Positions 1 to 64,000 of a stretch of DNA of 64,000 nt are shown here, piece by piece. Source of the DNA: Candidatus Zixiibacteriota bacterium. GTDB taxonomy: Bacteria; Zixibacteria; MSB-5A5; WJJR01. The DNA is taken from assembly GCA_036397555.1 (NCBI GenBank), contig DASWIS010000029.1, forward strand, positions 1 to 64,000. The letters run 5' to 3'. The notes beneath the pieces are model-generated. The model was not told the DNA's origin, searched no databases, and saw only the letters and a program-made list of their open reading frames with translations. Within the stretch, counting starts at the first letter, position 1; each line of letters begins with the position of its first letter. Made by a program: the position numbers and the translations under genes.

Positions 1-75
1 CTTGCCGCTGGTCGCCACCAGCCGAACCGCTTCCGCCTTAAACTCCGCCGTGTACCGGCGTCTTGAACTGCTCAT
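1..75 (-). CDS. IS3-family transposase OrfA, N-terminal part (runs off the window)
   Basis: The minus-strand ORF starts with ATG at 75-73 and reads MSSSRRRYTAEFKAEAVRLV, the typical start of the helix-turn-helix transposase subunit of IS3 elements (HTH_Tnp_1 type). OrfA binds the element ends, and an OrfAB fusion made by frameshifting normally does the catalysis. Only 25 residues are visible. A strong GGAGGAGGT sits 5-7 bases upstream of the ATG, which supports this start. Confidence 0.8.
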   Translation of the reverse strand, partial: MSSSRRRYTAEFKAEAVRLVATSGK

Positions 76-140
76 CAAACACCTCCTCCGAGAGTATCAA
101 AACTCTCTTATGAGGTGTCAACCAAATCGGGGGAGGATCA
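1..140 (-). mobile_element. IS3-family insertion sequence, left end only
   Basis: The minus strand reads inward from a TG-tipped end at about 140 (TGATCCTCCCCCGATTTGG), through a short leader with a GGAGGAGGT ribosome binding site, into an IS3-type OrfA start. The tip sequence and layout match the ends of IS3-family elements. The rest of the element lies outside the window. The plus-strand sequence right after 140 reads into a propeller gene, so the element probably landed in or just upstream of that gene. The exact junction and any target duplication cannot be determined from one end. Confidence 0.75.
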
Positions 141-158
141 GCGTGCAATCTCGCATGC

Positions 159-1187
159 GTGTCACAGCGAATAATTGATCTCGCTTCGGTCCACTACAGG
201 CTCTACGTAGGTGTAAATGACCACACAACTGGGAGGACCCGAATCTTGGTCATGGACTGCGACAGTGATGCAGTGATTGATACACTTGATCTTCCTTCCA
301 GTGGCACGTTGTCTGATGTCTACGCGTCATCGGATGGGAAGTACCTCGTGGCAAATGCTTACGGAGTTCGCCCCGTCTGGGATCTAAGTACCAAAGCCGA
401 AATCGGCATAGTACCAACGAGTTTTGTGAATGCTGAATTCGTCACTCATGACGATTCGGAGAGTCTAATCGTCACAGGATTAAGGCATTTCTGGGAACTA
501 GAACTTCCGGACCTCGGGTCATATCAAATAGATAGCGTCGAGCTGGTAGGGGCGCGTCAGATCCCAGGGACCCATTACATAATCGGAACAAGCGATCGGC
601 GTAGCTTATCTGAACCTCGTCAGATCACTTTGGTCTATGATGTCGAGACTCATGAAATCGTAGACACAATCATATTCAAGGTTACACCAGAGTCGGATGT
701 GTTCTACGTTACTCATTTCGATCTATCTCCTGACGGGTCCAAATTCTATGGCGTTGGCAACTCCGCCGATTGCGTCTGTCTGATTGGATACGATCTAATT
801 CGGGGTGAGCTTTTGTTCACGTTCCCGACGGATTCGCCTGGTGGCTTCCCGCGAGTAACTCCTGACGGAAATCAGGTGTGGTTAACGCACGGTGGGATAT
901 ATGTTCTTGGACCTTGGCGACAATACATCTCGATTGTAGACGCGTCTAGTGGGGCGCGGATTGATACCATTTCGGTTCATAAAGATGATCTTGGCTGGCC
1001 ACGGGCAGTTGCTCCTCGAGACATTAGGTTCTTGCCTGATGGCAAAAAGGCTTACGTGCGGTGTGGGGAACCAGGGACAGGGGGGCAGCCGCTCCTTGCA
1101 ATAGATGCTCACTCGTTGGGAGTCCACATGATACTGTATGATGAAAGCCAAACACCTAATGGCATAGATATCGCTCCACAAATGTGA
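159..1187 (+). CDS. YVTN/WD40-like beta-propeller protein, probably 5'-truncated by the IS
   Basis: The protein has 342 residues and repeated propeller-blade signatures such as LSPDGSKFYGV, VTPDGNQVWLT and FLPDGKKAYV. It resembles secreted YVTN-type seven-bladed propellers, which usually act as binding or surface proteins. No signal peptide is present. The GTG at 159 has no ribosome binding site, and the frame stays open upstream into the IS end at 140, so the native N-terminus was probably removed by the insertion. Codon use is more AT-rich than in most of the window. A small secreted-protein fragment follows 11 bases after the stop. The specific function is unknown. Confidence 0.7.
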   Translation: MSQRIIDLASVHYRLYVGVNDHTTGRTRILVMDCDSDAVIDTLDLPSSGTLSDVYASSDGKYLVANAYGVRPVWDLSTKAEIGIVPTSFVNAEFVTHDDSESLIVTGLRHFWELELPDLGSYQIDSVELVGARQIPGTHYIIGTSDRRSLSEPRQITLVYDVETHEIVDTIIFKVTPESDVFYVTHFDLSPDGSKFYGVGNSADCVCLIGYDLIRGELLFTFPTDSPGGFPRVTPDGNQVWLTHGGIYVLGPWRQYISIVDASSGARIDTISVHKDDLGWPRAVAPRDIRFLPDGKKAYVRCGEPGTGGQPLLAIDAHSLGVHMILYDESQTPNGIDIAPQM

Positions 1188-1198
1188 GGAGGCAATTA

Positions 1199-1315
1199 AT
1201 GAGGACAGTTTTTGTGTTCGTAGTGTCAGCAATCCTCCTTTCGACTCCAGCAATCGCCGGCTGGCATGAATACGATCTGAGGGAGATTCGGTGTTTTACG
1301 GCAGGGTGGCCCTGA
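1199..1315 (+). pseudogene. Remnant of a secreted-protein gene: signal peptide then early stop
   Basis: A GAGGAGG ribosome binding site at about 1186-1192 precedes an ATG at 1199. The 38-residue product begins MRTVFVFVVSAILLSTPAIA, a textbook signal peptide with an AxA cleavage site, and then continues only as GWHEYDLREIRCFTAGWP before a stop. A signal peptide attached to so short a mature part suggests the 5' stub of a larger exported protein whose remainder has been replaced. It sits 11 bases after the propeller gene, so the two were probably cotranscribed. A genuine tiny secreted peptide cannot be excluded. Confidence 0.5.
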
Positions 1316-1339
1316 CCGCGCTTTAGTTCTTGGTCAGGG
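1310..1339 (+). terminator. Stem-loop after the propeller operon
   Basis: CCCTGACC at 1310-1317 and GGTCAGGG at 1332-1339 form an 8-bp perfect stem with a 14-base loop. The stop codon of the 38-residue ORF lies inside the left arm. No T-run follows, so this is a weak terminator candidate or simply a hairpin. Confidence 0.35.
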
Positions 1340-1526
1340 CTTGCCGAATTCACTTCCCCCAGAGGTGCGTCCCGCGAACGCCGCATAACTGCCTCCCCGA
1401 GTCCGTCTCCGATTGAACTGTTTTCGGCCCTGCCCGACTGCCGCGCGGCAGGCGATAACTTTCTTCGCGTTCGCGATGAGATCTGAGCCCTCGGCGGCGC
1501 CTCCTGCACAACGAGCAACAAAACAG
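1340..1526. other. Non-coding spacer
   Basis: I see no credible gene here. The short open frames on both strands are rich in Arg, Ser and Pro and match nothing recognisable. The segment separates the AT-richer edge of the window from the ArsR operon promoter. Confidence 0.5.
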
Positions 1527-1555
1527 TTGCCTTATCCTTCGCCACCCGCTAATAT
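1527..1555 (+). promoter_or_regulatory. Sigma-70-type promoter of the AHSA1/ArsR operon
   Basis: The -35 TTGCCT (1527-1532) and -10 TAATAT (1550-1555) are separated by exactly 17 bases. The -10 overlaps the left arm of a perfect palindrome (1553-1574). This layout is expected where a repressor excludes RNA polymerase, and the operon encodes an ArsR-family regulator. Confidence 0.65.
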
Positions 1556-1574
1556 GCAACCGACAGGTTGCATA
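1553..1574 (+). promoter_or_regulatory. Palindromic operator, likely bound by the ArsR regulator of this operon
   Basis: TATGCAACC (1553-1561) and GGTTGCATA (1566-1574) are perfect inverted 9-bp arms around GACA. The palindrome overlaps the -10 element and the expected start site, 33 bases before the AHSA1 start codon. ArsR-family dimers commonly bind imperfect palindromes of this size in their own promoters. Assignment to this regulator is inferred from position. Confidence 0.6.
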
Positions 1575-1606
1575 AGACGCTCACACCATTGCCGGAGGTT
1601 GCCCCC

Positions 1607-2059
1607 ATGGAACACAGTATCGTCAAGCAAATCGAACTGAAGGCACCGGCGGCCCGGGTCTGGCGCGCCCTGACCGATCACCGCGAGTTCGGCGAGTGGT
1701 TTCGGGTGAAGTTGGAGGGCCCGTTCGTGCCGGGGCAGACCGTGCGCGGCCAGATCACCTATCCCGGCTATGAGCACCTCCGGTTTGACGCCGTGGTGCA
1801 GAAGATGGTGCCCGAACGGCTCTTCTCATTTACATGGCATCCCTATGCCATCGAACCCGGAGTCGATTATTCGAAGGAGACGCCCACGCTGGTCGAATTC
1901 CGGCTCGAGAAGACCGCCACGGGGACGCTGCTGCAAGTGACCGAATCCGGATTCGACAAAATTCCCAGCGACCGGCGGCTCGAGGCGTTCCGCATGAACG
2001 AAGGCGGCTGGACGATTCAAATGCAGAACATCGAGACCCATGTCGCGCAAAACCCGTAG
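1607..2059 (+). CDS. AHSA1/SRPBCC (START-like) domain protein
   Basis: The protein has 150 residues and one AHSA1-type fold. It opens with IVKQIELKAPAARVWRALTD and contains FGEWFRVKLEGPF and FSFTWHPYAIEPGVDYSKE before the C-terminal helix motif ESGFDKIP...GGWTIQMQNIETHV. Members bind hydrophobic ligands in a cavity; the ligand is unknown here. The ATG at 1607 has GGAGG ten bases upstream, whereas the longer TTG start at 1568 lies inside the operator. Its last 20 bases overlap the ArsR gene, the classic AHSA1-ArsR pairing in which the regulator controls its partner. Confidence 0.85.
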   Translation: MEHSIVKQIELKAPAARVWRALTDHREFGEWFRVKLEGPFVPGQTVRGQITYPGYEHLRFDAVVQKMVPERLFSFTWHPYAIEPGVDYSKETPTLVEFRLEKTATGTLLQVTESGFDKIPSDRRLEAFRMNEGGWTIQMQNIETHVAQNP

Positions 2060-2405
2060 CAGCAACCCGACAATACGGCGCAATCACGCTCCGGCCTTTG
2101 CCGCGCTCGGCGACCAGACGCGGCTGTCGCTGGTCGCCCGGCTCTCGGTCGGACCGCCGCGTTCGATCTCCCAACTGACCGTGGGCTCGCGGCTGACCCG
2201 TCAGGCGATCACCAAGCACCTGCGCGTCTTAGAGAGCGCGGGAATCGTGCGCCATGTCCGTGCCGGACGCGAGACCCTGTTTGAATTCGATCCGGAGCCG
2301 CTGGAAGGACTCAGCACGTATCTCAAACTCGTTTCCAAGCAGTGGGATCAGGCGCTCGCGCGATTGCAGGCGCATGTCGAAGGCCCCGTGAAGAAAAGAA
2401 GATAA
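2040..2405 (+). CDS. ArsR-family winged-helix transcriptional regulator
   Basis: The 121-residue protein has the ArsR/SmtB winged helix-turn-helix: FAALGDQTRLSLVARLS, then the recognition region LTRQAITKHLRVLESAGIV and the wing RHVRAGRETLFEF. No CxCxxC metal motif is visible, so a non-metal effector is more likely, as in the subfamily paired with AHSA1 proteins. The start ATG lies within the end of the AHSA1 gene, suggesting translational coupling. It probably represses the operon through the palindrome at 1553-1574. Confidence 0.88.
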   Translation: MSRKTRSSNPTIRRNHAPAFAALGDQTRLSLVARLSVGPPRSISQLTVGSRLTRQAITKHLRVLESAGIVRHVRAGRETLFEFDPEPLEGLSTYLKLVSKQWDQALARLQAHVEGPVKKRR

Positions 2406-2493
2406 GCCGCGGCCCGGACGGCCCGTGTCAGGACCCGGCAGCTCCTGTCTCGATCTTTACCGAATCTTGACCCCGACAGCCCCGTAAGTCTGC

Positions 2494-2522
2494 TTGACAA
2501 AGCAGCTTCGCGGGCGTAAACC
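2494..2522 (+). promoter_or_regulatory. Possible promoter of the secreted dockerin-like protein gene
   Basis: A consensus -35 TTGACA (2494-2499) is followed after 17 bases by TAAACC (2517-2522), a poor -10. The -35 is embedded in a small inverted repeat, CTGCTT-gaca-AAGCAG (2490-2505), which could be an operator. The start codon is 115 bases downstream with a GGAGGA ribosome binding site. The weak -10 makes this tentative. Confidence 0.4.
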
Positions 2523-2636
2523 TACCCTGCGGGCCGAGGGCGGGTTGCCCTGAGTCCCACGGTTACTTCTCGTTCGCAGGCGTCGGCAGCACACCGCGAG
2601 CATCAGGCACCCAAAGATCTTCAGGAGGAAGATCGC

Positions 2637-4397
2637 ATGAAGACCACCCTACTTCGTCTCAGCGGCGCGCTCTGTCTTCTGATCCCCACCAGCGCCTGGG
2701 GGGCCAACCACGTGTTGGTCGAATCCAAGTCGGTGGCGCTGGGCGCCGCCGGGGTCACGATCGGCGTTTATGTGGAAAACGATGTGCAGCTCAACGCGAT
2801 CGTGATCCCACTGGAGTTCCGTGAGATCACGACGTCCGGCGGCTACATGACCAACACGCTCACGGTCGATGCCGCCAATCGTTTCACGACCTCGCTCATC
2901 GGCTTCGTCACCAAGAACTTCTATCCCGATGAGGACAACACCAACCCTCTGCTGTGTGGTGGGTCGGGGTACATGTTCTTCAGCGCCGTCGACTTCATCA
3001 GTCCCGACGCCTTCATGTACAGCGCCGTTCAGGTCTCCGATCCGTGCCTGCCGGTCGGCAACGACGGCGTTCCGCCCGGAGGGACGCCATCGCTCATCAT
3101 CACCTTCGATGTCACCAATGTCGACGGCCTCTTCGAGATCGACTCGACCTGCACGACCCCGGGCAATCACCTTGTGTATTCGCAGTGCGGCCCCGGGACG
3201 CCGGTCGTGCCCACCTTCACGCGCGGACTGGTCACGATCGGCAACCCAGTATTCCCGCCAGAGGTGTCCGACATTCCCGACCAGACAATCGACGAGGGGA
3301 GCACCTTCGCGCAGATCAATCTGAACGACTATGTGGTCGATCCCGACAACACCGATGCCGAGATGACCTGGACAGCGACCGGCCAATCGCAACTCGGTGT
3401 GGTGATTAGTCCCGGCAAGATCGCCACCATCCTCATCCCCAACCCCGACTGGTTCGGCAGCGAAACGATCACATTTCGCGCGACCGATCTCGACTTGCAG
3501 TTCGATGAAGACGCGGCGACCTTCACGGTCAACCCGGTCAACGACCCGCCGGTCTGGGGCCCCATCTCGAATAAGTTTGTCGAAGCCGGCAAGACCCTCG
3601 CGTTTGCCGTCGGCGCGACCGACATCGACGACGATTCTCTCGACATCACGATGGAGGGAGCTCCGGCCGCCGCAACCCTGGCGGACAACGGCGTGGGGCT
3701 GGCATTGTTCAACTGGCTCACGACGTGCGCCGATGAGGGCGTCCACATGGCGACCTTCATCGTCTCCGACGGTGATTTGGCCGACACTGCGACCATCACC
3801 ATTACGGTCACGCCCAACCCCGACACTCTGGTCGCCAACCCCGGTTCTCTCGATTTTGTGATCGAGTACGGAACCGATCCCGCCGCCAAGCTCGTTAACG
3901 TGACGGATCCGGGATGCGGCGAAATCCCATGGGAAGTCGAGGTGAACCAACCGTGGGTCCTCTTGTCCATCGATACGGGATTCACACCGGGCAGCTTCAC
4001 GGTCGACATCGACACGGCGGGGCTGTACCCCAACGAGTACAACGCGATCATCACGCTGCGCGAGCGCACGGTCGAACCGGACCCCATAGAAATTACCATC
4101 CCCGTCCATGTCTCCGTCGAGTCGGACGTCTGTCTGTGTCCCTGCCAGGGCGATTGGGATTGTGACGACATCATCGACGTGTTCGATGTCATCCATTGCG
4201 TCGATGTCGCCTTCCGCAACTACCCTGAGCTGGGATTCTCGTCGTGTCCGTTCTCGGTGCTGGATGCCAATTGCGACTGCGCCATCGACGTGTTCGACGT
4301 TGTCGTGCTGGTCGATCACGCTTTCCGTGCGGATTATTCGCCGATTTGCGGATTCGATGACCCGTGCGAGGCGCCCGATTGTAGTCCGTCGCATTAG
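2637..4397 (+). CDS. Secreted protein with Ig/cadherin-like repeats and a C-terminal dockerin-like module
   Basis: The protein has 586 residues and a Sec signal peptide ending TSAWGA. After an N-terminal beta region come Ig/cadherin-like repeats (VSDIPDQTIDEGSTF, then NPVNDPPVWGPISNKFVEAG) that resemble bacterial surface adhesins. A BACON-like segment (LDFVIEYGTDPAAKLVNV...WEVEVNQPWVLLSID) follows. The last ~85 residues hold two dockerin-like calcium loops, GDWDCDDIIDVFDV and DANCDCAIDVFDVV, each followed by VDxAFR and flanked by cysteines. Two other secreted proteins in this window share that tail. It is probably exported and surface-attached or extracellular. The ligand is unknown. A strong terminator follows the stop. 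Confidence 0.75.
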   Translation: MKTTLLRLSGALCLLIPTSAWGANHVLVESKSVALGAAGVTIGVYVENDVQLNAIVIPLEFREITTSGGYMTNTLTVDAANRFTTSLIGFVTKNFYPDEDNTNPLLCGGSGYMFFSAVDFISPDAFMYSAVQVSDPCLPVGNDGVPPGGTPSLIITFDVTNVDGLFEIDSTCTTPGNHLVYSQCGPGTPVVPTFTRGLVTIGNPVFPPEVSDIPDQTIDEGSTFAQINLNDYVVDPDNTDAEMTWTATGQSQLGVVISPGKIATILIPNPDWFGSETITFRATDLDLQFDEDAATFTVNPVNDPPVWGPISNKFVEAGKTLAFAVGATDIDDDSLDITMEGAPAAATLADNGVGLALFNWLTTCADEGVHMATFIVSDGDLADTATITITVTPNPDTLVANPGSLDFVIEYGTDPAAKLVNVTDPGCGEIPWEVEVNQPWVLLSIDTGFTPGSFTVDIDTAGLYPNEYNAIITLRERTVEPDPIEITIPVHVSVESDVCLCPCQGDWDCDDIIDVFDVIHCVDVAFRNYPELGFSSCPFSVLDANCDCAIDVFDVVVLVDHAFRADYSPICGFDDPCEAPDCSPSH

Positions 4398-4427
4398 ACG
4401 CCGCATCATCCGAATGGGCTTCCGATG

Positions 4428-4458
4428 CGCCCCGGTCATGAGACCGGGGCGTTTTCTT
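4428..4458 (+). terminator. Rho-independent terminator
   Basis: CGCCCCGGTC (4428-4437) and GACCGGGGCG (4442-4451) form a perfect 10-bp stem with an ATGA loop, followed directly by TTTTCTTT. It ends the transcript of the secreted dockerin-like protein and separates it from otsB. Confidence 0.9.
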
Positions 4459-4551
4459 TGGGGTCAGACCGCGGCGTCGAGAGCGGCACGCGTCGCTGTG
4501 GGCAAACTTGCCCTTGGCCGGATGTCTCGGCAATGTATCTTGACAATTCAC

Positions 4552-5343
4552 ATGACAATGTCCCCTCCCGATCATCCCGTCCCGTTTGATTTCGGTGGAT
4601 TTGAATCGGTTCAAAATCACGCACATCGTGTCCTGATGCTGGACTACGACGGCACGCTCGCGCCCTTTCGCGCCGAACGCATGGCCGCGGTTCCGTATGA
4701 GGGTGTGCGGGAGCGACTGGACGCGATATCCACACGACCCGAAAGCCGGCTCGTCATCGTCTCGGGCCGGCCGGTGACCGAGGTGGTCGCGCTGCTGGAT
4801 GTCCGATTTCCGATTGAGATCTGGGGCGCTCATGGTTGGCAACGTCAACATGCGGATGGAAAAATCGAGGAGTGGTCACCGCCCGGCAGCGTGCGAGACG
4901 TGCTGCAGCGCGCGCTGGCGTCCGTCCCGTCTCGGATCCCCAGGGACGCGCTGGAGTCGAAGACCGCGTCGGTGGCGCTGCACACCCGTCGCTTGCCGCC
5001 TGCGGAAGGCCAACGCTGCATCGAGGTCCTGTACCCGATCTGGGAGCGACTCGTTGACGGAACCCCGCTGCAATTGCGACGCTTCGACGGCGGTATCGAA
5101 GTCAGGTCGATGGCCCGATCCAAGGGCGATGCGGTATCAACGTTGAAGGCCGAGTGCCGGCCCGATGCGTTTTTCGCTTATCTCGGAGACGATGAGACCG
5201 ACGAAGATGCATTTGCCCGACTCAGCACGACCGATTGGGCGATTCTGGTACGCCCGGAAGTTCGTCCCAGTCGGGCGCGATACTGGCTGAGGCCGCCGGG
5301 GGAGCTTTTGGATTTTCTGGCTGGGTGGACGCGGGACCGTTGA
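4552..5343 (+). CDS. otsB: Trehalose-6-phosphate phosphatase
   Basis: The 263-residue HAD-superfamily enzyme removes phosphate from trehalose 6-phosphate. Motif I is LMLDYDGTLAPF, with the nucleophile and acid/base aspartates. Motif II is VIVSGRPVTEV. The C-terminal acidic motif is YLGDDETDEDAF. The length is normal for OtsB. The ATG at 4552 is followed by a second in-frame ATG at 4558, and either could be used. A TTGGCC/TATCTT pair (4514-4541) is a weak promoter candidate. otsA follows 92 bases downstream, completing the two-step pathway from UDP-glucose and glucose 6-phosphate to trehalose. Confidence 0.92.
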   Translation: MTMSPPDHPVPFDFGGFESVQNHAHRVLMLDYDGTLAPFRAERMAAVPYEGVRERLDAISTRPESRLVIVSGRPVTEVVALLDVRFPIEIWGAHGWQRQHADGKIEEWSPPGSVRDVLQRALASVPSRIPRDALESKTASVALHTRRLPPAEGQRCIEVLYPIWERLVDGTPLQLRRFDGGIEVRSMARSKGDAVSTLKAECRPDAFFAYLGDDETDEDAFARLSTTDWAILVRPEVRPSRARYWLRPPGELLDFLAGWTRDR

Positions 5344-5435
5344 AATGATAGATTGATCGGATCAGCGGTAGACACGCCGGCCACCATCAGTGTGTGGTCG
5401 GCCGCATCGTCGAACCGTTCGTTCGGATCGTCGAT

Positions 5436-6911
5436 ATGACGAATCAAAAGTCAGCGCGACTGTTTGTTGTCTCCAACCGGCTGCCGGTCGCTGTCATCTC
5501 CGAAGGCGGCCGATGGACACTGGGTCCCGTAGCCGGCGGGCTGGTCACCGCGATGGCTCCGATCATGGAGCGCAATCACGGGGTCTGGATCGGCTGGCCC
5601 GGCTGCGGCCCGGAAGTTCCCTTTGGTCCGCTCCTCGAACGGTTTAATCAGGAACACCGCTATCAGCTTGTCCCGATACCGTTGAGCAAACACGAGGAGG
5701 AAGGGTACTATCGCGGCTTCGCCAACGAGGCGATTTGGCCGTTATTCCATGATTTGCTGGGGCATTGCCGCTTTGAAGCCGACACTTGGGCGGCGTATGT
5801 CGATGTCAACAAACGGTTTGCCGAGGTGATCGCCTCCGACCTCGACCGGCAATCACTCGTTTGGGTGCATGACTATCAACTGCTGCTGGTTGGCGCCGAT
5901 CTGCGCGCAGCGGGCGTCAGACGGCCGATCTCATTCTTCCTGCACATCCCCTTTCCTTCGCTGGACCTGTTTCGACGCATGCCGTGGAAACACCTGATCA
6001 TACGCGCGCTGCTGGCTTACGATCAGATCGGCTTTCAGACAATCCGTGACCGCCAAAACTTCCTGCAATGTGTGCGCGGACTGGTCCCCGAAACGTCGGT
6101 CAGCATGGGGCGGCGCGGGGGCGAGCTGGAATTCGAGGGACGCACGATCAAGGTCGGCTCCTTTCCGATCAGCATCGACTTCGACGAATTCGATGAGGGG
6201 GCGCGTCGCATGGAGGTCGCCGAGGCCTCGTGGTATTTGCGTGAACGCTACCGCGTCGGAAAACTGATTCTCGGCATTGATCGTCTGGACTACACCAAGG
6301 GCATACCCGAGACGTTTCTCTCCTTCGAGCGCGCGCTGGAGAAGTATCCCCAGATGCAGGGGAGCGTCTCGCTGATTCAGATCGTAGTTCCCAGCCGGAC
6401 CCATGTCCCCGACTATCGCGATCTCAAGTCGCTGCTGGACCAACTCTCAGGCCGGATCAACTCGCGGTTCTCGCGGCACGGATGGGTGCCCATACATTAC
6501 TTGTATCGCGCCCTGGATCGGACCGAGCTGTTGGCGCACTACCGCGCGAGCGACATCGCGCTGGTGACGCCGTTGCGCGACGGCATGAACCTCGTCGCCA
6601 AGGAGTACTGCGTCAGTTCCGTCGAAGAACGCGGCGTGCTGATCCTCAGCGAGTTCGCCGGAGCGGCCGAACAACTGGGGCGCGGCGCGCTGTGCGTCAA
6701 CCCGTACGACCGCGAGGGATGCGCGGATGCAATCCACCAGGCCTACTCCATGAATGAACGGGAGCAACAGTCGCGGATGAAGCTTCTGAGATCGCAAATT
6801 CGACGCAACGACGTCCATCGTTGGTTGCAGACAGTTCTGGCCATGCCGCAGGGCGGACGTCTTGAGGGCTTGCCGGAAGCCACGGCGGAGCCCGCCGACA
6901 CGCGCGCCTGA
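5436..6911 (+). CDS. otsA: Trehalose-6-phosphate synthase (GT20)
   Basis: The 491-residue GT-B enzyme makes trehalose 6-phosphate from UDP-glucose and glucose 6-phosphate. The expected family motifs are all present: [32 protein letters not shown] (sugar-phosphate site), [19 protein letters not shown] with the conserved His, [13 protein letters not shown] (nucleotide-sugar binding Arg and Lys) and [11 protein letters not shown] chose the ATG at 5436 because the family motif begins about ten residues later; an upstream GTG at 5394 would add 14 residues. With otsB it supplies a compatible solute for osmotic or desiccation stress. Confidence 0.93.
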
Positions 6912-7097
6912 TTTCGGAATCATCAAACCGGACCGCGCAAGTCCACGAACGGAAACAGCTTGCCGCCGCAGATTCGTTGCCCGATACTCATTTTTCTCTT
7001 TTGGAAGTGACACAAACTCATTAGTCTTACCGAATTCGCGTCCGCAATGTCGGACCTAAATGATGTTGAACAGATCCAGGGAAGGAGCTTTGATCCG

Positions 7098-7889
7098 ATG
7101 AAGTATACCTACGTAATGACGTTCACGGCGGTGTGCGCCGTCTCGATAATGACAGGATGCGGCGGAGGCGGTGACTCCACGACCCAAACGCCGCCCGCAA
7201 CCCCACAGCAGCAGACCCAGCAGGCGACACCGCCGAAGGCCGCCACTGCCACGCTCGCCGGGTCTGTGACTTTCTCCGGCACAGCCCCCAAGAACACGCG
7301 CATCCGCATGGATTCCGATCCCGTCTGCGGAAAGCTCCATTCCGAGCCGGTCTTCACCGAAGAGTACATCGTCGGCAGCGGCGGGGAGCTCGCCAATGTA
7401 TTCGTTTATGTCAAGTCGGGTCTGGACGGCCAAGGCTTCCCCGCCACCGCCGACACGGTGATCTTCGACCAAAGGGGATGCCATTACGATCCGCATGTTT
7501 TCGGCCTTCGTGTCAATCAACCGCTGGCGATTCTCAACAGCGATCCGACGCTGCACAATGTCCACGCGCTCGCCAAGAACAGCCGCGAATTCAACCTGGC
7601 CATGCCCAAAGAGGGGATGCGCGTGACCAAGTCCTTCAGCGAACCCGAAGTCATGGTCAAGATCAAGTGCGATGTCCACTCGTGGATGGCGGCCTATGCC
7701 GGTGTCCTGCCACACCCGCACTTCGATGTCACCGATGAATCCGGGCGCTTCTCGATCGGACCCCTGCCGCCGGGCACCTATGAACTGGAGGCATGGCACG
7801 AGAAAGCCGGAACGATGACGCAGACCGTCACCGTCGGCGACGGCGAGACATCAGCCACGGCATTCACATTCGGAGCGTCCGGCACCTGA
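7098..7889 (+). CDS. Blue-copper-like (cupredoxin) lipoprotein with a regulatory-like C-terminal beta domain
   Basis: The 263-residue lipoprotein has a hydrophobic leader ending SIMTGC, then a Gly/Gln/Pro-rich linker. The core looks like a cupredoxin: His153 in NSDPTLHNVHAL and the loop C191-D-V-H194-S-W-M197, matching the C-x2-4-H-x2-4-M spacing of type 1 copper sites. The end (GRFSIGPLPPGTYELEAWHEK) resembles a carboxypeptidase regulatory-like beta domain. AAGGAG sits 10 bases before ATG 7098, which favours it over the upstream ATG at 7047. It opens the oxidase operon, so a role as electron donor or copper carrier to the oxidase is plausible but not proven. Confidence 0.7.
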   Translation: MKYTYVMTFTAVCAVSIMTGCGGGGDSTTQTPPATPQQQTQQATPPKAATATLAGSVTFSGTAPKNTRIRMDSDPVCGKLHSEPVFTEEYIVGSGGELANVFVYVKSGLDGQGFPATADTVIFDQRGCHYDPHVFGLRVNQPLAILNSDPTLHNVHALAKNSREFNLAMPKEGMRVTKSFSEPEVMVKIKCDVHSWMAAYAGVLPHPHFDVTDESGRFSIGPLPPGTYELEAWHEKAGTMTQTVTVGDGETSATAFTFGASGT

Positions 7890-7951
7890 TCCACTGCGGC
7901 TGCCACAGCCGCGGCGCGGCCGCGGCATCGGTTCTGCCATCTTGAGGAATC

Positions 7952-9730
7952 ATGAGTCAGCAGGAAACGCTCCACACTCACGACATCCAGACGCCGCACC
8001 CCGAAGCGCATCACCAACCGCTCGGATTCTGGCGGCACTATATCTTCTCGACCGATCACAAGCTGATCGGGATCCAATACGCCATCACATCGCTGGTGTT
8101 TTTGTTGTTCGGGTTTTTCCTGATGATGATGATGCGCTGGCAACTCGCCTTCCCCGGAGAAGTGATGCCGTTGATCGGCGGGCTCTTCGGGGAGTCGGCG
8201 ATGCCCGGCGGGATCATGGTGCCGGAGTTTTACAATTCGTTGGGCGCGATGCACGGCACCATCATGGTGTTCCTGGGAATCGTGCCGCTCGGCGTCGGCG
8301 CTTTCGGCAACTATGTCATGCCGCTGCAGATCGGGGCGCCGGATATGGCGTTCCCGAAGCTGAACATGGCCAGCTATTGGATCTATTTGGTCGGCGGCAT
8401 CGTGATGTTCGCCGGCTTTTTTGTCCCCGGCGGAGCCGCCAACTCGGGCTGGACCTCGTATGCGCCGCTGGCCAACATCGCGACCACCGGCCAGACCGTC
8501 TGGCTGCTGGGCATGGTTTTCCTGATCACATCGTCGCTTCTGGGCTCGGTCAACTTCATCACCACGATCATTCAGTTGCGCGCGCCCGGACTGTCGCTGA
8601 TGCGTCTGCCTTTTTTCGTGTGGGCGCAGTTCGTGACCGCCTTCCTGCTGCTACTGGCTTTCCCGCCGCTGGAAGCGGCGGGCGTCATGCAACTGATGGA
8701 TCGGCTCGCGGGCACGAGCTTCTTTCTGCCCAGCGGCCTGGTCGTCAGCGGCGAACTGCTGACCAACTCCGGCGGCGGCAGCCCGCTGTTGTGGCAACAT
8801 TTATTCTGGTTTCTCGCGCATCCGGAAGTGTACGTCCTGATCCTTCCGGCCATCGGCATCGTCGCCGAGATCCTGGCGAACAACACCCGCAAGCCGCTGT
8901 GGGGATACAAATCGCTGGTCTTCTCGGCGATCTTTCTGGGCTTCATGTCGTTCGTCGTCTGGGCGCATCATATGTTCCTGACCGGCATGGGAACCACGAT
9001 CAGTTCTTTCTTCCAGGCGACGACGATGATTATCTCGATCCCCTCGGTCATCATCATCTCGGTTTTCATCATCACGCTGTGGGGCGGCTCGATCCGTTTC
9101 ACGACCCCGATGCTTTTCGCCATCGCCTTCATTCCGATGTTCGGCATCGGCGGATTGACCGGCTTGCCGCTGGGACTGTCGACGGCCGACATTCACTTGC
9201 ACGACACCTACTATGTCATCGGACACTTCCATTATGTCGTCGCCCCCGGCACCATTCTCGCCTTATTCGGCGGCCTGTATTACTGGTATCCCAAAGTGAC
9301 CGGACGCAAGATGAACGACGTGCTGGGCAAGATTCATTTCTGGGGAACCTTCGTTTGTATGAACGTTATCTTCATGCCCATGTTCATTCAGGGACTGGCG
9401 GGCGTTTCGCGCCGGCTCTATGACGGCGGCCAGCAGTATGCCCACGCACAGGGAGTGCTGGAGTGGAATCTCGTCATGTCGATCGGCGCCTGGACAATGG
9501 CTGTCTTCCAAATCCCGTTCATCTGGAATTTCTTCTGGAGCATCCGTAAAGGAAAGAAGGTCTCGGACAATGTCTGGGAGGCGACTACGCTGGAGTGGAC
9601 CGCCGCGCCCTCGCCGCCCCCGCATGGCAATTTCACGACTCTGCCCTCGGTCCACCGTGGACCATACGAATACAGCGTCCCGGGAGCCCCGACCGACTTC
9701 ACACCGCAGAATGAGCCGGCACGGGCCTGA
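7952..9730 (+). CDS. ctaD: Cytochrome c oxidase subunit I (aa3-type)
   Basis: The 592-residue, 12-helix catalytic subunit reduces oxygen to water and pumps protons in the inner membrane. Key elements are MHGTIMVFLG (low-spin heme ligand), AHPEVYVLILP (CuB histidine cross-linked to tyrosine), WAHHMFLTGM (two more CuB histidines) and HDTYYVIGHFHYVV (heme a3 and heme a ligands). It starts 62 bases after the copper lipoprotein, and subunit III follows after 6 bases. Length and motifs are those of an A-family heme-copper oxidase. Confidence 0.97.
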   Translation: MSQQETLHTHDIQTPHPEAHHQPLGFWRHYIFSTDHKLIGIQYAITSLVFLLFGFFLMMMMRWQLAFPGEVMPLIGGLFGESAMPGGIMVPEFYNSLGAMHGTIMVFLGIVPLGVGAFGNYVMPLQIGAPDMAFPKLNMASYWIYLVGGIVMFAGFFVPGGAANSGWTSYAPLANIATTGQTVWLLGMVFLITSSLLGSVNFITTIIQLRAPGLSLMRLPFFVWAQFVTAFLLLLAFPPLEAAGVMQLMDRLAGTSFFLPSGLVVSGELLTNSGGGSPLLWQHLFWFLAHPEVYVLILPAIGIVAEILANNTRKPLWGYKSLVFSAIFLGFMSFVVWAHHMFLTGMGTTISSFFQATTMIISIPSVIIISVFIITLWGGSIRFTTPMLFAIAFIPMFGIGGLTGLPLGLSTADIHLHDTYYVIGHFHYVVAPGTILALFGGLYYWYPKVTGRKMNDVLGKIHFWGTFVCMNVIFMPMFIQGLAGVSRRLYDGGQQYAHAQGVLEWNLVMSIGAWTMAVFQIPFIWNFFWSIRKGKKVSDNVWEATTLEWTAAPSPPPHGNFTTLPSVHRGPYEYSVPGAPTDFTPQNEPARA

Positions 9731-9736
9731 ACTCCG

Positions 9737-10327
9737 ATGCAGATACCGCACACACTGACGGCGCGCGCCGACACCGGGCTGTACAATGCCAAGCTCGGCA
9801 TCTGGCTCTTCTTGGCGTCGGAAGTGATGCTCTTCGGCGGCTTGTTCTCCGCCTATGTCCTGTTGCGCGTCGGGTCGACCGACTGGCCGCATGGCGCCGA
9901 TATCCTCAATGTCCCGCTGGCGATGCTCAACACGATGGTGCTGATCACCTCCAGCGTCACGATGGTCATGTCGTGGGCGTCGCTGCGGCAGGGCAAGGTG
10001 GCCGCCTACAAAGGGTACATGGTCGCGACGCTCCTGTGCGGCTTCGGATTCATGATCATCAAGGCCATCGAATACGGGGCGAAGTTTTCGCACCACCTGT
10101 ATCCGGGCGAGAGCACGTTTCTGGCGGTCTACTTCACGCTGACCGGCCTGCACGGACTGCACGTCGTCGGCGGGATCATCGTGATCGGCTATCACCTCCT
10201 GACCAGCAACAGGTGGCTGCGCTCCGAACCCGAACGGTTGACCAACCGCGTGGAAGTCGTCGGACTGTATTGGCACTTTGTCGACTTGGTCTGGATTTTC
10301 CTGTTCCCGTTGCTCTACTTGTTATAG
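9737..10327 (+). CDS. ctaE: Cytochrome c oxidase subunit III
   Basis: The 196-residue membrane protein has five predicted helices and lacks the first two helices of the long form, as in many bacterial short subunits III. Typical motifs are KLGIWLFLASEVMLFGGLFSAY, STFLAVYFTLTGLHGLHVVGGI and YWHFVDLVWIFLFPLLYL, with the conserved E and H residues. It stabilises subunit I and its proton uptake. It lies 6 bases after ctaD and 3 bases before the next lipoprotein gene. Confidence 0.95.
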   Translation: MQIPHTLTARADTGLYNAKLGIWLFLASEVMLFGGLFSAYVLLRVGSTDWPHGADILNVPLAMLNTMVLITSSVTMVMSWASLRQGKVAAYKGYMVATLLCGFGFMIIKAIEYGAKFSHHLYPGESTFLAVYFTLTGLHGLHVVGGIIVIGYHLLTSNRWLRSEPERLTNRVEVVGLYWHFVDLVWIFLFPLLYLL

Positions 10328-10330
10328 GGC

Positions 10331-10756
10331 ATGATGAGAACATCCGATCTGATCGTCGTTTCCGCAGTCGTCTGCGGCGTGGCCCTGGCGGCCTGCTCGT
10401 CGAGTAAAAAAGAACGGGTCGGCCGCGTCGAGACCGAAGCCGGAGCATCGGCCGATGCCACGGCAGCCGACAGCGCGGGCATCGCCGCCGGCGTGGACGG
10501 ACGACTCTCTTCGGCGCGTTACATGTTCGTCAACGTCAATGTCGCCAATGTCCGGGCGGAACCGTCGACGGCCGGGGAGATCATCGCCAAAATGCGCTAT
10601 CCCGATTCGACCGATGTCACCGGACTGCGCGAGGGCGAATGGATCGGCGTGGAGTTCGAGACATCCGATGGCAACTACAAAACCGGGTGGGTGCACGTAT
10701 CCTTGTTGTCCGAAACGCGCGAGGCCGCCAAACTGAAACTGGAGCAGCCGGAGTAG
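10331..10756 (+). CDS. SH3-domain lipoprotein in the oxidase operon
   Basis: The 141-residue protein has a lipobox (GVALAAC) near residues 15-22, a disordered Ala/Glu-rich stretch and one bacterial SH3 domain (YMFVNVNVANVRAEPSTAGEIIAKM...EWIGVEFE...KTGWVHVSLL). SH3b domains of this kind often bind peptidoglycan or peptides in the periplasm. It sits between the genes for subunits III and IV with only a few bases on either side, so it is cotranscribed. It may anchor or help assemble the oxidase; that role is inferred only from position. Confidence 0.75.
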   Translation: MMRTSDLIVVSAVVCGVALAACSSSKKERVGRVETEAGASADATAADSAGIAAGVDGRLSSARYMFVNVNVANVRAEPSTAGEIIAKMRYPDSTDVTGLREGEWIGVEFETSDGNYKTGWVHVSLLSETREAAKLKLEQPE

Positions 10757-10776
10757 GGGACCCAGGAACGACCGAC

Positions 10777-11079
10777 ATGGCGCACACCGACGCACAGAGC
10801 ATCAAACGCGAAGTCCGCGGTTACATCGCTGTGTTCGTTGCGCTGGCGGCGCTGACGGTGCTGACCGTAATTGCGTCCCGCCTCGACGTATCGACGGCGA
10901 TGCACATCTTCATTGCGTTGTTCATTGCGGTGGTCAAGGGCGGGCTCGTGGCCGCCTACTTTATGCATCTGATCTCCGAGAAGAAGCTGATTTACAGCAC
11001 GCTGATCCTGACGGTCATCTTCTTTCTGGCGCTGATGTTTCTGCCGTTGTCGACCTTTATGGACCATTTGCACGTCTAA
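10777..11079 (+). CDS. Cytochrome c oxidase subunit IV-like protein
   Basis: The 100-residue protein has three predicted membrane helices: GYIAVFVALAALTVLTVIAS, AMHIFIALFIAVVKGGLVAAYFMHL and STLILTVIFFLALMFLPL. The central VVKGGLVAAYFMHL motif is characteristic of bacterial COX4/CyoD-type subunits, which aid CuB loading and assembly. The ATG at 10777 lies 21 bases after the SH3 lipoprotein gene. The expected acidic and histidine-containing tail (MDHLHV) is present. Confidence 0.88.
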   Translation: MAHTDAQSIKREVRGYIAVFVALAALTVLTVIASRLDVSTAMHIFIALFIAVVKGGLVAAYFMHLISEKKLIYSTLILTVIFFLALMFLPLSTFMDHLHV

Positions 11080-11082
11080 GCC

Positions 11083-11289
11083 ATGTCGCTGAAGTCATTT
11101 CACATTTTCTTCATTGCGATCGCGGCCATCATGTCGTGCGCGGTTGGCGCCTGGGGTCTGTGGCAATACTCCTCCGACGGCGCAGCACAACTGGCGGCGC
11201 TGGGCGCCGTCTCGTTCGCGATGGCGATCGTGCTCGTCATCTATGGCATTCGCTTTTTGAGAAAACTGCGGCACGAGAGTTTCTTATGA
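11083..11289 (+). CDS. Small two-helix membrane protein of the oxidase operon
   Basis: The 68-residue protein has two hydrophobic helices (IFFIAIAAIMSCAVGAWGLW and AALGAVSFAMAIVLVIYGIRF) and a basic C-terminus. Similar short two-helix proteins occur in oxidase operons of several uncultured phyla without assigned function. It starts 4 bases after the subunit IV gene and overlaps the next gene by 4 bases (ATGA). A structural or assembly role in the oxidase is an inference from context. Confidence 0.7.
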   Translation: MSLKSFHIFFIAIAAIMSCAVGAWGLWQYSSDGAAQLAALGAVSFAMAIVLVIYGIRFLRKLRHESFL

Positions 11290-11564
11290 TGCGGCGATAC
11301 CTGGGAATGACAGCGGTTGTTGCCGGTGCGGCGCTGACGCTGCCCGCTGCGGCGAGCGCCTGCGCCGTCTGCGGGGGCGACCCGGCCGCGCCGATGACCG
11401 CAGGAATGAACATGGCGATTCTGACCCTGCTGGCGGTGACCGGCGGTGTCTTGCTGTCAGTCGTGACGTTTTTTGCGTTCCTGATCCGTCGGGCGCGTAT
11501 CATGGACAAGGTTACGGTCGATCAACGCTGGCTGAATAGCATGCGAGGCGGACAGAATGCCTGA
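11286..11564 (+). CDS. Small membrane protein with a CxxCGGDP motif
   Basis: The 92-residue protein has a signal-like first helix (MTAVVAGAALTLPAAASA) followed at once by CAVCGGDPAAPMTAGMNMAI and then a transmembrane helix (ILTLLAVTGGVLLSVVTFFAFLI). The CxxC pair and adjacent methionines just outside the membrane could bind copper or form a disulfide. It overlaps its neighbours at both ends, by 4 and 8 bases, so it is tightly coupled to the subunit II gene. A role in copper delivery to the CuA site is possible but untested. Confidence 0.75.
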   Translation: MMRRYLGMTAVVAGAALTLPAAASACAVCGGDPAAPMTAGMNMAILTLLAVTGGVLLSVVTFFAFLIRRARIMDKVTVDQRWLNSMRGGQNA

Positions 11565-12369
11565 ATTCCTCCATTGGCTCGGACTTCCGGAAATCGCCTC
11601 GGCGCACGGCTACCAGATCGACCGCCTGATCGGATGGATCCATATTCTCATGTTCGCGCTCTTCATCGGGTGGGGGATATTCTTCATTATGATCCTCTTC
11701 CGATTCCGTGCGGGGCGTCATCCAAAGGCCGATCACGTCGGCGTGCGGGGGCACGGATCCACCTATCTCGAAGTCACGGTGGCCATCGTCGAAGCGGTGC
11801 TCCTGATCGGATTCTCGATTCCCGTCTGGTCGAAGGTCGTGGTCAATGTCCCCGATCCGGCCGATGCGCCGACCATCCGCGTGGTCGCCCAGCAGTTTCA
11901 GTGGAATATCCACTACCCCGGCCACGATGGGGTGTTCGGTCGCGTCGACAGCAAACTCATGGACGATCAGAGCAACCCGGTCGGACTGGATCGCTCCGAT
12001 CCCGCCGGCGCCGATGACATCTGGACCATCAACCAACTCCACCTGCCGGTCAACCAGCCGGTCCTGATCCAATTGTCCAGCAAGGACGTCATTCACTGCT
12101 TTGCGTTGCCGATCATGCGGGTCAAGCAGGATGTCATCCCCGGCATGATGATTCCGGTTTCCTTTACTCCGATCAAGACGGGGCAATCGGAGATCGCCTG
12201 CGCGCAGTTGTGCGGCCTGGGGCACTATCGCATGCGCGGATTCTTAAGCATCGACACACAGGCCGAGTACGACACCTGGATGGCCGAGGAGATCGAATAC
12301 CTGCAGCCGTCGGACGAGGACGAATCAGAGGAAACAGACGCGCCCGCCGAGGGATCGTCTGAGGGGTAG
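11557..12369 (+). CDS. ctaC: Cytochrome c oxidase subunit II (no heme c domain)
   Basis: The 270-residue protein has an N-terminal helical hairpin and a periplasmic cupredoxin domain. The CuA ligands are visible: His180 in DVIHCFALP, Cys215 and Cys219 in CAQLCGLGHYRM, then His223 and Met226. VRVVAQQFQWNIHYPG carries the aromatic residue that receives electrons. After the CuA site only an acidic, disordered tail remains and there is no CxxCH, so the enzyme is aa3 rather than caa3. There is no cleavable signal peptide. It lies late in the operon instead of before subunit I. Confidence 0.94.
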   Translation: MPEFLHWLGLPEIASAHGYQIDRLIGWIHILMFALFIGWGIFFIMILFRFRAGRHPKADHVGVRGHGSTYLEVTVAIVEAVLLIGFSIPVWSKVVVNVPDPADAPTIRVVAQQFQWNIHYPGHDGVFGRVDSKLMDDQSNPVGLDRSDPAGADDIWTINQLHLPVNQPVLIQLSSKDVIHCFALPIMRVKQDVIPGMMIPVSFTPIKTGQSEIACAQLCGLGHYRMRGFLSIDTQAEYDTWMAEEIEYLQPSDEDESEETDAPAEGSSEG

Positions 12370-12396
12370 TCTCTCCGCATTCGGACAACTCCCGCA

Positions 12397-13389
12397 GTGT
12401 CATCCGTCGAGGTTATCGCATCACCCGCCGTCGGCTCCGCCGCGATCACGTCAAGTGGAAGCCATGCCGCGCACAAACTCTGGCTCGGACGTTTCGCCAA
12501 ATTGACTTCGATCGCGACGTTCCTGCTGATCTTAGTCGGCAGTCTGGTCACCACGACCGGATCGGGGCTGGCAGTTCCCGACTGGCCGCTCTCGTTCGGG
12601 CAATTCTTCCCGAAGATGGAAGGCGGGGTCCTGTACGAGCACGGTCACCGCATGGTGGCGGGAGCGGTCGGATTACTGATGACCGCGCTCGCTGTCTGGG
12701 TCTGGTTGATTGAGCGAAGACGGACTGTACGCGTTCTGGCGCTGGTCGCGTGGTTTGCCGTCGTGGCGCAAGCGATCTTAGGCGGCATCACTGTCCTGCA
12801 CAAACTGCCGATTGCGGTGTCGGTCTCACATGCCGGGCTGGCGATGGCGTTTTTCTCACTGACAGTTACATTGGCAATGATGAACAGCAGCTCCTGGCAG
12901 AAGCCGGGTCAAACCAAGAGGAGATCACTCATGCCAACGGGTCTATCAAAAGTCGCGCTGTCCACGACAGCGCTGATTTACGCGCAAATCCTCGTCGGTG
13001 CCTTGATGCGCCACATGGGCGCCGGGCTGGCGATCCCGGACTTCCCGCTGTCGTATGGGCAACTGATTCCGCCGCTGCACGCGGCATCGGTGGCGGTGCA
13101 TTTCGCGCACCGGGTCGGCGCGGTTGTTGTCGGATTGATCATCGTGTATCAGTACATCCGCATTCGCCGCGATGCCTCAACCGATGCCCAGCTCAAACGC
13201 TGGGGCGGATATCTCGTCGCATTATTTGGTGTGCAGTTCCTTCTGGGAGCGCTCACCATCTGGACCATGAAATCAATCGTCGTCACGACGGCGCATGTCG
13301 GAGTCGGCGCCCTGACACTGGGCCTCTCGCTCATGGTCACGCTGCGGGCCATGCGCGCGCCGGCCGCGGTCAAATTGGAGACCGCCTGA
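12397..13389 (+). CDS. ctaA: Heme A synthase (COX15/CtaA family)
   Basis: The 330-residue, eight-helix inner-membrane enzyme oxidises the C8 methyl of heme O to the formyl group of heme A. Two homologous halves are visible: GSLVTTTGSGLAVPDWPLSFGQFFP...YEHGHRMVAGAVG and MRHMGAGLAIPDFPLSYGQLIPP...VHFAHRVGAVVVG, each carrying heme-ligand histidines. The start is a GTG at 12397 with no strong ribosome binding site. It is followed directly by ctaB, so heme A can be made and used within one operon. Confidence 0.93.
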   Translation: MSSVEVIASPAVGSAAITSSGSHAAHKLWLGRFAKLTSIATFLLILVGSLVTTTGSGLAVPDWPLSFGQFFPKMEGGVLYEHGHRMVAGAVGLLMTALAVWVWLIERRRTVRVLALVAWFAVVAQAILGGITVLHKLPIAVSVSHAGLAMAFFSLTVTLAMMNSSSWQKPGQTKRRSLMPTGLSKVALSTTALIYAQILVGALMRHMGAGLAIPDFPLSYGQLIPPLHAASVAVHFAHRVGAVVVGLIIVYQYIRIRRDASTDAQLKRWGGYLVALFGVQFLLGALTIWTMKSIVVTTAHVGVGALTLGLSLMVTLRAMRAPAAVKLETA

Positions 13390-13397
13390 CCTTGGAT

Positions 13398-14309
13398 GTG
13401 AAAACACCGCCTTCGGCTGTCGGCGAATCGGCCATTGCCCTGGCGCCGTCACGGTTCGCCGACTACCTGGCGCTGACCAAGCCGCGCATCGGGCTTTTGG
13501 TCATGCTATGCGCGGCCGTCGGTTTTGTCGTGGGCACCGGCGTTCTGGCGGCAACGGGTGTCCTGATTCACGTCGTGCTGGGGACCGCAATCCTTGCGGC
13601 GGGCGGCGCGGCTCTCAACCAATACCGCGAACGCGAATTCGATGCGCTGATGCAGCGCACCGATGACCGTCCCTTGCCGTCCGGTCGTCTGTTCCCCTGG
13701 GAAGCGTTGTTGCTCGGCCTGTCACTGACGATCGGGGGATCGGTCTATTTGGCGGCCACCGTCAATCTCCTGACCATGGTTTTGGGACTGTCCTCCGCCG
13801 TTCTCTACGTCCTTGTCTATACGCCGATGAAACGTACGACTCCATGGTGCATTTTCGTCGGCGCTGTCGCGGGGGCAGTGCCGCCGGTGATGGGATTCAC
13901 GGCGGCGACCGGACGTCTCACGTGGGAAGCGGCCGCTCTCTTCGGGATTCTCTTCGCCTGGCAACTCCCGCACTTTTTGTCTATCGCCTGGATCTACCGC
14001 GACGATTACGACCGCGCCGGGTATGCCATGTCGCCTCTTGTCGGACGTGAGGGCGGGCGGGTCATTCGGCGCGTGTTCATGACGAGTGTATTTCTCGCCG
14101 CCGTCACGCTGCTGCCCGCTGTTTGGGGCATGGGCGGGTTTGTCTATCTCGTCGGCGCGTCATCGGTCTGCGCCCTGATGCTGCTGACCGCCCGGCGCTG
14201 GCGCCGCGACGATCTGACCACCTACACGCGGCGTGTCTTTGGCGTGTCGCTGGCGTATCTGCCGGCGATCCTGATTGTCCTGGCGCTGTGCCAGGTTTGG
14301 AAGCCGTAA
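13398..14309 (+). CDS. ctaB: Protoheme IX farnesyltransferase (heme O synthase)
   Basis: The 303-residue UbiA-family prenyltransferase adds a farnesyl group to heme B to form heme O, the substrate of CtaA. The prenyl-diphosphate site NQYREREFDALMQRTDDRPLP and the second site WIYRDDYDRAGYAMSP are both present among about nine helices. I took the GTG at 13398; a TTG at 13392 is equally possible because neither has a clear ribosome binding site. It begins within 9 bases of the ctaA stop. Confidence 0.93.
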   Translation: MKTPPSAVGESAIALAPSRFADYLALTKPRIGLLVMLCAAVGFVVGTGVLAATGVLIHVVLGTAILAAGGAALNQYREREFDALMQRTDDRPLPSGRLFPWEALLLGLSLTIGGSVYLAATVNLLTMVLGLSSAVLYVLVYTPMKRTTPWCIFVGAVAGAVPPVMGFTAATGRLTWEAAALFGILFAWQLPHFLSIAWIYRDDYDRAGYAMSPLVGREGGRVIRRVFMTSVFLAAVTLLPAVWGMGGFVYLVGASSVCALMLLTARRWRRDDLTTYTRRVFGVSLAYLPAILIVLALCQVWKP

Positions 14310-14340
14310 CCGCTCCACGCGGTCTGCCTGCGAATCTGCC

Positions 14341-15333
14341 GTGGCCCATTCTCCGGAATCTTCAACCGATACAACGCCCGCCATCTCCATATCAGATTTG
14401 TCCTTCTCTTATGGGTCGCAGCCGGCACTGCGCGGCATCACTCTCGAGATTCCGGAGGACGCACTCATCGCGGTGCTCGGCCCCAACGGCAGCGGCAAGA
14501 CAACGCTGTTTCGCTTGTTGGCCACCGCGCTGCCGTTCCGGAAGGGTGCGATCCATGTTCTGGGGAATGATTTGTCTGTCCGCTTGAATATGGCGCGTGC
14601 CCGCATGGGTGTCATCTTCCAGTCGCCGGCGCTGGATCGCATGTTGACCGTGCGGGAGAATCTGACGCATCACGGCAAGCTGCGCGGCCTGTCGGGCGCC
14701 GGTTTGCGAGCGCGCATCGCCGATGGCGCCGGTCGGATGGGCCTGAACGACCATCTGAATCGACGCGTCGATCAGCTCTCCGGCGGCTGGACACGGCGCG
14801 CCGACCTGGCCCGGGCGCTGCTGCACGAGCCGCCGATTCTCATTCTCGATGAACCGACGACCGGGCTGGATCCCGCCGCCCGGGACGACTTCTGGCAACT
14901 GCTGGAGGTGCAGCGACGCGCGGAACATCTGACGATCTTGTTTACGACCCACCACTTCGAGGAAGCGGACCGTGCCGACCGTGTGATCATTCTCGACGAT
15001 GGCGCAGTGGTCGCCGATGGCGTACCGCTGGAGTTGCGCGCGCAACTGGGCCAACAGATCGCCACGATCAGTTGCCGAAACGTCGATGCGGTCCTGGCGC
15101 GTGTGCAGGGGAAGGGCCGGGCCGCACGGATCGACAATCGGCTGGTGCGTGTCGTCCTCAACGGCTCCGACGACTCAGCCGGCGATCTTCTCAATGAACT
15201 CGGCGCACAGGTCGAATCGATACAGATTGCGCATCCGACGCTGGCCGACGTGTTCTATGACCGCACCGGGCGCCGCTTCTCCGAGGAGAATTCCCAATCG
15301 TCTGGGGCAGCATCCGGGCCATCATCCCGATGA
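14341..15333 (+). CDS. ABC transporter ATP-binding protein (ABC-2 / CcmA-like type)
   Basis: The 330-residue ATPase has Walker A GPNGSGKTT, Q-loop VIFQSPALD, signature QLSGGWTRRADLARALL, Walker B ILILDEPTTGLDP and the switch His in TTHHFEEADRAD. The signature has Trp where Gln or Met is more common. After the nucleotide-binding domain comes a ~100-residue extension typical of drug/heme-type ABC-2 exporters. The GTG at 14341 is chosen because the ABC domain begins about 20 residues later. It overlaps the permease gene by 4 bases. Its place between heme A synthesis and SCO suggests a role in oxidase assembly. Confidence 0.9.
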   Translation: MAHSPESSTDTTPAISISDLSFSYGSQPALRGITLEIPEDALIAVLGPNGSGKTTLFRLLATALPFRKGAIHVLGNDLSVRLNMARARMGVIFQSPALDRMLTVRENLTHHGKLRGLSGAGLRARIADGAGRMGLNDHLNRRVDQLSGGWTRRADLARALLHEPPILILDEPTTGLDPAARDDFWQLLEVQRRAEHLTILFTTHHFEEADRADRVIILDDGAVVADGVPLELRAQLGQQIATISCRNVDAVLARVQGKGRAARIDNRLVRVVLNGSDDSAGDLLNELGAQVESIQIAHPTLADVFYDRTGRRFSEENSQSSGAASGPSSR

Positions 15334-16154
15334 GCGAACAGGAGTCCGTCAGAGTGGTTCGGCCGCGTCCGTGGCTGGCCGTGAGTGCGTTGGCGAGCCG
15401 CGAATGGACCCGCATGCTGCGCCAGCGGGGACGGCTGATCGGTGTGCTGGCTCAGTCGATTGTCCTGCTCATTCTCCTTGGCGGCGGCCTGTATGAATCG
15501 TTCAAGCATCCCATCGCCCGCAGCGCCCTGAACTATCCGCAGTTTCTGCTTCCGGGCGTCATTTTGCTCGTGATGTTGTTCGCCGCAATTTTCTCGACCA
15601 TCGGCATCATCGAAGATCGCACGAGCGGCTTTCTGCAGGGCGTCACCATCGCGCCGATTCCCGCGTGGGCGTTGGTGCTCGGTCACGCGCTGGGCGGCGG
15701 TACGCTGGCGGTGGCGCAGGCCACCATCATGCTGCCGGTCGCGCCGATCCTGGGTCTGCACAGCAGCGCCCTGGGGCTGCTCGGCGCGATCGGGGTCATG
15801 CTCTGGCTGGCGCTGGCCATGACCAGTCTGGGCATCGCCATGGGCTGGCGAATGCGTTCGGTGCAGTCGTATCACACGATGATGAATCTGCTCCTGCTTC
15901 CCATGTGGCTGTTGTCCGGGTCGATCTTTCCTTCGGCCGGAGCGGCGCGATGGATGCAGACGGTCATGGCAATCAATCCCCTGACATATGGTGATGCGGC
16001 ACTGCGACGGATGCTGTATCTTGGACAGCCCGAACTGCAGGGATCGCTGCCGGGGCTGACGTTGAGCATCGCGGTGATCGCGGGGTTTGGAGTGTTCTCG
16101 TTCGGGTTGGCGGTCGTTGCGGTCGGGGGGCGGAACCGGGAAGGGGGACCATGA
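15330..16154 (+). CDS. ABC-2 type transporter permease
   Basis: The 274-residue permease has six predicted helices and the ABC-2 pattern: LASREWTRMLRQRGRLIGVLAQSIVLLILLGGGLY at the start and LLLPMWLLSGSIFPSAGAARWMQTVMAINPLTYGDAALRRML near the end. It pairs with the preceding ATPase through a 4-base overlap and overlaps the SCO gene by 4 bases. The substrate is not evident. The operon context suggests a heme- or copper-related cargo, or a membrane-assembly role. Confidence 0.9.
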   Translation: MSEQESVRVVRPRPWLAVSALASREWTRMLRQRGRLIGVLAQSIVLLILLGGGLYESFKHPIARSALNYPQFLLPGVILLVMLFAAIFSTIGIIEDRTSGFLQGVTIAPIPAWALVLGHALGGGTLAVAQATIMLPVAPILGLHSSALGLLGAIGVMLWLALAMTSLGIAMGWRMRSVQSYHTMMNLLLLPMWLLSGSIFPSAGAARWMQTVMAINPLTYGDAALRRMLYLGQPELQGSLPGLTLSIAVIAGFGVFSFGLAVVAVGGRNREGGP

Positions 16155-16798
16155 CCACGCCTGACCGTACACGTTCCATTCGCCGCATCGTTCCGGTTGC
16201 CGTCCTGGCGCTGGTCGGGTCTTTGGCAGTAACCGGATACCTGGGCTATGCGCATCTGACCTCGCAGCGTGCCGACCAGGCCCCCGCTGCCGAGGGGACC
16301 ATCGTGGCCGACTATGGCCCGCTGGTCGATTTCACGCTGACGACGCAGCACGGTACGCCGCTGTCGCGCGACGATCTGCGCGGCAACATCTGGCTGGCCG
16401 ATTTCATCTTCACATACTGTGCCGGACCCTGCCCATTGATGACCGCGCGGATGGCCGAACTGCAAAAGGCCTTGGCCGACATCGACGCATTGCGCCTCGT
16501 TTCCTTTTCGGTCGATCCGGATCGCGATACGCCGGAGGTGCTCAAAGAGTACGGCGACCGCTACGGCGCCGACCACGATCGCTGGACGTTTCTCACTGGT
16601 GATATCGTAACGATCATGCACGTCGCCATCGAGGGCTTCGCCATCGGCGACCGCGAGGACCCGATCCTGCACAGCACGCTCTTCGCGCTGGTCGATCAGC
16701 GCGGCCACATCCGCGGCTATTACCACAGCGATGAACCGGAGCTGATCGACAAGATCCGGCACGATCTCGACATTCTGCGCCGCGAAGATCCCGCCTGA
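16151..16798 (+). CDS. SCO1/SenC-family copper chaperone
   Basis: The 215-residue membrane-anchored thioredoxin-fold protein delivers copper to, or reduces, the CuA site of oxidase subunit II. An N-terminal anchor (RIVPVAVLALVGSLAVTGYLGY) precedes FTLTTQHGTPLSRDDLRGNIWLADFIFTYCAGPCP. The copper ligands are Cys90 and Cys94 (CxxxC) and His174 in ILHST. The SCO motif SFSVDPDRDTPEVL is intact. It overlaps the ABC permease gene by 4 bases and shares a base with the next start codon. Confidence 0.94.
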   Translation: MTTPDRTRSIRRIVPVAVLALVGSLAVTGYLGYAHLTSQRADQAPAAEGTIVADYGPLVDFTLTTQHGTPLSRDDLRGNIWLADFIFTYCAGPCPLMTARMAELQKALADIDALRLVSFSVDPDRDTPEVLKEYGDRYGADHDRWTFLTGDIVTIMHVAIEGFAIGDREDPILHSTLFALVDQRGHIRGYYHSDEPELIDKIRHDLDILRREDPA

Positions 16799-17223
16799 TG
16801 GACATCTCGATTCTGCCGCCGCTGAATGCCGCGCTCAACGCGGTGGCGACCGTTCTGCTGTTGTGCGGCTTCTGGGCGATCAAAACCAAGCGTCGCAACC
16901 TGCACCGCAACCTGATGCTCACCGCCCTGGCGTGTTCGGTGCTCTTTCTGATCTCCTACATCGTCTATCACTCCCAGGCGGGCGTGACGCGTTTCACGAC
17001 ACCGGGGTGGCCCAAGACCCTGTACTTCTCGATCCTCTACACGCACACCCCGCTGGCCGTCGTCAACCTCGTCATGGTCATCCTGACCGTACGGCGGGCG
17101 GCGCGATCGGAGTTTACCAAGCATAAGCGAATCGCCCGATTCACCCTGCCGATCTGGCTCTATGTCTCAATCACCGGTGTCATTATCTATTTTATGCTCT
17201 ACCAATGGTTTCCACCGCAGTGA
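16798..17223 (+). CDS. DUF420 membrane protein
   Basis: The 141-residue protein has four predicted helices and the DUF420 pattern: LPPLNAALNAVATVLLLCGF, KTKRRNLHRNLMLTA, HTPLAVVNL and KHKRIARFTLPIWLYVSITGVIIYFMLY. Conserved histidines at helix ends suggest heme or metal binding. DUF420 proteins (CtaM in Firmicutes) are needed for heme-copper oxidase assembly. It is the last gene of the operon, and its ATG overlaps the SCO stop by one base. Confidence 0.9.
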   Translation: MDISILPPLNAALNAVATVLLLCGFWAIKTKRRNLHRNLMLTALACSVLFLISYIVYHSQAGVTRFTTPGWPKTLYFSILYTHTPLAVVNLVMVILTVRRAARSEFTKHKRIARFTLPIWLYVSITGVIIYFMLYQWFPPQ

Positions 17224-17381
17224 TTAAAGCATCACATTCGATGGTTTGACGTTCGAACGTTTCGCTGCAACGCTTGTAATCGCACGATGCTTTCAATATC
17301 GTTGTCCGTCTTGGAATCCGCAGTTCTGCGGCCCGTTCGCATACTGCGCCGGTATTCTTCCACAACCCAAGTGAGGTTCGA

Positions 17382-20300
17382 ATGAAGCAAATGAGTATGG
17401 GCGTCATCGGACTTGGCGCTCTGCTGCTCGCATCGGTCGCTACGGCCGACGTGCGGGCCGAGCGTACGGTGCCGCCGCTGGGTATCCGCGAGCAGACGCC
17501 CGCCGTGCACGCGCTCATCAATGCGCGCATCGTCGTTTCTCCGACACAGACGATCGAACGGGGCGCCGTCGTTCTCCGCGACGGTATCATCGTCGCAGTG
17601 GGCGCAGCGGCCGCTGTCCCGGCCGATGCCCGCGTCTGGGACTTAGACGGCAAGACGATCTACCCCGGCCTCATCGACGCGTACACCAAATACACTCCGG
17701 CCGGTCCCGCCGACGGGGGAGCACGGCGCGGCGGTGGCGGCGCGGAGAGCGAAACCCCCGGTACACCCCCCGTCAGAGGCGGCGCCAACTATTGGAGCAA
17801 CGACATCAAGCCGCACAATCGCGTCGAGCGCGATTTCAAGGCCGATGAGAAGGCCAACGAGACCTTCCGCTCGCAGGGAATCACCGTGCGGCTCGCCGCC
17901 CCCGGCGATGCCATCATTGCCGGTACCAGCGCCCTGGTCGCGACCGGCGACGGCGATGCGGCAGCGGCGATTCTCAGGGATGGAGTCGCGATGCACGGCG
18001 TGCTGTCCACCAGCCGCTCGTGGGGGGATCGCGAGTATCCCAATTCACCGATGGGGGCGATGACGCTCTTCCGGCAGGCCTTTTACGATGCCGACTGGTA
18101 CGCCAAGGCATGGGCCGCCCACACCAAAGATCGCACACTGCCGCGCCCGGAACGCAATGACGCCCTCGATGCCATGGCGGGCTACATGGGCAGCACCAAG
18201 CCGGTCATTATCGACGCGTCCGATGAGATGTACTTTCTGCGGGCCGACCAGGTCGGACGGGAATTGGGTCTCAATGTTGTCGTTCATGGCTCCGGACGCG
18301 AATACCGCCGTCTCGATGCCATCCGCGCCACCGGACGCTCGGTCATCGTGCCGTTGGATTTCCCCAAGGCGCCCGATGTGAAAACGCCCGAGAAGGCGCT
18401 GCGCGTGTCACTGGAAGACCTGATGCACTGGGACAGCGCGCCGGAGAATGCTGGACGTCTTGCCAATGCCGGTGTGCCGATTGCGTTTTGCTCAGAGGGA
18501 TTGAAGGATACCAAAACATTTCTCGAGCAGGTGCGCACTACGGTCAAGCGCGGACTGTCGGCCGATGCCGCGCTGCGGGCGCTGACTGTCACGCCCGCCA
18601 CATGGTATGGCATGGCGGACCGACTTGGCACCATCGAGACAGGCAAGCTGGGAAATTTGCTGATTACCGACGGCCCTTTGTTCGACGGCAAGACGAGCGT
18701 CATCGAAACCTGGGTGAGCGGCGAGCGCTACGAGGTGAAGTCGCCGCCCGTCGTCGAGCCGCGTGGGAAATGGGAACTGACTCTGTCCGAACGTCGCGGT
18801 CAGCCGGGCATGCTGTCGCTCTCGGTCGAAGGAGCTCCCGACAAACTCAAAGGCAAGATCGCCGTCGACACCAATTCCGTCAAACTCGACGATGTGTCGC
18901 TGTCCGACGCGCGACTGGCGATATCGGTCAAAGCCGACACGCTCGGGTGGACGGGTGTCACACGCATGTCGGGCACGGTCATCGGTGACGATCTCATCGG
19001 CGACGGCATCTGGTCGGACGGCGCGAAGTTTACGCTCACCGGCAGGCGCACCGAGCCCTTCACCAAAGAGCCCGACACGTCGAAGGCCAAGGAGACGAAG
19101 ATGGCGTCGTATGCCGTCAATTATCCCCTGGGGGCCTACGGCGTCGACGGACCCCCGGTGCAGCCCCGCGAGGTCTACTTCACCAATGCCACCGTGTGGA
19201 CCTGCGGCCCGCAGGGGAAACTCGATCGCGCCACGATTCTGGTCCGTGACGGCAAGATCGTATCGGTCGGCAGCACGGCCCCGCCCGCCGGCGCCGATGT
19301 CGTCGATCTCTCAGGCCGGCATGTGACGCCGGGGCTGATCGATTGCCACTCGCACAGCGCCACCAACGGCGGCATCAACGAATCGGGACAGACGATCACC
19401 GCCGAAGTTCGCATCGGCGATTTCATCGACTGCAATGACGTAGATATCTACCGCCAACTGGCCGGTGGCCTGACCGCGGCCAATGTCCTGCACGGCTCCG
19501 CCAACACCATCGGCGGGCAAAATCAGGTGATCAAGCTCCGCTGGGGCGCACTGCCGGAAGAAATCAAGTTTGCCGGAGCGCCGCCGGGGATCAAGTTCGC
19601 GCTCGGTGAGAATGTCAAGCAGAGCAACTGGGGCGACCGTTTCACGTCGCGTTACCCGCAGACGCGCATGGGTGTCGAGCAGTTGGTCCGCGATGAGTTC
19701 GCCGCCGCCCGCGAGTACAAGACGCGTTGGGACACCTGGAACAGTACCAAGCGCGGCATGCCGCCGCGCCGTGATCTCGAACTCGAGGCCATCGCGGAGA
19801 TTCTCGATGCCGAGCGGCTGGTGCACTGCCATTCATACCGCCAGGATGAAATCCTCGCGCTGATGCGCACCTGCGAGGATTTCGGCGTGCGGCTCGGAAC
19901 ATTTCAACACATCCTCGAGGGATACAAGGTCGCCGATGTCATGGCCCAACACGGGGTCGGCGGCTCGTCCTTCTCCGACTGGTGGGCCTACAAGATGGAA
20001 GTAATCGATGCCATCCCCTACAACGGGGCGTTGATGCACAACGCCGGCGTCGTCGTGAGCTTTAACTCCGACTCGGGCGAACTGGCCCGGCGCATGAACA
20101 CCGAAGCCGCCAAGGCGGTGAAGTATGGCGGTCTCTCGGAGGAGGACGCGCTGAACTTTGTCACGCTCAACCCCGCCAGGCAGCTTGGCATCGATCATCG
20201 TGTCGGATCGATCGAGGCGGGCAAGGACGCCGATCTGGCGATCTGGAATGCCCCGCCGCTATCGACCTATGCGGCCTGTGAACAGACCTGGATCGACGGA

Positions 20301-20534
20301 CGCAAATACTTCGACCGCCAGGACGACATGGCGCGCCGCGCCCGGCTCGACGAAATGAAGACCGCGCTGGTGCAAAAAGTGCTCGACTCCGGCGACGAAC
20401 CCGGCGAGGCAGGAGGACGCGGCGGTCGCCAGTGGCCGCGCTGCGACATCTACTGCGGACACGGACTCGATCACGCCATCGACGAGGGCGCGCACGAATG
20501 GGAACTGGATGCCATCACCGGGGAGGGCCGTTAA
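17382..20534 (+). CDS. Secreted tandem amidohydrolase; first domain lacks metal ligands
   Basis: The 1,050-residue protein has a signal peptide (MSMGVIGLGALLLASVATADVRA) and two amidohydrolase domains. The N-terminal copy (~45-450) has the metal motif HxH replaced by Tyr101-Thr-Lys103 in YPGLIDAYTKYTP, and SEGLKD where the catalytic Asp should be. The C-terminal copy (~600-1000) keeps H656-S-H658, HCHSYRQDEIL, FQHILEGYK and Asp897 in NSDSGE, so it should be active. The fold belongs to the imidazolonepropionase-like group; the substrate is unknown. The next gene starts one base after the stop and encodes a related protein, so the two are probably cotranslated partners. Confidence 0.82.
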   Translation: MKQMSMGVIGLGALLLASVATADVRAERTVPPLGIREQTPAVHALINARIVVSPTQTIERGAVVLRDGIIVAVGAAAAVPADARVWDLDGKTIYPGLIDAYTKYTPAGPADGGARRGGGGAESETPGTPPVRGGANYWSNDIKPHNRVERDFKADEKANETFRSQGITVRLAAPGDAIIAGTSALVATGDGDAAAAILRDGVAMHGVLSTSRSWGDREYPNSPMGAMTLFRQAFYDADWYAKAWAAHTKDRTLPRPERNDALDAMAGYMGSTKPVIIDASDEMYFLRADQVGRELGLNVVVHGSGREYRRLDAIRATGRSVIVPLDFPKAPDVKTPEKALRVSLEDLMHWDSAPENAGRLANAGVPIAFCSEGLKDTKTFLEQVRTTVKRGLSADAALRALTVTPATWYGMADRLGTIETGKLGNLLITDGPLFDGKTSVIETWVSGERYEVKSPPVVEPRGKWELTLSERRGQPGMLSLSVEGAPDKLKGKIAVDTNSVKLDDVSLSDARLAISVKADTLGWTGVTRMSGTVIGDDLIGDGIWSDGAKFTLTGRRTEPFTKEPDTSKAKETKMASYAVNYPLGAYGVDGPPVQPREVYFTNATVWTCGPQGKLDRATILVRDGKIVSVGSTAPPAGADVVDLSGRHVTPGLIDCHSHSATNGGINESGQTITAEVRIGDFIDCNDVDIYRQLAGGLTAANVLHGSANTIGGQNQVIKLRWGALPEEIKFAGAPPGIKFALGENVKQSNWGDRFTSRYPQTRMGVEQLVRDEFAAAREYKTRWDTWNSTKRGMPPRRDLELEAIAEILDAERLVHCHSYRQDEILALMRTCEDFGVRLGTFQHILEGYKVADVMAQHGVGGSSFSDWWAYKMEVIDAIPYNGALMHNAGVVVSFNSDSGELARRMNTEAAKAVKYGGLSEEDALNFVTLNPARQLGIDHRVGSIEAGKDADLAIWNAPPLSTYAACEQTWIDGRKYFDRQDDMARRARLDEMKTALVQKVLDSGDEPGEAGGRGGRQWPRCDIYCGHGLDHAIDEGAHEWELDAITGEGR

Positions 20535-20535
20535 C

Positions 20536-21849
20536 ATGAACACCACTGAGCATATCTTGGCCACCGTCCTCGCGGTCGGCATCGGTTCCGCCGCACTCGC
20601 TTCGACTCAGATTCCCGCACCGGCGCAGGACCGTCCGATCGCGCTGATCGGCGGCACCGTGCACACCGTCGACGGCGACGACATCAGCGGCGGGACAGTC
20701 ATCTTCGACAACGGCAGGATCACGGCGGTCGGCACGAATGTTTCCGTGCCCGCCAACGCCGAACGCATCGACGTCGCCGGCAAGCATGTCTATCCCGGAC
20801 TCATCGACGCGGATACCTACATCGGTCTGACTGAGATCGGCTCTGTCCGGGCGACCGAGGACCGCAGCGAAACCGGGTCGATCAATCCCAATGCCCGCGC
20901 CGAAGTCGCGGTCAACCCGGAGAGTGAATTGATTCCGGTGGCGAGGTCCAACGGCGTGACATCGGTCCTGACGCTTCCCAGCGGCGGCGTCATCTCCGGC
21001 ATGGGGGCGGTCCTCAATCTGGACGGCTGGACCTGGGAAGACATGACCCTGCGCGCCCCGGTCGCGATGCGCGTGAATTGGCCGCGCATGACGACGATCA
21101 CCGCGTGGTGGATGCGCGAATCCGAGGAAGACCAGCTCAAGCAGCGCGACAAAAACCTCAAGGAGATTCAGCAGGCCTTCGATGACGCGCGGGCCTACAT
21201 GATTGCGCGCCGCGCGAACGGTTCCGCCCACGAGCACGACGCCCGTTGGGAGGCGATGATTCCGGTGCTTGAAGGCAAACTGCCGGTCATCGTCGATGCC
21301 GATCAACTCGAGCAAATCCAGGCGGCAGTGGCCTTCGCCGAACGTGAAAACATCAAGCTGATTGTGCTGGGCGGATACGACGCCCCCCACTGCACCGAGC
21401 TGCTCAAGCGCCGCGACATCCCCGTGATCATCCAGGGCATCAATCGGCTGCCGCAACGCAACGATGATCCCTTCGATGACCCGTTCACCGTCCCCGACCG
21501 CCTGCGCAAAGCCGGTGTCCGCTACTGCATCACCGAGGGCGGCGCATCCAGCGTTCGCAATCTCCCGTATCAGGCCGCCAAGGCGGCCTCATACGGACTG
21601 CCCAAAGACGAAGCGCTCAAAGCGATCACACTGTATCCCGCACAGATTATCGGCGTGGCCGACCGCATCGGGTCATTGACGGTCGGCAAAGACGCCAATA
21701 TCATCGTCTCCGACGGCGACATCATGGAAACGCCCACGAACGTCGAAATGGAATTCATCAGTGGACGCAAAACCGATCTGTCCGACAAGCAGAAGATTCT
21801 CTGGGAGAAATACAAAGAGAAGTACCGGCGTCAGGGCATTACGAACTGA
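20536..21849 (+). CDS. Secreted amidohydrolase-family protein, probably not catalytic in the usual way
   Basis: The 437-residue protein has a signal peptide ending near SAALAST and one amidohydrolase fold resembling the N-terminal domain of its upstream neighbour. The metal motif PGLIDAHxH reads D93-T-Y95 in YPGLIDADTYIGL, and the late catalytic region reads ITEGGASS instead of SDS. A composite-domain tail (ADRIGSLTVGKDANIIVSDGD) is normal. GGGAGGG precedes the ATG at 20536. It may act as a structural or regulatory partner of the tandem enzyme, or bind metal differently. Confidence 0.8.
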   Translation: MNTTEHILATVLAVGIGSAALASTQIPAPAQDRPIALIGGTVHTVDGDDISGGTVIFDNGRITAVGTNVSVPANAERIDVAGKHVYPGLIDADTYIGLTEIGSVRATEDRSETGSINPNARAEVAVNPESELIPVARSNGVTSVLTLPSGGVISGMGAVLNLDGWTWEDMTLRAPVAMRVNWPRMTTITAWWMRESEEDQLKQRDKNLKEIQQAFDDARAYMIARRANGSAHEHDARWEAMIPVLEGKLPVIVDADQLEQIQAAVAFAERENIKLIVLGGYDAPHCTELLKRRDIPVIIQGINRLPQRNDDPFDDPFTVPDRLRKAGVRYCITEGGASSVRNLPYQAAKAASYGLPKDEALKAITLYPAQIIGVADRIGSLTVGKDANIIVSDGDIMETPTNVEMEFISGRKTDLSDKQKILWEKYKEKYRRQGITN

Positions 21850-21859
21850 GTATCGTCCC

Positions 21860-21889
21860 GTGCGGGTCAGCCCAAGGGCTGACCCGCAC
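21860..21889. repeat. REP palindrome 1
   Basis: Two perfect 14-bp arms, GTGCGGGTCAGCCC and its complement, surround AA. The core GGTCAGCCC-ww-GGGCTGACC recurs at nine sites in the window and clusters around the RAYT gene. It lies 11 bases after the second amidohydrolase stop and could also act as a transcript end. Confidence 0.8.
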
Positions 21890-21911
21890 ACGCATCCCTC
21901 ACTTCGAGTGC

Positions 21912-21957
21912 CGGTCAGCCCTTGGGCTGACCGCTCCCCCCGGCGCGGGGGGGACAT
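21912..21957. repeat. REP palindrome 2 plus GC hairpin (composite unit)
   Basis: The REP core (21912-21933, TT spacer) is followed by a second hairpin, CCCCCC-GGCGC-GGGGGGG. The 45-base unit 21913-21957 is repeated identically at 22085-22129. Confidence 0.8.
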
Positions 21958-21966
21958 TCGTGTGCC

Positions 21967-21986
21967 GGTCAGCCCTTGGGCTGACC
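21967..21986. repeat. REP palindrome 3
   Basis: GGTCAGCCC-TT-GGGCTGACC, a perfect 9-bp inverted repeat, 10 bases after the previous unit. Confidence 0.8.
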
Positions 21987-22084
21987 TCGTCCTCGCCGGT
22001 CGCCGGGAACAGGACGTCATGCCACGCTCGTGTGGCGGTCTGCCCTCGCGCTGTCCTTCACACGCCGCCCGCACTTCCCGTGCG

Positions 22085-22129
22085 GGTCAGCCCTTGGGCT
22101 GACCGCTCCCCCCGGCGCGGGGGGGACAT
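22085..22129. repeat. REP palindrome 4 plus GC hairpin, at the 3' end of the RAYT gene
   Basis: This is an exact 45-base copy of the unit at 21913-21957. The RAYT stop codon and its last residues (SGQPKG) are read from inside this repeat on the minus strand, so repeat and gene overlap. Confidence 0.8.
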
Positions 22130-22698
22130 AACGCAGTGCCCCGCGCGAGGAGCAGCGGACGACAATCAGTCAGCGTCACGAATGCATCCGCTGAGCCATA
22201 CTCATAAAACCGTGCCGAGGAGAACTCGAAATCAGCCGGCGAGATCACCAATCCCGCCTTCACAGGGTTGCGGTGAACGTACTCAAGCTTGACCGCGAAC
22301 GTGTCGGAGTCGTACAGCGCCAGATCATCGAATCGGGACATCCACAACTTGTGCTGCTTTCGTTGCGGTTCTCCGTACCGGCGCGCGGCGGCAGCAAACG
22401 GTATCCGTTCGGTCTCGCTTAACTGTGCCAGAATTGCCTGAGCCGTCAAGCTTTTCCAAGATGCCATGAACCGTGAAGTCTCGCCCTTCACGGGTGCCTT
22501 GACGATGGCGTGCAGATGGCTGGGCATCAGCGCATATGCATGGATCGTCATTCCATGATGAGCGCGTCTTTGTTCCATGAGTCTGAGTGCGACCCGGGCA
22601 TATTCTGAGTCGGTGAACAGCCGGGCGAATCCTGTGAGCGTCGTGGTGATGAACAGCGGGTACGTGCTATCGTCAATCCCTGATCGTCCACGTTTCAT
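22087..22698 (-). CDS. REP-associated tyrosine transposase (RAYT, IS200-like Y1 family)
   Basis: The 203-residue Y1 transposase-like enzyme has the HUH motif H61-L-H63 in MPSHLHAIVKAP and the catalytic Tyr140 in KLEYVHRNPVKAGLV. RAYTs nick and rejoin single-stranded REP hairpins and are thought to spread REP elements without being ordinary IS transposons. REP palindromes lie at 21860-22129 downstream and 22721-22987 upstream. The start ATG at 22698 (MKRGRSGIDDSTYPLF) is chosen because the longer open frame upstream is itself REP sequence. The product ends inside REP copy 4. Confidence 0.88.
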   Translation of the reverse strand: MKRGRSGIDDSTYPLFITTTLTGFARLFTDSEYARVALRLMEQRRAHHGMTIHAYALMPSHLHAIVKAPVKGETSRFMASWKSLTAQAILAQLSETERIPFAAAARRYGEPQRKQHKLWMSRFDDLALYDSDTFAVKLEYVHRNPVKAGLVISPADFEFSSARFYEYGSADAFVTLTDCRPLLLARGTALCPPRAGGSGQPKG

Positions 22699-22720
22699 AT
22701 CGCGATCACTCTGCGCTGGA

Positions 22721-22742
22721 CGGTCAGCCCAAGGGCTGACCG
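22721..22742. repeat. REP palindrome 5
   Basis: CGGTCAGCCC-AA-GGGCTGACCG, perfect 10-bp arms, 23 bases upstream of the RAYT start codon. Confidence 0.8.
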
Positions 22743-22800
22743 GCACACGAACAATTCGGCCCCATGTCACACCCGAAGAGTGCAATGAACAACGTTCCCG

Positions 22801-22828
22801 TGCGGGTCAGCCCAACGGATGACCCGCA
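22801..22828. repeat. REP palindrome 6, degenerate
   Basis: TGCGGGTCAGCCC-AA-CGGATGACCCGCA has two mismatches between its arms, so it is a decayed copy. The 300-base stretch 22699-23000 holds REP copies 5-7 and no gene that I can recognise. Confidence 0.65.
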
Positions 22829-22967
22829 CAAAGAACCGCGGCAAAGCGCATGGCATGACTCCTTCTGCCCCCGCAGGTTGATTCTGTAGGCCTAGTGATG
22901 CAGAGGTTAGCGCCATGAGCAGCGAGCAGCAATCACTTTTGATAGTGCATAAGCTGATTCCTGTGCG

Positions 22968-22987
22968 GGTCAGCCCTTGGGCTGACC
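22968..22987. repeat. REP palindrome 7
   Basis: GGTCAGCCC-TT-GGGCTGACC, followed by CGCTCCCCC, a truncated form of the GC-hairpin partner. It lies 13 bases beyond the stop of the convergent sugar dehydrogenase gene. Confidence 0.8.
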
Positions 22988-23000
22988 GCTCCCCCTCAAT

Positions 23001-24536
23001 TCACGCGCACGGATCGCAGTAGACGACAGCCGCGTCGCCGTTGCGAAACGCGACATCGACGAATGCCACCACGTCGAAGACATTGGTGACGCCGTCGCAG
23101 GTGACATCGGTCGTCGTGCGCGGACACAGGACATTGGGGTCGGGAATGTCGTCGCCGTTGCGGAAGGCGATATCGACCGCCGCGACCACGTCGAAGACAT
23201 TCACGACGCCGTTGCAGACCGGATCGCCGAAGCAGTCGCATGCGCACAGCCCTTCGCACTCGTCGGGAATCTGATTGGCATTGACGTCGGTGGAAAATCC
23301 GAAGGCGATGTCGCAGCGGTCGGAACGGTTGTTGGTGTTGCAATCATCGAGCGTGTCGGAGACGATCTTGTAAATCTCGCCGTCGTCGTAATCGACGATG
23401 TACAACTCGCCGAACGCGTCCTCCCCGAACGAGGAGACCTGATCGATGGCGTCGGCCCCCGGCGGATCGAGATCCGCCGTGCGTTCGGTGGAGTCGCTCT
23501 TGACCGCCCCGTCGTAGCGGAAGCTCCAGATGTTGCCGAACCCGTAATCGGCGAAAATATAGGCGCCGTCAAGCCAGGGAATCGCGCAGCCGCGGTACAC
23601 ATACCCGCCGGTGACCGAGTAACCCAGCGAGCGATCATACTCGCTGATCGGCAGGACGCGCCCCGGGATCGGGCAGGGCCCGCCGCACCCGGAGAGCGAT
23701 GGCAGGCAGTGCGAGCCCTCCATGCAGCGCCAGCCGTAGTTTTCGCCGCCGGTGCTGGCGGCGGGCTGATAATCGATTTCCTCCGTCGTATCCTGACCGA
23801 CGTCGCCGATGTACAGGTCGCCGGTCGCGCGGTCGAAGCTCCAGCGCCAGGGGTTGCGCAGTCCGAATGCCCAAATCTGCGGCAGCGTATCGAGTGCACC
23901 GACGAAGGGATTGTCGGCGGGCACGAAGGGCGCGGCGATGTCGATATCGAAGCGCAGCATCTTGCCCAGCAGCGACGATGGGTCCTGCGCGTTCTCATTC
24001 GGATCGTACCCCGAGCCGCCGTCGCCCATGCCGACATACAACATTCCATCGGGACCGAACTGCAGGCAGCCGCCGTTGTGATTGGGAAAGTCCTGCGCGA
24101 TCTCGATGATTTTCAGGATGCTGTCGGCGTGGGTGCAGGCGGTGTCGGGATCGGTCTCCGACGCCTTGTATCGCTCGATCCATGTCGCGCCGGTCGTGAC
24201 GCGGGTGTAGTTGACGAAGAAATACCCGTTGGTCTCATAATCGGGGTGAAACGCCAGCCCCAACAGCCCGCGCTCGCCGCAACAGGATATCTTGCTGGTG
24301 ATATTCAGGAACGGTTTGGCGAGCGGGACACCATTCTTGATGATCTTGATCGTCCCGTTCTGTTCGATGTAAAACAGGCGTTCGAAATCGCCCGGGGGAG
24401 AGGTGATGTAGATCGGGCGGATCAGCCCGTCGATGACCTGAACCGTATTCAGCCCGGCCATGGCATCCGTCGCGCCGATGGTGAGCATGAATGCCGCAAC
24501 CGATACCACAACAGTTCTGATTGGCAATGATCGCAT
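23001..24536 (-). CDS. Secreted PQQ-type sugar (glucose/sorbosone) dehydrogenase with a dockerin-like tail
   Basis: The 511-residue protein has a signal peptide (VVVSVAAFMLTIGATDAMA) and a six-bladed GSDH/sorbosone-dehydrogenase propeller. Family motifs include GERGLLGLAFHPDYETNGYFF, FPNHNGGCLQFGPDGMLYVGMGDGG, LRNPWRWSFDRATGDLYIGDVGQ and GENYGWRCMEG. Members oxidise sugars in the periplasm with PQQ; the cofactor is assumed here. The last ~80 residues carry two dockerin-like loops (GDPVCNGVVNVFDVV and DVTCDGVTNVFDVV) followed by VDxAFRNGD, matching two other secreted proteins in the window. GGAGGG lies 4 bases before ATG 24536, so the TTG at 24548 is rejected. Confidence 0.85.
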   Translation of the reverse strand: MRSLPIRTVVVSVAAFMLTIGATDAMAGLNTVQVIDGLIRPIYITSPPGDFERLFYIEQNGTIKIIKNGVPLAKPFLNITSKISCCGERGLLGLAFHPDYETNGYFFVNYTRVTTGATWIERYKASETDPDTACTHADSILKIIEIAQDFPNHNGGCLQFGPDGMLYVGMGDGGSGYDPNENAQDPSSLLGKMLRFDIDIAAPFVPADNPFVGALDTLPQIWAFGLRNPWRWSFDRATGDLYIGDVGQDTTEEIDYQPAASTGGENYGWRCMEGSHCLPSLSGCGGPCPIPGRVLPISEYDRSLGYSVTGGYVYRGCAIPWLDGAYIFADYGFGNIWSFRYDGAVKSDSTERTADLDPPGADAIDQVSSFGEDAFGELYIVDYDDGEIYKIVSDTLDDCNTNNRSDRCDIAFGFSTDVNANQIPDECEGLCACDCFGDPVCNGVVNVFDVVAAVDIAFRNGDDIPDPNVLCPRTTTDVTCDGVTNVFDVVAFVDVAFRNGDAAVVYCDPCA

Positions 24537-24653
24537 GCGACCCTCCAAACCGGCAGGTAGTTTACTTCGTGGTCGGGGCTGACCGAGCCCCGCATATCCC
24601 TAATGTCGGCTTATCCGAGACCGAGTCAAGGATTCATACGGCGCGCGTCGGTG

Positions 24654-26681
24654 TCACGCAACCACGGCGCCCCGGCGCATCAATAATTCGGTGCCCGCCT
24701 GCACGATGCGTGCAACGGTGATGTTGAATTTTTCATAAAGAACCTCGGCGGGGGCGCTCGCTCCGAATCTCGTCATGCCGATGACGATTCCCTCGGAGCC
24801 GACATAGCGTTCCCATCCCATGGTGATCCCGGCTTCGACTGCGATACGCAGTCTCACCGAAGATGGGAAAACCTCATCTTGATACCTCGACGATTGCTTC
24901 TCAAAGAGCTCCCACGACGGCATCGATACCACACGCACGCAGGTTGCATCCCCGGCCAGTGCCATTCCGGCTTGAAGCGCCAATGCCACCTCGGAGCCGG
25001 TTCCGATAATGATGATCTCCGGTGTCCGGCCCGACGACTGCCAGAGCGTGTAGGCGCCCCGATGCAGTTCCGACGCCGGGGCACACTGCCGGCGGTCGAG
25101 GACCGGCACATTCTGCCGTGTCAGCACCAGCACGGTCGGCCCGCTCTCATTCGTAATCGCTGCGCGCCATGCTTCGGCCGTCTCACGCGCATCCGCCGGA
25201 CGGATCACTGTCAGATTAGGGATCAGCCGCAGACTCATCAGGTGCTCGATGGGCTGATGGGTCGGCCCGTCTTCGCCCAGGCCGATGCTGTCGTGCGAAA
25301 ATATGTAGATCGCGCGCACTCCCATGAGCGCGCCCAGGCGCATCGCCGGACGCATGTAGTCGGAAAATGTCAGAAACGTTGCCGAGTACGGAATCACGCC
25401 CCCGTGTCGCGCCATGCCATTGACGATGGCGCCCATCGCATGCTCGCGCACTCCGAAATAGATGTTCCGGCCGCGTTGCGCATCCCAAATGAAGTCGCCA
25501 TAATCCTTCAGCAGCGTCTTGTTGCTCTCCGCCAGGTCGGCGGAGCCGCCGATCAGTTGCGGCAGACGCTCGGCCAGATGATTCATCACCGTCCCGGAAG
25601 CGGAACGCGTCGCCATCGCTTTGCCGATTCCCTCAAACAAAGTGTCGAGTCCGTCGTCCCATCCGTCCGGCAGTCGGCCCTCGACCGTCGACTGAAACCG
25701 GGTGGCCAGTTCCGCATGGGCCCTCGTGTACGCGTCGAATCTTTCCCGCCACCGCGCGTGAGACTCCCGCCCGCGTTCGACCGCCCTGCGCATGTGCGCC
25801 AGGACCTCGCCGGGGATGTGAAACAACGGCGCCTGCGGCCAGCCGAGTGCGTCCTTCGCGGCACGGGCATTGTCGGTTCCCAGCGGCGCCCCGTGCACGG
25901 CCGCTGTGCCTTGCTTGGGACTGCCGTATCCGATGACCGAGTTGATCACGATCAGCGAAGGGTGATTCGTATCCGCCTGCGCCCGACGGATCGCCGCCGC
26001 GATTCCCTCGACATCGTTTCCATCGACCGGTCCGATGACCTGCCAGCCGTAGGCGCGGAATCGCGCGGCCGCATCCTCGCGAAACGATTTTTCGGTTGAG
26101 CCATCAATCTGGATGCCGTTTGAATCATACAGATAGATCAGACGCCCCAATCCCCATGTCCCCGCGAGACCGGCGGCCTCCGAGGAGATTCCTTCCTGCA
26201 AGTCGCCGTCGGATACGAGCGCATAGATGAAGTGGTCCACGATGGAGTGGTCCCGACGATTGAATTGCTGCGCGAGATAATGCTGCGCCATCGCCATGCC
26301 GACGCCGTTGGCGAAGCCTTGCCCCAATGGTCCGGTCGTCACCTCGACCCCGGGGGTCAGGCCGCACTCCGGGTGGCCCGGTGTCTTGCTCTCCCATTGG
26401 CGGAAATGTTCCAGTTCGGAGAGCGGCAGGTCATATCCCGTCAGGTGCAGCAACGAATACAACAGCATCGACGCGTGTCCGGCCGAGAGGACGAAGCGAT
26501 CGCGGTCGCACCACGCGGGATCGCACGGATCGTGCTTGAGAAACCGATCCCAAAGGACGAACGCGGTCGGAGCCATCCCCAGCGGCGCGCCCGGGTGTCC
26601 GGATTGGGCGCGCTCGACCGCATCGACCGCGAGAAAGCGGATGGTGTTGATGCACTGTTGCTCGAGGGCGCGATCAGTCAT
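24654..26681 (-). CDS. tkt: Transketolase
   Basis: The 675-residue thiamine-diphosphate enzyme moves two-carbon units between ketose and aldose phosphates in the pentose phosphate pathway. It shows [12 protein letters not shown] near the N-terminus, the ThDP motif [18 protein letters not shown]...[11 protein letters not shown], the pyrimidine-domain motif [19 protein letters not shown] and the C-terminal domain ending in a Leu-rich tail. Length and order are standard for bacterial transketolase. It starts with ATG at 26681, divergent from the subtilase, and no pentose phosphate partner is adjacent. Confidence 0.96.
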
Positions 26682-26756
26682 TGCCGAAGGTCCCCAGTCT
26701 TAGTCGCGTGGTCCCAAAGTCATGCGCCGGCTCTCTTTGGGCGATGATTTGCAGCG

Positions 26757-26784
26757 TTGACAATTGCGTCATGCGGGGTATACT
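26757..26784 (+). promoter_or_regulatory. Strong sigma-70-type promoter of the subtilase gene
   Basis: TTGACA (26757-26762) and TATACT (26779-26784) are spaced by 16 bases. The match is near consensus and leaves a leader of about 90 bases before the ATG at 26881. It is one of the clearest promoters in the window. Confidence 0.7.
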
Positions 26785-26880
26785 GAACTGCGTTGTGGCG
26801 CATCACACGCGATCCCTCGCGTTGTTGCCCAGTCTACGTCGCAGTTGTTTCTGAATCCAGACGAAAGGATCGCCGTCGTC

Positions 26881-29800
26881 ATGTCCCGGTACACAGGCGC
26901 ATTCGTCGTTGTCCTGCTCCTGACCATTCTGGTCTCCGCTGGGTCGGTCGCCGACACCGCCCGAGTCCGTCCGCTGCGGCTGACCGCCGGGACACGGCTC
27001 CCGGATCCCGCCGAGACCGAGCAGCACCTCGAACGGATTCAGGCCGCTGGAACAGATCGCGATGGCGCGATCATCCAGTTCGAACAGATACCCACGGCAA
27101 CCGATCGTCTGTCGTTGGCAGCGCGCGGGATAACGCTTCACCGGTACATACCGGAAAACGCCTACATCGCGACGCTGCCGGCTGATTTCCGCGCCGATGA
27201 AACCGGAAATTACGGAATCACATGGATCGGGGCGCTCCAGCCCCAGGAAAAGTTCCCCGAGGGGCTCCAAGTCGCAGGAACCCCGGAATGGTGTCTGGAT
27301 GAGTCCGGCCGCCCGCAATTTTCGATTTCTGTTTTTCCGCACATCGAACCGGAGGCGGCCGCCGTCTGGCTGGCCGCCGAGTATGGCGCGGTGACGTTGG
27401 GAGTCTCTCGTCTCGCCAACGCCGTCGCTGTCGCATTGCCGGCGGACAACTGGTTCGACATTGCCCATGACTCACGCGTGCTGACGGTCGAACCCTTCTG
27501 GCCGCGACGGGAGACAAACAACTCATGCCGTACCAACAGCCGCGCCGAAGAGGCGCAGACCGCGCCGTACAACCTCGACGGCTCCGGGATCATGGTCGGC
27601 GAATGGGACGGCGGCCGCGCCGACATTAACCACAGCGATTTCGGCGGACGGGTCGTCTCCGGTGACGCCGCTTCCTTTATGACGCATGCCACTCATGTCG
27701 CCGGTACGATCCTGGGCTCCGGCTCCGAGTCGGGCGGCACCTATCGCGGGATGGCGCCGGCCGCGGGGCTGGTCACTTATCTGTGGTGGAACTTCGCCTT
27801 CGAAATGGAGAATGAAACCCAAAGCGCGATCAACACGCACGACATCTGGGCGTCGAACAACTCCTGGGGGGTCGGTTACTCGCCGCCCACCGTATCCAAC
27901 TGCAACGCCTATCTGGGGAACTACTTCTCCGAATGCGGCGCGATCGATGACGTCGTGCGCGGTGACTTGGGCAAGCCGGTCATCAATGTGTGGTCGGCCG
28001 GCAACGAGCGGCTGAACAGCCCCGATTACTGCGGCTCGGTGGGTTTTACGTGGGGCACGATCATCCCCTATGGAACCTCCAAGAATGCGCTCACCATCGG
28101 CGCGATCAATTCGAACAACTCGACCATGACTAGTTTCTCCAGTTGGGGGCCGACCGATGACGGGCGTCTCAAGCCGGAAATCGTTGCGCCCGGCTGCCAG
28201 ACCGGCGCCGACTTCGGCGTGACATCCACCAAGCTGACATCCGGCTACACGGTCTATTGCGGCACCTCGATGGCCGCGCCGACCACCACCGGATGCGTCG
28301 CCCTGTGGCTTGAACGATTCAACGATCTGCATCCCGGCGAGGTGCCGCTGGCATCGACCGTGCGCGCGATGTTCTGCGAAACGGCCTTCGATCTGGGCTC
28401 CACCGGCCCGGAGTACGATTTCGGCTACGGTCGTCTCGACATCGTCGCGGCGGTCGATCGGTTGGACGACGGAGCGTTCTTGGAGGCGAGTGTCGATCAC
28501 GGCGAGACGCCGCAATGGACTTTTGTCAGCGATGGTTCGGTCACGCCGATGTCCATCACGCTCGCCTGGGATGATCCCGGCGCGTTTGCGGGCGCCAATC
28601 CGACTCTGATCAATGATCTCGATTTGCGGCTGATTTCGCCCGGCGGCGCGACCACATATCTGCCGTGGGTTCTCAATCCGGCCAATCCCTCTGCCGACGC
28701 CACGACCGGCCTGGATCGGCGCAACAACATCGAGCAGGTGCGCATCACCGGACCGCTCCCGGCCGGCATCTGGACAATTGAAGTCGAGGGTTTCAATGTC
28801 CCGCAGGGACCGCAGGACTTTTCGCTCGTCTATTCGGCGGCCATCGATCTTTCATCGGGGCCGCAAGACTATGCCGTGACCGTCGCAGCCGACAACGACA
28901 CAACGAGCATACCCGCCGATCTTCCGTTCGGCATCCTCGTCGCCAATAACGGCGCACAAAACGACACCTACGATGTGACCTTGAGCAGCTCTCACGGCTG
29001 GACGATCACGCCCAACCCGGTCACAATTTCCATCCTCAGCTTGGATGACTCGCTTTTGAGCTTCACGGTCGCGATTCCGGTAAGCGGGCCGTTTAACGTA
29101 AATGACACGATCACCGGCACCGCCGTCTCGCAGGCCGATCCCGCCGTCAATTCATCCGATCAAAAGATCGTCGCGGTCATCTCCGGGCGCGCGGTGGAAG
29201 CCGTTGCGTCCAACGACACGCTCGGTATAGCGGGCAAGACCATTGAGTCGGCGGCGACGGTCACCAACACGGGGTTCTTCGCCGACGACATCGACTGGTC
29301 GCTGACCGACCAGCAGGGCTGGAGCGTCAGTCCGCCGGGCGGCACATCATCGCTGGCCCCCGGCGAAGACGACACGCTGGGGCTGGAGTTTACCATCGAT
29401 CCGGGCGCATCAGCCGGTTCGACCAATTGGGTCAAAGTCAATGCGGTCTCCCAGGCCGACCCCGGCGCGGCAGCCGCCGATTCGCTGCGCGTGACCGTGC
29501 TCGATAATCCCCCGGTGCCGCTGCTCGTGGCTCCCGCCGATGGCGCACCGTTCAATAATGCGACTCCCACGCTCGAATGGGGGAAGGGCGCATACGTGCC
29601 ATATCCGCCTCCATACGATGTCTTTGCGTTTGCAGTCGAGATAGGCGACGATCCGGCGTTCACGGCGAATCTCGTTCATCTCGACGCGTCAGACGACAGC
29701 AGCGTGGCCTCGCCCGCGTTGGCCGACGGTGTCCACTATTGGCGTGTTCTTTCATACAACGTGTTCGGCGATTCGAGTGCCTACTCGGAGATACGCACTT

Positions 29801-30333
29801 TCGAAGTCGACACGCAGGCGCCCGATGTGCCGTCGTTGCTGTCACCCGCCGACTTCGCCTACGAAGCGGACATCACGCCCACGTTTGCGTGGAGCGCAGT
29901 CACCGCGAAGAGTCTGTCATCGCCGGTCGTGTATCGGTGGGAGATCAGCGCCGATTCGACATTTGCCTCGGATGTCGACTCGCTTTGGACCTCGGTCACG
30001 ACGTATACGCTGCCCGACAGCACGCCGCTGGAACAGTGCAGCACGGTCGTCTACTGGCGCGTGACCGCGCGCGACGATGCCGGAAACTGGTCGGCGCCGT
30101 CGCCGGCGCACTCGTATGCCGTATACATCCCCGGCGATATGAACTTCGATTGCGTCGGCGACGTGTTCGATGTCGTCCTGCTCATCGGCGTCGTCTTCCG
30201 CGCCGAACCGCTCCCCAATCCGCCAGGACGCGCCGAATGCAACTGCTCGCCGCCGCCGCCCGATGTCTTCGATGCCGTGGCCCTCGTCGATTACGTGTTC
30301 CGCGCCGGCCCGCCGCCCTGCACGCCGTTATAG
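26881..30333 (+). CDS. Secreted subtilisin-like serine protease (S8) with beta domains and a dockerin-like tail
   Basis: The 1,150-residue protein has a signal peptide (FVVVLLLTILVSAGSVADTA) and a long propeptide region (~30-220). An S8 catalytic domain follows with Asp243 in EWDGG, His272 in THVAGT and Ser463 in GTSMAAP. Next come a P-domain-like jelly roll (ITLAWDDPGAF...IWTIEVEGFNVPQGPQDFSLVY), two CARDB/NEW3-type Ig domains (~660-870) and a fibronectin-like region (~880-1075). The last ~65 residues hold GDMNFDCVGDVFDVVLL and a second loop PPPPDVFDAVALVDYVFRAG that has lost its first calcium positions. The ATG at 26881 immediately precedes the signal peptide. Confidence 0.88.
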   Translation: MSRYTGAFVVVLLLTILVSAGSVADTARVRPLRLTAGTRLPDPAETEQHLERIQAAGTDRDGAIIQFEQIPTATDRLSLAARGITLHRYIPENAYIATLPADFRADETGNYGITWIGALQPQEKFPEGLQVAGTPEWCLDESGRPQFSISVFPHIEPEAAAVWLAAEYGAVTLGVSRLANAVAVALPADNWFDIAHDSRVLTVEPFWPRRETNNSCRTNSRAEEAQTAPYNLDGSGIMVGEWDGGRADINHSDFGGRVVSGDAASFMTHATHVAGTILGSGSESGGTYRGMAPAAGLVTYLWWNFAFEMENETQSAINTHDIWASNNSWGVGYSPPTVSNCNAYLGNYFSECGAIDDVVRGDLGKPVINVWSAGNERLNSPDYCGSVGFTWGTIIPYGTSKNALTIGAINSNNSTMTSFSSWGPTDDGRLKPEIVAPGCQTGADFGVTSTKLTSGYTVYCGTSMAAPTTTGCVALWLERFNDLHPGEVPLASTVRAMFCETAFDLGSTGPEYDFGYGRLDIVAAVDRLDDGAFLEASVDHGETPQWTFVSDGSVTPMSITLAWDDPGAFAGANPTLINDLDLRLISPGGATTYLPWVLNPANPSADATTGLDRRNNIEQVRITGPLPAGIWTIEVEGFNVPQGPQDFSLVYSAAIDLSSGPQDYAVTVAADNDTTSIPADLPFGILVANNGAQNDTYDVTLSSSHGWTITPNPVTISILSLDDSLLSFTVAIPVSGPFNVNDTITGTAVSQADPAVNSSDQKIVAVISGRAVEAVASNDTLGIAGKTIESAATVTNTGFFADDIDWSLTDQQGWSVSPPGGTSSLAPGEDDTLGLEFTIDPGASAGSTNWVKVNAVSQADPGAAAADSLRVTVLDNPPVPLLVAPADGAPFNNATPTLEWGKGAYVPYPPPYDVFAFAVEIGDDPAFTANLVHLDASDDSSVASPALADGVHYWRVLSYNVFGDSSAYSEIRTFEVDTQAPDVPSLLSPADFAYEADITPTFAWSAVTAKSLSSPVVYRWEISADSTFASDVDSLWTSVTTYTLPDSTPLEQCSTVVYWRVTARDDAGNWSAPSPAHSYAVYIPGDMNFDCVGDVFDVVLLIGVVFRAEPLPNPPGRAECNCSPPPPDVFDAVALVDYVFRAGPPPCTPL

Positions 30334-30484
30334 AACTACGAGAATGCGACGGTCAGCAAGTTCGTACCGCCAACGTTGGGCGTGGCGTTCAGATTCGTGT
30401 AAACTCTATTACTCGGTTGCGACTGAACGACTGCGGCGCGGATAGTCACGGGTGCTGCGACACCCCGGCGATATGCCGGTGCGA

Positions 30485-33097
30485 CTACTTGATAATCACG
30501 ATCTTGCCGACCTGCGCGCCGAGGTGTGAGTCGACGCGGTAGATGTAGATGCCCGACTCGACCGCCTGCTGGTTGCGGGAAATCAGGTCCCACGAAATCT
30601 CCGAAGAGTAACTCGACAGGAACGGGTCGGGATGATTCAGTTCGCGCACGAGGTCGCCGTCGAGCGTGTAAATGCGCACAGTCGCCGAATCGGGCATGTT
30701 GATGAAGTGAATTCGGCGCAGCCGCTCATCGAAGCTGCCTTGCGCGAACCGACCCTCGAACCCTTCATCGAAATACGTGCTCAACTGGCCGCTGGCGCCG
30801 ATGATCGCGCTTTTGTACGGGTTCGGATAGACGCTGACGCGGACTGAATCTTTGCGGGCGCCTCCGACTTGCCAATAATCCTCGACCACGTCGGACGAGT
30901 AGATGGGAATGCCGTAGACACGGTTGGTGCCGGGGATCGTCTCCAGCGGATCCAGATCGTTGAACGGATCACCGTAATCGAACGCGGTGACCGAAACGAA
31001 ATACGTCTTGGACGCCAGCAGATTGTCCAGGACGAGCTTGTAGACCCCGTACGTGAGCGTATCGAGCCCGACGATCGTGTCGCGTGTGCCGACGCGCTGG
31101 ATCAGGTTGGGTTTTTCGACTCCGTTGGAGATGATCGTATTGCCTTGGTTGAAGTCCTGCCGCTCGAAGTATCCCTTCCGCTCGACCACCTGCCCCTGAT
31201 CGTTGAAATCGGAGTACGTGTACGCCGAATCGGGTGTCCCGTGATAGATGGGATCGAACACGGGATCATCGAAGATGTCCCGCCAGGTCTCGACCGTGAA
31301 CGGATGCGATGTGACCTCCCAGCGGTTCAATAAGGGGTCGAGCGTGAAGCGGCGAAAATCCTCGATGTCCCAACTGGCGACCATGGCATAATCGCCGGAG
31401 CTGGGGAAGTCATCGGGAGAATTGCGTTCGGCGACGTAGACGCGGTACCCTTCAAAATCGATGAGACGGATCAACGGGTCGAGGACCGTTTCGGAATTCG
31501 CGCCGTTCCAATTGATCTCCAGTTCGTTGGGCCGCGAGATTAACGAGAGGTTATTGCTCGCGGGACCGGTGGGCGGTTTCGGGCCGGTGAAGTCGGGACA
31601 CCCGTCGCCTGTGTAAAAGATGGTGTCGGGGCCGATGATCGGGTAGTGCCGGCCCGCATCTTCGTCACCATCGCTGTCCACGCCGTAATTGTCGAAGACG
31701 AACCCCGCCCACCACGCGTTCTTGGCCAGGTCGGAGAAATCCAGATTGTTGACGAACTGCGTCGGATCGACACAGTCGAACGCATTGTCGGGATAGCGAT
31801 GGATATCGTCGGAGCCCAGGAACGCAAAGGTGATGGCAAACTTCTCGCCGGGCCGCAACTCGTTGACCGGTCCGGCCGAAAGGAGCGCGCGCGTATCCAG
31901 CCCGTCGGCCAGATTGCAGGCGACCGCCTCCGTCAAGGGCGGCTTCCATCCCTGTGAACTGAAGTTGACCGCCGAGTACAACTGTCCGTAGTCCTGCTCG
32001 CCATTGGACATGAACCAGTACTTCTGCAAATCACGCGAGGGAGTGCCCTGCCCGCCATGGGTAAGCCGGCGCAGATCGGTCGCGAGACGGGGACCCCAGT
32101 CGAGAATGGCCGATGCATTCGATGTCCACCAATTGAAACTGACACCGGCACCCTCCGGCAGACGCAGAAAGCGCCAGCCAAACGCCCCCCGTGCCGACGC
32201 CCGCGGAAATTGTCCGCCGTCGGGGTCGCCGTCGTTGTCGCCCACCCACGCCACCAGCAGCGTATCGGTATAAGTCGGATCGATCGGATTGGGCCAATAG
32301 GGCAAAAATCCGGAGATGTCGTCGTTGAAACGATCCTGCGTGTTCCCGGTCGCGAACTGGTAGTACACGTCGCAATCGTTAAAGACTCCGGTGTAGATTT
32401 CTTTGATTATGTTGGTGCCGATGTTCTCGATTTCCAGATCGTAGATCACGAAGTCACGGGCGAAATTGTCCGATGACTGATGCGTGGCTTGCCGCACCAT
32501 CAGGCCCATGGGAGTGTGCTGCGTGAAATTCGTGCTGGTGAAAACCGTATCGACGTATTCGGTGTAATAAACCTGCTCCAGCGACTTGGCTGACCCGCCG
32601 CCGGCGCAACCGGCGGAGACATACCCGTCGGGCAGCCCCTCCCGGATCGGCTCGAATCCGTTAAACTCATCGCCGATGCCATCCCAGCCGTCGTAGGCGA
32701 CCGACACCAGCGTGTCGGTCCCGACAATGCCGCCGACCCACAAGCCGCCATTGTAGAGATAGTCGATGCGGGTGCCGCCGGGGTACTCCAGCGAGGGGCA
32801 CCAGTTGATGCGAAGTAACGTCTCGTCGATCGGGCAGGCATCGTCGCCGTGCGAGGTACCCCAGGAACCGTCATTGCCAAATGAGGTCCACAGCTCGCCG
32901 ATATAGTGCAGCCGTCGGTCGAATACCGGCGCGGCCTGATGAACCCAGGCCCCCGATCCCTTCGGCGGTTCCAGCGGAGGCGGGTTGTCTCTGGCCAGCG
33001 ATGTCATCGACAACGACACGCACGCCAACAGCAACAGGCCCACGACCCGGACCGACCCATGACCGGGGACACCAGTTAGAGTGTCACTCTGGCGCAA
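30485..33097 (-). CDS. Large secreted protein with a FlgD/T9SS-like C-terminal domain
   Basis: The ~870-residue protein has a signal peptide (VVGLLLLACVSLSMTSLA). Its body is rich in Asp, Gly and aromatic residues and belongs to no family I can name; it recalls long secreted proteins of FCB candidate phyla. The C-terminus (VSVYPNPYKS...FINMPDSATVRIYTLDGDLVRELNH...WDLISRNQQAVESGIYIYRV...GKIVIIK) is a FlgD-like Ig domain of the type used as a T9SS or surface-sorting tail. AAGGAG lies 8 bases before a TTG at 33097; the longest frame starts at an ATG at 33118 that lacks a ribosome binding site. Confidence 0.7.
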   Translation of the reverse strand: MRQSDTLTGVPGHGSVRVVGLLLLACVSLSMTSLARDNPPPLEPPKGSGAWVHQAAPVFDRRLHYIGELWTSFGNDGSWGTSHGDDACPIDETLLRINWCPSLEYPGGTRIDYLYNGGLWVGGIVGTDTLVSVAYDGWDGIGDEFNGFEPIREGLPDGYVSAGCAGGGSAKSLEQVYYTEYVDTVFTSTNFTQHTPMGLMVRQATHQSSDNFARDFVIYDLEIENIGTNIIKEIYTGVFNDCDVYYQFATGNTQDRFNDDISGFLPYWPNPIDPTYTDTLLVAWVGDNDGDPDGGQFPRASARGAFGWRFLRLPEGAGVSFNWWTSNASAILDWGPRLATDLRRLTHGGQGTPSRDLQKYWFMSNGEQDYGQLYSAVNFSSQGWKPPLTEAVACNLADGLDTRALLSAGPVNELRPGEKFAITFAFLGSDDIHRYPDNAFDCVDPTQFVNNLDFSDLAKNAWWAGFVFDNYGVDSDGDEDAGRHYPIIGPDTIFYTGDGCPDFTGPKPPTGPASNNLSLISRPNELEINWNGANSETVLDPLIRLIDFEGYRVYVAERNSPDDFPSSGDYAMVASWDIEDFRRFTLDPLLNRWEVTSHPFTVETWRDIFDDPVFDPIYHGTPDSAYTYSDFNDQGQVVERKGYFERQDFNQGNTIISNGVEKPNLIQRVGTRDTIVGLDTLTYGVYKLVLDNLLASKTYFVSVTAFDYGDPFNDLDPLETIPGTNRVYGIPIYSSDVVEDYWQVGGARKDSVRVSVYPNPYKSAIIGASGQLSTYFDEGFEGRFAQGSFDERLRRIHFINMPDSATVRIYTLDGDLVRELNHPDPFLSSYSSEISWDLISRNQQAVESGIYIYRVDSHLGAQVGKIVIIK

Positions 33098-33358
33098 TCT
33101 ATCATCTCCTTGCCACATATAGAATTACATCGCCACGCGCCCGCCAGGCGACATCGCCGGGCCGAACGTGCCAGTCGGCGCTCTCTCCGGCCGCTGTCAA
33201 GATCAGCAACACTGGGGTTCAAGTCAACGTCCTCGGATCAAACCTCATCGCTACTACCGGCCAACCCCGATGATATTCCAACCAATCAGCGGTACGCGGG
33301 CAGAAACCTCGTGTCGGTATCGAAAGGTCGGAGTCACAATGGAACCGGACCGGGAAAG
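33098..33358. other. Spacer between the large secreted protein and tRNA-Leu
   Basis: I see no gene or strong motif in this stretch. It must hold the promoter of the minus-strand secreted-protein gene, but no clear -35/-10 pair stands out. Confidence 0.4.
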
Positions 33359-33444
33359 TGCCGGAGGTCGGAATCGAACCGACACGGGATTTAGGTCCCA
33401 CCGGATTTTGAGTCCGGCGCGTCTACCAATTCCACCACTCCGGC
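33359..33444 (-). tRNA. tRNA-Leu (anticodon CAA)
   Basis: The minus strand folds into an 86-base class II tRNA: acceptor GCCGGAG pairs with CTCCGGC plus discriminator A. The anticodon arm CCGGA-CTCAAAA-TCCGG gives anticodon CAA, decoding UUG. A variable arm and the T-arm GGTTCGATTCC follow. The CCA end is not encoded, so it must be added by nucleotidyltransferase. Confidence 0.96.
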
Positions 33445-33504
33445 GGCCAAGCTGCCGCCAGAATAGGATTCGTCACCGGGGAAGTCAACACAGCCGACAG
33501 GCCG

Positions 33505-35382
33505 TCAGACATGCGCTGCCGAAGAAGCGGCCGTAGTTTTCGCCCGAATCGCCGGGAGGGAGACTTCAAAGACCGTGCCGGTGGGGCCGGAGTGCAGCAG
33601 ACAGAGAGAACCGCCATGATGGGTGATGATTTTTTTGGCCAGCGCCAGCCCCAGCCCCGTGCCGGTCTCCTTGGTCGTGAAGAAGGGCTGAAACAGGTCG
33701 GCGCGCACGTCGTCGGGGATGCCGGGCCCGTTGTCGCGCACGCGCACGACCACACGGCGGTTGGCGCCGTCGTCGGCGAGACGCTCGTCGGCTTCGATAT
33801 GCACCACACCCTCCGGGCCGGCGGCCTCCGCGGCATTCTGGAGAAGATTGACGAACACCTGTTTGAGCAGCAGGGCATCGCCTTCGATCCGATGATCGGC
33901 CCGCGAGTGCACAGTCGGTTCGATGACGCGGGTGCCGTGTTGCAGCAGGACCGGACGGCACACCTCGATCGCGTCGCCCAGCACCTCCATGAGCTCAACC
34001 GTGCTGCGGTCTCCTTCAAGCGGTCGCGCGAATTCGAGGAAACGCGTGACCATGTCGCTGGTCTCCATCGTCTCCTGCACGATGGCATCCGCCCAGTCGG
34101 TTTCTTTGGCGCGGCCGGACGCCTCGCGCCGGAGCATTTTGCCGTATCCAAGGATCGCGGCGATCGAGTTGCGCAGTTGGTGCGCCAGACCGGCCGCCAT
34201 GCCGCCCAAATCGGCCAGCCGCTGACGGTCGGCCATCTCGCGCTCCAGCACGCGAATATTGGTCAGGTCGGTCAGCAGGATGCTCACGCCGATGACATCC
34301 TGCTGTTCGTTGCGGATCAGCGACGTGTTGACGCCCAGATACAGCGTGCCCTCCGGGACGGGACGGGGAATCTCCAGTTCGCGCCGGGCGTAGGTGATCG
34401 ATTCGCCCAATGCTTCCCGGCAGAGCGACACCAGCGGTTGCGGCACCGGCACGTCGTCGATGAGACAGCCGATCATCGCGGCGCCGTCGCACTTGAGAAT
34501 CTCCTCGGCGGCGCGATTGAAACGCAGGATGTCGCCGTCGTGCCCGACGATCATCACGCCGGTCGACAGCGAACGCAGAATGTAATCGTTGAACTGCTCC
34601 AGGTCGCGGGCGTGACGCTCCGAGTCGGCCGCGCGCGAACGCAGGTGCTGCGCCTGTTCCAGCAACCGTGCGACCAGCGTGTCGAACGTCTCCATGACAT
34701 ATTCCGGGTCGCTTTCGGTTCCGCCCGGCTGCGGCGGCAGGACACCGGTCGCCACCAATGCATTCGCGCGGCGTCGCATGCTCTGAAACGGCAAAATCAC
34801 GCTGCGATAAAACATCCAGCAGAATGCCAGGAACGCCAACAGCGTCCCGCCGCGCACCCACAGCTCGATGTCCCGCTGCCGTTGGAGCGCGGCCAATTGC
34901 GCCGCCGGAATGACGGCGGTCAGGACGACCGGCGTCGAGGCCCAATTGATGGCCAACGTCCGCAGGCGGACCTCGCCCAATCTCGTCTCCGTGGCATGTT
35001 GCGGTGGCGGTGAGGGCAGCAGCGTATCGCCGCCGGTGATGCCGATGGCATGCAGATCGACCCAGACATGGCGCCACCCCGATGGGCCGGCCGCCGGCGT
35101 GTAGGCCGCAATGGAAAATCGCCGCAGAGAGTTTTGGCGCGCGATGCGACGCAGTTCATCAACCAGACGCACACTGTCATCGGCATCATGCCACACGCGC
35201 CGTGCCTCTTCGCCGGCGCGCCACAGCCGCAGCGTCATCTGCCGTTCCTCCTCGGCGATGAGACGCTGCAGCAGGATCAAAGGCGAGAGGGTGCTGACCG
35301 CGAACAGACAGACCAGGAAAAAGAATACTCCTTTGACATAATGCGCGAACGGGCGTGATTTCCGGCGCCGGTTGCTCACCAT
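33505..35382 (-). CDS. Membrane sensor histidine kinase with PAS domain (NtrB/ZraS-like)
   Basis: The 625-residue kinase has a first helix (GVFFFLVCLFAVSTLSPLILL), a periplasmic sensor (~45-190) and a second helix (GGTLLAFLAFCWMFY). A HAMP-like linker, a PAS domain (DYILRSLSTGVMIVGHDGDILRFNRAAEEIL) and the kinase core follow. The phospho-accepting His401 is in AAGLAHQLRNSIAAILGYG. The N box (VNLLQNAAEAAG) and G boxes (VRDNGPGIP, GTGLGLALAKKI) are intact. No response regulator is adjacent, so its partner is encoded elsewhere. I chose the ATG at 35382, which leaves a 73-base divergent spacer; longer starts would overlap the nuclease gene. Confidence 0.9.
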   Translation of the reverse strand: MVSNRRRKSRPFAHYVKGVFFFLVCLFAVSTLSPLILLQRLIAEEERQMTLRLWRAGEEARRVWHDADDSVRLVDELRRIARQNSLRRFSIAAYTPAAGPSGWRHVWVDLHAIGITGGDTLLPSPPPQHATETRLGEVRLRTLAINWASTPVVLTAVIPAAQLAALQRQRDIELWVRGGTLLAFLAFCWMFYRSVILPFQSMRRRANALVATGVLPPQPGGTESDPEYVMETFDTLVARLLEQAQHLRSRAADSERHARDLEQFNDYILRSLSTGVMIVGHDGDILRFNRAAEEILKCDGAAMIGCLIDDVPVPQPLVSLCREALGESITYARRELEIPRPVPEGTLYLGVNTSLIRNEQQDVIGVSILLTDLTNIRVLEREMADRQRLADLGGMAAGLAHQLRNSIAAILGYGKMLRREASGRAKETDWADAIVQETMETSDMVTRFLEFARPLEGDRSTVELMEVLGDAIEVCRPVLLQHGTRVIEPTVHSRADHRIEGDALLLKQVFVNLLQNAAEAAGPEGVVHIEADERLADDGANRRVVVRVRDNGPGIPDDVRADLFQPFFTTKETGTGLGLALAKKIITHHGGSLCLLHSGPTGTVFEVSLPAIRAKTTAASSAAHV

Positions 35383-35455
35383 GCCCGACGCTGCGCCGTC
35401 GGCCGCTCGGAGAATGGGACCCACATTGCCATTATCGGCCGCCTGCCGGATACCG

Positions 35456-36079
35456 TTGACGAGCGCCATCGGGCGTCTCGCCGTTGCATTGGCTGTGTCC
35501 GTGGGCGTACTCTCCTGTTCGGATCGCACCTCGGAGAGTGTCACAGATACGGCACGGGTCGTTACGGTACGTGACGGCGACACGATTGAGCTCGACGACG
35601 GCCGCGTTGTCCGCTACATCGGCATCAACACCCCCGAACGCGGCAAGCCCGGCGCCGATTCGGCCACGGCACTGAACACGGCATTGGTCATGGGCAAGAA
35701 AGTCCGTCTACAGTTCGGCCACGACCGCGTCGACCGCTATGGCCGCACGCTCGCTTTTGTTTTAGCAGACGACGTCTGTGTCAACGAGGCGTTGGTACGG
35801 GCCGGGTGGGCGTGGTGCTATTTCTTCGAGGGGAATCTTCTCGACAGCGACCGCCTGGTCCTCGCATTGCAGGAGGCGATGGACGCGCGTCGCGGTTTAT
35901 GGCGCGAAGCGTCCGGCGCAGCGGACACGCCTTATATCGGATCCTTTCTCGGTCATCGCTTCCATTACCCCGAGTGCGCCAGCGTCGCTGCCATCGAACT
36001 CGAGTACGAACTTCAATTCATATCCCGCGACTCCGCGTTCTATTACGGCTATGCGCCGTGCGCGAACTGCGCTCCGTAG
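35456..36079 (+). CDS. Thermonuclease (SNase-like) lipoprotein
   Basis: The ~207-residue protein has a short leader ending SVGVLSC, a lipobox that anchors it outside the inner membrane. The staphylococcal nuclease domain shows VVTVRDGDTIELDDGRVVRYIGINTPERG (calcium Asp, catalytic Arg and Glu) and VRLQFGHDRVDRYGRTLAFVLADD with the second Arg. A C-terminal extension of ~60 residues (IGSFLGHRFHYPEC...YYGYAPCANCAP) resembles the small Ada/DUF-like tail seen in some secreted nucleases. The TTG at 35456 suits the leader; an ATG-initiated version from 35381 would overlap the divergent kinase gene. Confidence 0.82.
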   Translation: MTSAIGRLAVALAVSVGVLSCSDRTSESVTDTARVVTVRDGDTIELDDGRVVRYIGINTPERGKPGADSATALNTALVMGKKVRLQFGHDRVDRYGRTLAFVLADDVCVNEALVRAGWAWCYFFEGNLLDSDRLVLALQEAMDARRGLWREASGAADTPYIGSFLGHRFHYPECASVAAIELEYELQFISRDSAFYYGYAPCANCAP

Positions 36080-36128
36080 CGTGACGCGCCGTGCGTGTCA
36101 AAGTTCTCTGTGCCCGCACCAAATACTC

Positions 36129-36158
36129 TTGACCGGAATCGACGCAGCCGCGTACATA
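36129..36158 (+). promoter_or_regulatory. Promoter of the riboflavin operon
   Basis: TTGACC (36129-36134) and TACATA (36153-36158) are spaced by 18 bases. Transcription would begin at about 36165, exactly where the FMN riboswitch begins, which supports the assignment. Confidence 0.6.
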
Positions 36159-36164
36159 GGTGTG

Positions 36165-36310
36165 ACATCGGGCCTTCGGGGTGAGGCGCAATTCCTCAAC
36201 CGGCGGTGACAGCCCGCGACCCGTCCCGATCAGATTGCCATAATGGGACGGCTGAGCCGGTGAAATCCCGGCGCCGACGGTACAGTCCGGATGGGAGAAG
36301 GCAGACGGCG
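36165..36310 (+). ncRNA. FMN riboswitch (RFN element)
   Basis: The conserved RFN blocks appear in order: CCTTCGGGGTGAGGCGCAAT, ACCGGCGGTGACAGCCCGCG, GGTGAAATCCCGGCGCCGACGGT and AGTCCGGATGGGAGAAGG. A variable hairpin separates the second and third. These match the FMN-binding aptamer found upstream of riboflavin genes. A terminator lies 64 bases downstream and ribD directly after it, so FMN binding probably causes premature termination. Confidence 0.96.
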
Positions 36311-36373
36311 CATGCGTCCAGAATGGGCGTGTGAATAAGCCGTTGTGGGTCTTTGCGATACGCACGTATTGCT

Positions 36374-36428
36374 AAACCCGCGCTTTACCCCGGAGTGTGT
36401 CCGAAGGTAGAGCGCGGGTTTTCTATTT
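36374..36428 (+). terminator. Riboswitch-controlled intrinsic terminator
   Basis: ACCCGCGCT (36376-36384) pairs with AGCGCGGGT (36411-36419), extended by TACC/GGTA, and is followed by TTTCTATTT. It lies between the FMN aptamer and ribD and serves as the OFF-state hairpin of the expression platform. Confidence 0.88.
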
Positions 36429-36444
36429 CCCGCCCCAAGAATTC

Positions 36445-37656
36445 ATGGATCAGAAAGCAATCGACGCACACTGGATGGCCGAGGCCATCGCGCTGGCCGA
36501 GAAGGGCGCCGGACGCACCAGCCCCAACCCGATGGTCGGCGCCATTGTGGTCAAAAACGGCCGTGACATCGGGCGTGGCCATCACGAACAGGCCGGCGGC
36601 CCGCATGCCGAGGTCATCGCTCTCAAACAGGCGCGTGGACAGACCGAAGGCGCAACGCTCTATGCCACGCTGGAGCCATGCAGCCACTGGGGCAAGACCC
36701 CGCCGTGTGTTCAGGCGATCATCGAGGCCAGTATCGCCAATGTTGTCTGCGCGATGGAGGATCCCAATCCGCAGGTGCGCGGCGACGGCATCCGTCGTCT
36801 GCGCTCCAGCGGCATCGGCGTGCGTGTCGGCACACTGCGACGGCAGGCGATGCGACAAAACGAAGCGCACATCAAGTTCGCGATGACCGGGCGTCCGCTG
36901 GTCACGCTCAAGATCGCGCAAACGCTCGACGGCAAGATCGCCACCACCGGCGGCCGCGGCGAATCGATCAGCGGACCGGAAGCGCGCGAGTTCGTGCATG
37001 GGCTGCGCGCGCGTTACGACGCGGTCCTGGTCGGCAAGAATACGGTGCTCGCCGATGATCCGCATCTGACCGTGCGCCGCGTCACCGGACGCGACCCGTT
37101 GCGCCTGATACTCGATTCATGGGCCAAGATTCCCCCGAGCGCCGCCGTCTTCGCCGATAATGGCGACCGCAAAACCGTGCGTGTGTCGCTGACGATCGGA
37201 CGCCGCCCGGTGACCGCGCCGCGTCCCGATTGTTTCGACTGGTATGTCAACCCCGACGACCGGCACCAAATCGATCTGCGCGAATTGCTCGAACGCGCCG
37301 CAGGCAACAACATCACCAGTCTGCTCGTCGAAGGCGGGGCGCAGGTCTTCGGATCGTTTATTCGCGAGCAATTGGCGGACAAGATTCATCTGATTGTCGC
37401 CACGCGTCTGCTCGGCGACGGGCTCTCGATGCTCGGCCGCTGGCGGGCGTCGTCGATTGCCGATGCGGTGCGGCTGGTCGATGCCGAAGTGAGCTGGCTG
37501 GGACGCGACCTGCTGATCAGCGGTTATCCGAACTATGATCCCGAAGATAGTGAACCCGATGTGTCGATTCCGTCCGTCGACGAACGACTCAATGATGCCG
37601 AACCGACGGCGGTGAGCGCCGACGAGGGAACCGGCGAGAACGACCGGGAGTTGTAA
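36445..37656 (+). CDS. ribD: Bifunctional diaminohydroxyphosphoribosylaminopyrimidine deaminase / reductase
   Basis: The 403-residue enzyme performs the second and third steps of riboflavin synthesis. The N-terminal cytidine-deaminase-like domain has zinc and catalytic residues in GGPHAEVIAL and EPCSHWGKTPPC. The C-terminal reductase domain begins RPLVTLKIAQTLDGKIATTGG and includes LLVEGGAQVFGSF. A ~40-residue acidic tail follows the reductase. The ATG at 36445 is used because longer frames start inside the terminator. It is the first gene of the FMN-regulated operon, 11 bases before ribE. Confidence 0.95.
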   Translation: MDQKAIDAHWMAEAIALAEKGAGRTSPNPMVGAIVVKNGRDIGRGHHEQAGGPHAEVIALKQARGQTEGATLYATLEPCSHWGKTPPCVQAIIEASIANVVCAMEDPNPQVRGDGIRRLRSSGIGVRVGTLRRQAMRQNEAHIKFAMTGRPLVTLKIAQTLDGKIATTGGRGESISGPEAREFVHGLRARYDAVLVGKNTVLADDPHLTVRRVTGRDPLRLILDSWAKIPPSAAVFADNGDRKTVRVSLTIGRRPVTAPRPDCFDWYVNPDDRHQIDLRELLERAAGNNITSLLVEGGAQVFGSFIREQLADKIHLIVATRLLGDGLSMLGRWRASSIADAVRLVDAEVSWLGRDLLISGYPNYDPEDSEPDVSIPSVDERLNDAEPTAVSADEGTGENDREL

Positions 37657-37667
37657 CGGGCTGGGCT

Positions 37668-38339
37668 ATGTTCACCGGACTGGTACAGGACATCGGCAAG
37701 GTCGAACGCCTCGTGCGGACTGATGACGGCGTTCGCTGGACGATCTCCGCACCGGCGATTGCGGCAATGGTTCAGCGCGGCGATTCGATCAACGTCGCCG
37801 GAGCATGCCAGACGGTGACCGAGGTCGGTCACGGCACGTTCGGCGGCGTTGCCATACCCGAAACGCTGCGACGGACGAATTACGGGGCGTGGCACGTCGG
37901 CACCGAGGTCAATCTGGAACCGGCGATGCGCCCGCAGGACCGACTCGGCGGACACTTCGTCAACGGTCACGTCGACGCGACCGGAACGCTGCGGTCCCGC
38001 CGAATCGATTCATCGGGCCACGTAATCGATGTGGCCTACCCTGATGAATTCGGTTCATGGATCGTGCCCAAAGGATCGATCGCAGTCGACGGCGTCAGTC
38101 TCACCATCGCGTCGGACGCGCCGGGCCTGATCCGCCTCGCGCTGATCCCGGAGACGCTCGCGCGCACGACGCTGGGATCAGCCCGCATCGGCGATGCGCT
38201 CAATCTGGAGTTTGATCCGCTGATCAAAGCGGTGATCGGGTATGTTCGCAGGGTGTTTGCGGAACGTGACGGTTGGGGGCAGCCGGGAGCCGAAGGGACA
38301 TCACCGGCGGCTCTGTTTGGACGCGATGGGCGATTGTAA
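37668..38339 (+). CDS. ribE: Riboflavin synthase, alpha chain
   Basis: The 223-residue enzyme converts two molecules of 6,7-dimethyl-8-ribityllumazine into riboflavin. Both lumazine-binding repeats are visible: [15 protein letters not shown]...[20 protein letters not shown] and [15 protein letters not shown]...[13 protein letters not shown]. The starting MFTG is the conserved N-terminus of the family. It sits second in the operon. Confidence 0.95.
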
Positions 38340-38362
38340 TCACCGATAGGAGAGAGGCACAG

Positions 38363-39634
38363 ATGGCGCCATCCAGTCTCACCAGTGAGTACGGCGGCAA
38401 CGGCAACGGGCATCACGTCGGCTTGGATTCCGTCGACGATGCTATCGCGGCGATACAGCGCGGCGAGTTCGTGATCGTCGTCGATGACGCGCGCCGCGAG
38501 AACGAGGGCGATCTGATCATGGCGGCCGATGCGGCCACGCCCGAAAAGATCAACTTTCTCATCACTCACGGCCGCGGATTGGTGTGCGTGGCGTTGGAAG
38601 AGGATCGCCTCAGCGCGCTCAACCTCCATCCGATGGTGGCCGAGAACACGGCACGGTTGCAGACCGCCTTCACGGAATCGGTCGATGCTCTCAGCGGCAC
38701 CACGACCGGAATATCCGCGTCCGATCGTGCGGCGACGATACGAGCGCTCGTCGATCCGTCCACGCGTCCGGAGGACTTGGCGCGTCCGGGGCACGTCTTT
38801 CCGCTCAAGTCGCGCACCGGCGGCGTGCTAGTGCGCGCGGGGCACACAGAAGCCGCCGTCGATCTGGCGCGTCTGGCCGGACGCGTCCCCGCCGGTGTCG
38901 TCTGCGAGGTGATGGACGCCGACGGATCCATGGCGCGGCTGCCGCGATTGCGCGCGCTCGCCGACGCGATGGGATTGAGACTGGTCTCCATCGCCGACCT
39001 GATCGCGTACCGCCGTCGCACCGAAAAGCTGATTCGACCGTTGTCGGAAGTCGATCTGCCGACGGAACACGGAACCTTTCGCCTGCGTCTGTACGAATCG
39101 ACATTTGACGGGGCGCATCATGTCGCCATGGTCAGAGGCGACGTCAACGGCCGCCGGGACGTCCTGGTGCGGGTGCATTCCGAATGTCTCACCGGGGACG
39201 TGTTCGGGTCGCAGCGCTGCGACTGCGGCACGCAGTTGCACCGCGCGATGCGCATGATCGCCGACGAGGGGACCGGCGTGCTGCTCTATATGCGCCAGGA
39301 GGGGCGCGGCATCGGGCTGGCCAACAAAATCTCCGCGTACCACTTGCAGGATCGCGGGCTCGACACGGTCGAGGCGAACCTGCGCCTGGGATTCCCCGCG
39401 GATCTGCGCGACTATGGGGTCGGCGCGCAGATTCTCAAGGATCTGGGGCTGTCGTCTCTGCGCCTGATGACCAACAATCCGCGCAAGGTTGTCGGTCTGG
39501 AGGGATACGGCCTGACGATCAGCGAACGCGTCCCGATTGAAATGACCCCGGTCGCTCCCAACCGGCGCTACCTGACCACCAAGCGCGACAAGCTCGGGCA
39601 CCTGCTGCAGCGGCTGGAGACGGCGGAGCCATAG
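38363..39634 (+). CDS. ribAB: Bifunctional DHBP synthase / GTP cyclohydrolase II
   Basis: The 423-residue fusion makes both precursors of riboflavin. The N-terminal domain (RibB, ~20-225) has [15 protein letters not shown] and [25 protein letters not shown]. The C-terminal domain (RibA, ~230-423) has the zinc site [21 protein letters not shown] and [24 protein letters not shown] lies before ATG 38363, which fixes the start. It lies 23 bases after ribE and 11 bases before ribH. Confidence 0.96.
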
Positions 39635-39645
39635 GAGCCGATGCG

Positions 39646-40128
39646 ATGTCCGTCTCCGAGACGATCGAAGGCCGGCTCGATGCCCGCGATCTGCGGTTCG
39701 GGATCGTGGTATCGCGGTTCAACAGCGTCGTCACCGACCAGCTCCTGTCGGGCGCGCTCGACACGCTGCGACGCCACGGGGCGGCCGAATCGGCGATTGT
39801 GGTCGTCAAGGTCCCCGGTGCGTTCGAATTACCGGGTGTCGTTCGACGCATCAGCCAGATCGCCGGATTCCACGCCGTCATTGCCCTCGGCGCGATCATT
39901 CGCGGCGAGACGCCGCACTTCGATTACATCGCCTCGGCGGTGACAAAGGGCATCGCCGACATCGCGCAGCGCAGTGCGATACCGGTCCTCTATGGCGTGC
40001 TGACGACCGACACCGTGCAACAAGCGATCGATCGTGCCGGCGGCAAGTCGGGCAATAAGGGAGCCGACGCCGCCGTGGCCGCCATCGAAATGGCCGATGT
40101 CCAGCGGCGGCTGACGTCAGTCTCGTAA
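39646..40128 (+). CDS. ribH: 6,7-dimethyl-8-ribityllumazine synthase
   Basis: The 160-residue enzyme condenses the ribityl-pyrimidine with dihydroxybutanone phosphate. It shows FGIVVSRFNSVVTDQLLSGAL, KVPGAFELPGVVRRI, ALGAIIRGETPHFDYIA with the catalytic His, and PVLYGVLTTDTVQQAIDRAG. These are standard for capsid-forming lumazine synthases. It completes ribD-ribE-ribAB-ribH and is followed by nusB, an order common in many bacteria. Confidence 0.96.
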   Translation: MSVSETIEGRLDARDLRFGIVVSRFNSVVTDQLLSGALDTLRRHGAAESAIVVVKVPGAFELPGVVRRISQIAGFHAVIALGAIIRGETPHFDYIASAVTKGIADIAQRSAIPVLYGVLTTDTVQQAIDRAGGKSGNKGADAAVAAIEMADVQRRLTSVS

Positions 40129-40244
40129 GTCGCCTCCGCGCACTGTCGCATTCGATTCACCGTCATCGCAGGGATAAGAGCTTTACTGCCCCTAAGGGCC
40201 GGAGTACATTCTGCCCGGTCGATTGTGCGACCGCGAGAGAGACG

Positions 40245-40697
40245 ATGAGCCGACGGCGTCAAGCGCGGGAATTGGTGTTGGGGTGTCTCTACGCCCATCA
40301 CACAACTGCGTCCGATCCGCAGGACATTTTTGCCGATCAATCGCGACGCGTGACCTACGACGCACAGACGCTGGCGTACGCCGATCGTGTGTTCCGCGCG
40401 GCGATCGCGCGCGCCGACGAAATCGATCGCCTCGTGCGCGACAGCGCCGCGCATTGGGACTTCGCCCGCATCGGCTCGATTGAAAAGAATATCCTGCGTG
40501 CGGCCATCGCCGAGTTGCAGGCCTGCCCGGAGACACCGATGCCCGTCATCATCGACGAGGCCGTGTCGCTCGCGCAGGAATACGGCGGCGCGGATTCCGG
40601 CGCGTTCGTGAACGGCGTTCTCGATGCCGTGTACAAGAGAATCAGTCAGGAAGAGGAATCGTCGAGCGTCAAACCCGACAAGACCGACCCAACATGA
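40245..40697 (+). CDS. nusB: Transcription antitermination factor NusB
   Basis: The 150-residue all-helical RNA-binding protein binds boxA RNA with ribosomal protein S10 during rRNA transcription. Motifs include SRRRQARELVLGCLYAHH, WDFARIGSIEKNILRAAIAEL, MPVIIDEAVSLAQEYGG and FVNGVLDAVYKRI. The N-terminal basic patch is intact. Its 3' end overlaps the start of the next gene by 4 bases. Confidence 0.93.
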   Translation: MSRRRQARELVLGCLYAHHTTASDPQDIFADQSRRVTYDAQTLAYADRVFRAAIARADEIDRLVRDSAAHWDFARIGSIEKNILRAAIAELQACPETPMPVIIDEAVSLAQEYGGADSGAFVNGVLDAVYKRISQEEESSSVKPDKTDPT

Positions 40698-43357
40698 AAT
40701 TGCAGTTCGACGAATGGCGCCACCGACTGGCGACGGATCCGCTGCTGCCCCTGCTGGGCGGAATTGTCCTGCTGATCACACTGTTCATCTACGGGCGGAC
40801 CGTGCAGCCGACGGTGCCGTTCTGGGATTGCGGTGAATTCATTGCCTGCTCACATATCCTCGGCGTGCCACATCCGCCCGGCACGCCGCTTTTTGTTCTG
40901 ATTGGACGCATCTTCGCCATGCTGCCACTGGCGGCCGACCCCTCGCTGCGCATCAACCTTTTGTCCTCCATCTCGGGGGCGCTGGCGGCCATGCTGGCCT
41001 TCTTCATCCTGTCGCGCATCATCACCAAGTGGTTTGCCGACGAATATCCGTCGCGGAATCTCAGCATGGCGCAACGCCTCGCGGTCTACTCCGGATCATT
41101 CAGCGGCGCGCTGTTGTTCGCATTCGGTGCGACCAACTGGTCCAACAGCGTCGAGGCCGAAGTCTATTCGCTTTCGATGTTCCTGATACTGGCTCTGCTA
41201 TGGCTGACGCTGCTGTGGGAAGAGCGCCGCGAGCAGCCCGCCGGCGACCGCTTCCTCATCGCGCTGTCGTTTGTGGCGATGGCATCCATCGGTATTCACA
41301 TGACCGTCTTTCTGGTGATGCCGCCGATTTTTCTCGCCGTGGTGCTGCTGTCGCAACGGCTGCGACGTGACTGGCGGTTTTGGGCGACGGGCTTTGTGCT
41401 CGCGCTGATCATGCTGGGTGTTTCTCAGTTTTTCTGGGGCATGGCCATCTGGATCGCCGTGACCGGCTTGATGGCCGGGTATCGCCGCTGGTCGTATGCG
41501 GGATGGATTTGGACAGCCGTGGTCTGGGGGCTCGGTCTGGCGCTGTCCGTCGGGCGGGCGGAGCCGTGGCCGATCTTCCTGGCGGCGTTGATCTGGGGAT
41601 TGGGAATCATGCCGTGGGTTATTCGTTCGGTCGCCTGGGGGCTGCCGTGCGCGATGCTGGTCGCCGGTTTGCTGGGCTATTCGACACACCTGTACATCCC
41701 GATCCGCGCGAACCTGAATCCGACCATCAACGAGAATGATCCGAGATCGTGGACAGCATTCTCCGGGTTTCTGGAGCGCAAGCAATACGGCAGCCAGTCG
41801 ATGTTCGAGCGTGCGCTCAAACGGCGCGGCGAGTGGGCCAATCAACTCGGACAGCACTCGCGCATGGGATTCTGGGGGTTCTTCGACCGACAGTACGGAT
41901 ACAATGACCGCGCGTTCCTGCCGCTGTTCGTGCTCGGACTGATCGGAACCGGCGTCGCCCTGCGCCGCCGGAAAATCACCGGCCTGTTGCTGCTCGCGCT
42001 GCTGTTGATCAGCAGTGTCGGACTTGTCTGGTATATGAACTTCGCCGACGGGACCCGTTACAACCCGGCGACCCAGGACGCCTATCTGGAAGTGCGCGAC
42101 CGGGATTACTTTTTCCTGCCGGCGTTCATGCTCTTCGGCATGGCCGTCGGTCTGGGCGGCGCGGCCGTCGTGCGCTGGCTCGGCGGCGCGACACGGTCGG
42201 TGGTCCTGCCGGCGCTGGGCGCGCTGCTGGTTGCGGTGATGCCGTTGCGCACCATTCAGGCCAACTACTTCGCCTGCGACCGCTCGAACAACTACATCCC
42301 CTACGATTACGCGCACAATATCCTTGCCTCGGCCGATTCGTCGGCCGTGCTGTTTACCAACGGCGACAATGACACGTTTCCCGTGTGGTGCCTGCAGACC
42401 GTCTACGGCGTCCGGACCGATGTCCGCATCGTCAATCTGAGTCTCGCCAACACCCATTGGTACATCAAACAGTTGAAAGACTTCCATGATGTCCCGATCG
42501 ATCTGACCGACGAACAAATCGATCGGCTCGTGCACTACCGCGATCCCGACGGCACGCTGCATCGGATTCAGGATCAGATGATCGACGTCATCCTCTCGTC
42601 GAACCGCGGCAAATACCCGATCAATTTCTCCGTGACCGTGACGCCCGCCAACCGCAAGTTTCGCAACCAGTCGATCGAGGAGCATCTGAGAATGGTCGGA
42701 ATGGCGTATCGGCTGGTTCCCGAATCCGGCAGTCAATCAGTCGACGTCGATCTGCTCGCTCACCGACTCCTCAACGTCTACCAATTCCGTGGCATCGATG
42801 ATCCGTCGGTCTATAAAGACGAGACGTCGGGGCGGATGGTGCAAAACTACATTTCCGGCTTCTTCATGGTGGCGGATAGTCTGCGCCGCGGCGGCGATCT
42901 GGAAGGTTCCGTCGAGATGATGCGGCACGCGATCCGTCTCTTCGAGCATCAATGGGAGCCGTATGTTTATTTGTCGCAGCTCTACACCGATTTGCGGGAC
43001 AGCAGCGGGCTGGATCAACTGCTGACGGCGGCTCTGGGCAGCGTCGATGACGAAGTGCGCGTCCGCCTCAACATCGCCTATGCATTTCGTCGCATGCAAG
43101 AGCACACGCGCGCCGAAGCGATCATGACCGATACGTATTCGGAATACCCCGATGATGAGTCGGCATTCCGGGCGTTGGCGCAATTCTATTACGACAATCA
43201 ACGTTTCGATACGCTCCTGGGAATTATCGAGGGCTGGATGGCGTCCAATCCGGCCGATTCGGCGACGCAGGAGCTCTATGCGCGGGCGCAGGATGTGGCC
43301 AACGAGCGCGCGGCCCGGGGCGTCCAGACGCCGCCGCCGGACACATTGCTGCCGTAG
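40694..43357 (+). CDS. DUF2723 membrane protein (GT-C / protein O-mannosyltransferase-like) with a TPR-like tail
   Basis: The 887-residue protein has about 12 helices and the DUF2723 signature near its start: VPFWDCGEFIACSHILGVPHPPGTPLFVLIGRIF. The acidic D/E pair in the first loop is where GT-C glycosyltransferases coordinate lipid-linked sugar donors. A soluble region from ~530 to 700 (YDYAHNILASADSSAVLFTNGDNDTFPVWCLQTVYGVR) and helical TPR-like repeats to the end lie outside the membrane. Related eukaryotic TMEM260 proteins O-mannosylate receptors. The bacterial substrate is unknown. Confidence 0.85.
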   Translation: MKLQFDEWRHRLATDPLLPLLGGIVLLITLFIYGRTVQPTVPFWDCGEFIACSHILGVPHPPGTPLFVLIGRIFAMLPLAADPSLRINLLSSISGALAAMLAFFILSRIITKWFADEYPSRNLSMAQRLAVYSGSFSGALLFAFGATNWSNSVEAEVYSLSMFLILALLWLTLLWEERREQPAGDRFLIALSFVAMASIGIHMTVFLVMPPIFLAVVLLSQRLRRDWRFWATGFVLALIMLGVSQFFWGMAIWIAVTGLMAGYRRWSYAGWIWTAVVWGLGLALSVGRAEPWPIFLAALIWGLGIMPWVIRSVAWGLPCAMLVAGLLGYSTHLYIPIRANLNPTINENDPRSWTAFSGFLERKQYGSQSMFERALKRRGEWANQLGQHSRMGFWGFFDRQYGYNDRAFLPLFVLGLIGTGVALRRRKITGLLLLALLLISSVGLVWYMNFADGTRYNPATQDAYLEVRDRDYFFLPAFMLFGMAVGLGGAAVVRWLGGATRSVVLPALGALLVAVMPLRTIQANYFACDRSNNYIPYDYAHNILASADSSAVLFTNGDNDTFPVWCLQTVYGVRTDVRIVNLSLANTHWYIKQLKDFHDVPIDLTDEQIDRLVHYRDPDGTLHRIQDQMIDVILSSNRGKYPINFSVTVTPANRKFRNQSIEEHLRMVGMAYRLVPESGSQSVDVDLLAHRLLNVYQFRGIDDPSVYKDETSGRMVQNYISGFFMVADSLRRGGDLEGSVEMMRHAIRLFEHQWEPYVYLSQLYTDLRDSSGLDQLLTAALGSVDDEVRVRLNIAYAFRRMQEHTRAEAIMTDTYSEYPDDESAFRALAQFYYDNQRFDTLLGIIEGWMASNPADSATQELYARAQDVANERAARGVQTPPPDTLLP

Positions 43358-43404
43358 CGCCCGGGCGCCGCGCCGAGGCGAATCCGGTCGCCGTGGGATG
43401 ACTG

Positions 43405-44556
43405 TTGCGCATTCTCGCGCTCAACTGGCAAGACCGCAAGCACCCGCTCGCCGGCGGCGCCGAAGTCCATCTGCACGAAATCCTGTCCCGGCTGGGACAC
43501 GCGGGTCACGACATTGTTCTGTTGTGTTCGCGGTTTGCCGGTGCTCCGCCGGAGGAGAGGTATGACCGCATGCGCGTCGTGCGCGTGGGCGGACGCAACA
43601 CTTTCAATTGGACGGTCCCCGGAGCCGCCCGCCGTCTCCTGAAACAACAGCGATTCGACGTCGTCATCGACGACATCAACAAGATTCCCTTCTTCTCAAA
43701 ACGGTTTGCCACGGCGCCGGTGCTGGGCATCGTGCACCATCTGTTCGGGACCGCGATTTACCGCGAAGTCAACCCGCTGGCCGCGTCCTATGTTTATTTC
43801 ATGGAATCGCTGGTGCCGCGCCGTTATCGTGACGTGCCCATGATGGTCGTTTCCGAATCGACGCGCGATGATCTGGTGCGGCGCGGGATGAACGCCGCGA
43901 TGATCCGCGTCGTTCACAACGGCATCGACCACACGCGCTACCGGCCCGATGCCGCCGTCGCGAAGAGCCCGACGCCGATGTTGTCGTATCTGGGGCGGAT
44001 CAAGCGTTACAAGTCCATCGACCATCTGTTCAGCGCCGCGTCGCTGCTGCGCGACCGGTTTCCGGGGCTGTCCATCCACATCATCGGCGCCGGCGATGAT
44101 ATGCCGCGCCTGCAGTCTGTGGCGCGGCATACCGCGATGGACAATTGCGTCACGTTCCACGGTTTTCTCGACGCCGAGGAGAAGATTCGCCTGATCCGGC
44201 GGTCGTGGGCGGTCGTCTGCCCGTCGTTGAAAGAAGGATGGGGCCTGACCAACATCGAGGCGAACGTGTGCGGAACGCCGGTGGTGTGCGCCGACGTCCC
44301 CGGCCTGCGCGACTCCGTCCGCGCCGGAGAAACCGGACTGCTGTATCCCTATGGCGACATCGCGTCGTTGACCGACCGGCTTGGGTTGATCTTAAGCGAC
44401 GCGGCATTGCGCGATCGCCTCGCCACGGGGGCGTTGGAGTGGGCCGCGCGTTTCAACTGGGACGCGGCCGCCCGCGACACCGAGGAGATCCTGCAAGCGG
44501 TCGCGGCCGGCACAACGCAGATCGCTCTCAAACGGGAGACGGTCCGTGCGGCGTAA
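43405..44556 (+). CDS. Glycosyltransferase family 4
   Basis: The 383-residue GT-B enzyme begins MRILALNWQDRKHPLAGGAEVHLHEIL. It shows the GT4 donor site GRIKRYKSIDHLFSAASLL, FHGFLDAEEKIRLIRRSWAVVCPSLKEGWGLTNIEANVCGTPVV and the E-x7-E motif residues. It transfers an activated sugar, probably to a lipid-linked or surface glycan on the cytoplasmic side. The TTG at 43405 is the best available start because the ATG at 43397 is out of frame. It overlaps the next gene by 11 bases. Confidence 0.9.
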   Translation: MRILALNWQDRKHPLAGGAEVHLHEILSRLGHAGHDIVLLCSRFAGAPPEERYDRMRVVRVGGRNTFNWTVPGAARRLLKQQRFDVVIDDINKIPFFSKRFATAPVLGIVHHLFGTAIYREVNPLAASYVYFMESLVPRRYRDVPMMVVSESTRDDLVRRGMNAAMIRVVHNGIDHTRYRPDAAVAKSPTPMLSYLGRIKRYKSIDHLFSAASLLRDRFPGLSIHIIGAGDDMPRLQSVARHTAMDNCVTFHGFLDAEEKIRLIRRSWAVVCPSLKEGWGLTNIEANVCGTPVVCADVPGLRDSVRAGETGLLYPYGDIASLTDRLGLILSDAALRDRLATGALEWAARFNWDAAARDTEEILQAVAAGTTQIALKRETVRAA

Positions 44557-45565
44557 GGCGATCATCGGGATTCTGATCAGCGCCGTCTTTCTCTATCTGG
44601 CGCTGCGCAAGGTGGAATGGAGCGAGTTGGTCACGGTGCTGCGCGGCGCTCAGTGGTGGTGGCTGGCGGCCTACGTTGTCTCCGCCGTAGCGCTCATGCG
44701 CCTGCGCGCCTGGCGCTGGATGCTGATCCTGCGCCCGATCGGCACGATCCCCTTTGCCCGAGTCTATGCCTCGACGATGATCGGTTTCATGGCCAACAAC
44801 GTGCTGCCGGCGCGGCTGGGCGAAATCGCGCGCGCCGTGTCGCTGGGCATCAAAACGGGCGTGTCGCGTTCGGCGGCGCTGGCGACCATCATCGTCGAAC
44901 GCATCTATGATTCGTTCACGCTGCTGATATTCCTCTGGCTGGTGCTGACCTTCTTCTCGCGCACATCGACGCTGTCGGAGTACGGATACATACGCAAGAT
45001 CGGCTGGATCTTTCTGGTCATCAATATCGCGCTGGTCGGCATTCTCGTGTTCATTCAATTGCGCAACGAGATCGCTGTCCGTTGGATCAGCAATCTCACG
45101 AAGCGACTCTTCAAGCGCGCCGAGGGTGTGGCCGGCGACATCACCGCCAAGTTTGCCCGTGGCTTGACCATCCATCACGATCTGCCCACGACCGCCGGCG
45201 TCATCAGTTCGTCGCTGCTGCTGTGGTTTCTGCTGGGTGCGTCCAATTATCTCGTGTTTCTCTCCCTGGGATTCGGCCATCTCCCGTTGGAGGCGTCGTT
45301 CGTCGTGCTCGTCGTCGTCTCGCTGATGATCTCGGTGCCGGCATCGCCGGGATTTGTCGGCGTGTTTCACTGGGCGGTCCAAATCTCCCTGAAGCTGTAT
45401 GGGCTCAATGACACACAGGCGGTGGCCGTGGCGATTCTGATGCACGCGGGGCAATACATCCCGATCACGCTGGTCGGGTTTTATCACCTGCGGCATGAAC
45501 ACCTCAAGCTGAGCGGCTCCGGAGAGGCCACGCCGGACATCGCCGGCAGCGCACACACTGTGTGA
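44546..45565 (+). CDS. YbhN/AglD-type membrane protein (LPG synthase TM family)
   Basis: The 339-residue protein has about eight helices and matches the lysylphosphatidylglycerol-synthase transmembrane / UPF0104 family: LRAWRWMLILRPIG, MIGFMANNVLPARLGEIARAVSLG, LATIIVERIYDSFTLLIFL and VVVSLMISVPASPGFVGVFHWAVQ. Members are proposed lipid flippases or scaffolds. It starts inside the end of the GT4 gene (GTG 44546) and lies one base before the next gene. Confidence 0.87.
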   Translation: MRRKAIIGILISAVFLYLALRKVEWSELVTVLRGAQWWWLAAYVVSAVALMRLRAWRWMLILRPIGTIPFARVYASTMIGFMANNVLPARLGEIARAVSLGIKTGVSRSAALATIIVERIYDSFTLLIFLWLVLTFFSRTSTLSEYGYIRKIGWIFLVINIALVGILVFIQLRNEIAVRWISNLTKRLFKRAEGVAGDITAKFARGLTIHHDLPTTAGVISSSLLLWFLLGASNYLVFLSLGFGHLPLEASFVVLVVVSLMISVPASPGFVGVFHWAVQISLKLYGLNDTQAVAVAILMHAGQYIPITLVGFYHLRHEHLKLSGSGEATPDIAGSAHTV

Positions 45566-45566
45566 C

Positions 45567-47801
45567 ATGCCATTGCCACGACGTCCGTTTTGGCCGCCTT
45601 CCGTCACTGGGAGTCTTCGACGGATCGAGCCCGCGTTGCTGGTCTTTGCCTTCGCCCTCAGCGTCCGGCTGGTTTATTTCCTGCTAATCGATCAGCCGCC
45701 GGTGTTTTTCGACGCACGTCGCTACGTGTCGGTCGGCCTGGCCGGGCCCCTGGTCCTGACCAATCCCCGTCTGTTTATCGACTCGACCGCCGCGCGCGGA
45801 CTTCAATTCGATCTCCTCTACGATGACCTGATCGACGACGAGGATGTCGCGTGGTACCCATACAAGCCGCCCACGTTTTACGGCGCCTTCGACGACGTGT
45901 TCTTCAGCGGCCCGATCTATCCCGCACTCCTGGGCGCTGTATTTCGAATCGCCCCCCGATACGACTTCTGGGTTGTCCGCATCGTGCAGGCCCTCCTCGA
46001 TGCGGCCACGGCGGCGATCCTGTTTTTGCTCATGGCGAAACTGATGTCGCCGGTCGGCGGCTGGCTGTCGGGGCTCGGCTGGTCGCTTTATGGCCCGGCG
46101 ATTTTCCGGACCGGAGAATTGGTGACCGAAACTCTGTCCGTCTTCTTCGCCGTCGCGATGGTCGCTGCCATGGTCAAAGCGCACGGTTCCCGACGCGTGA
46201 AGTGGCTGTTGCTGGCCGGATTCCTCTATGGACTGCTGGCGATGACCAAGGCGTCGGCGATCGGATTGATTGTCCCGCTGTTGGGCGTGTGGCTCTGGAT
46301 TCTGCGCCGGGAGTGGCGCTGGGGGATGCTCAGCGCGACGGTAACCGGCGCGGCCGCATTGCTGACCTTGCTGCCGTGGGCCGTCCTTGTCAATGTCCGC
46401 TACGAACGGTTCGGCCTGCGCGATCCCGCCTATGGCGTCGGCAACTTCCGCGTCGCCAACACATTGGACGCACAGGGCGCCAATCTCGACTTGTTCCCGG
46501 TGGACTTCTGGACGCGGCCGATTCTCCACGACATGATGGAGCGCCCACTGGCCTATGGGCATCTGTACCTGACAAAGTTCCTGCGGGTCTGGAACAGAGC
46601 ATCCGATGACTACCGCCGTGGTTTCCCGTTCGGCATCGCCGGCGTGCAGTGGTACCATCATGGAGTGGTCATCTTCGCGATGATCGGACTGATTGCCTGG
46701 CCGCGACGCGCCGGGCCGCTGGCATGGCTCCCGGTATCGGTGATCGCGTACTTCGTGCTGCTTCATCTCGTCATGCACGCGGTATCGCGCTACAATCTCG
46801 TGGCGATGCCGTTCGTCATCGGCGCCGCCGCGATGGGCGTTATGTGGATGCATGAATCCTTCGGCGCACACGCCGCTGGGAAGTGGGCGGCGGCGGCAGC
46901 CATCTTCGCCGGCGTCGGCGGGGGGCTCTCGCTGCTGAATCCGGCGCTGTGGCTCTCAGTGGGAATCTTGTCGCCCGCCGCTGCCGTGATGGCGTATTGG
47001 ATCGGAGGCGTGGCGTTGGTTGCCGGCGGTGTCGGGGCGTGCGTGCGTCTGCTCGATGCGTCCGCTCCCTCCCGGACCGCCGCCGCGATCACGGTCGGGA
47101 GTGTCGTCGCGATCCTTTATCTGGTGACAACAGTTCCGCGCGACGGGCATGCCGAATGGTCGGTGGGCCTGGACAATCCCGAGGTGTCGGCGCGCCGGAC
47201 GATCCTCTGTCCCGACGATATCGACACGGCCGACGTCCTGAAGGGACTCGCGCTGATGGACATCGTGGCGGACGATTATTCCACCTGCGAGGTGCTCGTG
47301 AGGATCGGTGATCTCGGACTGATTGTCTCCGTCGACAATCTCGTTGACACGGTGTCATTCTACAGCAAGCGGTCGTATGAGCCGTTTCTGGACGTTTATG
47401 GAGATCGTCGCTGCGACGTGCGCAGTTGGTCGCAGATCTTGATTCCGAAGGAAGTCATGGAGACGCTGATTTCGGGCAGGGAGATCGAGCTGTCGGTGAG
47501 CGTGACGCCGACTCCGCCGCGTCCCGGGGGCGTACGGCTTTATGGCGCCATGCCGACTGACGACCCCCGCCGCTGGTCGGGGCCGGGTTTTACATATACC
47601 GCGGTCGAACGCCTGCATGAGGGCATGGACCCGCGTCTCTGGGACGATCTCGCGCTGAAATCGGCGTCATCGCGCAGCGAGTTGCTCGATCACGATGTCC
47701 CGTCCGGCGACGATCTGTCATTCGATGTCGGCCGCCAGGTGGGGCAGTACAACCTGTTGATCGCGCTCTTGATGTCCGATAACACCTGGCATTACTATTA
47801 G
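45567..47801 (+). CDS. GT39/ArnT-like membrane glycosyltransferase
   Basis: The 744-residue protein starts with a helix (ALLVFAFALSVRLVYFLLI) and an acidic first loop (QPPVFFDARRYV), followed by about ten helices typical of GT-C enzymes that use polyprenyl-phosphate sugars. A further motif is SVFFAVAMVAAMVKAHGSRRVKWLLLAGFLYGLLAMTKASA. A ~200-residue soluble C-terminal part follows. Acceptor and sugar are unknown. It lies in a row of envelope glycan genes and ends at the start of the oxidoreductase gene. Confidence 0.82.
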   Translation: MPLPRRPFWPPSVTGSLRRIEPALLVFAFALSVRLVYFLLIDQPPVFFDARRYVSVGLAGPLVLTNPRLFIDSTAARGLQFDLLYDDLIDDEDVAWYPYKPPTFYGAFDDVFFSGPIYPALLGAVFRIAPRYDFWVVRIVQALLDAATAAILFLLMAKLMSPVGGWLSGLGWSLYGPAIFRTGELVTETLSVFFAVAMVAAMVKAHGSRRVKWLLLAGFLYGLLAMTKASAIGLIVPLLGVWLWILRREWRWGMLSATVTGAAALLTLLPWAVLVNVRYERFGLRDPAYGVGNFRVANTLDAQGANLDLFPVDFWTRPILHDMMERPLAYGHLYLTKFLRVWNRASDDYRRGFPFGIAGVQWYHHGVVIFAMIGLIAWPRRAGPLAWLPVSVIAYFVLLHLVMHAVSRYNLVAMPFVIGAAAMGVMWMHESFGAHAAGKWAAAAAIFAGVGGGLSLLNPALWLSVGILSPAAAVMAYWIGGVALVAGGVGACVRLLDASAPSRTAAAITVGSVVAILYLVTTVPRDGHAEWSVGLDNPEVSARRTILCPDDIDTADVLKGLALMDIVADDYSTCEVLVRIGDLGLIVSVDNLVDTVSFYSKRSYEPFLDVYGDRRCDVRSWSQILIPKEVMETLISGREIELSVSVTPTPPRPGGVRLYGAMPTDDPRRWSGPGFTYTAVERLHEGMDPRLWDDLALKSASSRSELLDHDVPSGDDLSFDVGRQVGQYNLLIALLMSDNTWHYY

Positions 47802-47806
47802 TGCCC

Positions 47807-48841
47807 ATGACTGCTGCGGCCGCCCATTCTGATCCGGTTCGCGTCGGTGTGATCGGCGCCGGATACTGGGGACCGAATCTCATCCGCAACGTCAGCATCA
47901 ACCCGCGGGCCGTCCTGACCGCAGTCGCCGACAGCAAGCCGGAGCGGCGCGATTTTGTCGCGGTGCGCTACCCGGGGTGTCGGATCTACGACGACGCGAA
48001 AAAGCTGATCGCCGCCGACGACATCGACGCCGTGATCATCGCCACTCCGGTCAACACGCACTTCGCGCTGGCGAAGGCAGCGCTCGAGTCCGGCAAACAT
48101 GTGCTGCTGGAAAAACCGATGTGCGCCTCGGTCGCCGAATGCGACGACCTGATCGCGCTGGCCACCGGACGCGGTTTGACCCTCATGGTGGATCACACGT
48201 TTCTGTACACGGGAGCCGTGCGGCGCATTCTCGAATTGGTCGATGCGGGGGAATTGGGGGAGATTCTCTATTTCGATTCGGTCCGCGTCAATCTGGGGCT
48301 GTTCCAGCACGACGTCAACGTGCTCTGGGACCTGGCGCCGCACGACTTGTCGATCATGGACGCCATCGTCAAGAAGCCGGCCGTCTCGGTCGCCGCACAG
48401 GGACGCGCCCACTTTGATCGCCAGATTGAAGATATTGCCTATCTGACCGTGACATTCGCAGGCGATGCCATTGCGCACTTCCATGTGAACTGGCTGGCGC
48501 CGGTCAAGGTGCGTCACATGCTGATCGGCGGCGCAAAGAAGATGATTTTCTTCGACGACAACGAACCGTCGGAGAAGGTGAAGGTCTACGACAAGGGTGT
48601 GCAAATGCCCACCGACGTCGAAGAAGTCCACCGCGCGCTGGTCCAATACCGCATCGGCGACATGCATGCCCCGCACATCGACGGGACCGAGGCGCTCACG
48701 CTCGTCACCAATGAATTCATTGGCGCCATCCGCGACAAACGCCCGCCGCGCAGCGATGCCGAGTCGGGCCGCCGCGTCGTTTCGATCCTCGAGGCAGCCG
48801 ACCGGTCGCTGAAGCAGGGCGGCGCGCCGGTTCCCCTGTAA
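47807..48841 (+). CDS. Gfo/Idh/MocA-family oxidoreductase
   Basis: The 344-residue NAD(P)-dependent sugar oxidoreductase begins with a Rossmann motif (VRVGVIGAGYWGPNLIRN). It has the family EKP motif in LESGKHVLLEKPMCAS and the catalytic-region helix LWDLAPHDLSIMDAIV with conserved Asp and His. Close relatives oxidise or isomerise nucleotide sugars for surface polysaccharides, which fits the preceding glycosyltransferases. An upstream GTG at 47801 overlaps the previous stop and would add two residues. Confidence 0.92.
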   Translation: MTAAAAHSDPVRVGVIGAGYWGPNLIRNVSINPRAVLTAVADSKPERRDFVAVRYPGCRIYDDAKKLIAADDIDAVIIATPVNTHFALAKAALESGKHVLLEKPMCASVAECDDLIALATGRGLTLMVDHTFLYTGAVRRILELVDAGELGEILYFDSVRVNLGLFQHDVNVLWDLAPHDLSIMDAIVKKPAVSVAAQGRAHFDRQIEDIAYLTVTFAGDAIAHFHVNWLAPVKVRHMLIGGAKKMIFFDDNEPSEKVKVYDKGVQMPTDVEEVHRALVQYRIGDMHAPHIDGTEALTLVTNEFIGAIRDKRPPRSDAESGRRVVSILEAADRSLKQGGAPVPL

Positions 48842-48965
48842 TTTCAACAGCAAACCACGACTTATTCACATCCTCAAGTCAGTTACCAACAACTTCTCTT
48901 CACATCGGAAAGTGATTGGACAGCGGCTTCATTGCCGCAGTATGTGATAGTGAAAGAGCAGCTCG

Positions 48966-50396
48966 ATGACACCCGTCGCCGCAAAATCGACCGATACCGA
49001 TCTCGCCGGACGAATCCCGCCGCAGGCGCTGGAGGTCGAAATTGCGGTGCTCGGCGCGATGATGCGCGACGAACACGCGGTCGGGCAGGTCATCGAACTG
49101 TTGGAGCCCGACGATTTCTACAAACCGGCGCACCGCAAAATCTTCGCGGCGATGTGCGCGCTGTTCGACCGCGCCGAGCCGGTCGATCTGGCGACGGTCT
49201 CCTCCGAGCTGGACCGCGCCGGAGACCTGGAAACCTGCGGCGGACGCGCCGCGCTCATCGACATCGCCGATTCGGTGTTCAGCGCCGCCAATGCGCCGGC
49301 CCACGCACGCATCGTGCAGGACAAGTCGGTACTGCGACGGCTCCTGTCGGTCGCGCGCAACATCTCCGAGGATTGCCAGACCGCGCCCGGCGACGTCGGC
49401 GACTTGCTCGATGAGGCCGAGGCGCGCATCTTCGCCATCTCCGAGGCGCGCGAACGGCGCGATGTCATCACGCTGGCCGACGTGCTGCCGCAGACGTTCG
49501 AATCGATCGAAGAATACCACCGCCATGGCGGCGGCATCACCGGCTTGTCGACCGGCTTCGATGAAATCGATGCCCTCACGGCGGGACTGCACGATTCCGA
49601 TCTGGTCATCCTTGCCGGGCGCCCCTCCATGGGCAAGACGGCGCTCGCGCTGAACATCGTCGAGCATGTGGCGGTCGATCGCGGCAAGCCATGCGCCTTC
49701 TTCTCGCTGGAAATGTCCAAGGAGCAACTCGCCGAGCGCCTGCTGTGTTCGCGCGCGCGGATCAATGCGCATCATATGCGGACCGGGCGGCTCCGCCCGG
49801 CGGAGTTTTCCGCCCTGTCGATCGCCGTGGGGCCCCTGTCGGATGCGCCGATCTACATCGACGATTCCGCGGCCATCGGGATTCTCGAGTTGCGGGCGAA
49901 GGCGCGTCGCCTCAAGGCGCAGCACCACATCGGACTGGTCGTGGTCGATTACATGCAGATGATGCACGGGCCGCGATCCGCCGAAAACCGCCAGCAGGAA
50001 ATCGCGCTCATCTCCCGTTCACTCAAATCGCTCGCCAAGGAATTGAGCCTCCCGGTGCTGGCGCTCTCGCAATTGTCCCGCCAGGTCGAACAGCGCGGCG
50101 GGGAACGGCGCCCGCTGCTCTCCGATCTGCGCGAGTCCGGAGCGATCGAACAGGATGCCGACGTCGTCATGTTCGTATACCGGGCCGAACGCTATGACAT
50201 CACGCAGGACCGCGCGGGCAATCCCCTGGCCAATGTCGCCGAGATCATCGTCGGCAAGCAGCGCAACGGCCCGACCGGATCGGTGCGGCTGACATTCCTG
50301 AAAGATTTCGCCCGTTTCGAGAATATGTCGCGCGACCCCGACCATCGGGGCCCGATGGTCACCGGCGAAGTGGGCGACGAAGAGACGCCGTTCTGA
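48966..50396 (+). CDS. dnaB: Replicative DNA helicase DnaB
   Basis: The 476-residue hexameric helicase unwinds DNA at the replication fork. The N-terminal helical domain begins RIPPQALEVEIAVLGAMMRDEHAV. The RecA-like domain has Walker A LAGRPSMGKTALAL, Walker B VVVDYMQMM and the downstream motif LSQLSRQVEQRGGERRPLLSDLRESGAIEQDADVVMFVYR. No intein is present. It stands alone after a 124-base spacer, with no rplI or priB partner visible. Confidence 0.96.
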   Translation: MTPVAAKSTDTDLAGRIPPQALEVEIAVLGAMMRDEHAVGQVIELLEPDDFYKPAHRKIFAAMCALFDRAEPVDLATVSSELDRAGDLETCGGRAALIDIADSVFSAANAPAHARIVQDKSVLRRLLSVARNISEDCQTAPGDVGDLLDEAEARIFAISEARERRDVITLADVLPQTFESIEEYHRHGGGITGLSTGFDEIDALTAGLHDSDLVILAGRPSMGKTALALNIVEHVAVDRGKPCAFFSLEMSKEQLAERLLCSRARINAHHMRTGRLRPAEFSALSIAVGPLSDAPIYIDDSAAIGILELRAKARRLKAQHHIGLVVVDYMQMMHGPRSAENRQQEIALISRSLKSLAKELSLPVLALSQLSRQVEQRGGERRPLLSDLRESGAIEQDADVVMFVYRAERYDITQDRAGNPLANVAEIIVGKQRNGPTGSVRLTFLKDFARFENMSRDPDHRGPMVTGEVGDEETPF

Positions 50397-50459
50397 TCAC
50401 TGGTTCGACACGTCTTTTCATTCATTGCGCACACCGCCCCACCCGCCGATAATCCTCCT

Positions 50460-51236
50460 GTGCGGACACTCATCGGCAACGCGGGCCGTTGGTTCATCGG
50501 GGCGGTCTCCTACGTCGGCTGGCTGGCGCACTTTGTAGTGCGTATGCTGGCCGCCTTCCCGCATGTGTTTCGCGGCATGCGCCGCACCAGCAACCAGATG
50601 CTGGATATCGGCGTCCATTCGTTGCCGCTGATTGCCTTGACATCGCTCTTCACCGGCGCGGTGGCGACCTGGCAGGCGGCGTATCAATTCGAAAACTATG
50701 TCCCGCTGCGTTTCCTGGGCGGTGCGGTCGGCAAAGCGATCATGATCGAGCTGGGCCCGGTCCTGACGTCGCTGGTTGTTGCCGGACGCGTCGGCGCCTC
50801 CATCGCCGCCGAACTGGGGACCATGCGAGTTACCGAACAGATCGATGCCCTCGAAGTGATGGGGATCGACCCCGTCGGCTACCTCGTCTGGCCGCGTGTT
50901 CTCGCGGGCGTGATCATGCTGCCGGTGCTGGTGCTCTATGCGAACACCATCGCCATGCTCGGGGCGCTGGCGGTGGCGGCGTGGTTTGTCGACATCACCA
51001 CCCAGAACTTCATGAACAGTTTCCGGCTGTTTTTTGTCAGCGGCGATTTGTATGCGGGGCTGACCAAGGCCGCCATCTTCGGGCTGATCATCACCCTGAT
51101 CGGATGCGTCCAGGGCTTCAACACCCGTGGCGGGGCGGAAGGCGTCGGACGTGCCACGACCAGCGCCGTGGTCATCGCCTCGGTCCTGATCCTCGTCTCC
51201 GACTACCTGATCGCAACGCTCCTCTTTCAAATCTGA
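50460..51236 (+). CDS. mlaE: MlaE/YrbE-type lipid ABC transporter permease
   Basis: The 258-residue permease has about five helices and the MlaE motifs LIALTSLFTGAVATWQAAYQFENY, ELGPVLTSLVVAGRVGASIAAELGTMRVTEQIDALEVMGIDP and LIGCVQGFNTRGGAEGVGRATT. It forms the membrane part of a transporter that moves phospholipids between inner and outer membranes. It starts with GTG at 50460 and is followed after 10 bases by the ATPase. Confidence 0.93.
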   Translation: MRTLIGNAGRWFIGAVSYVGWLAHFVVRMLAAFPHVFRGMRRTSNQMLDIGVHSLPLIALTSLFTGAVATWQAAYQFENYVPLRFLGGAVGKAIMIELGPVLTSLVVAGRVGASIAAELGTMRVTEQIDALEVMGIDPVGYLVWPRVLAGVIMLPVLVLYANTIAMLGALAVAAWFVDITTQNFMNSFRLFFVSGDLYAGLTKAAIFGLIITLIGCVQGFNTRGGAEGVGRATTSAVVIASVLILVSDYLIATLLFQI

Positions 51237-51246
51237 GCCCTCGTCG

Positions 51247-51993
51247 ATGATTGCCATCCGCGCATTGTCCAAATCATTCGATGGCCGTCGTGTGCTCGAC
51301 GGCGTCGATCTGGATGTCGAACGCGGCGAAACCATGGTGGTCATCGGACGATCCGGCTGCGGCAAAAGCGTCTTGCTCAAGCACGTGGTCGGACTGCTCA
51401 CGCCCGACTCCGGCGAGGTCGCCATCAACGGCGTGACCATTGGATCGCTGCTGCGCAATGATCTGTACCGTCTGCGGCTGCGCTTCGGGTTTCTGTTCCA
51501 GAGTGGCGCCCTGCTGGATTCGATGACGGTGGCGCAAAACGTTGGCCTGGGGCTCGGTGTCCACGCCGTGATGTTGCCGGCGGAGATCGCCGATCGTGTC
51601 GCCGAGCGGCTTGCGTGGGTGGGACTGGAGCAGCACGCCGATAAGTTTCCATCCCAACTCTCCGGCGGCATGCGCAAGCGCGCGTCATTGGCGCGCGCCA
51701 TCGCGATGGACCCGGAGATCGTCCTCTACGATGAACCCACCACCGGCCTGGATCCGATCACGGCCGAGGGGATCAATGACCTGCTGGTCGCGCTGCGCGA
51801 ACGGCTTCATGTCACCGCGATCGCCGTGACCCACGACATGCGTTCGGCCTTCAAGATCGGCGACCGCGTGGCGATGCTGCATGGCGGTCGCATCGCGTTC
51901 TGCGGCACAGTCGACGAAGCAAAGACCGTCGACAACCCCATCGTTCGGCAATTCGTCAGCGGCGATACATCCGGACCGTTGGAGCCGCTGTAA
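51247..51993 (+). CDS. mlaF: MlaF-type lipid ABC transporter ATP-binding protein
   Basis: The 248-residue ATPase has Walker A GRSGCGKSVLLKH, the signature LSGGMRKRASLARAIAMDPEIVLYDEPTTGLDP and the switch His in VTHDMRSAFKIGDRVAML. It powers the MlaE permease just upstream. The usual next gene, an MCE-domain substrate-binding subunit (MlaD), is missing here; radA follows a repeat-bearing spacer instead. Confidence 0.93.
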   Translation: MIAIRALSKSFDGRRVLDGVDLDVERGETMVVIGRSGCGKSVLLKHVVGLLTPDSGEVAINGVTIGSLLRNDLYRLRLRFGFLFQSGALLDSMTVAQNVGLGLGVHAVMLPAEIADRVAERLAWVGLEQHADKFPSQLSGGMRKRASLARAIAMDPEIVLYDEPTTGLDPITAEGINDLLVALRERLHVTAIAVTHDMRSAFKIGDRVAMLHGGRIAFCGTVDEAKTVDNPIVRQFVSGDTSGPLEPL

Positions 51994-52042
51994 CGCAGAC
52001 AATCGAGCGGTCTTGCGCCACGGTTCGACTCACCGACATTTC

Positions 52043-52198
52043 AATGTTATTCCGAATTCCCCTCCTCTCAGTCCCGCCGAGGGCAGGACTGAGAGGAGGG
52101 GGTGAGGAATCTCCGTGTTCAGCGCCGTCTCCTTGGAGATTCCTCACCCCCCCCGTCCCGCACATGTGGTGCGGAACGGAGAGATTCGGAATGACATT
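52043..52198. repeat. MITE-like element with terminal inverted repeats and internal hairpins
   Basis: The 156-base segment is bounded by 15-bp inverted ends: AATGTTATTCCGAAT (52043-52057) and ATTCGGAATGACATT (52184-52198), with one mismatch. Inside are a 16-bp perfect hairpin (52059-52074 with 52086-52101), an overlapping 17-bp hairpin (52098-52114 with 52135-52151) and a 6-bp hairpin (52158-52163 with 52169-52174). It has no coding capacity and lies in the 353-base gap between mlaF and radA. No flanking direct repeat is evident. Confidence 0.65.
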
Positions 52199-52346
52199 AC
52201 CCGCATTTCCATGATCCAACTGAAGGAGGGGAAGGCAGGATTCGGGATTTGTAAGGGATCGCTCTGGTCATCACTTTCTATCGCGATCCTTGTCAGTTCA
52301 TCTCCGCGCACTTGTTTCCCAACGCCGCACCCCGTTTCCTACTCAC

Positions 52347-53708
52347 ATGAAAACCGTGTCCGCCAGGACCTTCTACGCCTGCTCCGGCTGCGGCTCGGTG
52401 TTCGCCCGCTGGATGGGCCAGTGCCCCGACTGCGGCGCCTGGGACACACTGCTGGAGGAGCGCGGACCAGGGCCTGACCGAAAGAAACCAGGCCGGAAAC
52501 TCGCAAATGCCGCATCCGCCGTCACATCGCTGGCCGATCTACGGACCGATCAGGCCGTCGTACTTCCCAGCGGCATCGGTGAGTTCGACAACATTCTCGG
52601 CGGCGGCGCAGTCCCCGGATCGACCGTGCTGGTCGGGGGAGAGCCGGGGATCGGCAAATCGACGCTGCTGTTGCAGGCGGCCGGACGCTTCGCGCAGCGC
52701 GGCTTCGCGACACTGTATGTTTCCGGCGAAGAATCGGCGACACAGATCAAGCGTCGCGCCGAACGGCTCGGCATCCGCAGCGAACTGTCGATTCTGACCG
52801 AAACCAATCTCGCCGCCATCCTCAGCGCCGTCGAACACAGCAAACCGCGCGTGCTGATCGTCGATTCGATCCAGACCGTCTCCGATCCCGATCTGCAGAG
52901 CGCGCCCGGCACGGTCTCACAGGTGCGTGATTGCGCCGCCGCGATCTCCGATTGGGCGCGACGGTCCGATGCGGTGGCCCTGCTGGTTGGGCATGTCACC
53001 AAGGACGGGTTTCTCGCTGGACCGAAAGTGCTCGAGCACCTGGTCGACACGGTTTTGCAATTCGAAGGCGATCGCCGACACTGGGTGCGCATCCTGCGTT
53101 GCACGAAGAACCGTTACGGCGCCACGCACGAAGTCGGCCTCTTCGAGATGACCGAGCACGGCCTGACAGAGTTGACCGATCCGTCAGCGCGATTTCTGTC
53201 GGATGCTGGTTCGCATGGACCCGGTTCGGCGGTCGGAGTTGCCTTAGAAGGACGACGTCCGCTGCTGTTGGAGATTCAAGCGCTGGTCGGGCAGACCAAC
53301 GGCACGCCGCAGCGCGTGGTCGCCGGTCTCGATTCACGTCGCATCGCGATTCTCGGCGCAGTTCTGCAAAATGTCGCGGGTGTGCAACTGGCCGGACGTG
53401 ATGTCTACGCCAATGTCCTCGGCGGGTATATGACCGATGAACCGGCGGTCGACTTGGCCGCGGCGATGGCCATCGCGTCATCGGCGCTCAAACGCGCGAC
53501 CCCTGAACGATCTGTGTTCATCGGCGAAGTCGGATTGTCCGGCGACATCCGCAGCGTGCCGCAGTTGGCGCAACGACTGATCGTCGCCGAAAAGGGCGGC
53601 TTCACCTCCGCGATCGTCCCCGCCCTCGACCTCAAGCGCTCCGCGTTGTCCGGCGAAATCGAACCGAAGCCGGTGACCACGATCAGTCAGGCGCTGGAGA
53701 TGCTGTAG
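52347..53708 (+). CDS. radA: DNA repair protein RadA
   Basis: The 453-residue branch-migration ATPase helps process recombination intermediates. The N-terminal zinc finger CSGCGSVFARWMGQCPDCGAW, Walker A GGEPGIGKSTLLLQ, the RadA motif KNRYGATHE (usually KNRFG) and a C-terminal Lon-like domain (VGLSGDIRSVPQLAQRLIVAEKGGF) are all present. The ATG at 52347 precedes the zinc finger by about ten residues; earlier starts give unrelated sequence. Confidence 0.95.
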   Translation: MKTVSARTFYACSGCGSVFARWMGQCPDCGAWDTLLEERGPGPDRKKPGRKLANAASAVTSLADLRTDQAVVLPSGIGEFDNILGGGAVPGSTVLVGGEPGIGKSTLLLQAAGRFAQRGFATLYVSGEESATQIKRRAERLGIRSELSILTETNLAAILSAVEHSKPRVLIVDSIQTVSDPDLQSAPGTVSQVRDCAAAISDWARRSDAVALLVGHVTKDGFLAGPKVLEHLVDTVLQFEGDRRHWVRILRCTKNRYGATHEVGLFEMTEHGLTELTDPSARFLSDAGSHGPGSAVGVALEGRRPLLLEIQALVGQTNGTPQRVVAGLDSRRIAILGAVLQNVAGVQLAGRDVYANVLGGYMTDEPAVDLAAAMAIASSALKRATPERSVFIGEVGLSGDIRSVPQLAQRLIVAEKGGFTSAIVPALDLKRSALSGEIEPKPVTTISQALEML

Positions 53709-53714
53709 CAAGTC

Positions 53715-54194
53715 ATGGATCGCGAATCTATAACACTGATCACTGCCATCATAGGCGCCGTCTGCGGCGTCACCGGGGCTGTCCTTGGAGTTATCAACAT
53801 CTGGCACCAGATTCGTCGTGGAAAGGTGCGATTGAGGGTGACTCCCACGCATGCAATGGGTGTTGGAGGTCTCGAGGATTCTCCGATAAACTTCTGTATT
53901 GAGGTTCTCAACCTGAGCGAATTCCCCGTGGTTGTCGAAGATGTTGGGTTACGCGTTTCGAGAAGGACCATTGCCACATTTAGACTTGAGGAGGGATTGG
54001 ATTATCCGGGAAAACTTCCACAGCGGCTTGAGCCACATACGTCATACAAAAAGTGCGTCTCTGTCACTTCAGTTACCACCGACTGGCAGAAAGTCCGTAC
54101 GGCATATGCACGTACGCAATGCGGAGTGTTAGTGACCGGATTCAGCCCAGCGCTGAAGCAACTTATCCGTCAATACTCTCTGAAGAAAAACTGA
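53715..54194 (+). CDS. Membrane-anchored hypothetical protein
   Basis: The 159-residue protein has one N-terminal helix (LITAIIGAVCGVTGAVLGVINIW) and a soluble beta-rich remainder containing VLNLSEFPVVVEDVGLRV and LEPHTSYKKCVSV. Small single-helix proteins of this kind, with a predicted Ig-like soluble part, are scattered among bacteria without a known role. Codon use is visibly more AT-rich than in its neighbours. It lies between radA and a REP/hairpin spacer, so recent acquisition is likely. I do not recognise its family. Confidence 0.6.
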   Translation: MDRESITLITAIIGAVCGVTGAVLGVINIWHQIRRGKVRLRVTPTHAMGVGGLEDSPINFCIEVLNLSEFPVVVEDVGLRVSRRTIATFRLEEGLDYPGKLPQRLEPHTSYKKCVSVTSVTTDWQKVRTAYARTQCGVLVTGFSPALKQLIRQYSLKKN

Positions 54195-54225
54195 GACTTG
54201 TCGCACGCGTGGTCCATCTGTGCCG

Positions 54226-54243
54226 GTCAGCCCTTGGGCTGAC
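54226..54243. repeat. REP palindrome 8
   Basis: GTCAGCCC-TT-GGGCTGAC, the same core as the copies near the RAYT gene 32 kb away. It lies 31 bases after the AT-rich hypothetical gene. Confidence 0.75.
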
Positions 54244-54290
54244 GGCATCACGAGGCGATGAGTGAGCCATGTCGGGCCTGACGGCCCGCG

Positions 54291-54308
54291 GTCAGCCCGA
54301 GGGCTGAC
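54291..54308. repeat. REP palindrome 9
   Basis: GTCAGCCC-GA-GGGCTGAC, a slightly variant spacer of the same REP core. The spacer 54195-54486 holds this copy, REP 8 and GC-rich hairpins, and no gene. Confidence 0.75.
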
Positions 54309-54370
54309 ACGCACAAGAACCTGTTCAACCCACCCTTCGGGTGGGGCATCCATCGATATTAAACCGTCTG

Positions 54371-54425
54371 GGTAGGGGCGCGGTCTCCGCGCCCTATCCG
54401 TCGGGCCGGGAAACCCGGCCCCTAC
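54371..54425. repeat. Nested double-hairpin repeat
   Basis: A near-perfect hairpin (TAGGGGCGCGG / CCGCGCCCTA, 54373-54396) is followed by a perfect one (GGGCCGGG-AAA-CCCGGCCC, 54403-54421). The outer arms GTAGGGGC and GCCCCTAC also pair, enclosing both. It looks like a second small non-autonomous palindromic element. It lies 62 bases upstream of the tgt start. Confidence 0.6.
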
Positions 54426-54486
54426 GGACGCATACTCGTTACCAACTGTTTTGAATGGTCTGCCCTACACTGTACCATTGCCATTC

Positions 54487-55617
54487 GTGCGCCTCACCTT
54501 CACCCTCCAATCAGCCTCTGATGGCGCCCGCGCCGGGCGAATACGTGTCCGTGATCGCGAATTCGACACGCCCGCGTTCATGCCGGTCGGCACTGCCGGC
54601 ACAGTCAAAGCGCTCCCTCCCGGTGATCTGGAGGCGCTGGGGGCTCAGATTGTCCTCTCGAACACCTACCATTTGTATCTGCGTCCGGGAGTCGAGATCG
54701 TTCGACAGGCGGGCGGGCTGCATCGTTTCAGCGGCTGGAACGGCGCGATTCTCACCGATTCGGGTGGGTATCAGGTTTTCAGTCTGCAGGACCTTCGGAA
54801 GCTTGATCCCGACGGCGTCACTTTTCGGTCGCATCTCGATGGCTCCGAACACCGATTCACGCCGGAGTCGGTCTGCGAAATCCAGCAGGGGCTGGGGTCG
54901 GACATCGCCATGGTCTTAGACGTCTGCACCCCGTATCCCGCCGGGCGCGACCAGGCCGAGAGAGAGTTGTCGATCACACTGGACTGGGCGCGGCTGTCAC
55001 ACGATTGGAGCCACTCTAATTATCAGAACGGCATGGCGTTATTCGGAATCGTTCAAGGGTCGGTTTATACTGATCTGAGGACGCGGTCGGCTGCGGAGTT
55101 GCTTCAGATCGGCTTTGACGGCTATGGCATCGGCGGGCTGTCAGTCGGCGAGCCGAAGCCGTTGTTGTTGGAAATGGCCGAGTTGTCGGCCGGGCTTTTG
55201 CCTCCGGATCGACCCCGCTACCTCATGGGGGTCGGGACCCCCGAAGATCTGATCGAATGCATAGGGTTGGGCGTGGACATGTTCGATTGTGTCCTGCCGA
55301 CCCGCAACGCCCGCAATGGCTCCGCCTTCACGCATGATGGCCCGCTGCCGATCAAAGCGGCCCGATTCAGCGGGGACTCAGGGCCGCTTGACCCCGATTG
55401 CGACTGCACCACCTGCCAACGGCACAGCCGCGCCTACATCCGGCATCTGTTCAATGCCGGAGAGATCTCCGCAATGGTGTTGACGACGCGCCATAATTTG
55501 CATTTCTACCTGAGTTTGATGCGGCGGGCGCGCGCCGCGATCTGCGAAGGTCGCTGGGGTGTGTTCGCCGGAAGCTTTTTGGAACGCTACCGCAGCGGCG
55601 CCACGGAGGCGCCATAG
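54487..55617 (+). CDS. tgt: tRNA-guanine transglycosylase (queuine tRNA-ribosyltransferase)
   Basis: The 376-residue TIM-barrel enzyme exchanges guanine for preQ1 at position 34 of GUN-anticodon tRNAs. It shows TPAFMPVGTAGTVKALPP, ILTDSGGYQVFSL with catalytic Asp, LFGIVQGS, GGLSVGEP, FDCVLPTRNARNG with the nucleophilic Asp, and zinc residues in CDCTTCQRHSRAYIRHLFNAGE. The GTG at 54487 matches the family N-terminus; an in-frame TTG at 54451 would add 12 residues. yajC follows after 11 bases. Confidence 0.95.
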   Translation: MRLTFTLQSASDGARAGRIRVRDREFDTPAFMPVGTAGTVKALPPGDLEALGAQIVLSNTYHLYLRPGVEIVRQAGGLHRFSGWNGAILTDSGGYQVFSLQDLRKLDPDGVTFRSHLDGSEHRFTPESVCEIQQGLGSDIAMVLDVCTPYPAGRDQAERELSITLDWARLSHDWSHSNYQNGMALFGIVQGSVYTDLRTRSAAELLQIGFDGYGIGGLSVGEPKPLLLEMAELSAGLLPPDRPRYLMGVGTPEDLIECIGLGVDMFDCVLPTRNARNGSAFTHDGPLPIKAARFSGDSGPLDPDCDCTTCQRHSRAYIRHLFNAGEISAMVLTTRHNLHFYLSLMRRARAAICEGRWGVFAGSFLERYRSGATEAP

Positions 55618-55628
55618 GAGGACGATCC

Positions 55629-55949
55629 GTGCACGGATTCCTGCTGGCCATGCCTGCCCCTGCCGGAGACGGGTCTGGCGGCAACCCGTTTCTGACCTTC
55701 CTGCCGTTTGTCCTGATGATCGTGGTGGTCTGGTTCCTGCTGATCCGTCCCCAGCGCAAGCGGCAAAAGGAACAGCAGGCGATGATCAACTCGCTGGCCA
55801 AAGGCGACCGTGTCGTGACCAGTTCGGGGATGTTCGGCACTGTCATCGGCTTCGGCGACAAGGAAAATGTTGTGGTGTTGAAAGTCGGCGAGGACACCAA
55901 AATCGAGTTTCTCAAATCCGCCATCGCCGGTAAGGCCGAGTCCAGGTAG
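55629..55949 (+). CDS. yajC: Preprotein translocase subunit YajC
   Basis: The 106-residue single-helix protein has NPFLTFLPFVLMIVVVWFLLIRPQRKRQKEQQAMINSLAKGDRVVTSSGMFGTV, the family hallmark. It joins SecD-SecF to assist the Sec translocon. The GTG start at 55629 has AGGAGGA upstream. It follows tgt as in many genomes, but secD and secF are not next to it here. Confidence 0.95.
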   Translation: MHGFLLAMPAPAGDGSGGNPFLTFLPFVLMIVVVWFLLIRPQRKRQKEQQAMINSLAKGDRVVTSSGMFGTVIGFGDKENVVVLKVGEDTKIEFLKSAIAGKAESR

Positions 55950-55992
55950 CGCGTGTCGGGAAACGGCGCGGAGATGTCCGGAGTGAACACCG

Positions 55993-56979
55993 GTGAATGT
56001 CGTCTTCTTCGGAACCGCTCCCTTCGGTCTGCCCGCGCTGGAGGCCATCGCCGCGCACCCGCGCCATCGTCTGTCGGCCATCGTCACCGGGCCGGACAAG
56101 CCGCAGGGCAGAGGGCGCCGGCCGCAACCGACCGCGATCGCGCAGTGGGCGCAAACGCGGCAATCAAGCTTGGTGCTCAAAGCGGAACGACTCAGGTCGG
56201 AGAGTTTTCTGGAGGAATTGCGCGACATCGAGGCCGAGGCGTATGTGGTGGTCGCCTACAGAATCCTCCCGGAGACGGTCATTTCCATTCCACGGTTTGC
56301 CTTCAACCTGCATGCCTCGCTGCTGCCGGCCTATCGAGGCGCTGCGCCGATTCAGCGCGCCATCATGGCCGGGGAGACGCGCACCGGCGTGACAACGTTT
56401 CTTTTGCGCAATACGGTGGATACCGGAGAGGTCCTGTTGCAACGGGCCACGGCGATCGGCGACGAGGAGACCGCGGGCGCACTATCCGCTCGACTGTCCG
56501 CCCTCGGAGCCGAACTTGTCATCGACACGCTCGACGGACTCCAAGCCGGATCGCTGACGCCGCGTCCGCAGGACGACACAGCGAGCACGCCGGCGCCCAG
56601 GATCACAACCGACGATCAGCGAATCGATTTCCATCAGCCCGCGCGACGCATCGCCGATCGCATACGCGGCCTTTCGCCGCGACCGGCGGCATTGGCGATG
56701 TGGCGGCGGCGAACCATCAAGATTCTCAACGCACGCCCCACCACGGGGCCGACAGCTTCTCAACAGCCCGGAGCGGTGATCAGCGCCGATCCCAAAACGG
56801 GATTCGAAGTCGCATGCGTCGATGGCGCCGTGCGCATCACGATGATCCAACCCTCCGGCAAACGGGCACAGACCGGCGCGGAGTTTGTCCGCGGATATGG
56901 CATCAACCCCGGCGAACGCATCGAACCATACCATCCGCCACAGGGAGCGTCGGTACAGGATGACAACGACAGTGACTGA
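55993..56979 (+). CDS. fmt: Methionyl-tRNA formyltransferase
   Basis: The 328-residue enzyme formylates initiator Met-tRNA using 10-formyltetrahydrofolate. The N-terminal Rossmann domain starts VVFFGTAPFGLPALEAIA. It has the catalytic motif NLHASLLPAYRGAAPIQRAIMAGETRTGVT and the Asp in DTGEVLL. The C-terminal OB-like domain includes RGLSPRPAALAMW. No def gene is adjacent. The start is a GTG at 55993, and the last 20 bases overlap the RNase E/G gene. Confidence 0.94.
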   Translation: MNVVFFGTAPFGLPALEAIAAHPRHRLSAIVTGPDKPQGRGRRPQPTAIAQWAQTRQSSLVLKAERLRSESFLEELRDIEAEAYVVVAYRILPETVISIPRFAFNLHASLLPAYRGAAPIQRAIMAGETRTGVTTFLLRNTVDTGEVLLQRATAIGDEETAGALSARLSALGAELVIDTLDGLQAGSLTPRPQDDTASTPAPRITTDDQRIDFHQPARRIADRIRGLSPRPAALAMWRRRTIKILNARPTTGPTASQQPGAVISADPKTGFEVACVDGAVRITMIQPSGKRAQTGAEFVRGYGINPGERIEPYHPPQGASVQDDNDSD

Positions 56980-58633
56980 GACAGAAAAACCCAAACCCCG
57001 GCAGACGCGCCCGGGACGCGGCCGCGCACCACGGCCGTTTCGCTCGCGCCAGTGGAGTCCGCCCGCCGACCTGCCGCCGGTCAAAAAAGAAATCATCGTC
57101 AATGCCGGCGAGGCGGAGACACGCATCGCCATCCACGAAGACGGCAAGCTCGTCGAGCTGTGGTACGAGCGACCGGAAGAAACCAAACTGGCGGGGAGCG
57201 TTTACAAGGGAACGGTCACATCGGTGTTCCCCGGCATGCAGGCCGCCTTTGTGGAGATCGGCGAGGCCCGGACCGCGTTTTTGCATGCCAGCGACATCGG
57301 CCGGCTCGACGACGACGAGTACGAAAGCGCCCTTGACGACGAGGCCGCCGAAGGGCGCCGCGAACTGGTCAAACGCGAGCGGTACGGGAAAATCGAAAAC
57401 GTCGTCAAGAAAGATCAAGTCCTGCTCGTGCAGGTCATCAAGGAACCGTTGGGTGACAAGGGCGCGCGGCTGACGACGAATGTCTCGCTGCCCGGCCGCT
57501 TCGTCGTCCTGGTGCCCGATGACACGCACGTCCGCGTATCGAAGCGCATCTCCAATTGGGCCGAACGACGCCGTTTGCGAACCGTGCTCGATCCGTTACG
57601 CCCCAAGGGCTGCGGACTGATCGCCCGAACCGAAGCCGAAGGCGGCAGCGAAAAGGAATTCAAGGAAGACATCAAGTCGCTGGTGAAAGCGTGGAACACC
57701 GTCCGCAAGCAGGCCGACAAGAGCAAGCCGCCGATCTGCCTGTATCGCGAGCTGGACATTACCGGCTCCCTGATGCGCGACACCTTCACCGAGGAAGTCG
57801 AGCGCCTGATCGTCGATGACAAGACGCTCTACAAGGAAATCATCTCGTACATCCGCAAGATCGCGCCGGAGTTGAAAGACCGCATCGAGCTGTACCAGGG
57901 CGACGTGCCGATCTTCGATCTCTACAACGTGGAGCCGGAGATCGAGAAGATGATGGAGCGCAAGGTCTGGTTCAAACGCGGCTCGTTCCTCGTGATCGAC
58001 CAGACCGAGGCGATGGTGACCATCGACGTCAACACCGGGCGCTACGTGGGCAAAAAGTCGCAGGAGGACACGATTCTGCGGGCCAATTTGCAGGCGGCCG
58101 ACGAAGTGGCGCGCCAGGTGCGTCTGCGCGATATCGGCGGGCTGATCGTCGTCGACTTCATCGACATGATGCATCACGACAACCGGCGCCGCGTCTACGA
58201 AGCGTTTCGTCTGGCGTTCGCGCGCGACCGCGCCAAAAACTCGATCGCGCCGATCTCGGAATTCGGCTTGATCGAGATGACCCGCCAGCGCATCCGCCCC
58301 TCCATCCTGATGGCGTTGACCGATCCCTGCCCGACCTGCGCGGGGACCGGCCGCGTGTTGTCGCCCGAATCGGTCGCCGCCAAGCTCGAGCGCTGGTTTA
58401 TGCGCGCCAAAGTCGCGATGGATGTCCGACGCTACCGGCTGGTCGTGCATCCGGACATCGCCGCGCACATGCAGGAGGACCGCGAGGATCGGATCAAACG
58501 GTTGCGCAAGATCAGCCGCAGCACGATCAATCTCGAAACCGATCAATTGCTCGCGCCCGATGCCTATCGCATCTACTCGCTCGAAGACGGTCTGGAATTG
58601 ACCGATGCGTTTCTGCCGCGTCAGGATCATTGA
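56960..58633 (+). CDS. rng: Ribonuclease E/G
   Basis: The 557-residue endoribonuclease cleaves single-stranded AU-rich RNA in rRNA maturation and mRNA decay. A basic, Pro/Arg-rich N-terminal extension (~1-45) precedes the S1 domain (KGTVTSVFPGMQAAFVEIGEARTAFLHASD). The DNase I-like catalytic region has VTIDVNTGRYVGKK and GGLIVVDFIDMM with the metal Asp residues. CPTCAGTG is the zinc-link. The E. coli RNase E scaffold half is absent, so G-type fits better. It begins inside the end of fmt at ATG 56960. Confidence 0.93.
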   Translation: MTTTVTETEKPKPRQTRPGRGRAPRPFRSRQWSPPADLPPVKKEIIVNAGEAETRIAIHEDGKLVELWYERPEETKLAGSVYKGTVTSVFPGMQAAFVEIGEARTAFLHASDIGRLDDDEYESALDDEAAEGRRELVKRERYGKIENVVKKDQVLLVQVIKEPLGDKGARLTTNVSLPGRFVVLVPDDTHVRVSKRISNWAERRRLRTVLDPLRPKGCGLIARTEAEGGSEKEFKEDIKSLVKAWNTVRKQADKSKPPICLYRELDITGSLMRDTFTEEVERLIVDDKTLYKEIISYIRKIAPELKDRIELYQGDVPIFDLYNVEPEIEKMMERKVWFKRGSFLVIDQTEAMVTIDVNTGRYVGKKSQEDTILRANLQAADEVARQVRLRDIGGLIVVDFIDMMHHDNRRRVYEAFRLAFARDRAKNSIAPISEFGLIEMTRQRIRPSILMALTDPCPTCAGTGRVLSPESVAAKLERWFMRAKVAMDVRRYRLVVHPDIAAHMQEDREDRIKRLRKISRSTINLETDQLLAPDAYRIYSLEDGLELTDAFLPRQDH

Positions 58634-58661
58634 TCGGCACGATACCGGAGCGGTCATGAGA

Positions 58662-58691
58662 AAGCCGGACTCAGCGGAGCCCGGCTTCGGA
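58662..58691 (-). terminator. Terminator between convergent genes
   Basis: AAGCCGG (58662-58668) pairs with CCGGCTT (58681-58687), with an inner CTC/GAG extension and a four-base loop. Read on the minus strand the stem is followed by TTTCTC. It sits between the 3' ends of the RNase gene and the convergent isomerase gene and could serve both. Confidence 0.5.
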
Positions 58692-58710
58692 ACCGTCAGC
58701 GATCGCGACG

Positions 58711-60504
58711 TTAATACAAATCCGGGACCTGATAGCGGAAGTCTTTCACGTCGGAATTGTCGCGCAGTTTGGTCAGCCAGCCGTTAAACACGATCTGCTG
58801 TCGACCCGACAGGGTCGCATCCATCAGCGAATCGCGCTTCTCGACGTACAATTGCGGATCGGGGAGTTGCCGGTCGATCAACTGCAGGATCGCCGCGCCG
58901 CGCCGGAACTTGATGATCGGTGAGAGATCGGCCGGGGACTTCAATGAGAAGGCCACGCCGGAAAACACCGGATCGCTGCCGATGGCGGAAATCGCATCGA
59001 GCCGTCCGAACGGGGTCGTGCTGTCGACACGCACGCCGAACTGCGCGGCCGCCTGATGCATGGTCATCCCGTCGACGATCGCCCGGCGCACCGGCTGCAG
59101 CGCCGCCATCGCCCGCTCCTGCTGGGCGGTGCCGCGCAGGGTCGCCACGATGCGCGCGCGCACTTCCTCCAATGGCGTGATGCCGGCCGGCTCGCGCACC
59201 GACGTGCGCACTACGATGTACGCCGTGGCCGTTTCCATGACATCGGAGACGGCGCCGAGCTCGGATTCGAAGGCATACGCGTTGATGCCCGGCTCGTTTC
59301 CAATGCCGACGATTCGATCTTTCGGTCCAAAAAAGCTGCTCTGGCGCACAATGAATCCGTTTTGGACAGCCGCGGAGTCCATTCCGATCCGTCGCGCGTC
59401 ATCGGCAAACTGCTGCGCGCGCAACCGCTGATCGGATAATGTCCCCGGCGAGACTTCCACCCGCAGCAGGATGTGAGATGCATTGACCTCGGCGTCGTCG
59501 CCCTCGCCGCGCCGGCCCTCGGACTTGATCACATGGAATCCGAACTGGCTTAACACCGGCTGGGAGATTTGACCGGAGTCCAGCGCGAAGGCCGCGTCTT
59601 CAAACGATTTGACCATGGCGCCGCGCCGGAACCAGCCCAGCGCGCCGTTGGCGGTCTGCTCGTCGCTGTAGGTCGCCGCCAGATCGCCGAAGTGTTCGCC
59701 GCTGCCGGCGCGCCGCGCCAATTCTTCGGCTTCGTGCAAGACCAGCGCCGTGTCATCGTCGGACGGCATTTTCGAAAACTCGACATATTGCAAACGGGCG
59801 CGCTGGTCGTGGCGGAATTCATCCGGGTGCGCGTCGTAGTACTGCCCGACCTCGGCATCGGTGGGCGCGGCGACCGAATCGCGAAAGTCGCCGCTGGCCG
59901 CGTTCACATAGCGCACCGCGACCTTCTCGGTCGCGGCGTTGTACAACTCGCGCACGTCGGTGTCGTCGACCAGCGCCGCCGCCGTGACATACTCGATTAC
60001 TTTTTGCTGCAGGAGGCGCGGACGCACCAGCGCCTCGACCTGAAGCCACAACTGGGGGTCGGGGTTCTGGTAGGCCTGCATGTACTTGTTGTAGTCGAAA
60101 CGGCCCTCGGTCTGGAAAATCTCCGCCTGCTGGACCTCGGACGGCGGGAAGCGGCGCAAAAATTCCGCCAGTTCCTTGCCGGTCACCTCGAAGCCGCGGT
60201 CCTCGATGACGTTTTGTATCAGGCGCGTCTGGACGATTTGCTGGAACACCTCGTCCTGTATCTGCCGGGACTGTTCATCGGTGATGTCCGCTCCCTGGCT
60301 TTGACGCTGTGCCAGCGCATTCTGAAAGACGAACGAAAACTCGTCGGCCTTGATCTCGTAACCATCGACCTTCCCGATGACGCCCCGTTCGCCGGGACGC
60401 ATGGTAAAATCCATCCCCCAGGCGAAGATGATGGTGCCGACGAAGGCGACGATGATGATCCACAACACCGGCTTTGTCTGCGTTCGCATGCTCTTCATGA
60501 TCAT
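58711..60504 (-). CDS. Membrane-anchored peptidyl-prolyl isomerase (PpiD/SurA-like)
   Basis: The ~597-residue protein has one N-terminal helix (PVLWIIIVAFVGTIIFAWGM) and a long periplasmic part. A SurA-N-like chaperone region includes VIEDRGFEVTGKELAEFLRRFP. A parvulin domain covers ~230-350 (RLQYVEFSKMPSDDDTA...GDLAATYSDEQTANGALGWFRRGAMVKSFEDAAFAL...SQFGFHVIKSEGRR). The C-terminal third repeats PpiD-type helices. It helps fold outer-membrane or exported proteins. The ATG at 60504 has GGGAG about 10 bases upstream; the longest frame starts 39 codons earlier. Confidence 0.87.
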   Translation of the reverse strand: MIMKSMRTQTKPVLWIIIVAFVGTIIFAWGMDFTMRPGERGVIGKVDGYEIKADEFSFVFQNALAQRQSQGADITDEQSRQIQDEVFQQIVQTRLIQNVIEDRGFEVTGKELAEFLRRFPPSEVQQAEIFQTEGRFDYNKYMQAYQNPDPQLWLQVEALVRPRLLQQKVIEYVTAAALVDDTDVRELYNAATEKVAVRYVNAASGDFRDSVAAPTDAEVGQYYDAHPDEFRHDQRARLQYVEFSKMPSDDDTALVLHEAEELARRAGSGEHFGDLAATYSDEQTANGALGWFRRGAMVKSFEDAAFALDSGQISQPVLSQFGFHVIKSEGRRGEGDDAEVNASHILLRVEVSPGTLSDQRLRAQQFADDARRIGMDSAAVQNGFIVRQSSFFGPKDRIVGIGNEPGINAYAFESELGAVSDVMETATAYIVVRTSVREPAGITPLEEVRARIVATLRGTAQQERAMAALQPVRRAIVDGMTMHQAAAQFGVRVDSTTPFGRLDAISAIGSDPVFSGVAFSLKSPADLSPIIKFRRGAAILQLIDRQLPDPQLYVEKRDSLMDATLSGRQQIVFNGWLTKLRDNSDVKDFRYQVPDLY

Positions 60505-60690
60505 TGCCGTTCCACTCCCGCGTTGGGACATCGTCCCTGTGACTTCTTCGGCGCCGAAGCGCGCTCGCCGCAGTCGGCCGAAGCCTCCCAGTATACACAC
60601 GCTCCGCCCCGGCGGCATCACCGATTTTGCACCGGGCCGCGATGACCCTATGGCGTTGACAGCGGCACGCCCGGTCCGTATGGTCGGGCC

Positions 60691-62685
60691 GTGGGGCGGC
60701 AGCGCGCAGGGACAATCGTCTTTTCTCTTTTGATCGGCCTCAGTGGGGACTTTTCACCGGCGGCCGGCGAACCCTATCTGTGGCCCCTGGAAGACTACAC
60801 GAACGTCAGCGGCGCATTCTGCGATTGGCGGTCGCGCCACTATCACGGCGGCATCGATGTCTCCGTCGATGGGGCAATCGGCATTCCCGTCCGCGCCCCG
60901 ATGTCCGGCTGGGTGATGCGCGTCTCGACTTCGTACTGGGGCTTCGGGAAGGCGGTGTATCTGCAAATGGAGGATGGGCGCATCGCGGTGTTCGGGCATT
61001 TGTCGGAATTCATGCCCTCCGTCGAACGATACGTCGAAGAGGAGCAGTATGCCGCCCGCCGCTACACGCAGAATCTCTTCCCGCAGCCCGGCGAGTTTCC
61101 GGTCCGACAAGGAGAGATCATCGGCCGAACCGGACAAACCGGATCGGGGCCGCCGCATCTGCACTTTGAAATTCGCACGGGCGACAACAAGCCGCTCAAT
61201 CCGCTCGTCTATGGATTTGAAGCGATGGACAAGATCGCGCCCTCCATTGCAGCCGTCACCGTGGTGCCGAAGCCGCCGTTGGATCCGGGCATCGCGCCGG
61301 TCCTGGTCGCAGGGGGCACTCACCCCGTCACGCGTGAATTCACAGCGGCGAAACAGTCGCGTACCAACGACCACGAAATCATCGTGACCGGTGCGGTCGG
61401 CATCGCCGCGCTGGTCTCCGACCACATCAGTGCGTCACGCTGGGTGACATCGCCGTACCGTGTGCGTCTGTTTGCGAACGGCACGATCGTCACCGAACTC
61501 GCCTACGACTCGATCAACTACGACCACACGCGGCAAATCGACCTGGAACGGCGTTTCGACGGCAGGGCCGGATTCCAGCCGCGCCCGGTCAATCTCTTCC
61601 GCACCTCCGGTAACACGCTCTGGCATTACACCCGGATCGACAACGACGGGTGGCTGGTTCCGGGGGAGACGCTGAATCCGGGCCGCAACGCGATCCGTGT
61701 CGAAGCGATCGATGCCGCTGGGCATGAAACGCGCAGAGACATCACGCTCACCCTGATCGCGGATACCGCGCGCGTTGCGCCGCTGCCGTCGCGGCAACTC
61801 ACAATCGATGTACTCCCCAACGGCGGTTTCTTGGAATTGAAAGCGATCGGGCTGTCGGCGCCCGTCTGTTACCTCGATCGCAACGCACGATTCGCGCTGG
61901 CCGGCATCGCACAGCGCGACGGCGTCATCTTCTCATTGTCCGCTGTTGCCGCCGCGGAGACGCTGTGGGTACCCGCCATCGACGACACCACGCAATTGAC
62001 AGCCCGGCCGCTGGACTGGAGTCCGGTGATTGCCGGTCAGCACTGCGACATCGAAAGTTCCGACGGCCTTGTGCATGTCGTATTCGGCCCGGATGCGTTG
62101 TATTCATCGGCGTACATGAAGCTTCAATTCGTCCGGCCGAATGCCGGTCGACGACAAGAAGGTCCGCCTGCCTACGAACTGCTGCCCGAGGATGTCCCCC
62201 TGGCCAATGCCGCGACGCTGTCGATGCATCGCTCGCTGGAGCTGGACGCGCCGTGGGGTTCGCTGGCCGTGTATCGTTACCGTGGATCGGCGCGCGGCTG
62301 GTCGTTTGAAGGGTGCGATCCGAACACGGCCGCACGGGAGATTCGCGCGCCGATCCAGTTGCCGGGCATCTTTGCGCTCTTAAGCGACACGGTCTCGCCC
62401 ACGATCGCCCATGTCACTCCCGGACGCGGTTCGCGCAGCCGCGACACCCGCCCGCTGATCGGTTTCGAACTCGACGACGATCGTTCCGGGATCGGGTCGG
62501 ATCAGGATGTCACGCTGACCATCGACGATCGATGGGTCCCGGTCGAATACGATCCCGACACCCACGAGGCAAAGGCGCGACCCCGGTGGGAGCTCTCGCG
62601 CGGCGAGCACCGGGTCGTCATCACGGCACGCGACCGCATGGGGAACTCCAGCGAGTTTCTGCGTATACTGACGATTGTCCCTTGA
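60691..62685 (+). CDS. Secreted M23 (LytM) metallopeptidase-family protein
   Basis: The 664-residue protein has a signal peptide (IVFSLLIGLSGDFSPAAGEP) and an M23 domain at ~25-170. Zinc and catalytic residues are RHYHGGIDVS (His and Asp) and the HxH of GPPHLHFEIRTG, so the domain looks active. The remaining ~490 residues are Ig-like beta repeats (SPYRVRLFANGTIVTELAYDSINYDHTRQID, then FELDDDRSGIGSDQDVTLTIDDRWVPV). It probably trims peptidoglycan or acts on a surface protein. The GTG start at 60691 has no strong ribosome binding site. A rhomboid gene follows after 18 bases. Confidence 0.85.
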   Translation: MGRQRAGTIVFSLLIGLSGDFSPAAGEPYLWPLEDYTNVSGAFCDWRSRHYHGGIDVSVDGAIGIPVRAPMSGWVMRVSTSYWGFGKAVYLQMEDGRIAVFGHLSEFMPSVERYVEEEQYAARRYTQNLFPQPGEFPVRQGEIIGRTGQTGSGPPHLHFEIRTGDNKPLNPLVYGFEAMDKIAPSIAAVTVVPKPPLDPGIAPVLVAGGTHPVTREFTAAKQSRTNDHEIIVTGAVGIAALVSDHISASRWVTSPYRVRLFANGTIVTELAYDSINYDHTRQIDLERRFDGRAGFQPRPVNLFRTSGNTLWHYTRIDNDGWLVPGETLNPGRNAIRVEAIDAAGHETRRDITLTLIADTARVAPLPSRQLTIDVLPNGGFLELKAIGLSAPVCYLDRNARFALAGIAQRDGVIFSLSAVAAAETLWVPAIDDTTQLTARPLDWSPVIAGQHCDIESSDGLVHVVFGPDALYSSAYMKLQFVRPNAGRRQEGPPAYELLPEDVPLANAATLSMHRSLELDAPWGSLAVYRYRGSARGWSFEGCDPNTAAREIRAPIQLPGIFALLSDTVSPTIAHVTPGRGSRSRDTRPLIGFELDDDRSGIGSDQDVTLTIDDRWVPVEYDPDTHEAKARPRWELSRGEHRVVITARDRMGNSSEFLRILTIVP

Positions 62686-62703
62686 TCCTGTTGCCCGGCG
62701 CTT

Positions 62704-63390
62704 ATGTTTCCGCTCAAAGACGACAACCCCACGCAGCATCCGCCGATTGTTACGGTCGCCTTGATCGTGGCCAACGTGCTGGTGCAGTTGTACCAACTGT
62801 CGCTGGGGCCGGAGGGCGCTCAGGCATTCGTATTCAGGTTCGGGCTGATACCTTACGAATTGGTCCACGGAATCGAGACGACGCCGCAGATTGCGTTCCC
62901 GGCGACCGCCTCCGTTTTCACCAGCATGTTTTTACACGCCGGATTGATGCACCTGGGCGGCAACATGCTCTACCTGTGGATCTTCGGGAACAACATCGAA
63001 GATCACCTCGGGCACATCGGTTTTCTCGTGTTCTATCTGTTGTCCGGCGTGTTTGCCGTGTTCCTGTTTGTGCTGACCGGACCGGATACACAAGTGCCGC
63101 TGGTCGGCGCGTCGGGGGCGGTCTCCGGGGTGTTGGGCGTCTACATGCTCCACTTCCCGAAGGCGCGCGTCCTGACGTTGTTCTTTTTCGGCTGGTTCAT
63201 TCGTATGGCTTGGATTCCGGCCATCGTCGTGCTCGGTCTATGGTTTGTCATGCAACTGTTGTTTGCCCTGTCGGGGATCGGCGCGTCATCGAGCGGGGGC
63301 GTGGCCTACATGGCGCATGTGGGGGGTTTTGTGTTTGGGTTGGGCGCGGGATTGCTATTTCGTTCTCGCTTTCGACGGACCAGATGGTAA
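62704..63390 (+). CDS. Rhomboid-family intramembrane serine protease
   Basis: The 228-residue protein has six predicted helices. It shows HAGLMHLGGNMLYLWIFGNNIED, the catalytic Ser137 in VGASGAVSGVLG and His205 in YMAHVGGFVFG. Rhomboids cut substrate helices within the inner membrane; the substrate is unknown. It lies directly after the M23 gene and 28 bases before carbamate kinase. Confidence 0.92.
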   Translation: MFPLKDDNPTQHPPIVTVALIVANVLVQLYQLSLGPEGAQAFVFRFGLIPYELVHGIETTPQIAFPATASVFTSMFLHAGLMHLGGNMLYLWIFGNNIEDHLGHIGFLVFYLLSGVFAVFLFVLTGPDTQVPLVGASGAVSGVLGVYMLHFPKARVLTLFFFGWFIRMAWIPAIVVLGLWFVMQLLFALSGIGASSSGGVAYMAHVGGFVFGLGAGLLFRSRFRRTRW

Positions 63391-63418
63391 AAGAGGTGTC
63401 CTTGTCGGCACACGGACT

Positions 63419-64000
63419 ATGACCCTGACAATTCCTGAACCGCTTGCCGAAGGTCCCCTCTTGGGGGCCGAAGGTCCCCTCCTGGGGGTCGCCGTCGTAG
63501 CATTAGGCGGCAATGCCATCTCGCGCGAGGGCGAAGCGGACACGATCGCCAATCAGTTTCGTCACACGCGCGAATCGCTCTCGGCGATCATCCCCTTAGT
63601 CAGGAAGGGCTACAACCTCGCCATCACCCACGGCAACGGCCCGCAGGTCGGCAATGCCCTCTTGCGTATCGAACTCGCGCGGGCGCGCGCGCCGATTCTC
63701 CCATTGGGCGTCTGTGTCGCCGATACCGAGGGCGGCATGGGGTACATGATCGCGCAGTCGCTGCAAAATCGCCTGCTGCGCGAAGGGATCGAGCGCCCGG
63801 TGGCAACCATCGTCACGCAGGTCGTCGTCGAGAAGGACGATCCGGCGCTTTTGAATCCCTCCAAGTTCATCGGGCAATTCTATTCCGAGGAGGAAGCGAA
63901 GCGCTACGCCGCCGAACGCGGCTGGTCGGTCAGGCAGGATGGCAATCGCGGCTGGCGGCGCGTGGTCGGCTCGCCGATTCCGCGACGAATTGTCGAGGGG
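63419..64000 (+). CDS. arcC: Carbamate kinase, N-terminal part (continues past the window)
   Basis: The visible 194 residues form the start of the amino-acid-kinase fold that links carbamoyl phosphate with ATP. Motifs are VVALGGNAISREGEA, RKGYNLAITHGNGPQVGNALL, VCVADTEGGMGYMIAQSLQN and VTQVVVEKDDPALLNPSKFIG. An in-frame ATG at 63419 gives an unusual 25-residue N-terminal extension made of a repeated AEGPLLG unit; a TTG at 63461 would shorten it. Carbamate kinase usually serves the arginine deiminase or purine degradation pathway; no partner gene is visible. Confidence 0.9.
   Translation, partial: MTLTIPEPLAEGPLLGAEGPLLGVAVVALGGNAISREGEADTIANQFRHTRESLSAIIPLVRKGYNLAITHGNGPQVGNALLRIELARARAPILPLGVCVADTEGGMGYMIAQSLQNRLLREGIERPVATIVTQVVVEKDDPALLNPSKFIGQFYSEEEAKRYAAERGWSVRQDGNRGWRRVVGSPIPRRIVEG
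63449..63490 (+). repeat. In-frame 21-base tandem duplication in the carbamate kinase leader
   Basis: GCCGAAGGTCCCCTCTTGGGG is followed at once by a copy with one change (CTC-CTG-GGG). Each copy forms a small GGtCCCC/GGGGgCC hairpin and encodes AEGPLLG. The duplication lies within the poorly conserved N-terminal extension. Confidence 0.7.

Follow-up and report, generated by a model that had tools for sequence, protein, structure and literature searches.

Genes and Features of the Locus

The window, that is the whole stretch of 64,000 nucleotides that was analysed from a Candidatus Zixiibacteriota genome, carries three genes whose products share a cysteine-bearing, dockerin-like tail. A sequence-only reading of this DNA had assigned the tail to an Ig-like protein, a sugar dehydrogenase and a subtilase, and all three carriers are present. 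They are listed here together with their parts and one neighbouring gene.

2637..4397, + strand: carrier 1, an ORF of 586 aa with a signal peptide, a VESK cohesin-like domain, Ig-like domains and a cysteine-stapled dockerin tail
2637..2702, + strand: predicted signal peptide of carrier 1, MKTTLLRLSGALCLLIPTSAWG, read by eye from the sequence
2703..3242, + strand: VESK domain, N-terminal in carrier 1, divergent and cohesin-like, a candidate docking partner
3267..3812, + strand: Big_9/cadherin-like Ig domains of carrier 1 (Pfam)
4128..4382, + strand: cysteine-stapled dockerin-like module of carrier 1 (two loop-helix repeats plus flanking cysteines)
4131..4145, + strand: pre-module cysteines CLCPC of carrier 1, with codons at 4131, 4137 and 4143
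4152..4187, + strand: loop 1 of the carrier 1 tail, DWDCDDIIDVFD, loop cysteine at 4161
4263..4298, + strand: loop 2 of the carrier 1 tail, DANCDCAIDVFD, loop cysteine at 4272
4347..4367, + strand: terminal cysteine pair CGFDDPC of carrier 1 (family consensus CDPC)
23001..24548, - strand: carrier 2, a GSDH-family (glucose/sorbosone dehydrogenase-like) protein
26764..30333, + strand: carrier 3, an S8 peptidase, likely start 26881
30485..33118, - strand: exported protein of 877 aa, convergent with carrier 3, with a weak T9SS sorting domain match (17.2 bits, under the cut-off of 27)

In the consensus of the tail family, CxCxC-x2-DPxCDGxxNVFDVVxxVDVAFR is joined by a CP-containing linker to DVxCDGxTNVFDVVxxVDVAFR, after which CDPC closes the sequence; in carrier 1 VDxAFR comes after each of the two loops. 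All eight cysteines are present in the tail of carrier 2 (23004-23249), whereas that of carrier 3 (30133-30330) is a cysteine-poor variant that has neither CxCxC nor the CP between the loops, nor the CxxC at its end. The conservation of flanking cysteines proposed earlier is therefore true for two of the three carriers. The loop cysteine, also proposed earlier, is found in the loops of carrier 1, but in the first loop of the subtilase it occupies position 6 instead of position 4.

Directly 3' of carrier 1, at 4557-6911, lie two ORFs that resemble, by eye only, a trehalose-phosphatase/trehalose-phosphate synthase pair.

The Tail as a Divergent Dockerin

A profile of 14 tails, run against all PDB sequences, gave 13 matches at E<=10 and all 13 were dockerins or dockerin-bearing chains; single matches are weak, with a best E value of 0.008. 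These matches place the tail, on sequence grounds, inside the dockerin superfamily, and by this computed homology it is a divergent type I-like dockerin. As in type I dockerins (PF00404; 5lxv_B, 2y3n_B, 1ohz_B), the module is borne by exported proteins and has a calcium-loop/helix unit twice in tandem, and helices follow both 12-residue loops in low-confidence models. A model of the tail alone reached a pLDDT of 47 and found no PDB match.

The differences from type I dockerins are nevertheless considerable. The conserved cysteines, up to eight in number, are spread over the repeats themselves, the linker and both flanks. Loop position 4 is also a cysteine in the solved dockerins 5lxv and 5n5p, and the eight-cysteine frame was seen nowhere outside this family in the searches made. 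The calcium positions had been considered largely kept, and positions 1, 5, 9 and 12 are indeed largely D or N in both repeats across the family, but in loop 1 the third position is degenerate and often offers no calcium ligand. Pfam Dockerin_1 gave no match at E<1 in the three window proteins and matched three of the 14 tails (best E 7.8e-4), and at its curated cut-off, a usual mark of a type I dockerin, it does not recognise the tail. This result and the extra cysteine frame rule out an ordinary Dockerin_1 domain. The supposed distinctness from cellulosome dockerins survives insofar as the tail does not collapse into Dockerin_1, but is weakened in that the tail profile finds dockerins in the PDB. 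Scans of the tails with Pfam and NCBIfam otherwise yielded nothing useful, and none of the tails matched the T9SS sorting domain (TIGR04183/PF18962) in them.

Carriers, Their Export and Their Cargo Domains

When the window tail was searched in its own genome (G000, 2.63 Mb), 75 places were found, 61 of them with E<=2.2e-8, and the repetition of the tail is therefore far beyond chance. About 65 exported proteins bear this one common cysteine-rich module, a candidate docking tail. Among the carriers, which were taken from targeted stretches of the genome, the module lies at most 40 residues from the C-terminus in 64, mostly within the last few residues. It also occurs at the mature N-terminus, straight after the signal peptide, in C8:640489 (an M43-like metallopeptidase) and C12:5628, and internally in C2:3848 and in L120, a four-copy protein of a related genome described below. 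On account of these N-terminal and internal copies we reject a pure C-terminal sorting signal.

A signal peptide was predicted by a home-made rule in 73 of 80 carrier or related ORFs, against about 10 of the 39 window genes scored with a similar rule. The ORFs that fail are mostly truncated frames or false negatives, and the rule missed the right start of carrier 1, whose signal peptide is plain by eye. The tail was expected to be absent from cytoplasmic proteins, and no clear cytoplasmic carrier was found among those extracted. Of the two roles suggested earlier, attachment or sorting of exported proteins, the first agrees with the frequency of signal peptides, while the second, taken as C-terminal sorting, does not accord with where some copies lie.

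In the 43 carriers that were scanned, the cargo domains comprise S8, M14, M43 and trypsin-like peptidases, lysyl oxidase and plastocyanin-like domains, as well as GSDH, Sortilin-like, FG-GAP, PKD and Ig-like domains. Carriers are mostly peptidases and repeat proteins, not cellulases. No glycoside hydrolase was detected in these 43, and a cargo of such enzymes with carbohydrate-binding modules is lacking from them; the tail system is, by content, no cellulosome.

Neighbouring carriers with similar tails occur in genome G000 at C28:12694-31474 (six or seven carriers) and C30:2404-8560 (four), and these runs are probably tandem duplications.

The VESK Domain as a Candidate Cohesin

The sequence-only reading had seen no cohesin. 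This no longer holds, given that the N-terminal domain of carrier 1 is cohesin-like by predicted fold and that five Pfam cohesins over cut-off lie elsewhere in the genome. The genome encodes about 20 copies of this N-terminal domain, VESK; it is about 180 aa long, with conserved cysteines of its own and the motifs SPDA/FEIDT. It differs in these respects from Cohesin (PF00963), and neither shallow nor deep VESK profiles gave a direct match to Pfam or PDB cohesins; a direct comparison of VESK and cohesin profiles was also negative.

The likeness emerges from predicted structure and from intermediate sequences. An AlphaFold2 model was made for L101, a 274-aa VESK-plus-tail protein of another Zixibacteria genome, from a six-sequence alignment. 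All five PDB matches obtained with this model in Foldseek at E<=0.001 are cohesin entries, at a model pLDDT of 53 and with poor superposition; 4ums is the best (E 2e-5, probability 1.00), and four single cohesin chains superposed on the VESK model with rmsd of 6.7-8.1. Canonical cohesins, which served as a positive control, match essentially only cohesins in the PDB. At the sequence level, a bridge family from the same class aligns in hhalign with VESK at 98.5% and with the domain of C8:719432 at 97.5%, and the latter aligns with canonical Zixibacteria cohesins at 82%; a bridge member, L200, scores 18.8-21.8 bits against Pfam Cohesin, under the cut-off of 24.1. From predicted fold and intermediates together, VESK is probably a divergent cohesin.

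A second, more canonical set, with cohesin then dockerin, is present in genome G000 (C25:5308-6735, C6:70-744, C2:40044-40730, C5:6840-7526 and the ORF at C25:10754). Two proteins of this set end in a T9SS domain, and the ends of contigs C2 and C5 carry near-identical copies.

VESK Architectures and the T9SS

The window's own genome encodes the translocon gene sprA (SprA) and about 27 T9SS sorting domains over cut-off. Its 16 VESK proteins comprise 11 with a dockerin module, four with a T9SS sorting domain and one with neither, and among VESK ORFs of eight relatives of the same order, complete or module-bearing, the corresponding numbers are 23, eight and three. The cysteine module and a T9SS domain were found together in no protein of the own genome or the order relatives; VESK proteins carry either the tail or the T9SS domain, the two alternating. 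VESK often lies directly N-terminal to the module, and some 350 bases separate a subtilase tail carrier (C8:22090) from a VESK-T9SS gene (C8:22682) on its downstream side.

Proteins of the own genome have at most two complete VESK copies. In genome G002 (C14:60500-66800), L120, of 981 aa, has three VESK domains that alternate with four cysteine dockerins, and its three domains would amount to the several cohesins of a scaffoldin only if VESK is a cohesin.

Three VESK-plus-tail proteins of genome G000 (C26:35745, C7:1241 and C8:107054) have a common variant tail, with KISQVVNQ in helix 1 and a changed second helix, which possibly confers a different binding specificity.

Distribution across the Phylum

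The scan for further carriers that had been proposed for this genome and its relatives was productive in both. At E<=1e-8 the strict tail is present in 12 of 133 phylum genomes, namely in every one of the nine order genomes searched and in three from another family of the class, and a contig search with five tails recovered two Zixibacteria loci only. The strong form of the tail is limited to essentially one order of Zixibacteria, and less cysteine-rich related dockerins are class-wide. VESK is strong in the same nine order genomes and weak or absent in the other class genomes searched, so that the peaks of VESK and of strong tails coincide in one order. Of 38 class genomes, 33 encode canonical cohesins, including G019, G031, G032 and G036, which have no tail match, and these cohesins therefore do not track the tail.

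Predicted Pairing of the Cysteines

Across 133 non-redundant tails, taken from the own genome and from relatives, 80 have the third cysteine of CxCxC (C3) together with the loop 1 cysteine, 50 have neither, and three are discordant (130/133 concordant, phi 0.95). For the own genome alone the figures are 36 present, 23 absent and none discordant. On a tree made without these two columns, each cysteine changes 15 times and 13 of the changes fall on the same branch, against 1.1 expected; any other cysteine pair has at most two branches in common. This joint gain and loss predicts that C3 and the loop 1 cysteine are bonded or have a common ligand, in a disulphide or a shared metal site.

A disulphide would be the preferred form of this contact. 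By analogy, CP may pair with the loop 2 cysteine, since a single-repeat tail, L102 4980-5153, has lost both together, while CxCxC, the terminal CxxC and the cysteine of loop 1 are retained. CxC and the terminal CxxC may form a further pair, acting as a clasp. Searches of the own genome for the oxidation protein families VKOR and Thioredoxin_4 (DsbA-like) found neither, which is odd for a genome with cysteine-rich exported proteins. This negative result would suit another reading of the cysteine chemistry, compatible with docking: a metal site made up of CxC and the terminal CxxC, in a module that serves as a structural cap holding both metal and calcium. Both motifs commonly supply ligands to metals. 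We nevertheless consider such a site unlikely: C3 and the loop 1 cysteine covary strictly with each other and without dependence on the remaining six, a pattern that, for these two residues, a pairwise bond explains better than a site with four ligands.

Proposed Mechanism and Alternatives

We propose, with a probability of roughly 0.6, that the cysteine-stapled dockerin attaches exported proteins to VESK cohesins, part of which the T9SS anchors on the surface. The tail would be a shared plug on Sec-exported proteins, stiffened by the covarying cysteines, and its most likely socket would be the VESK domain, the predicted divergent cohesin. VESK proteins that end in a T9SS sorting domain would act as surface anchors, and VESK-tail proteins such as that of the window as adaptors, bound to an anchor and in turn binding further carriers. 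The remaining carriers, including peptidases, dehydrogenase-like and repeat proteins, would then be cargo. Both the binding of VESK to the tail and the surface location of the cargo are inferred parts of this scheme.

The five canonical cohesins over cut-off in the genome could themselves be the real partners of the tail, in which case VESK would be an accompanying Ig-like stabiliser of the adjacent dockerin. X modules precede dockerins in cellulosomes, and the frequent position of VESK directly before the module recalls them. Such a stabiliser role is difficult to reconcile with the VESK domains that lack any module and are fused to a T9SS domain, nor does it explain why Foldseek picks cohesins for the VESK model, and canonical cohesins extend to genomes of the class without a tail match; we regard this arrangement as improbable. 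A still smaller likelihood attaches to the tail being a signal for outer-membrane export comparable to the T9SS C-terminal domain, rather than a docking plug. Its mostly exact C-terminal position, its restriction to secreted proteins and its never occurring with a T9SS domain in VESK proteins would all suit a sorting signal, but the tail is homologous to dockerins, not to T9SS domains, and copies stand at mature N-termini or inside proteins, up to four in one chain.

Within the preferred docking scheme, carriers without a T9SS signal might ride on VESK-T9SS proteins, dockerin and cohesin binding in the periplasm and the complex being exported or displayed together. This extension is a long shot; if true, tens of proteins would, through docking, need no T9SS signal of their own.

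Relation to Known Systems

The T9SS C-terminal sorting domain (TIGR04183/PF18962) resembles the tail in that many exported proteins of this genome share it at their C-termini, but the two are unrelated in sequence, they alternate in VESK proteins and the tail is not strictly C-terminal. To our knowledge ANME archaea have no T9SS. In these archaea, dockerin/cohesin sets have been described outside the context of cellulose degradation, some of their proteins combining a single dockerin with several cohesins (PMC9012536); these sets are archaeal, and the part of that paper available to us mentions no cysteine-rich module (PMC9012536).

The closest published system is a cellulosome-like set in the Cloacimonadota, in Ca. 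Stygibacter, with dockerin-tailed S8 and other enzymes and a cohesin scaffoldin whose conserved C-terminal domain serves for cell-surface attachment, a T9SS review being cited for it (PMC8542988). The domains of that set are canonical and include glycoside hydrolases, and cysteine stapling is unmentioned in the accessible part of the account (PMC8542988). Compared with Ca. Stygibacter as portrayed there, likewise a member of an uncultured phylum, the Zixibacteria genome has many more carriers and the divergent cohesin-like VESK domain. In the non-subscription literature searched, we found no publications on this module, on dockerins in Zixibacteria or on Zixibacteria and the T9SS.

Significance

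If the docking scheme is correct, a cohesin family missed by Pfam would be paired with a cysteine-stapled dockerin, and the pairing would be testable, the gene of carrier 1 encoding both the tail and its candidate partner. The tail would also offer a rigid dockerin for protein engineering. Cohesin-dockerin assembly would be extended to a peptidase-rich, T9SS-anchored exoproteome, and a whole order of an uncultured phylum would organise its exported proteins by an expanded plug-and-socket system.
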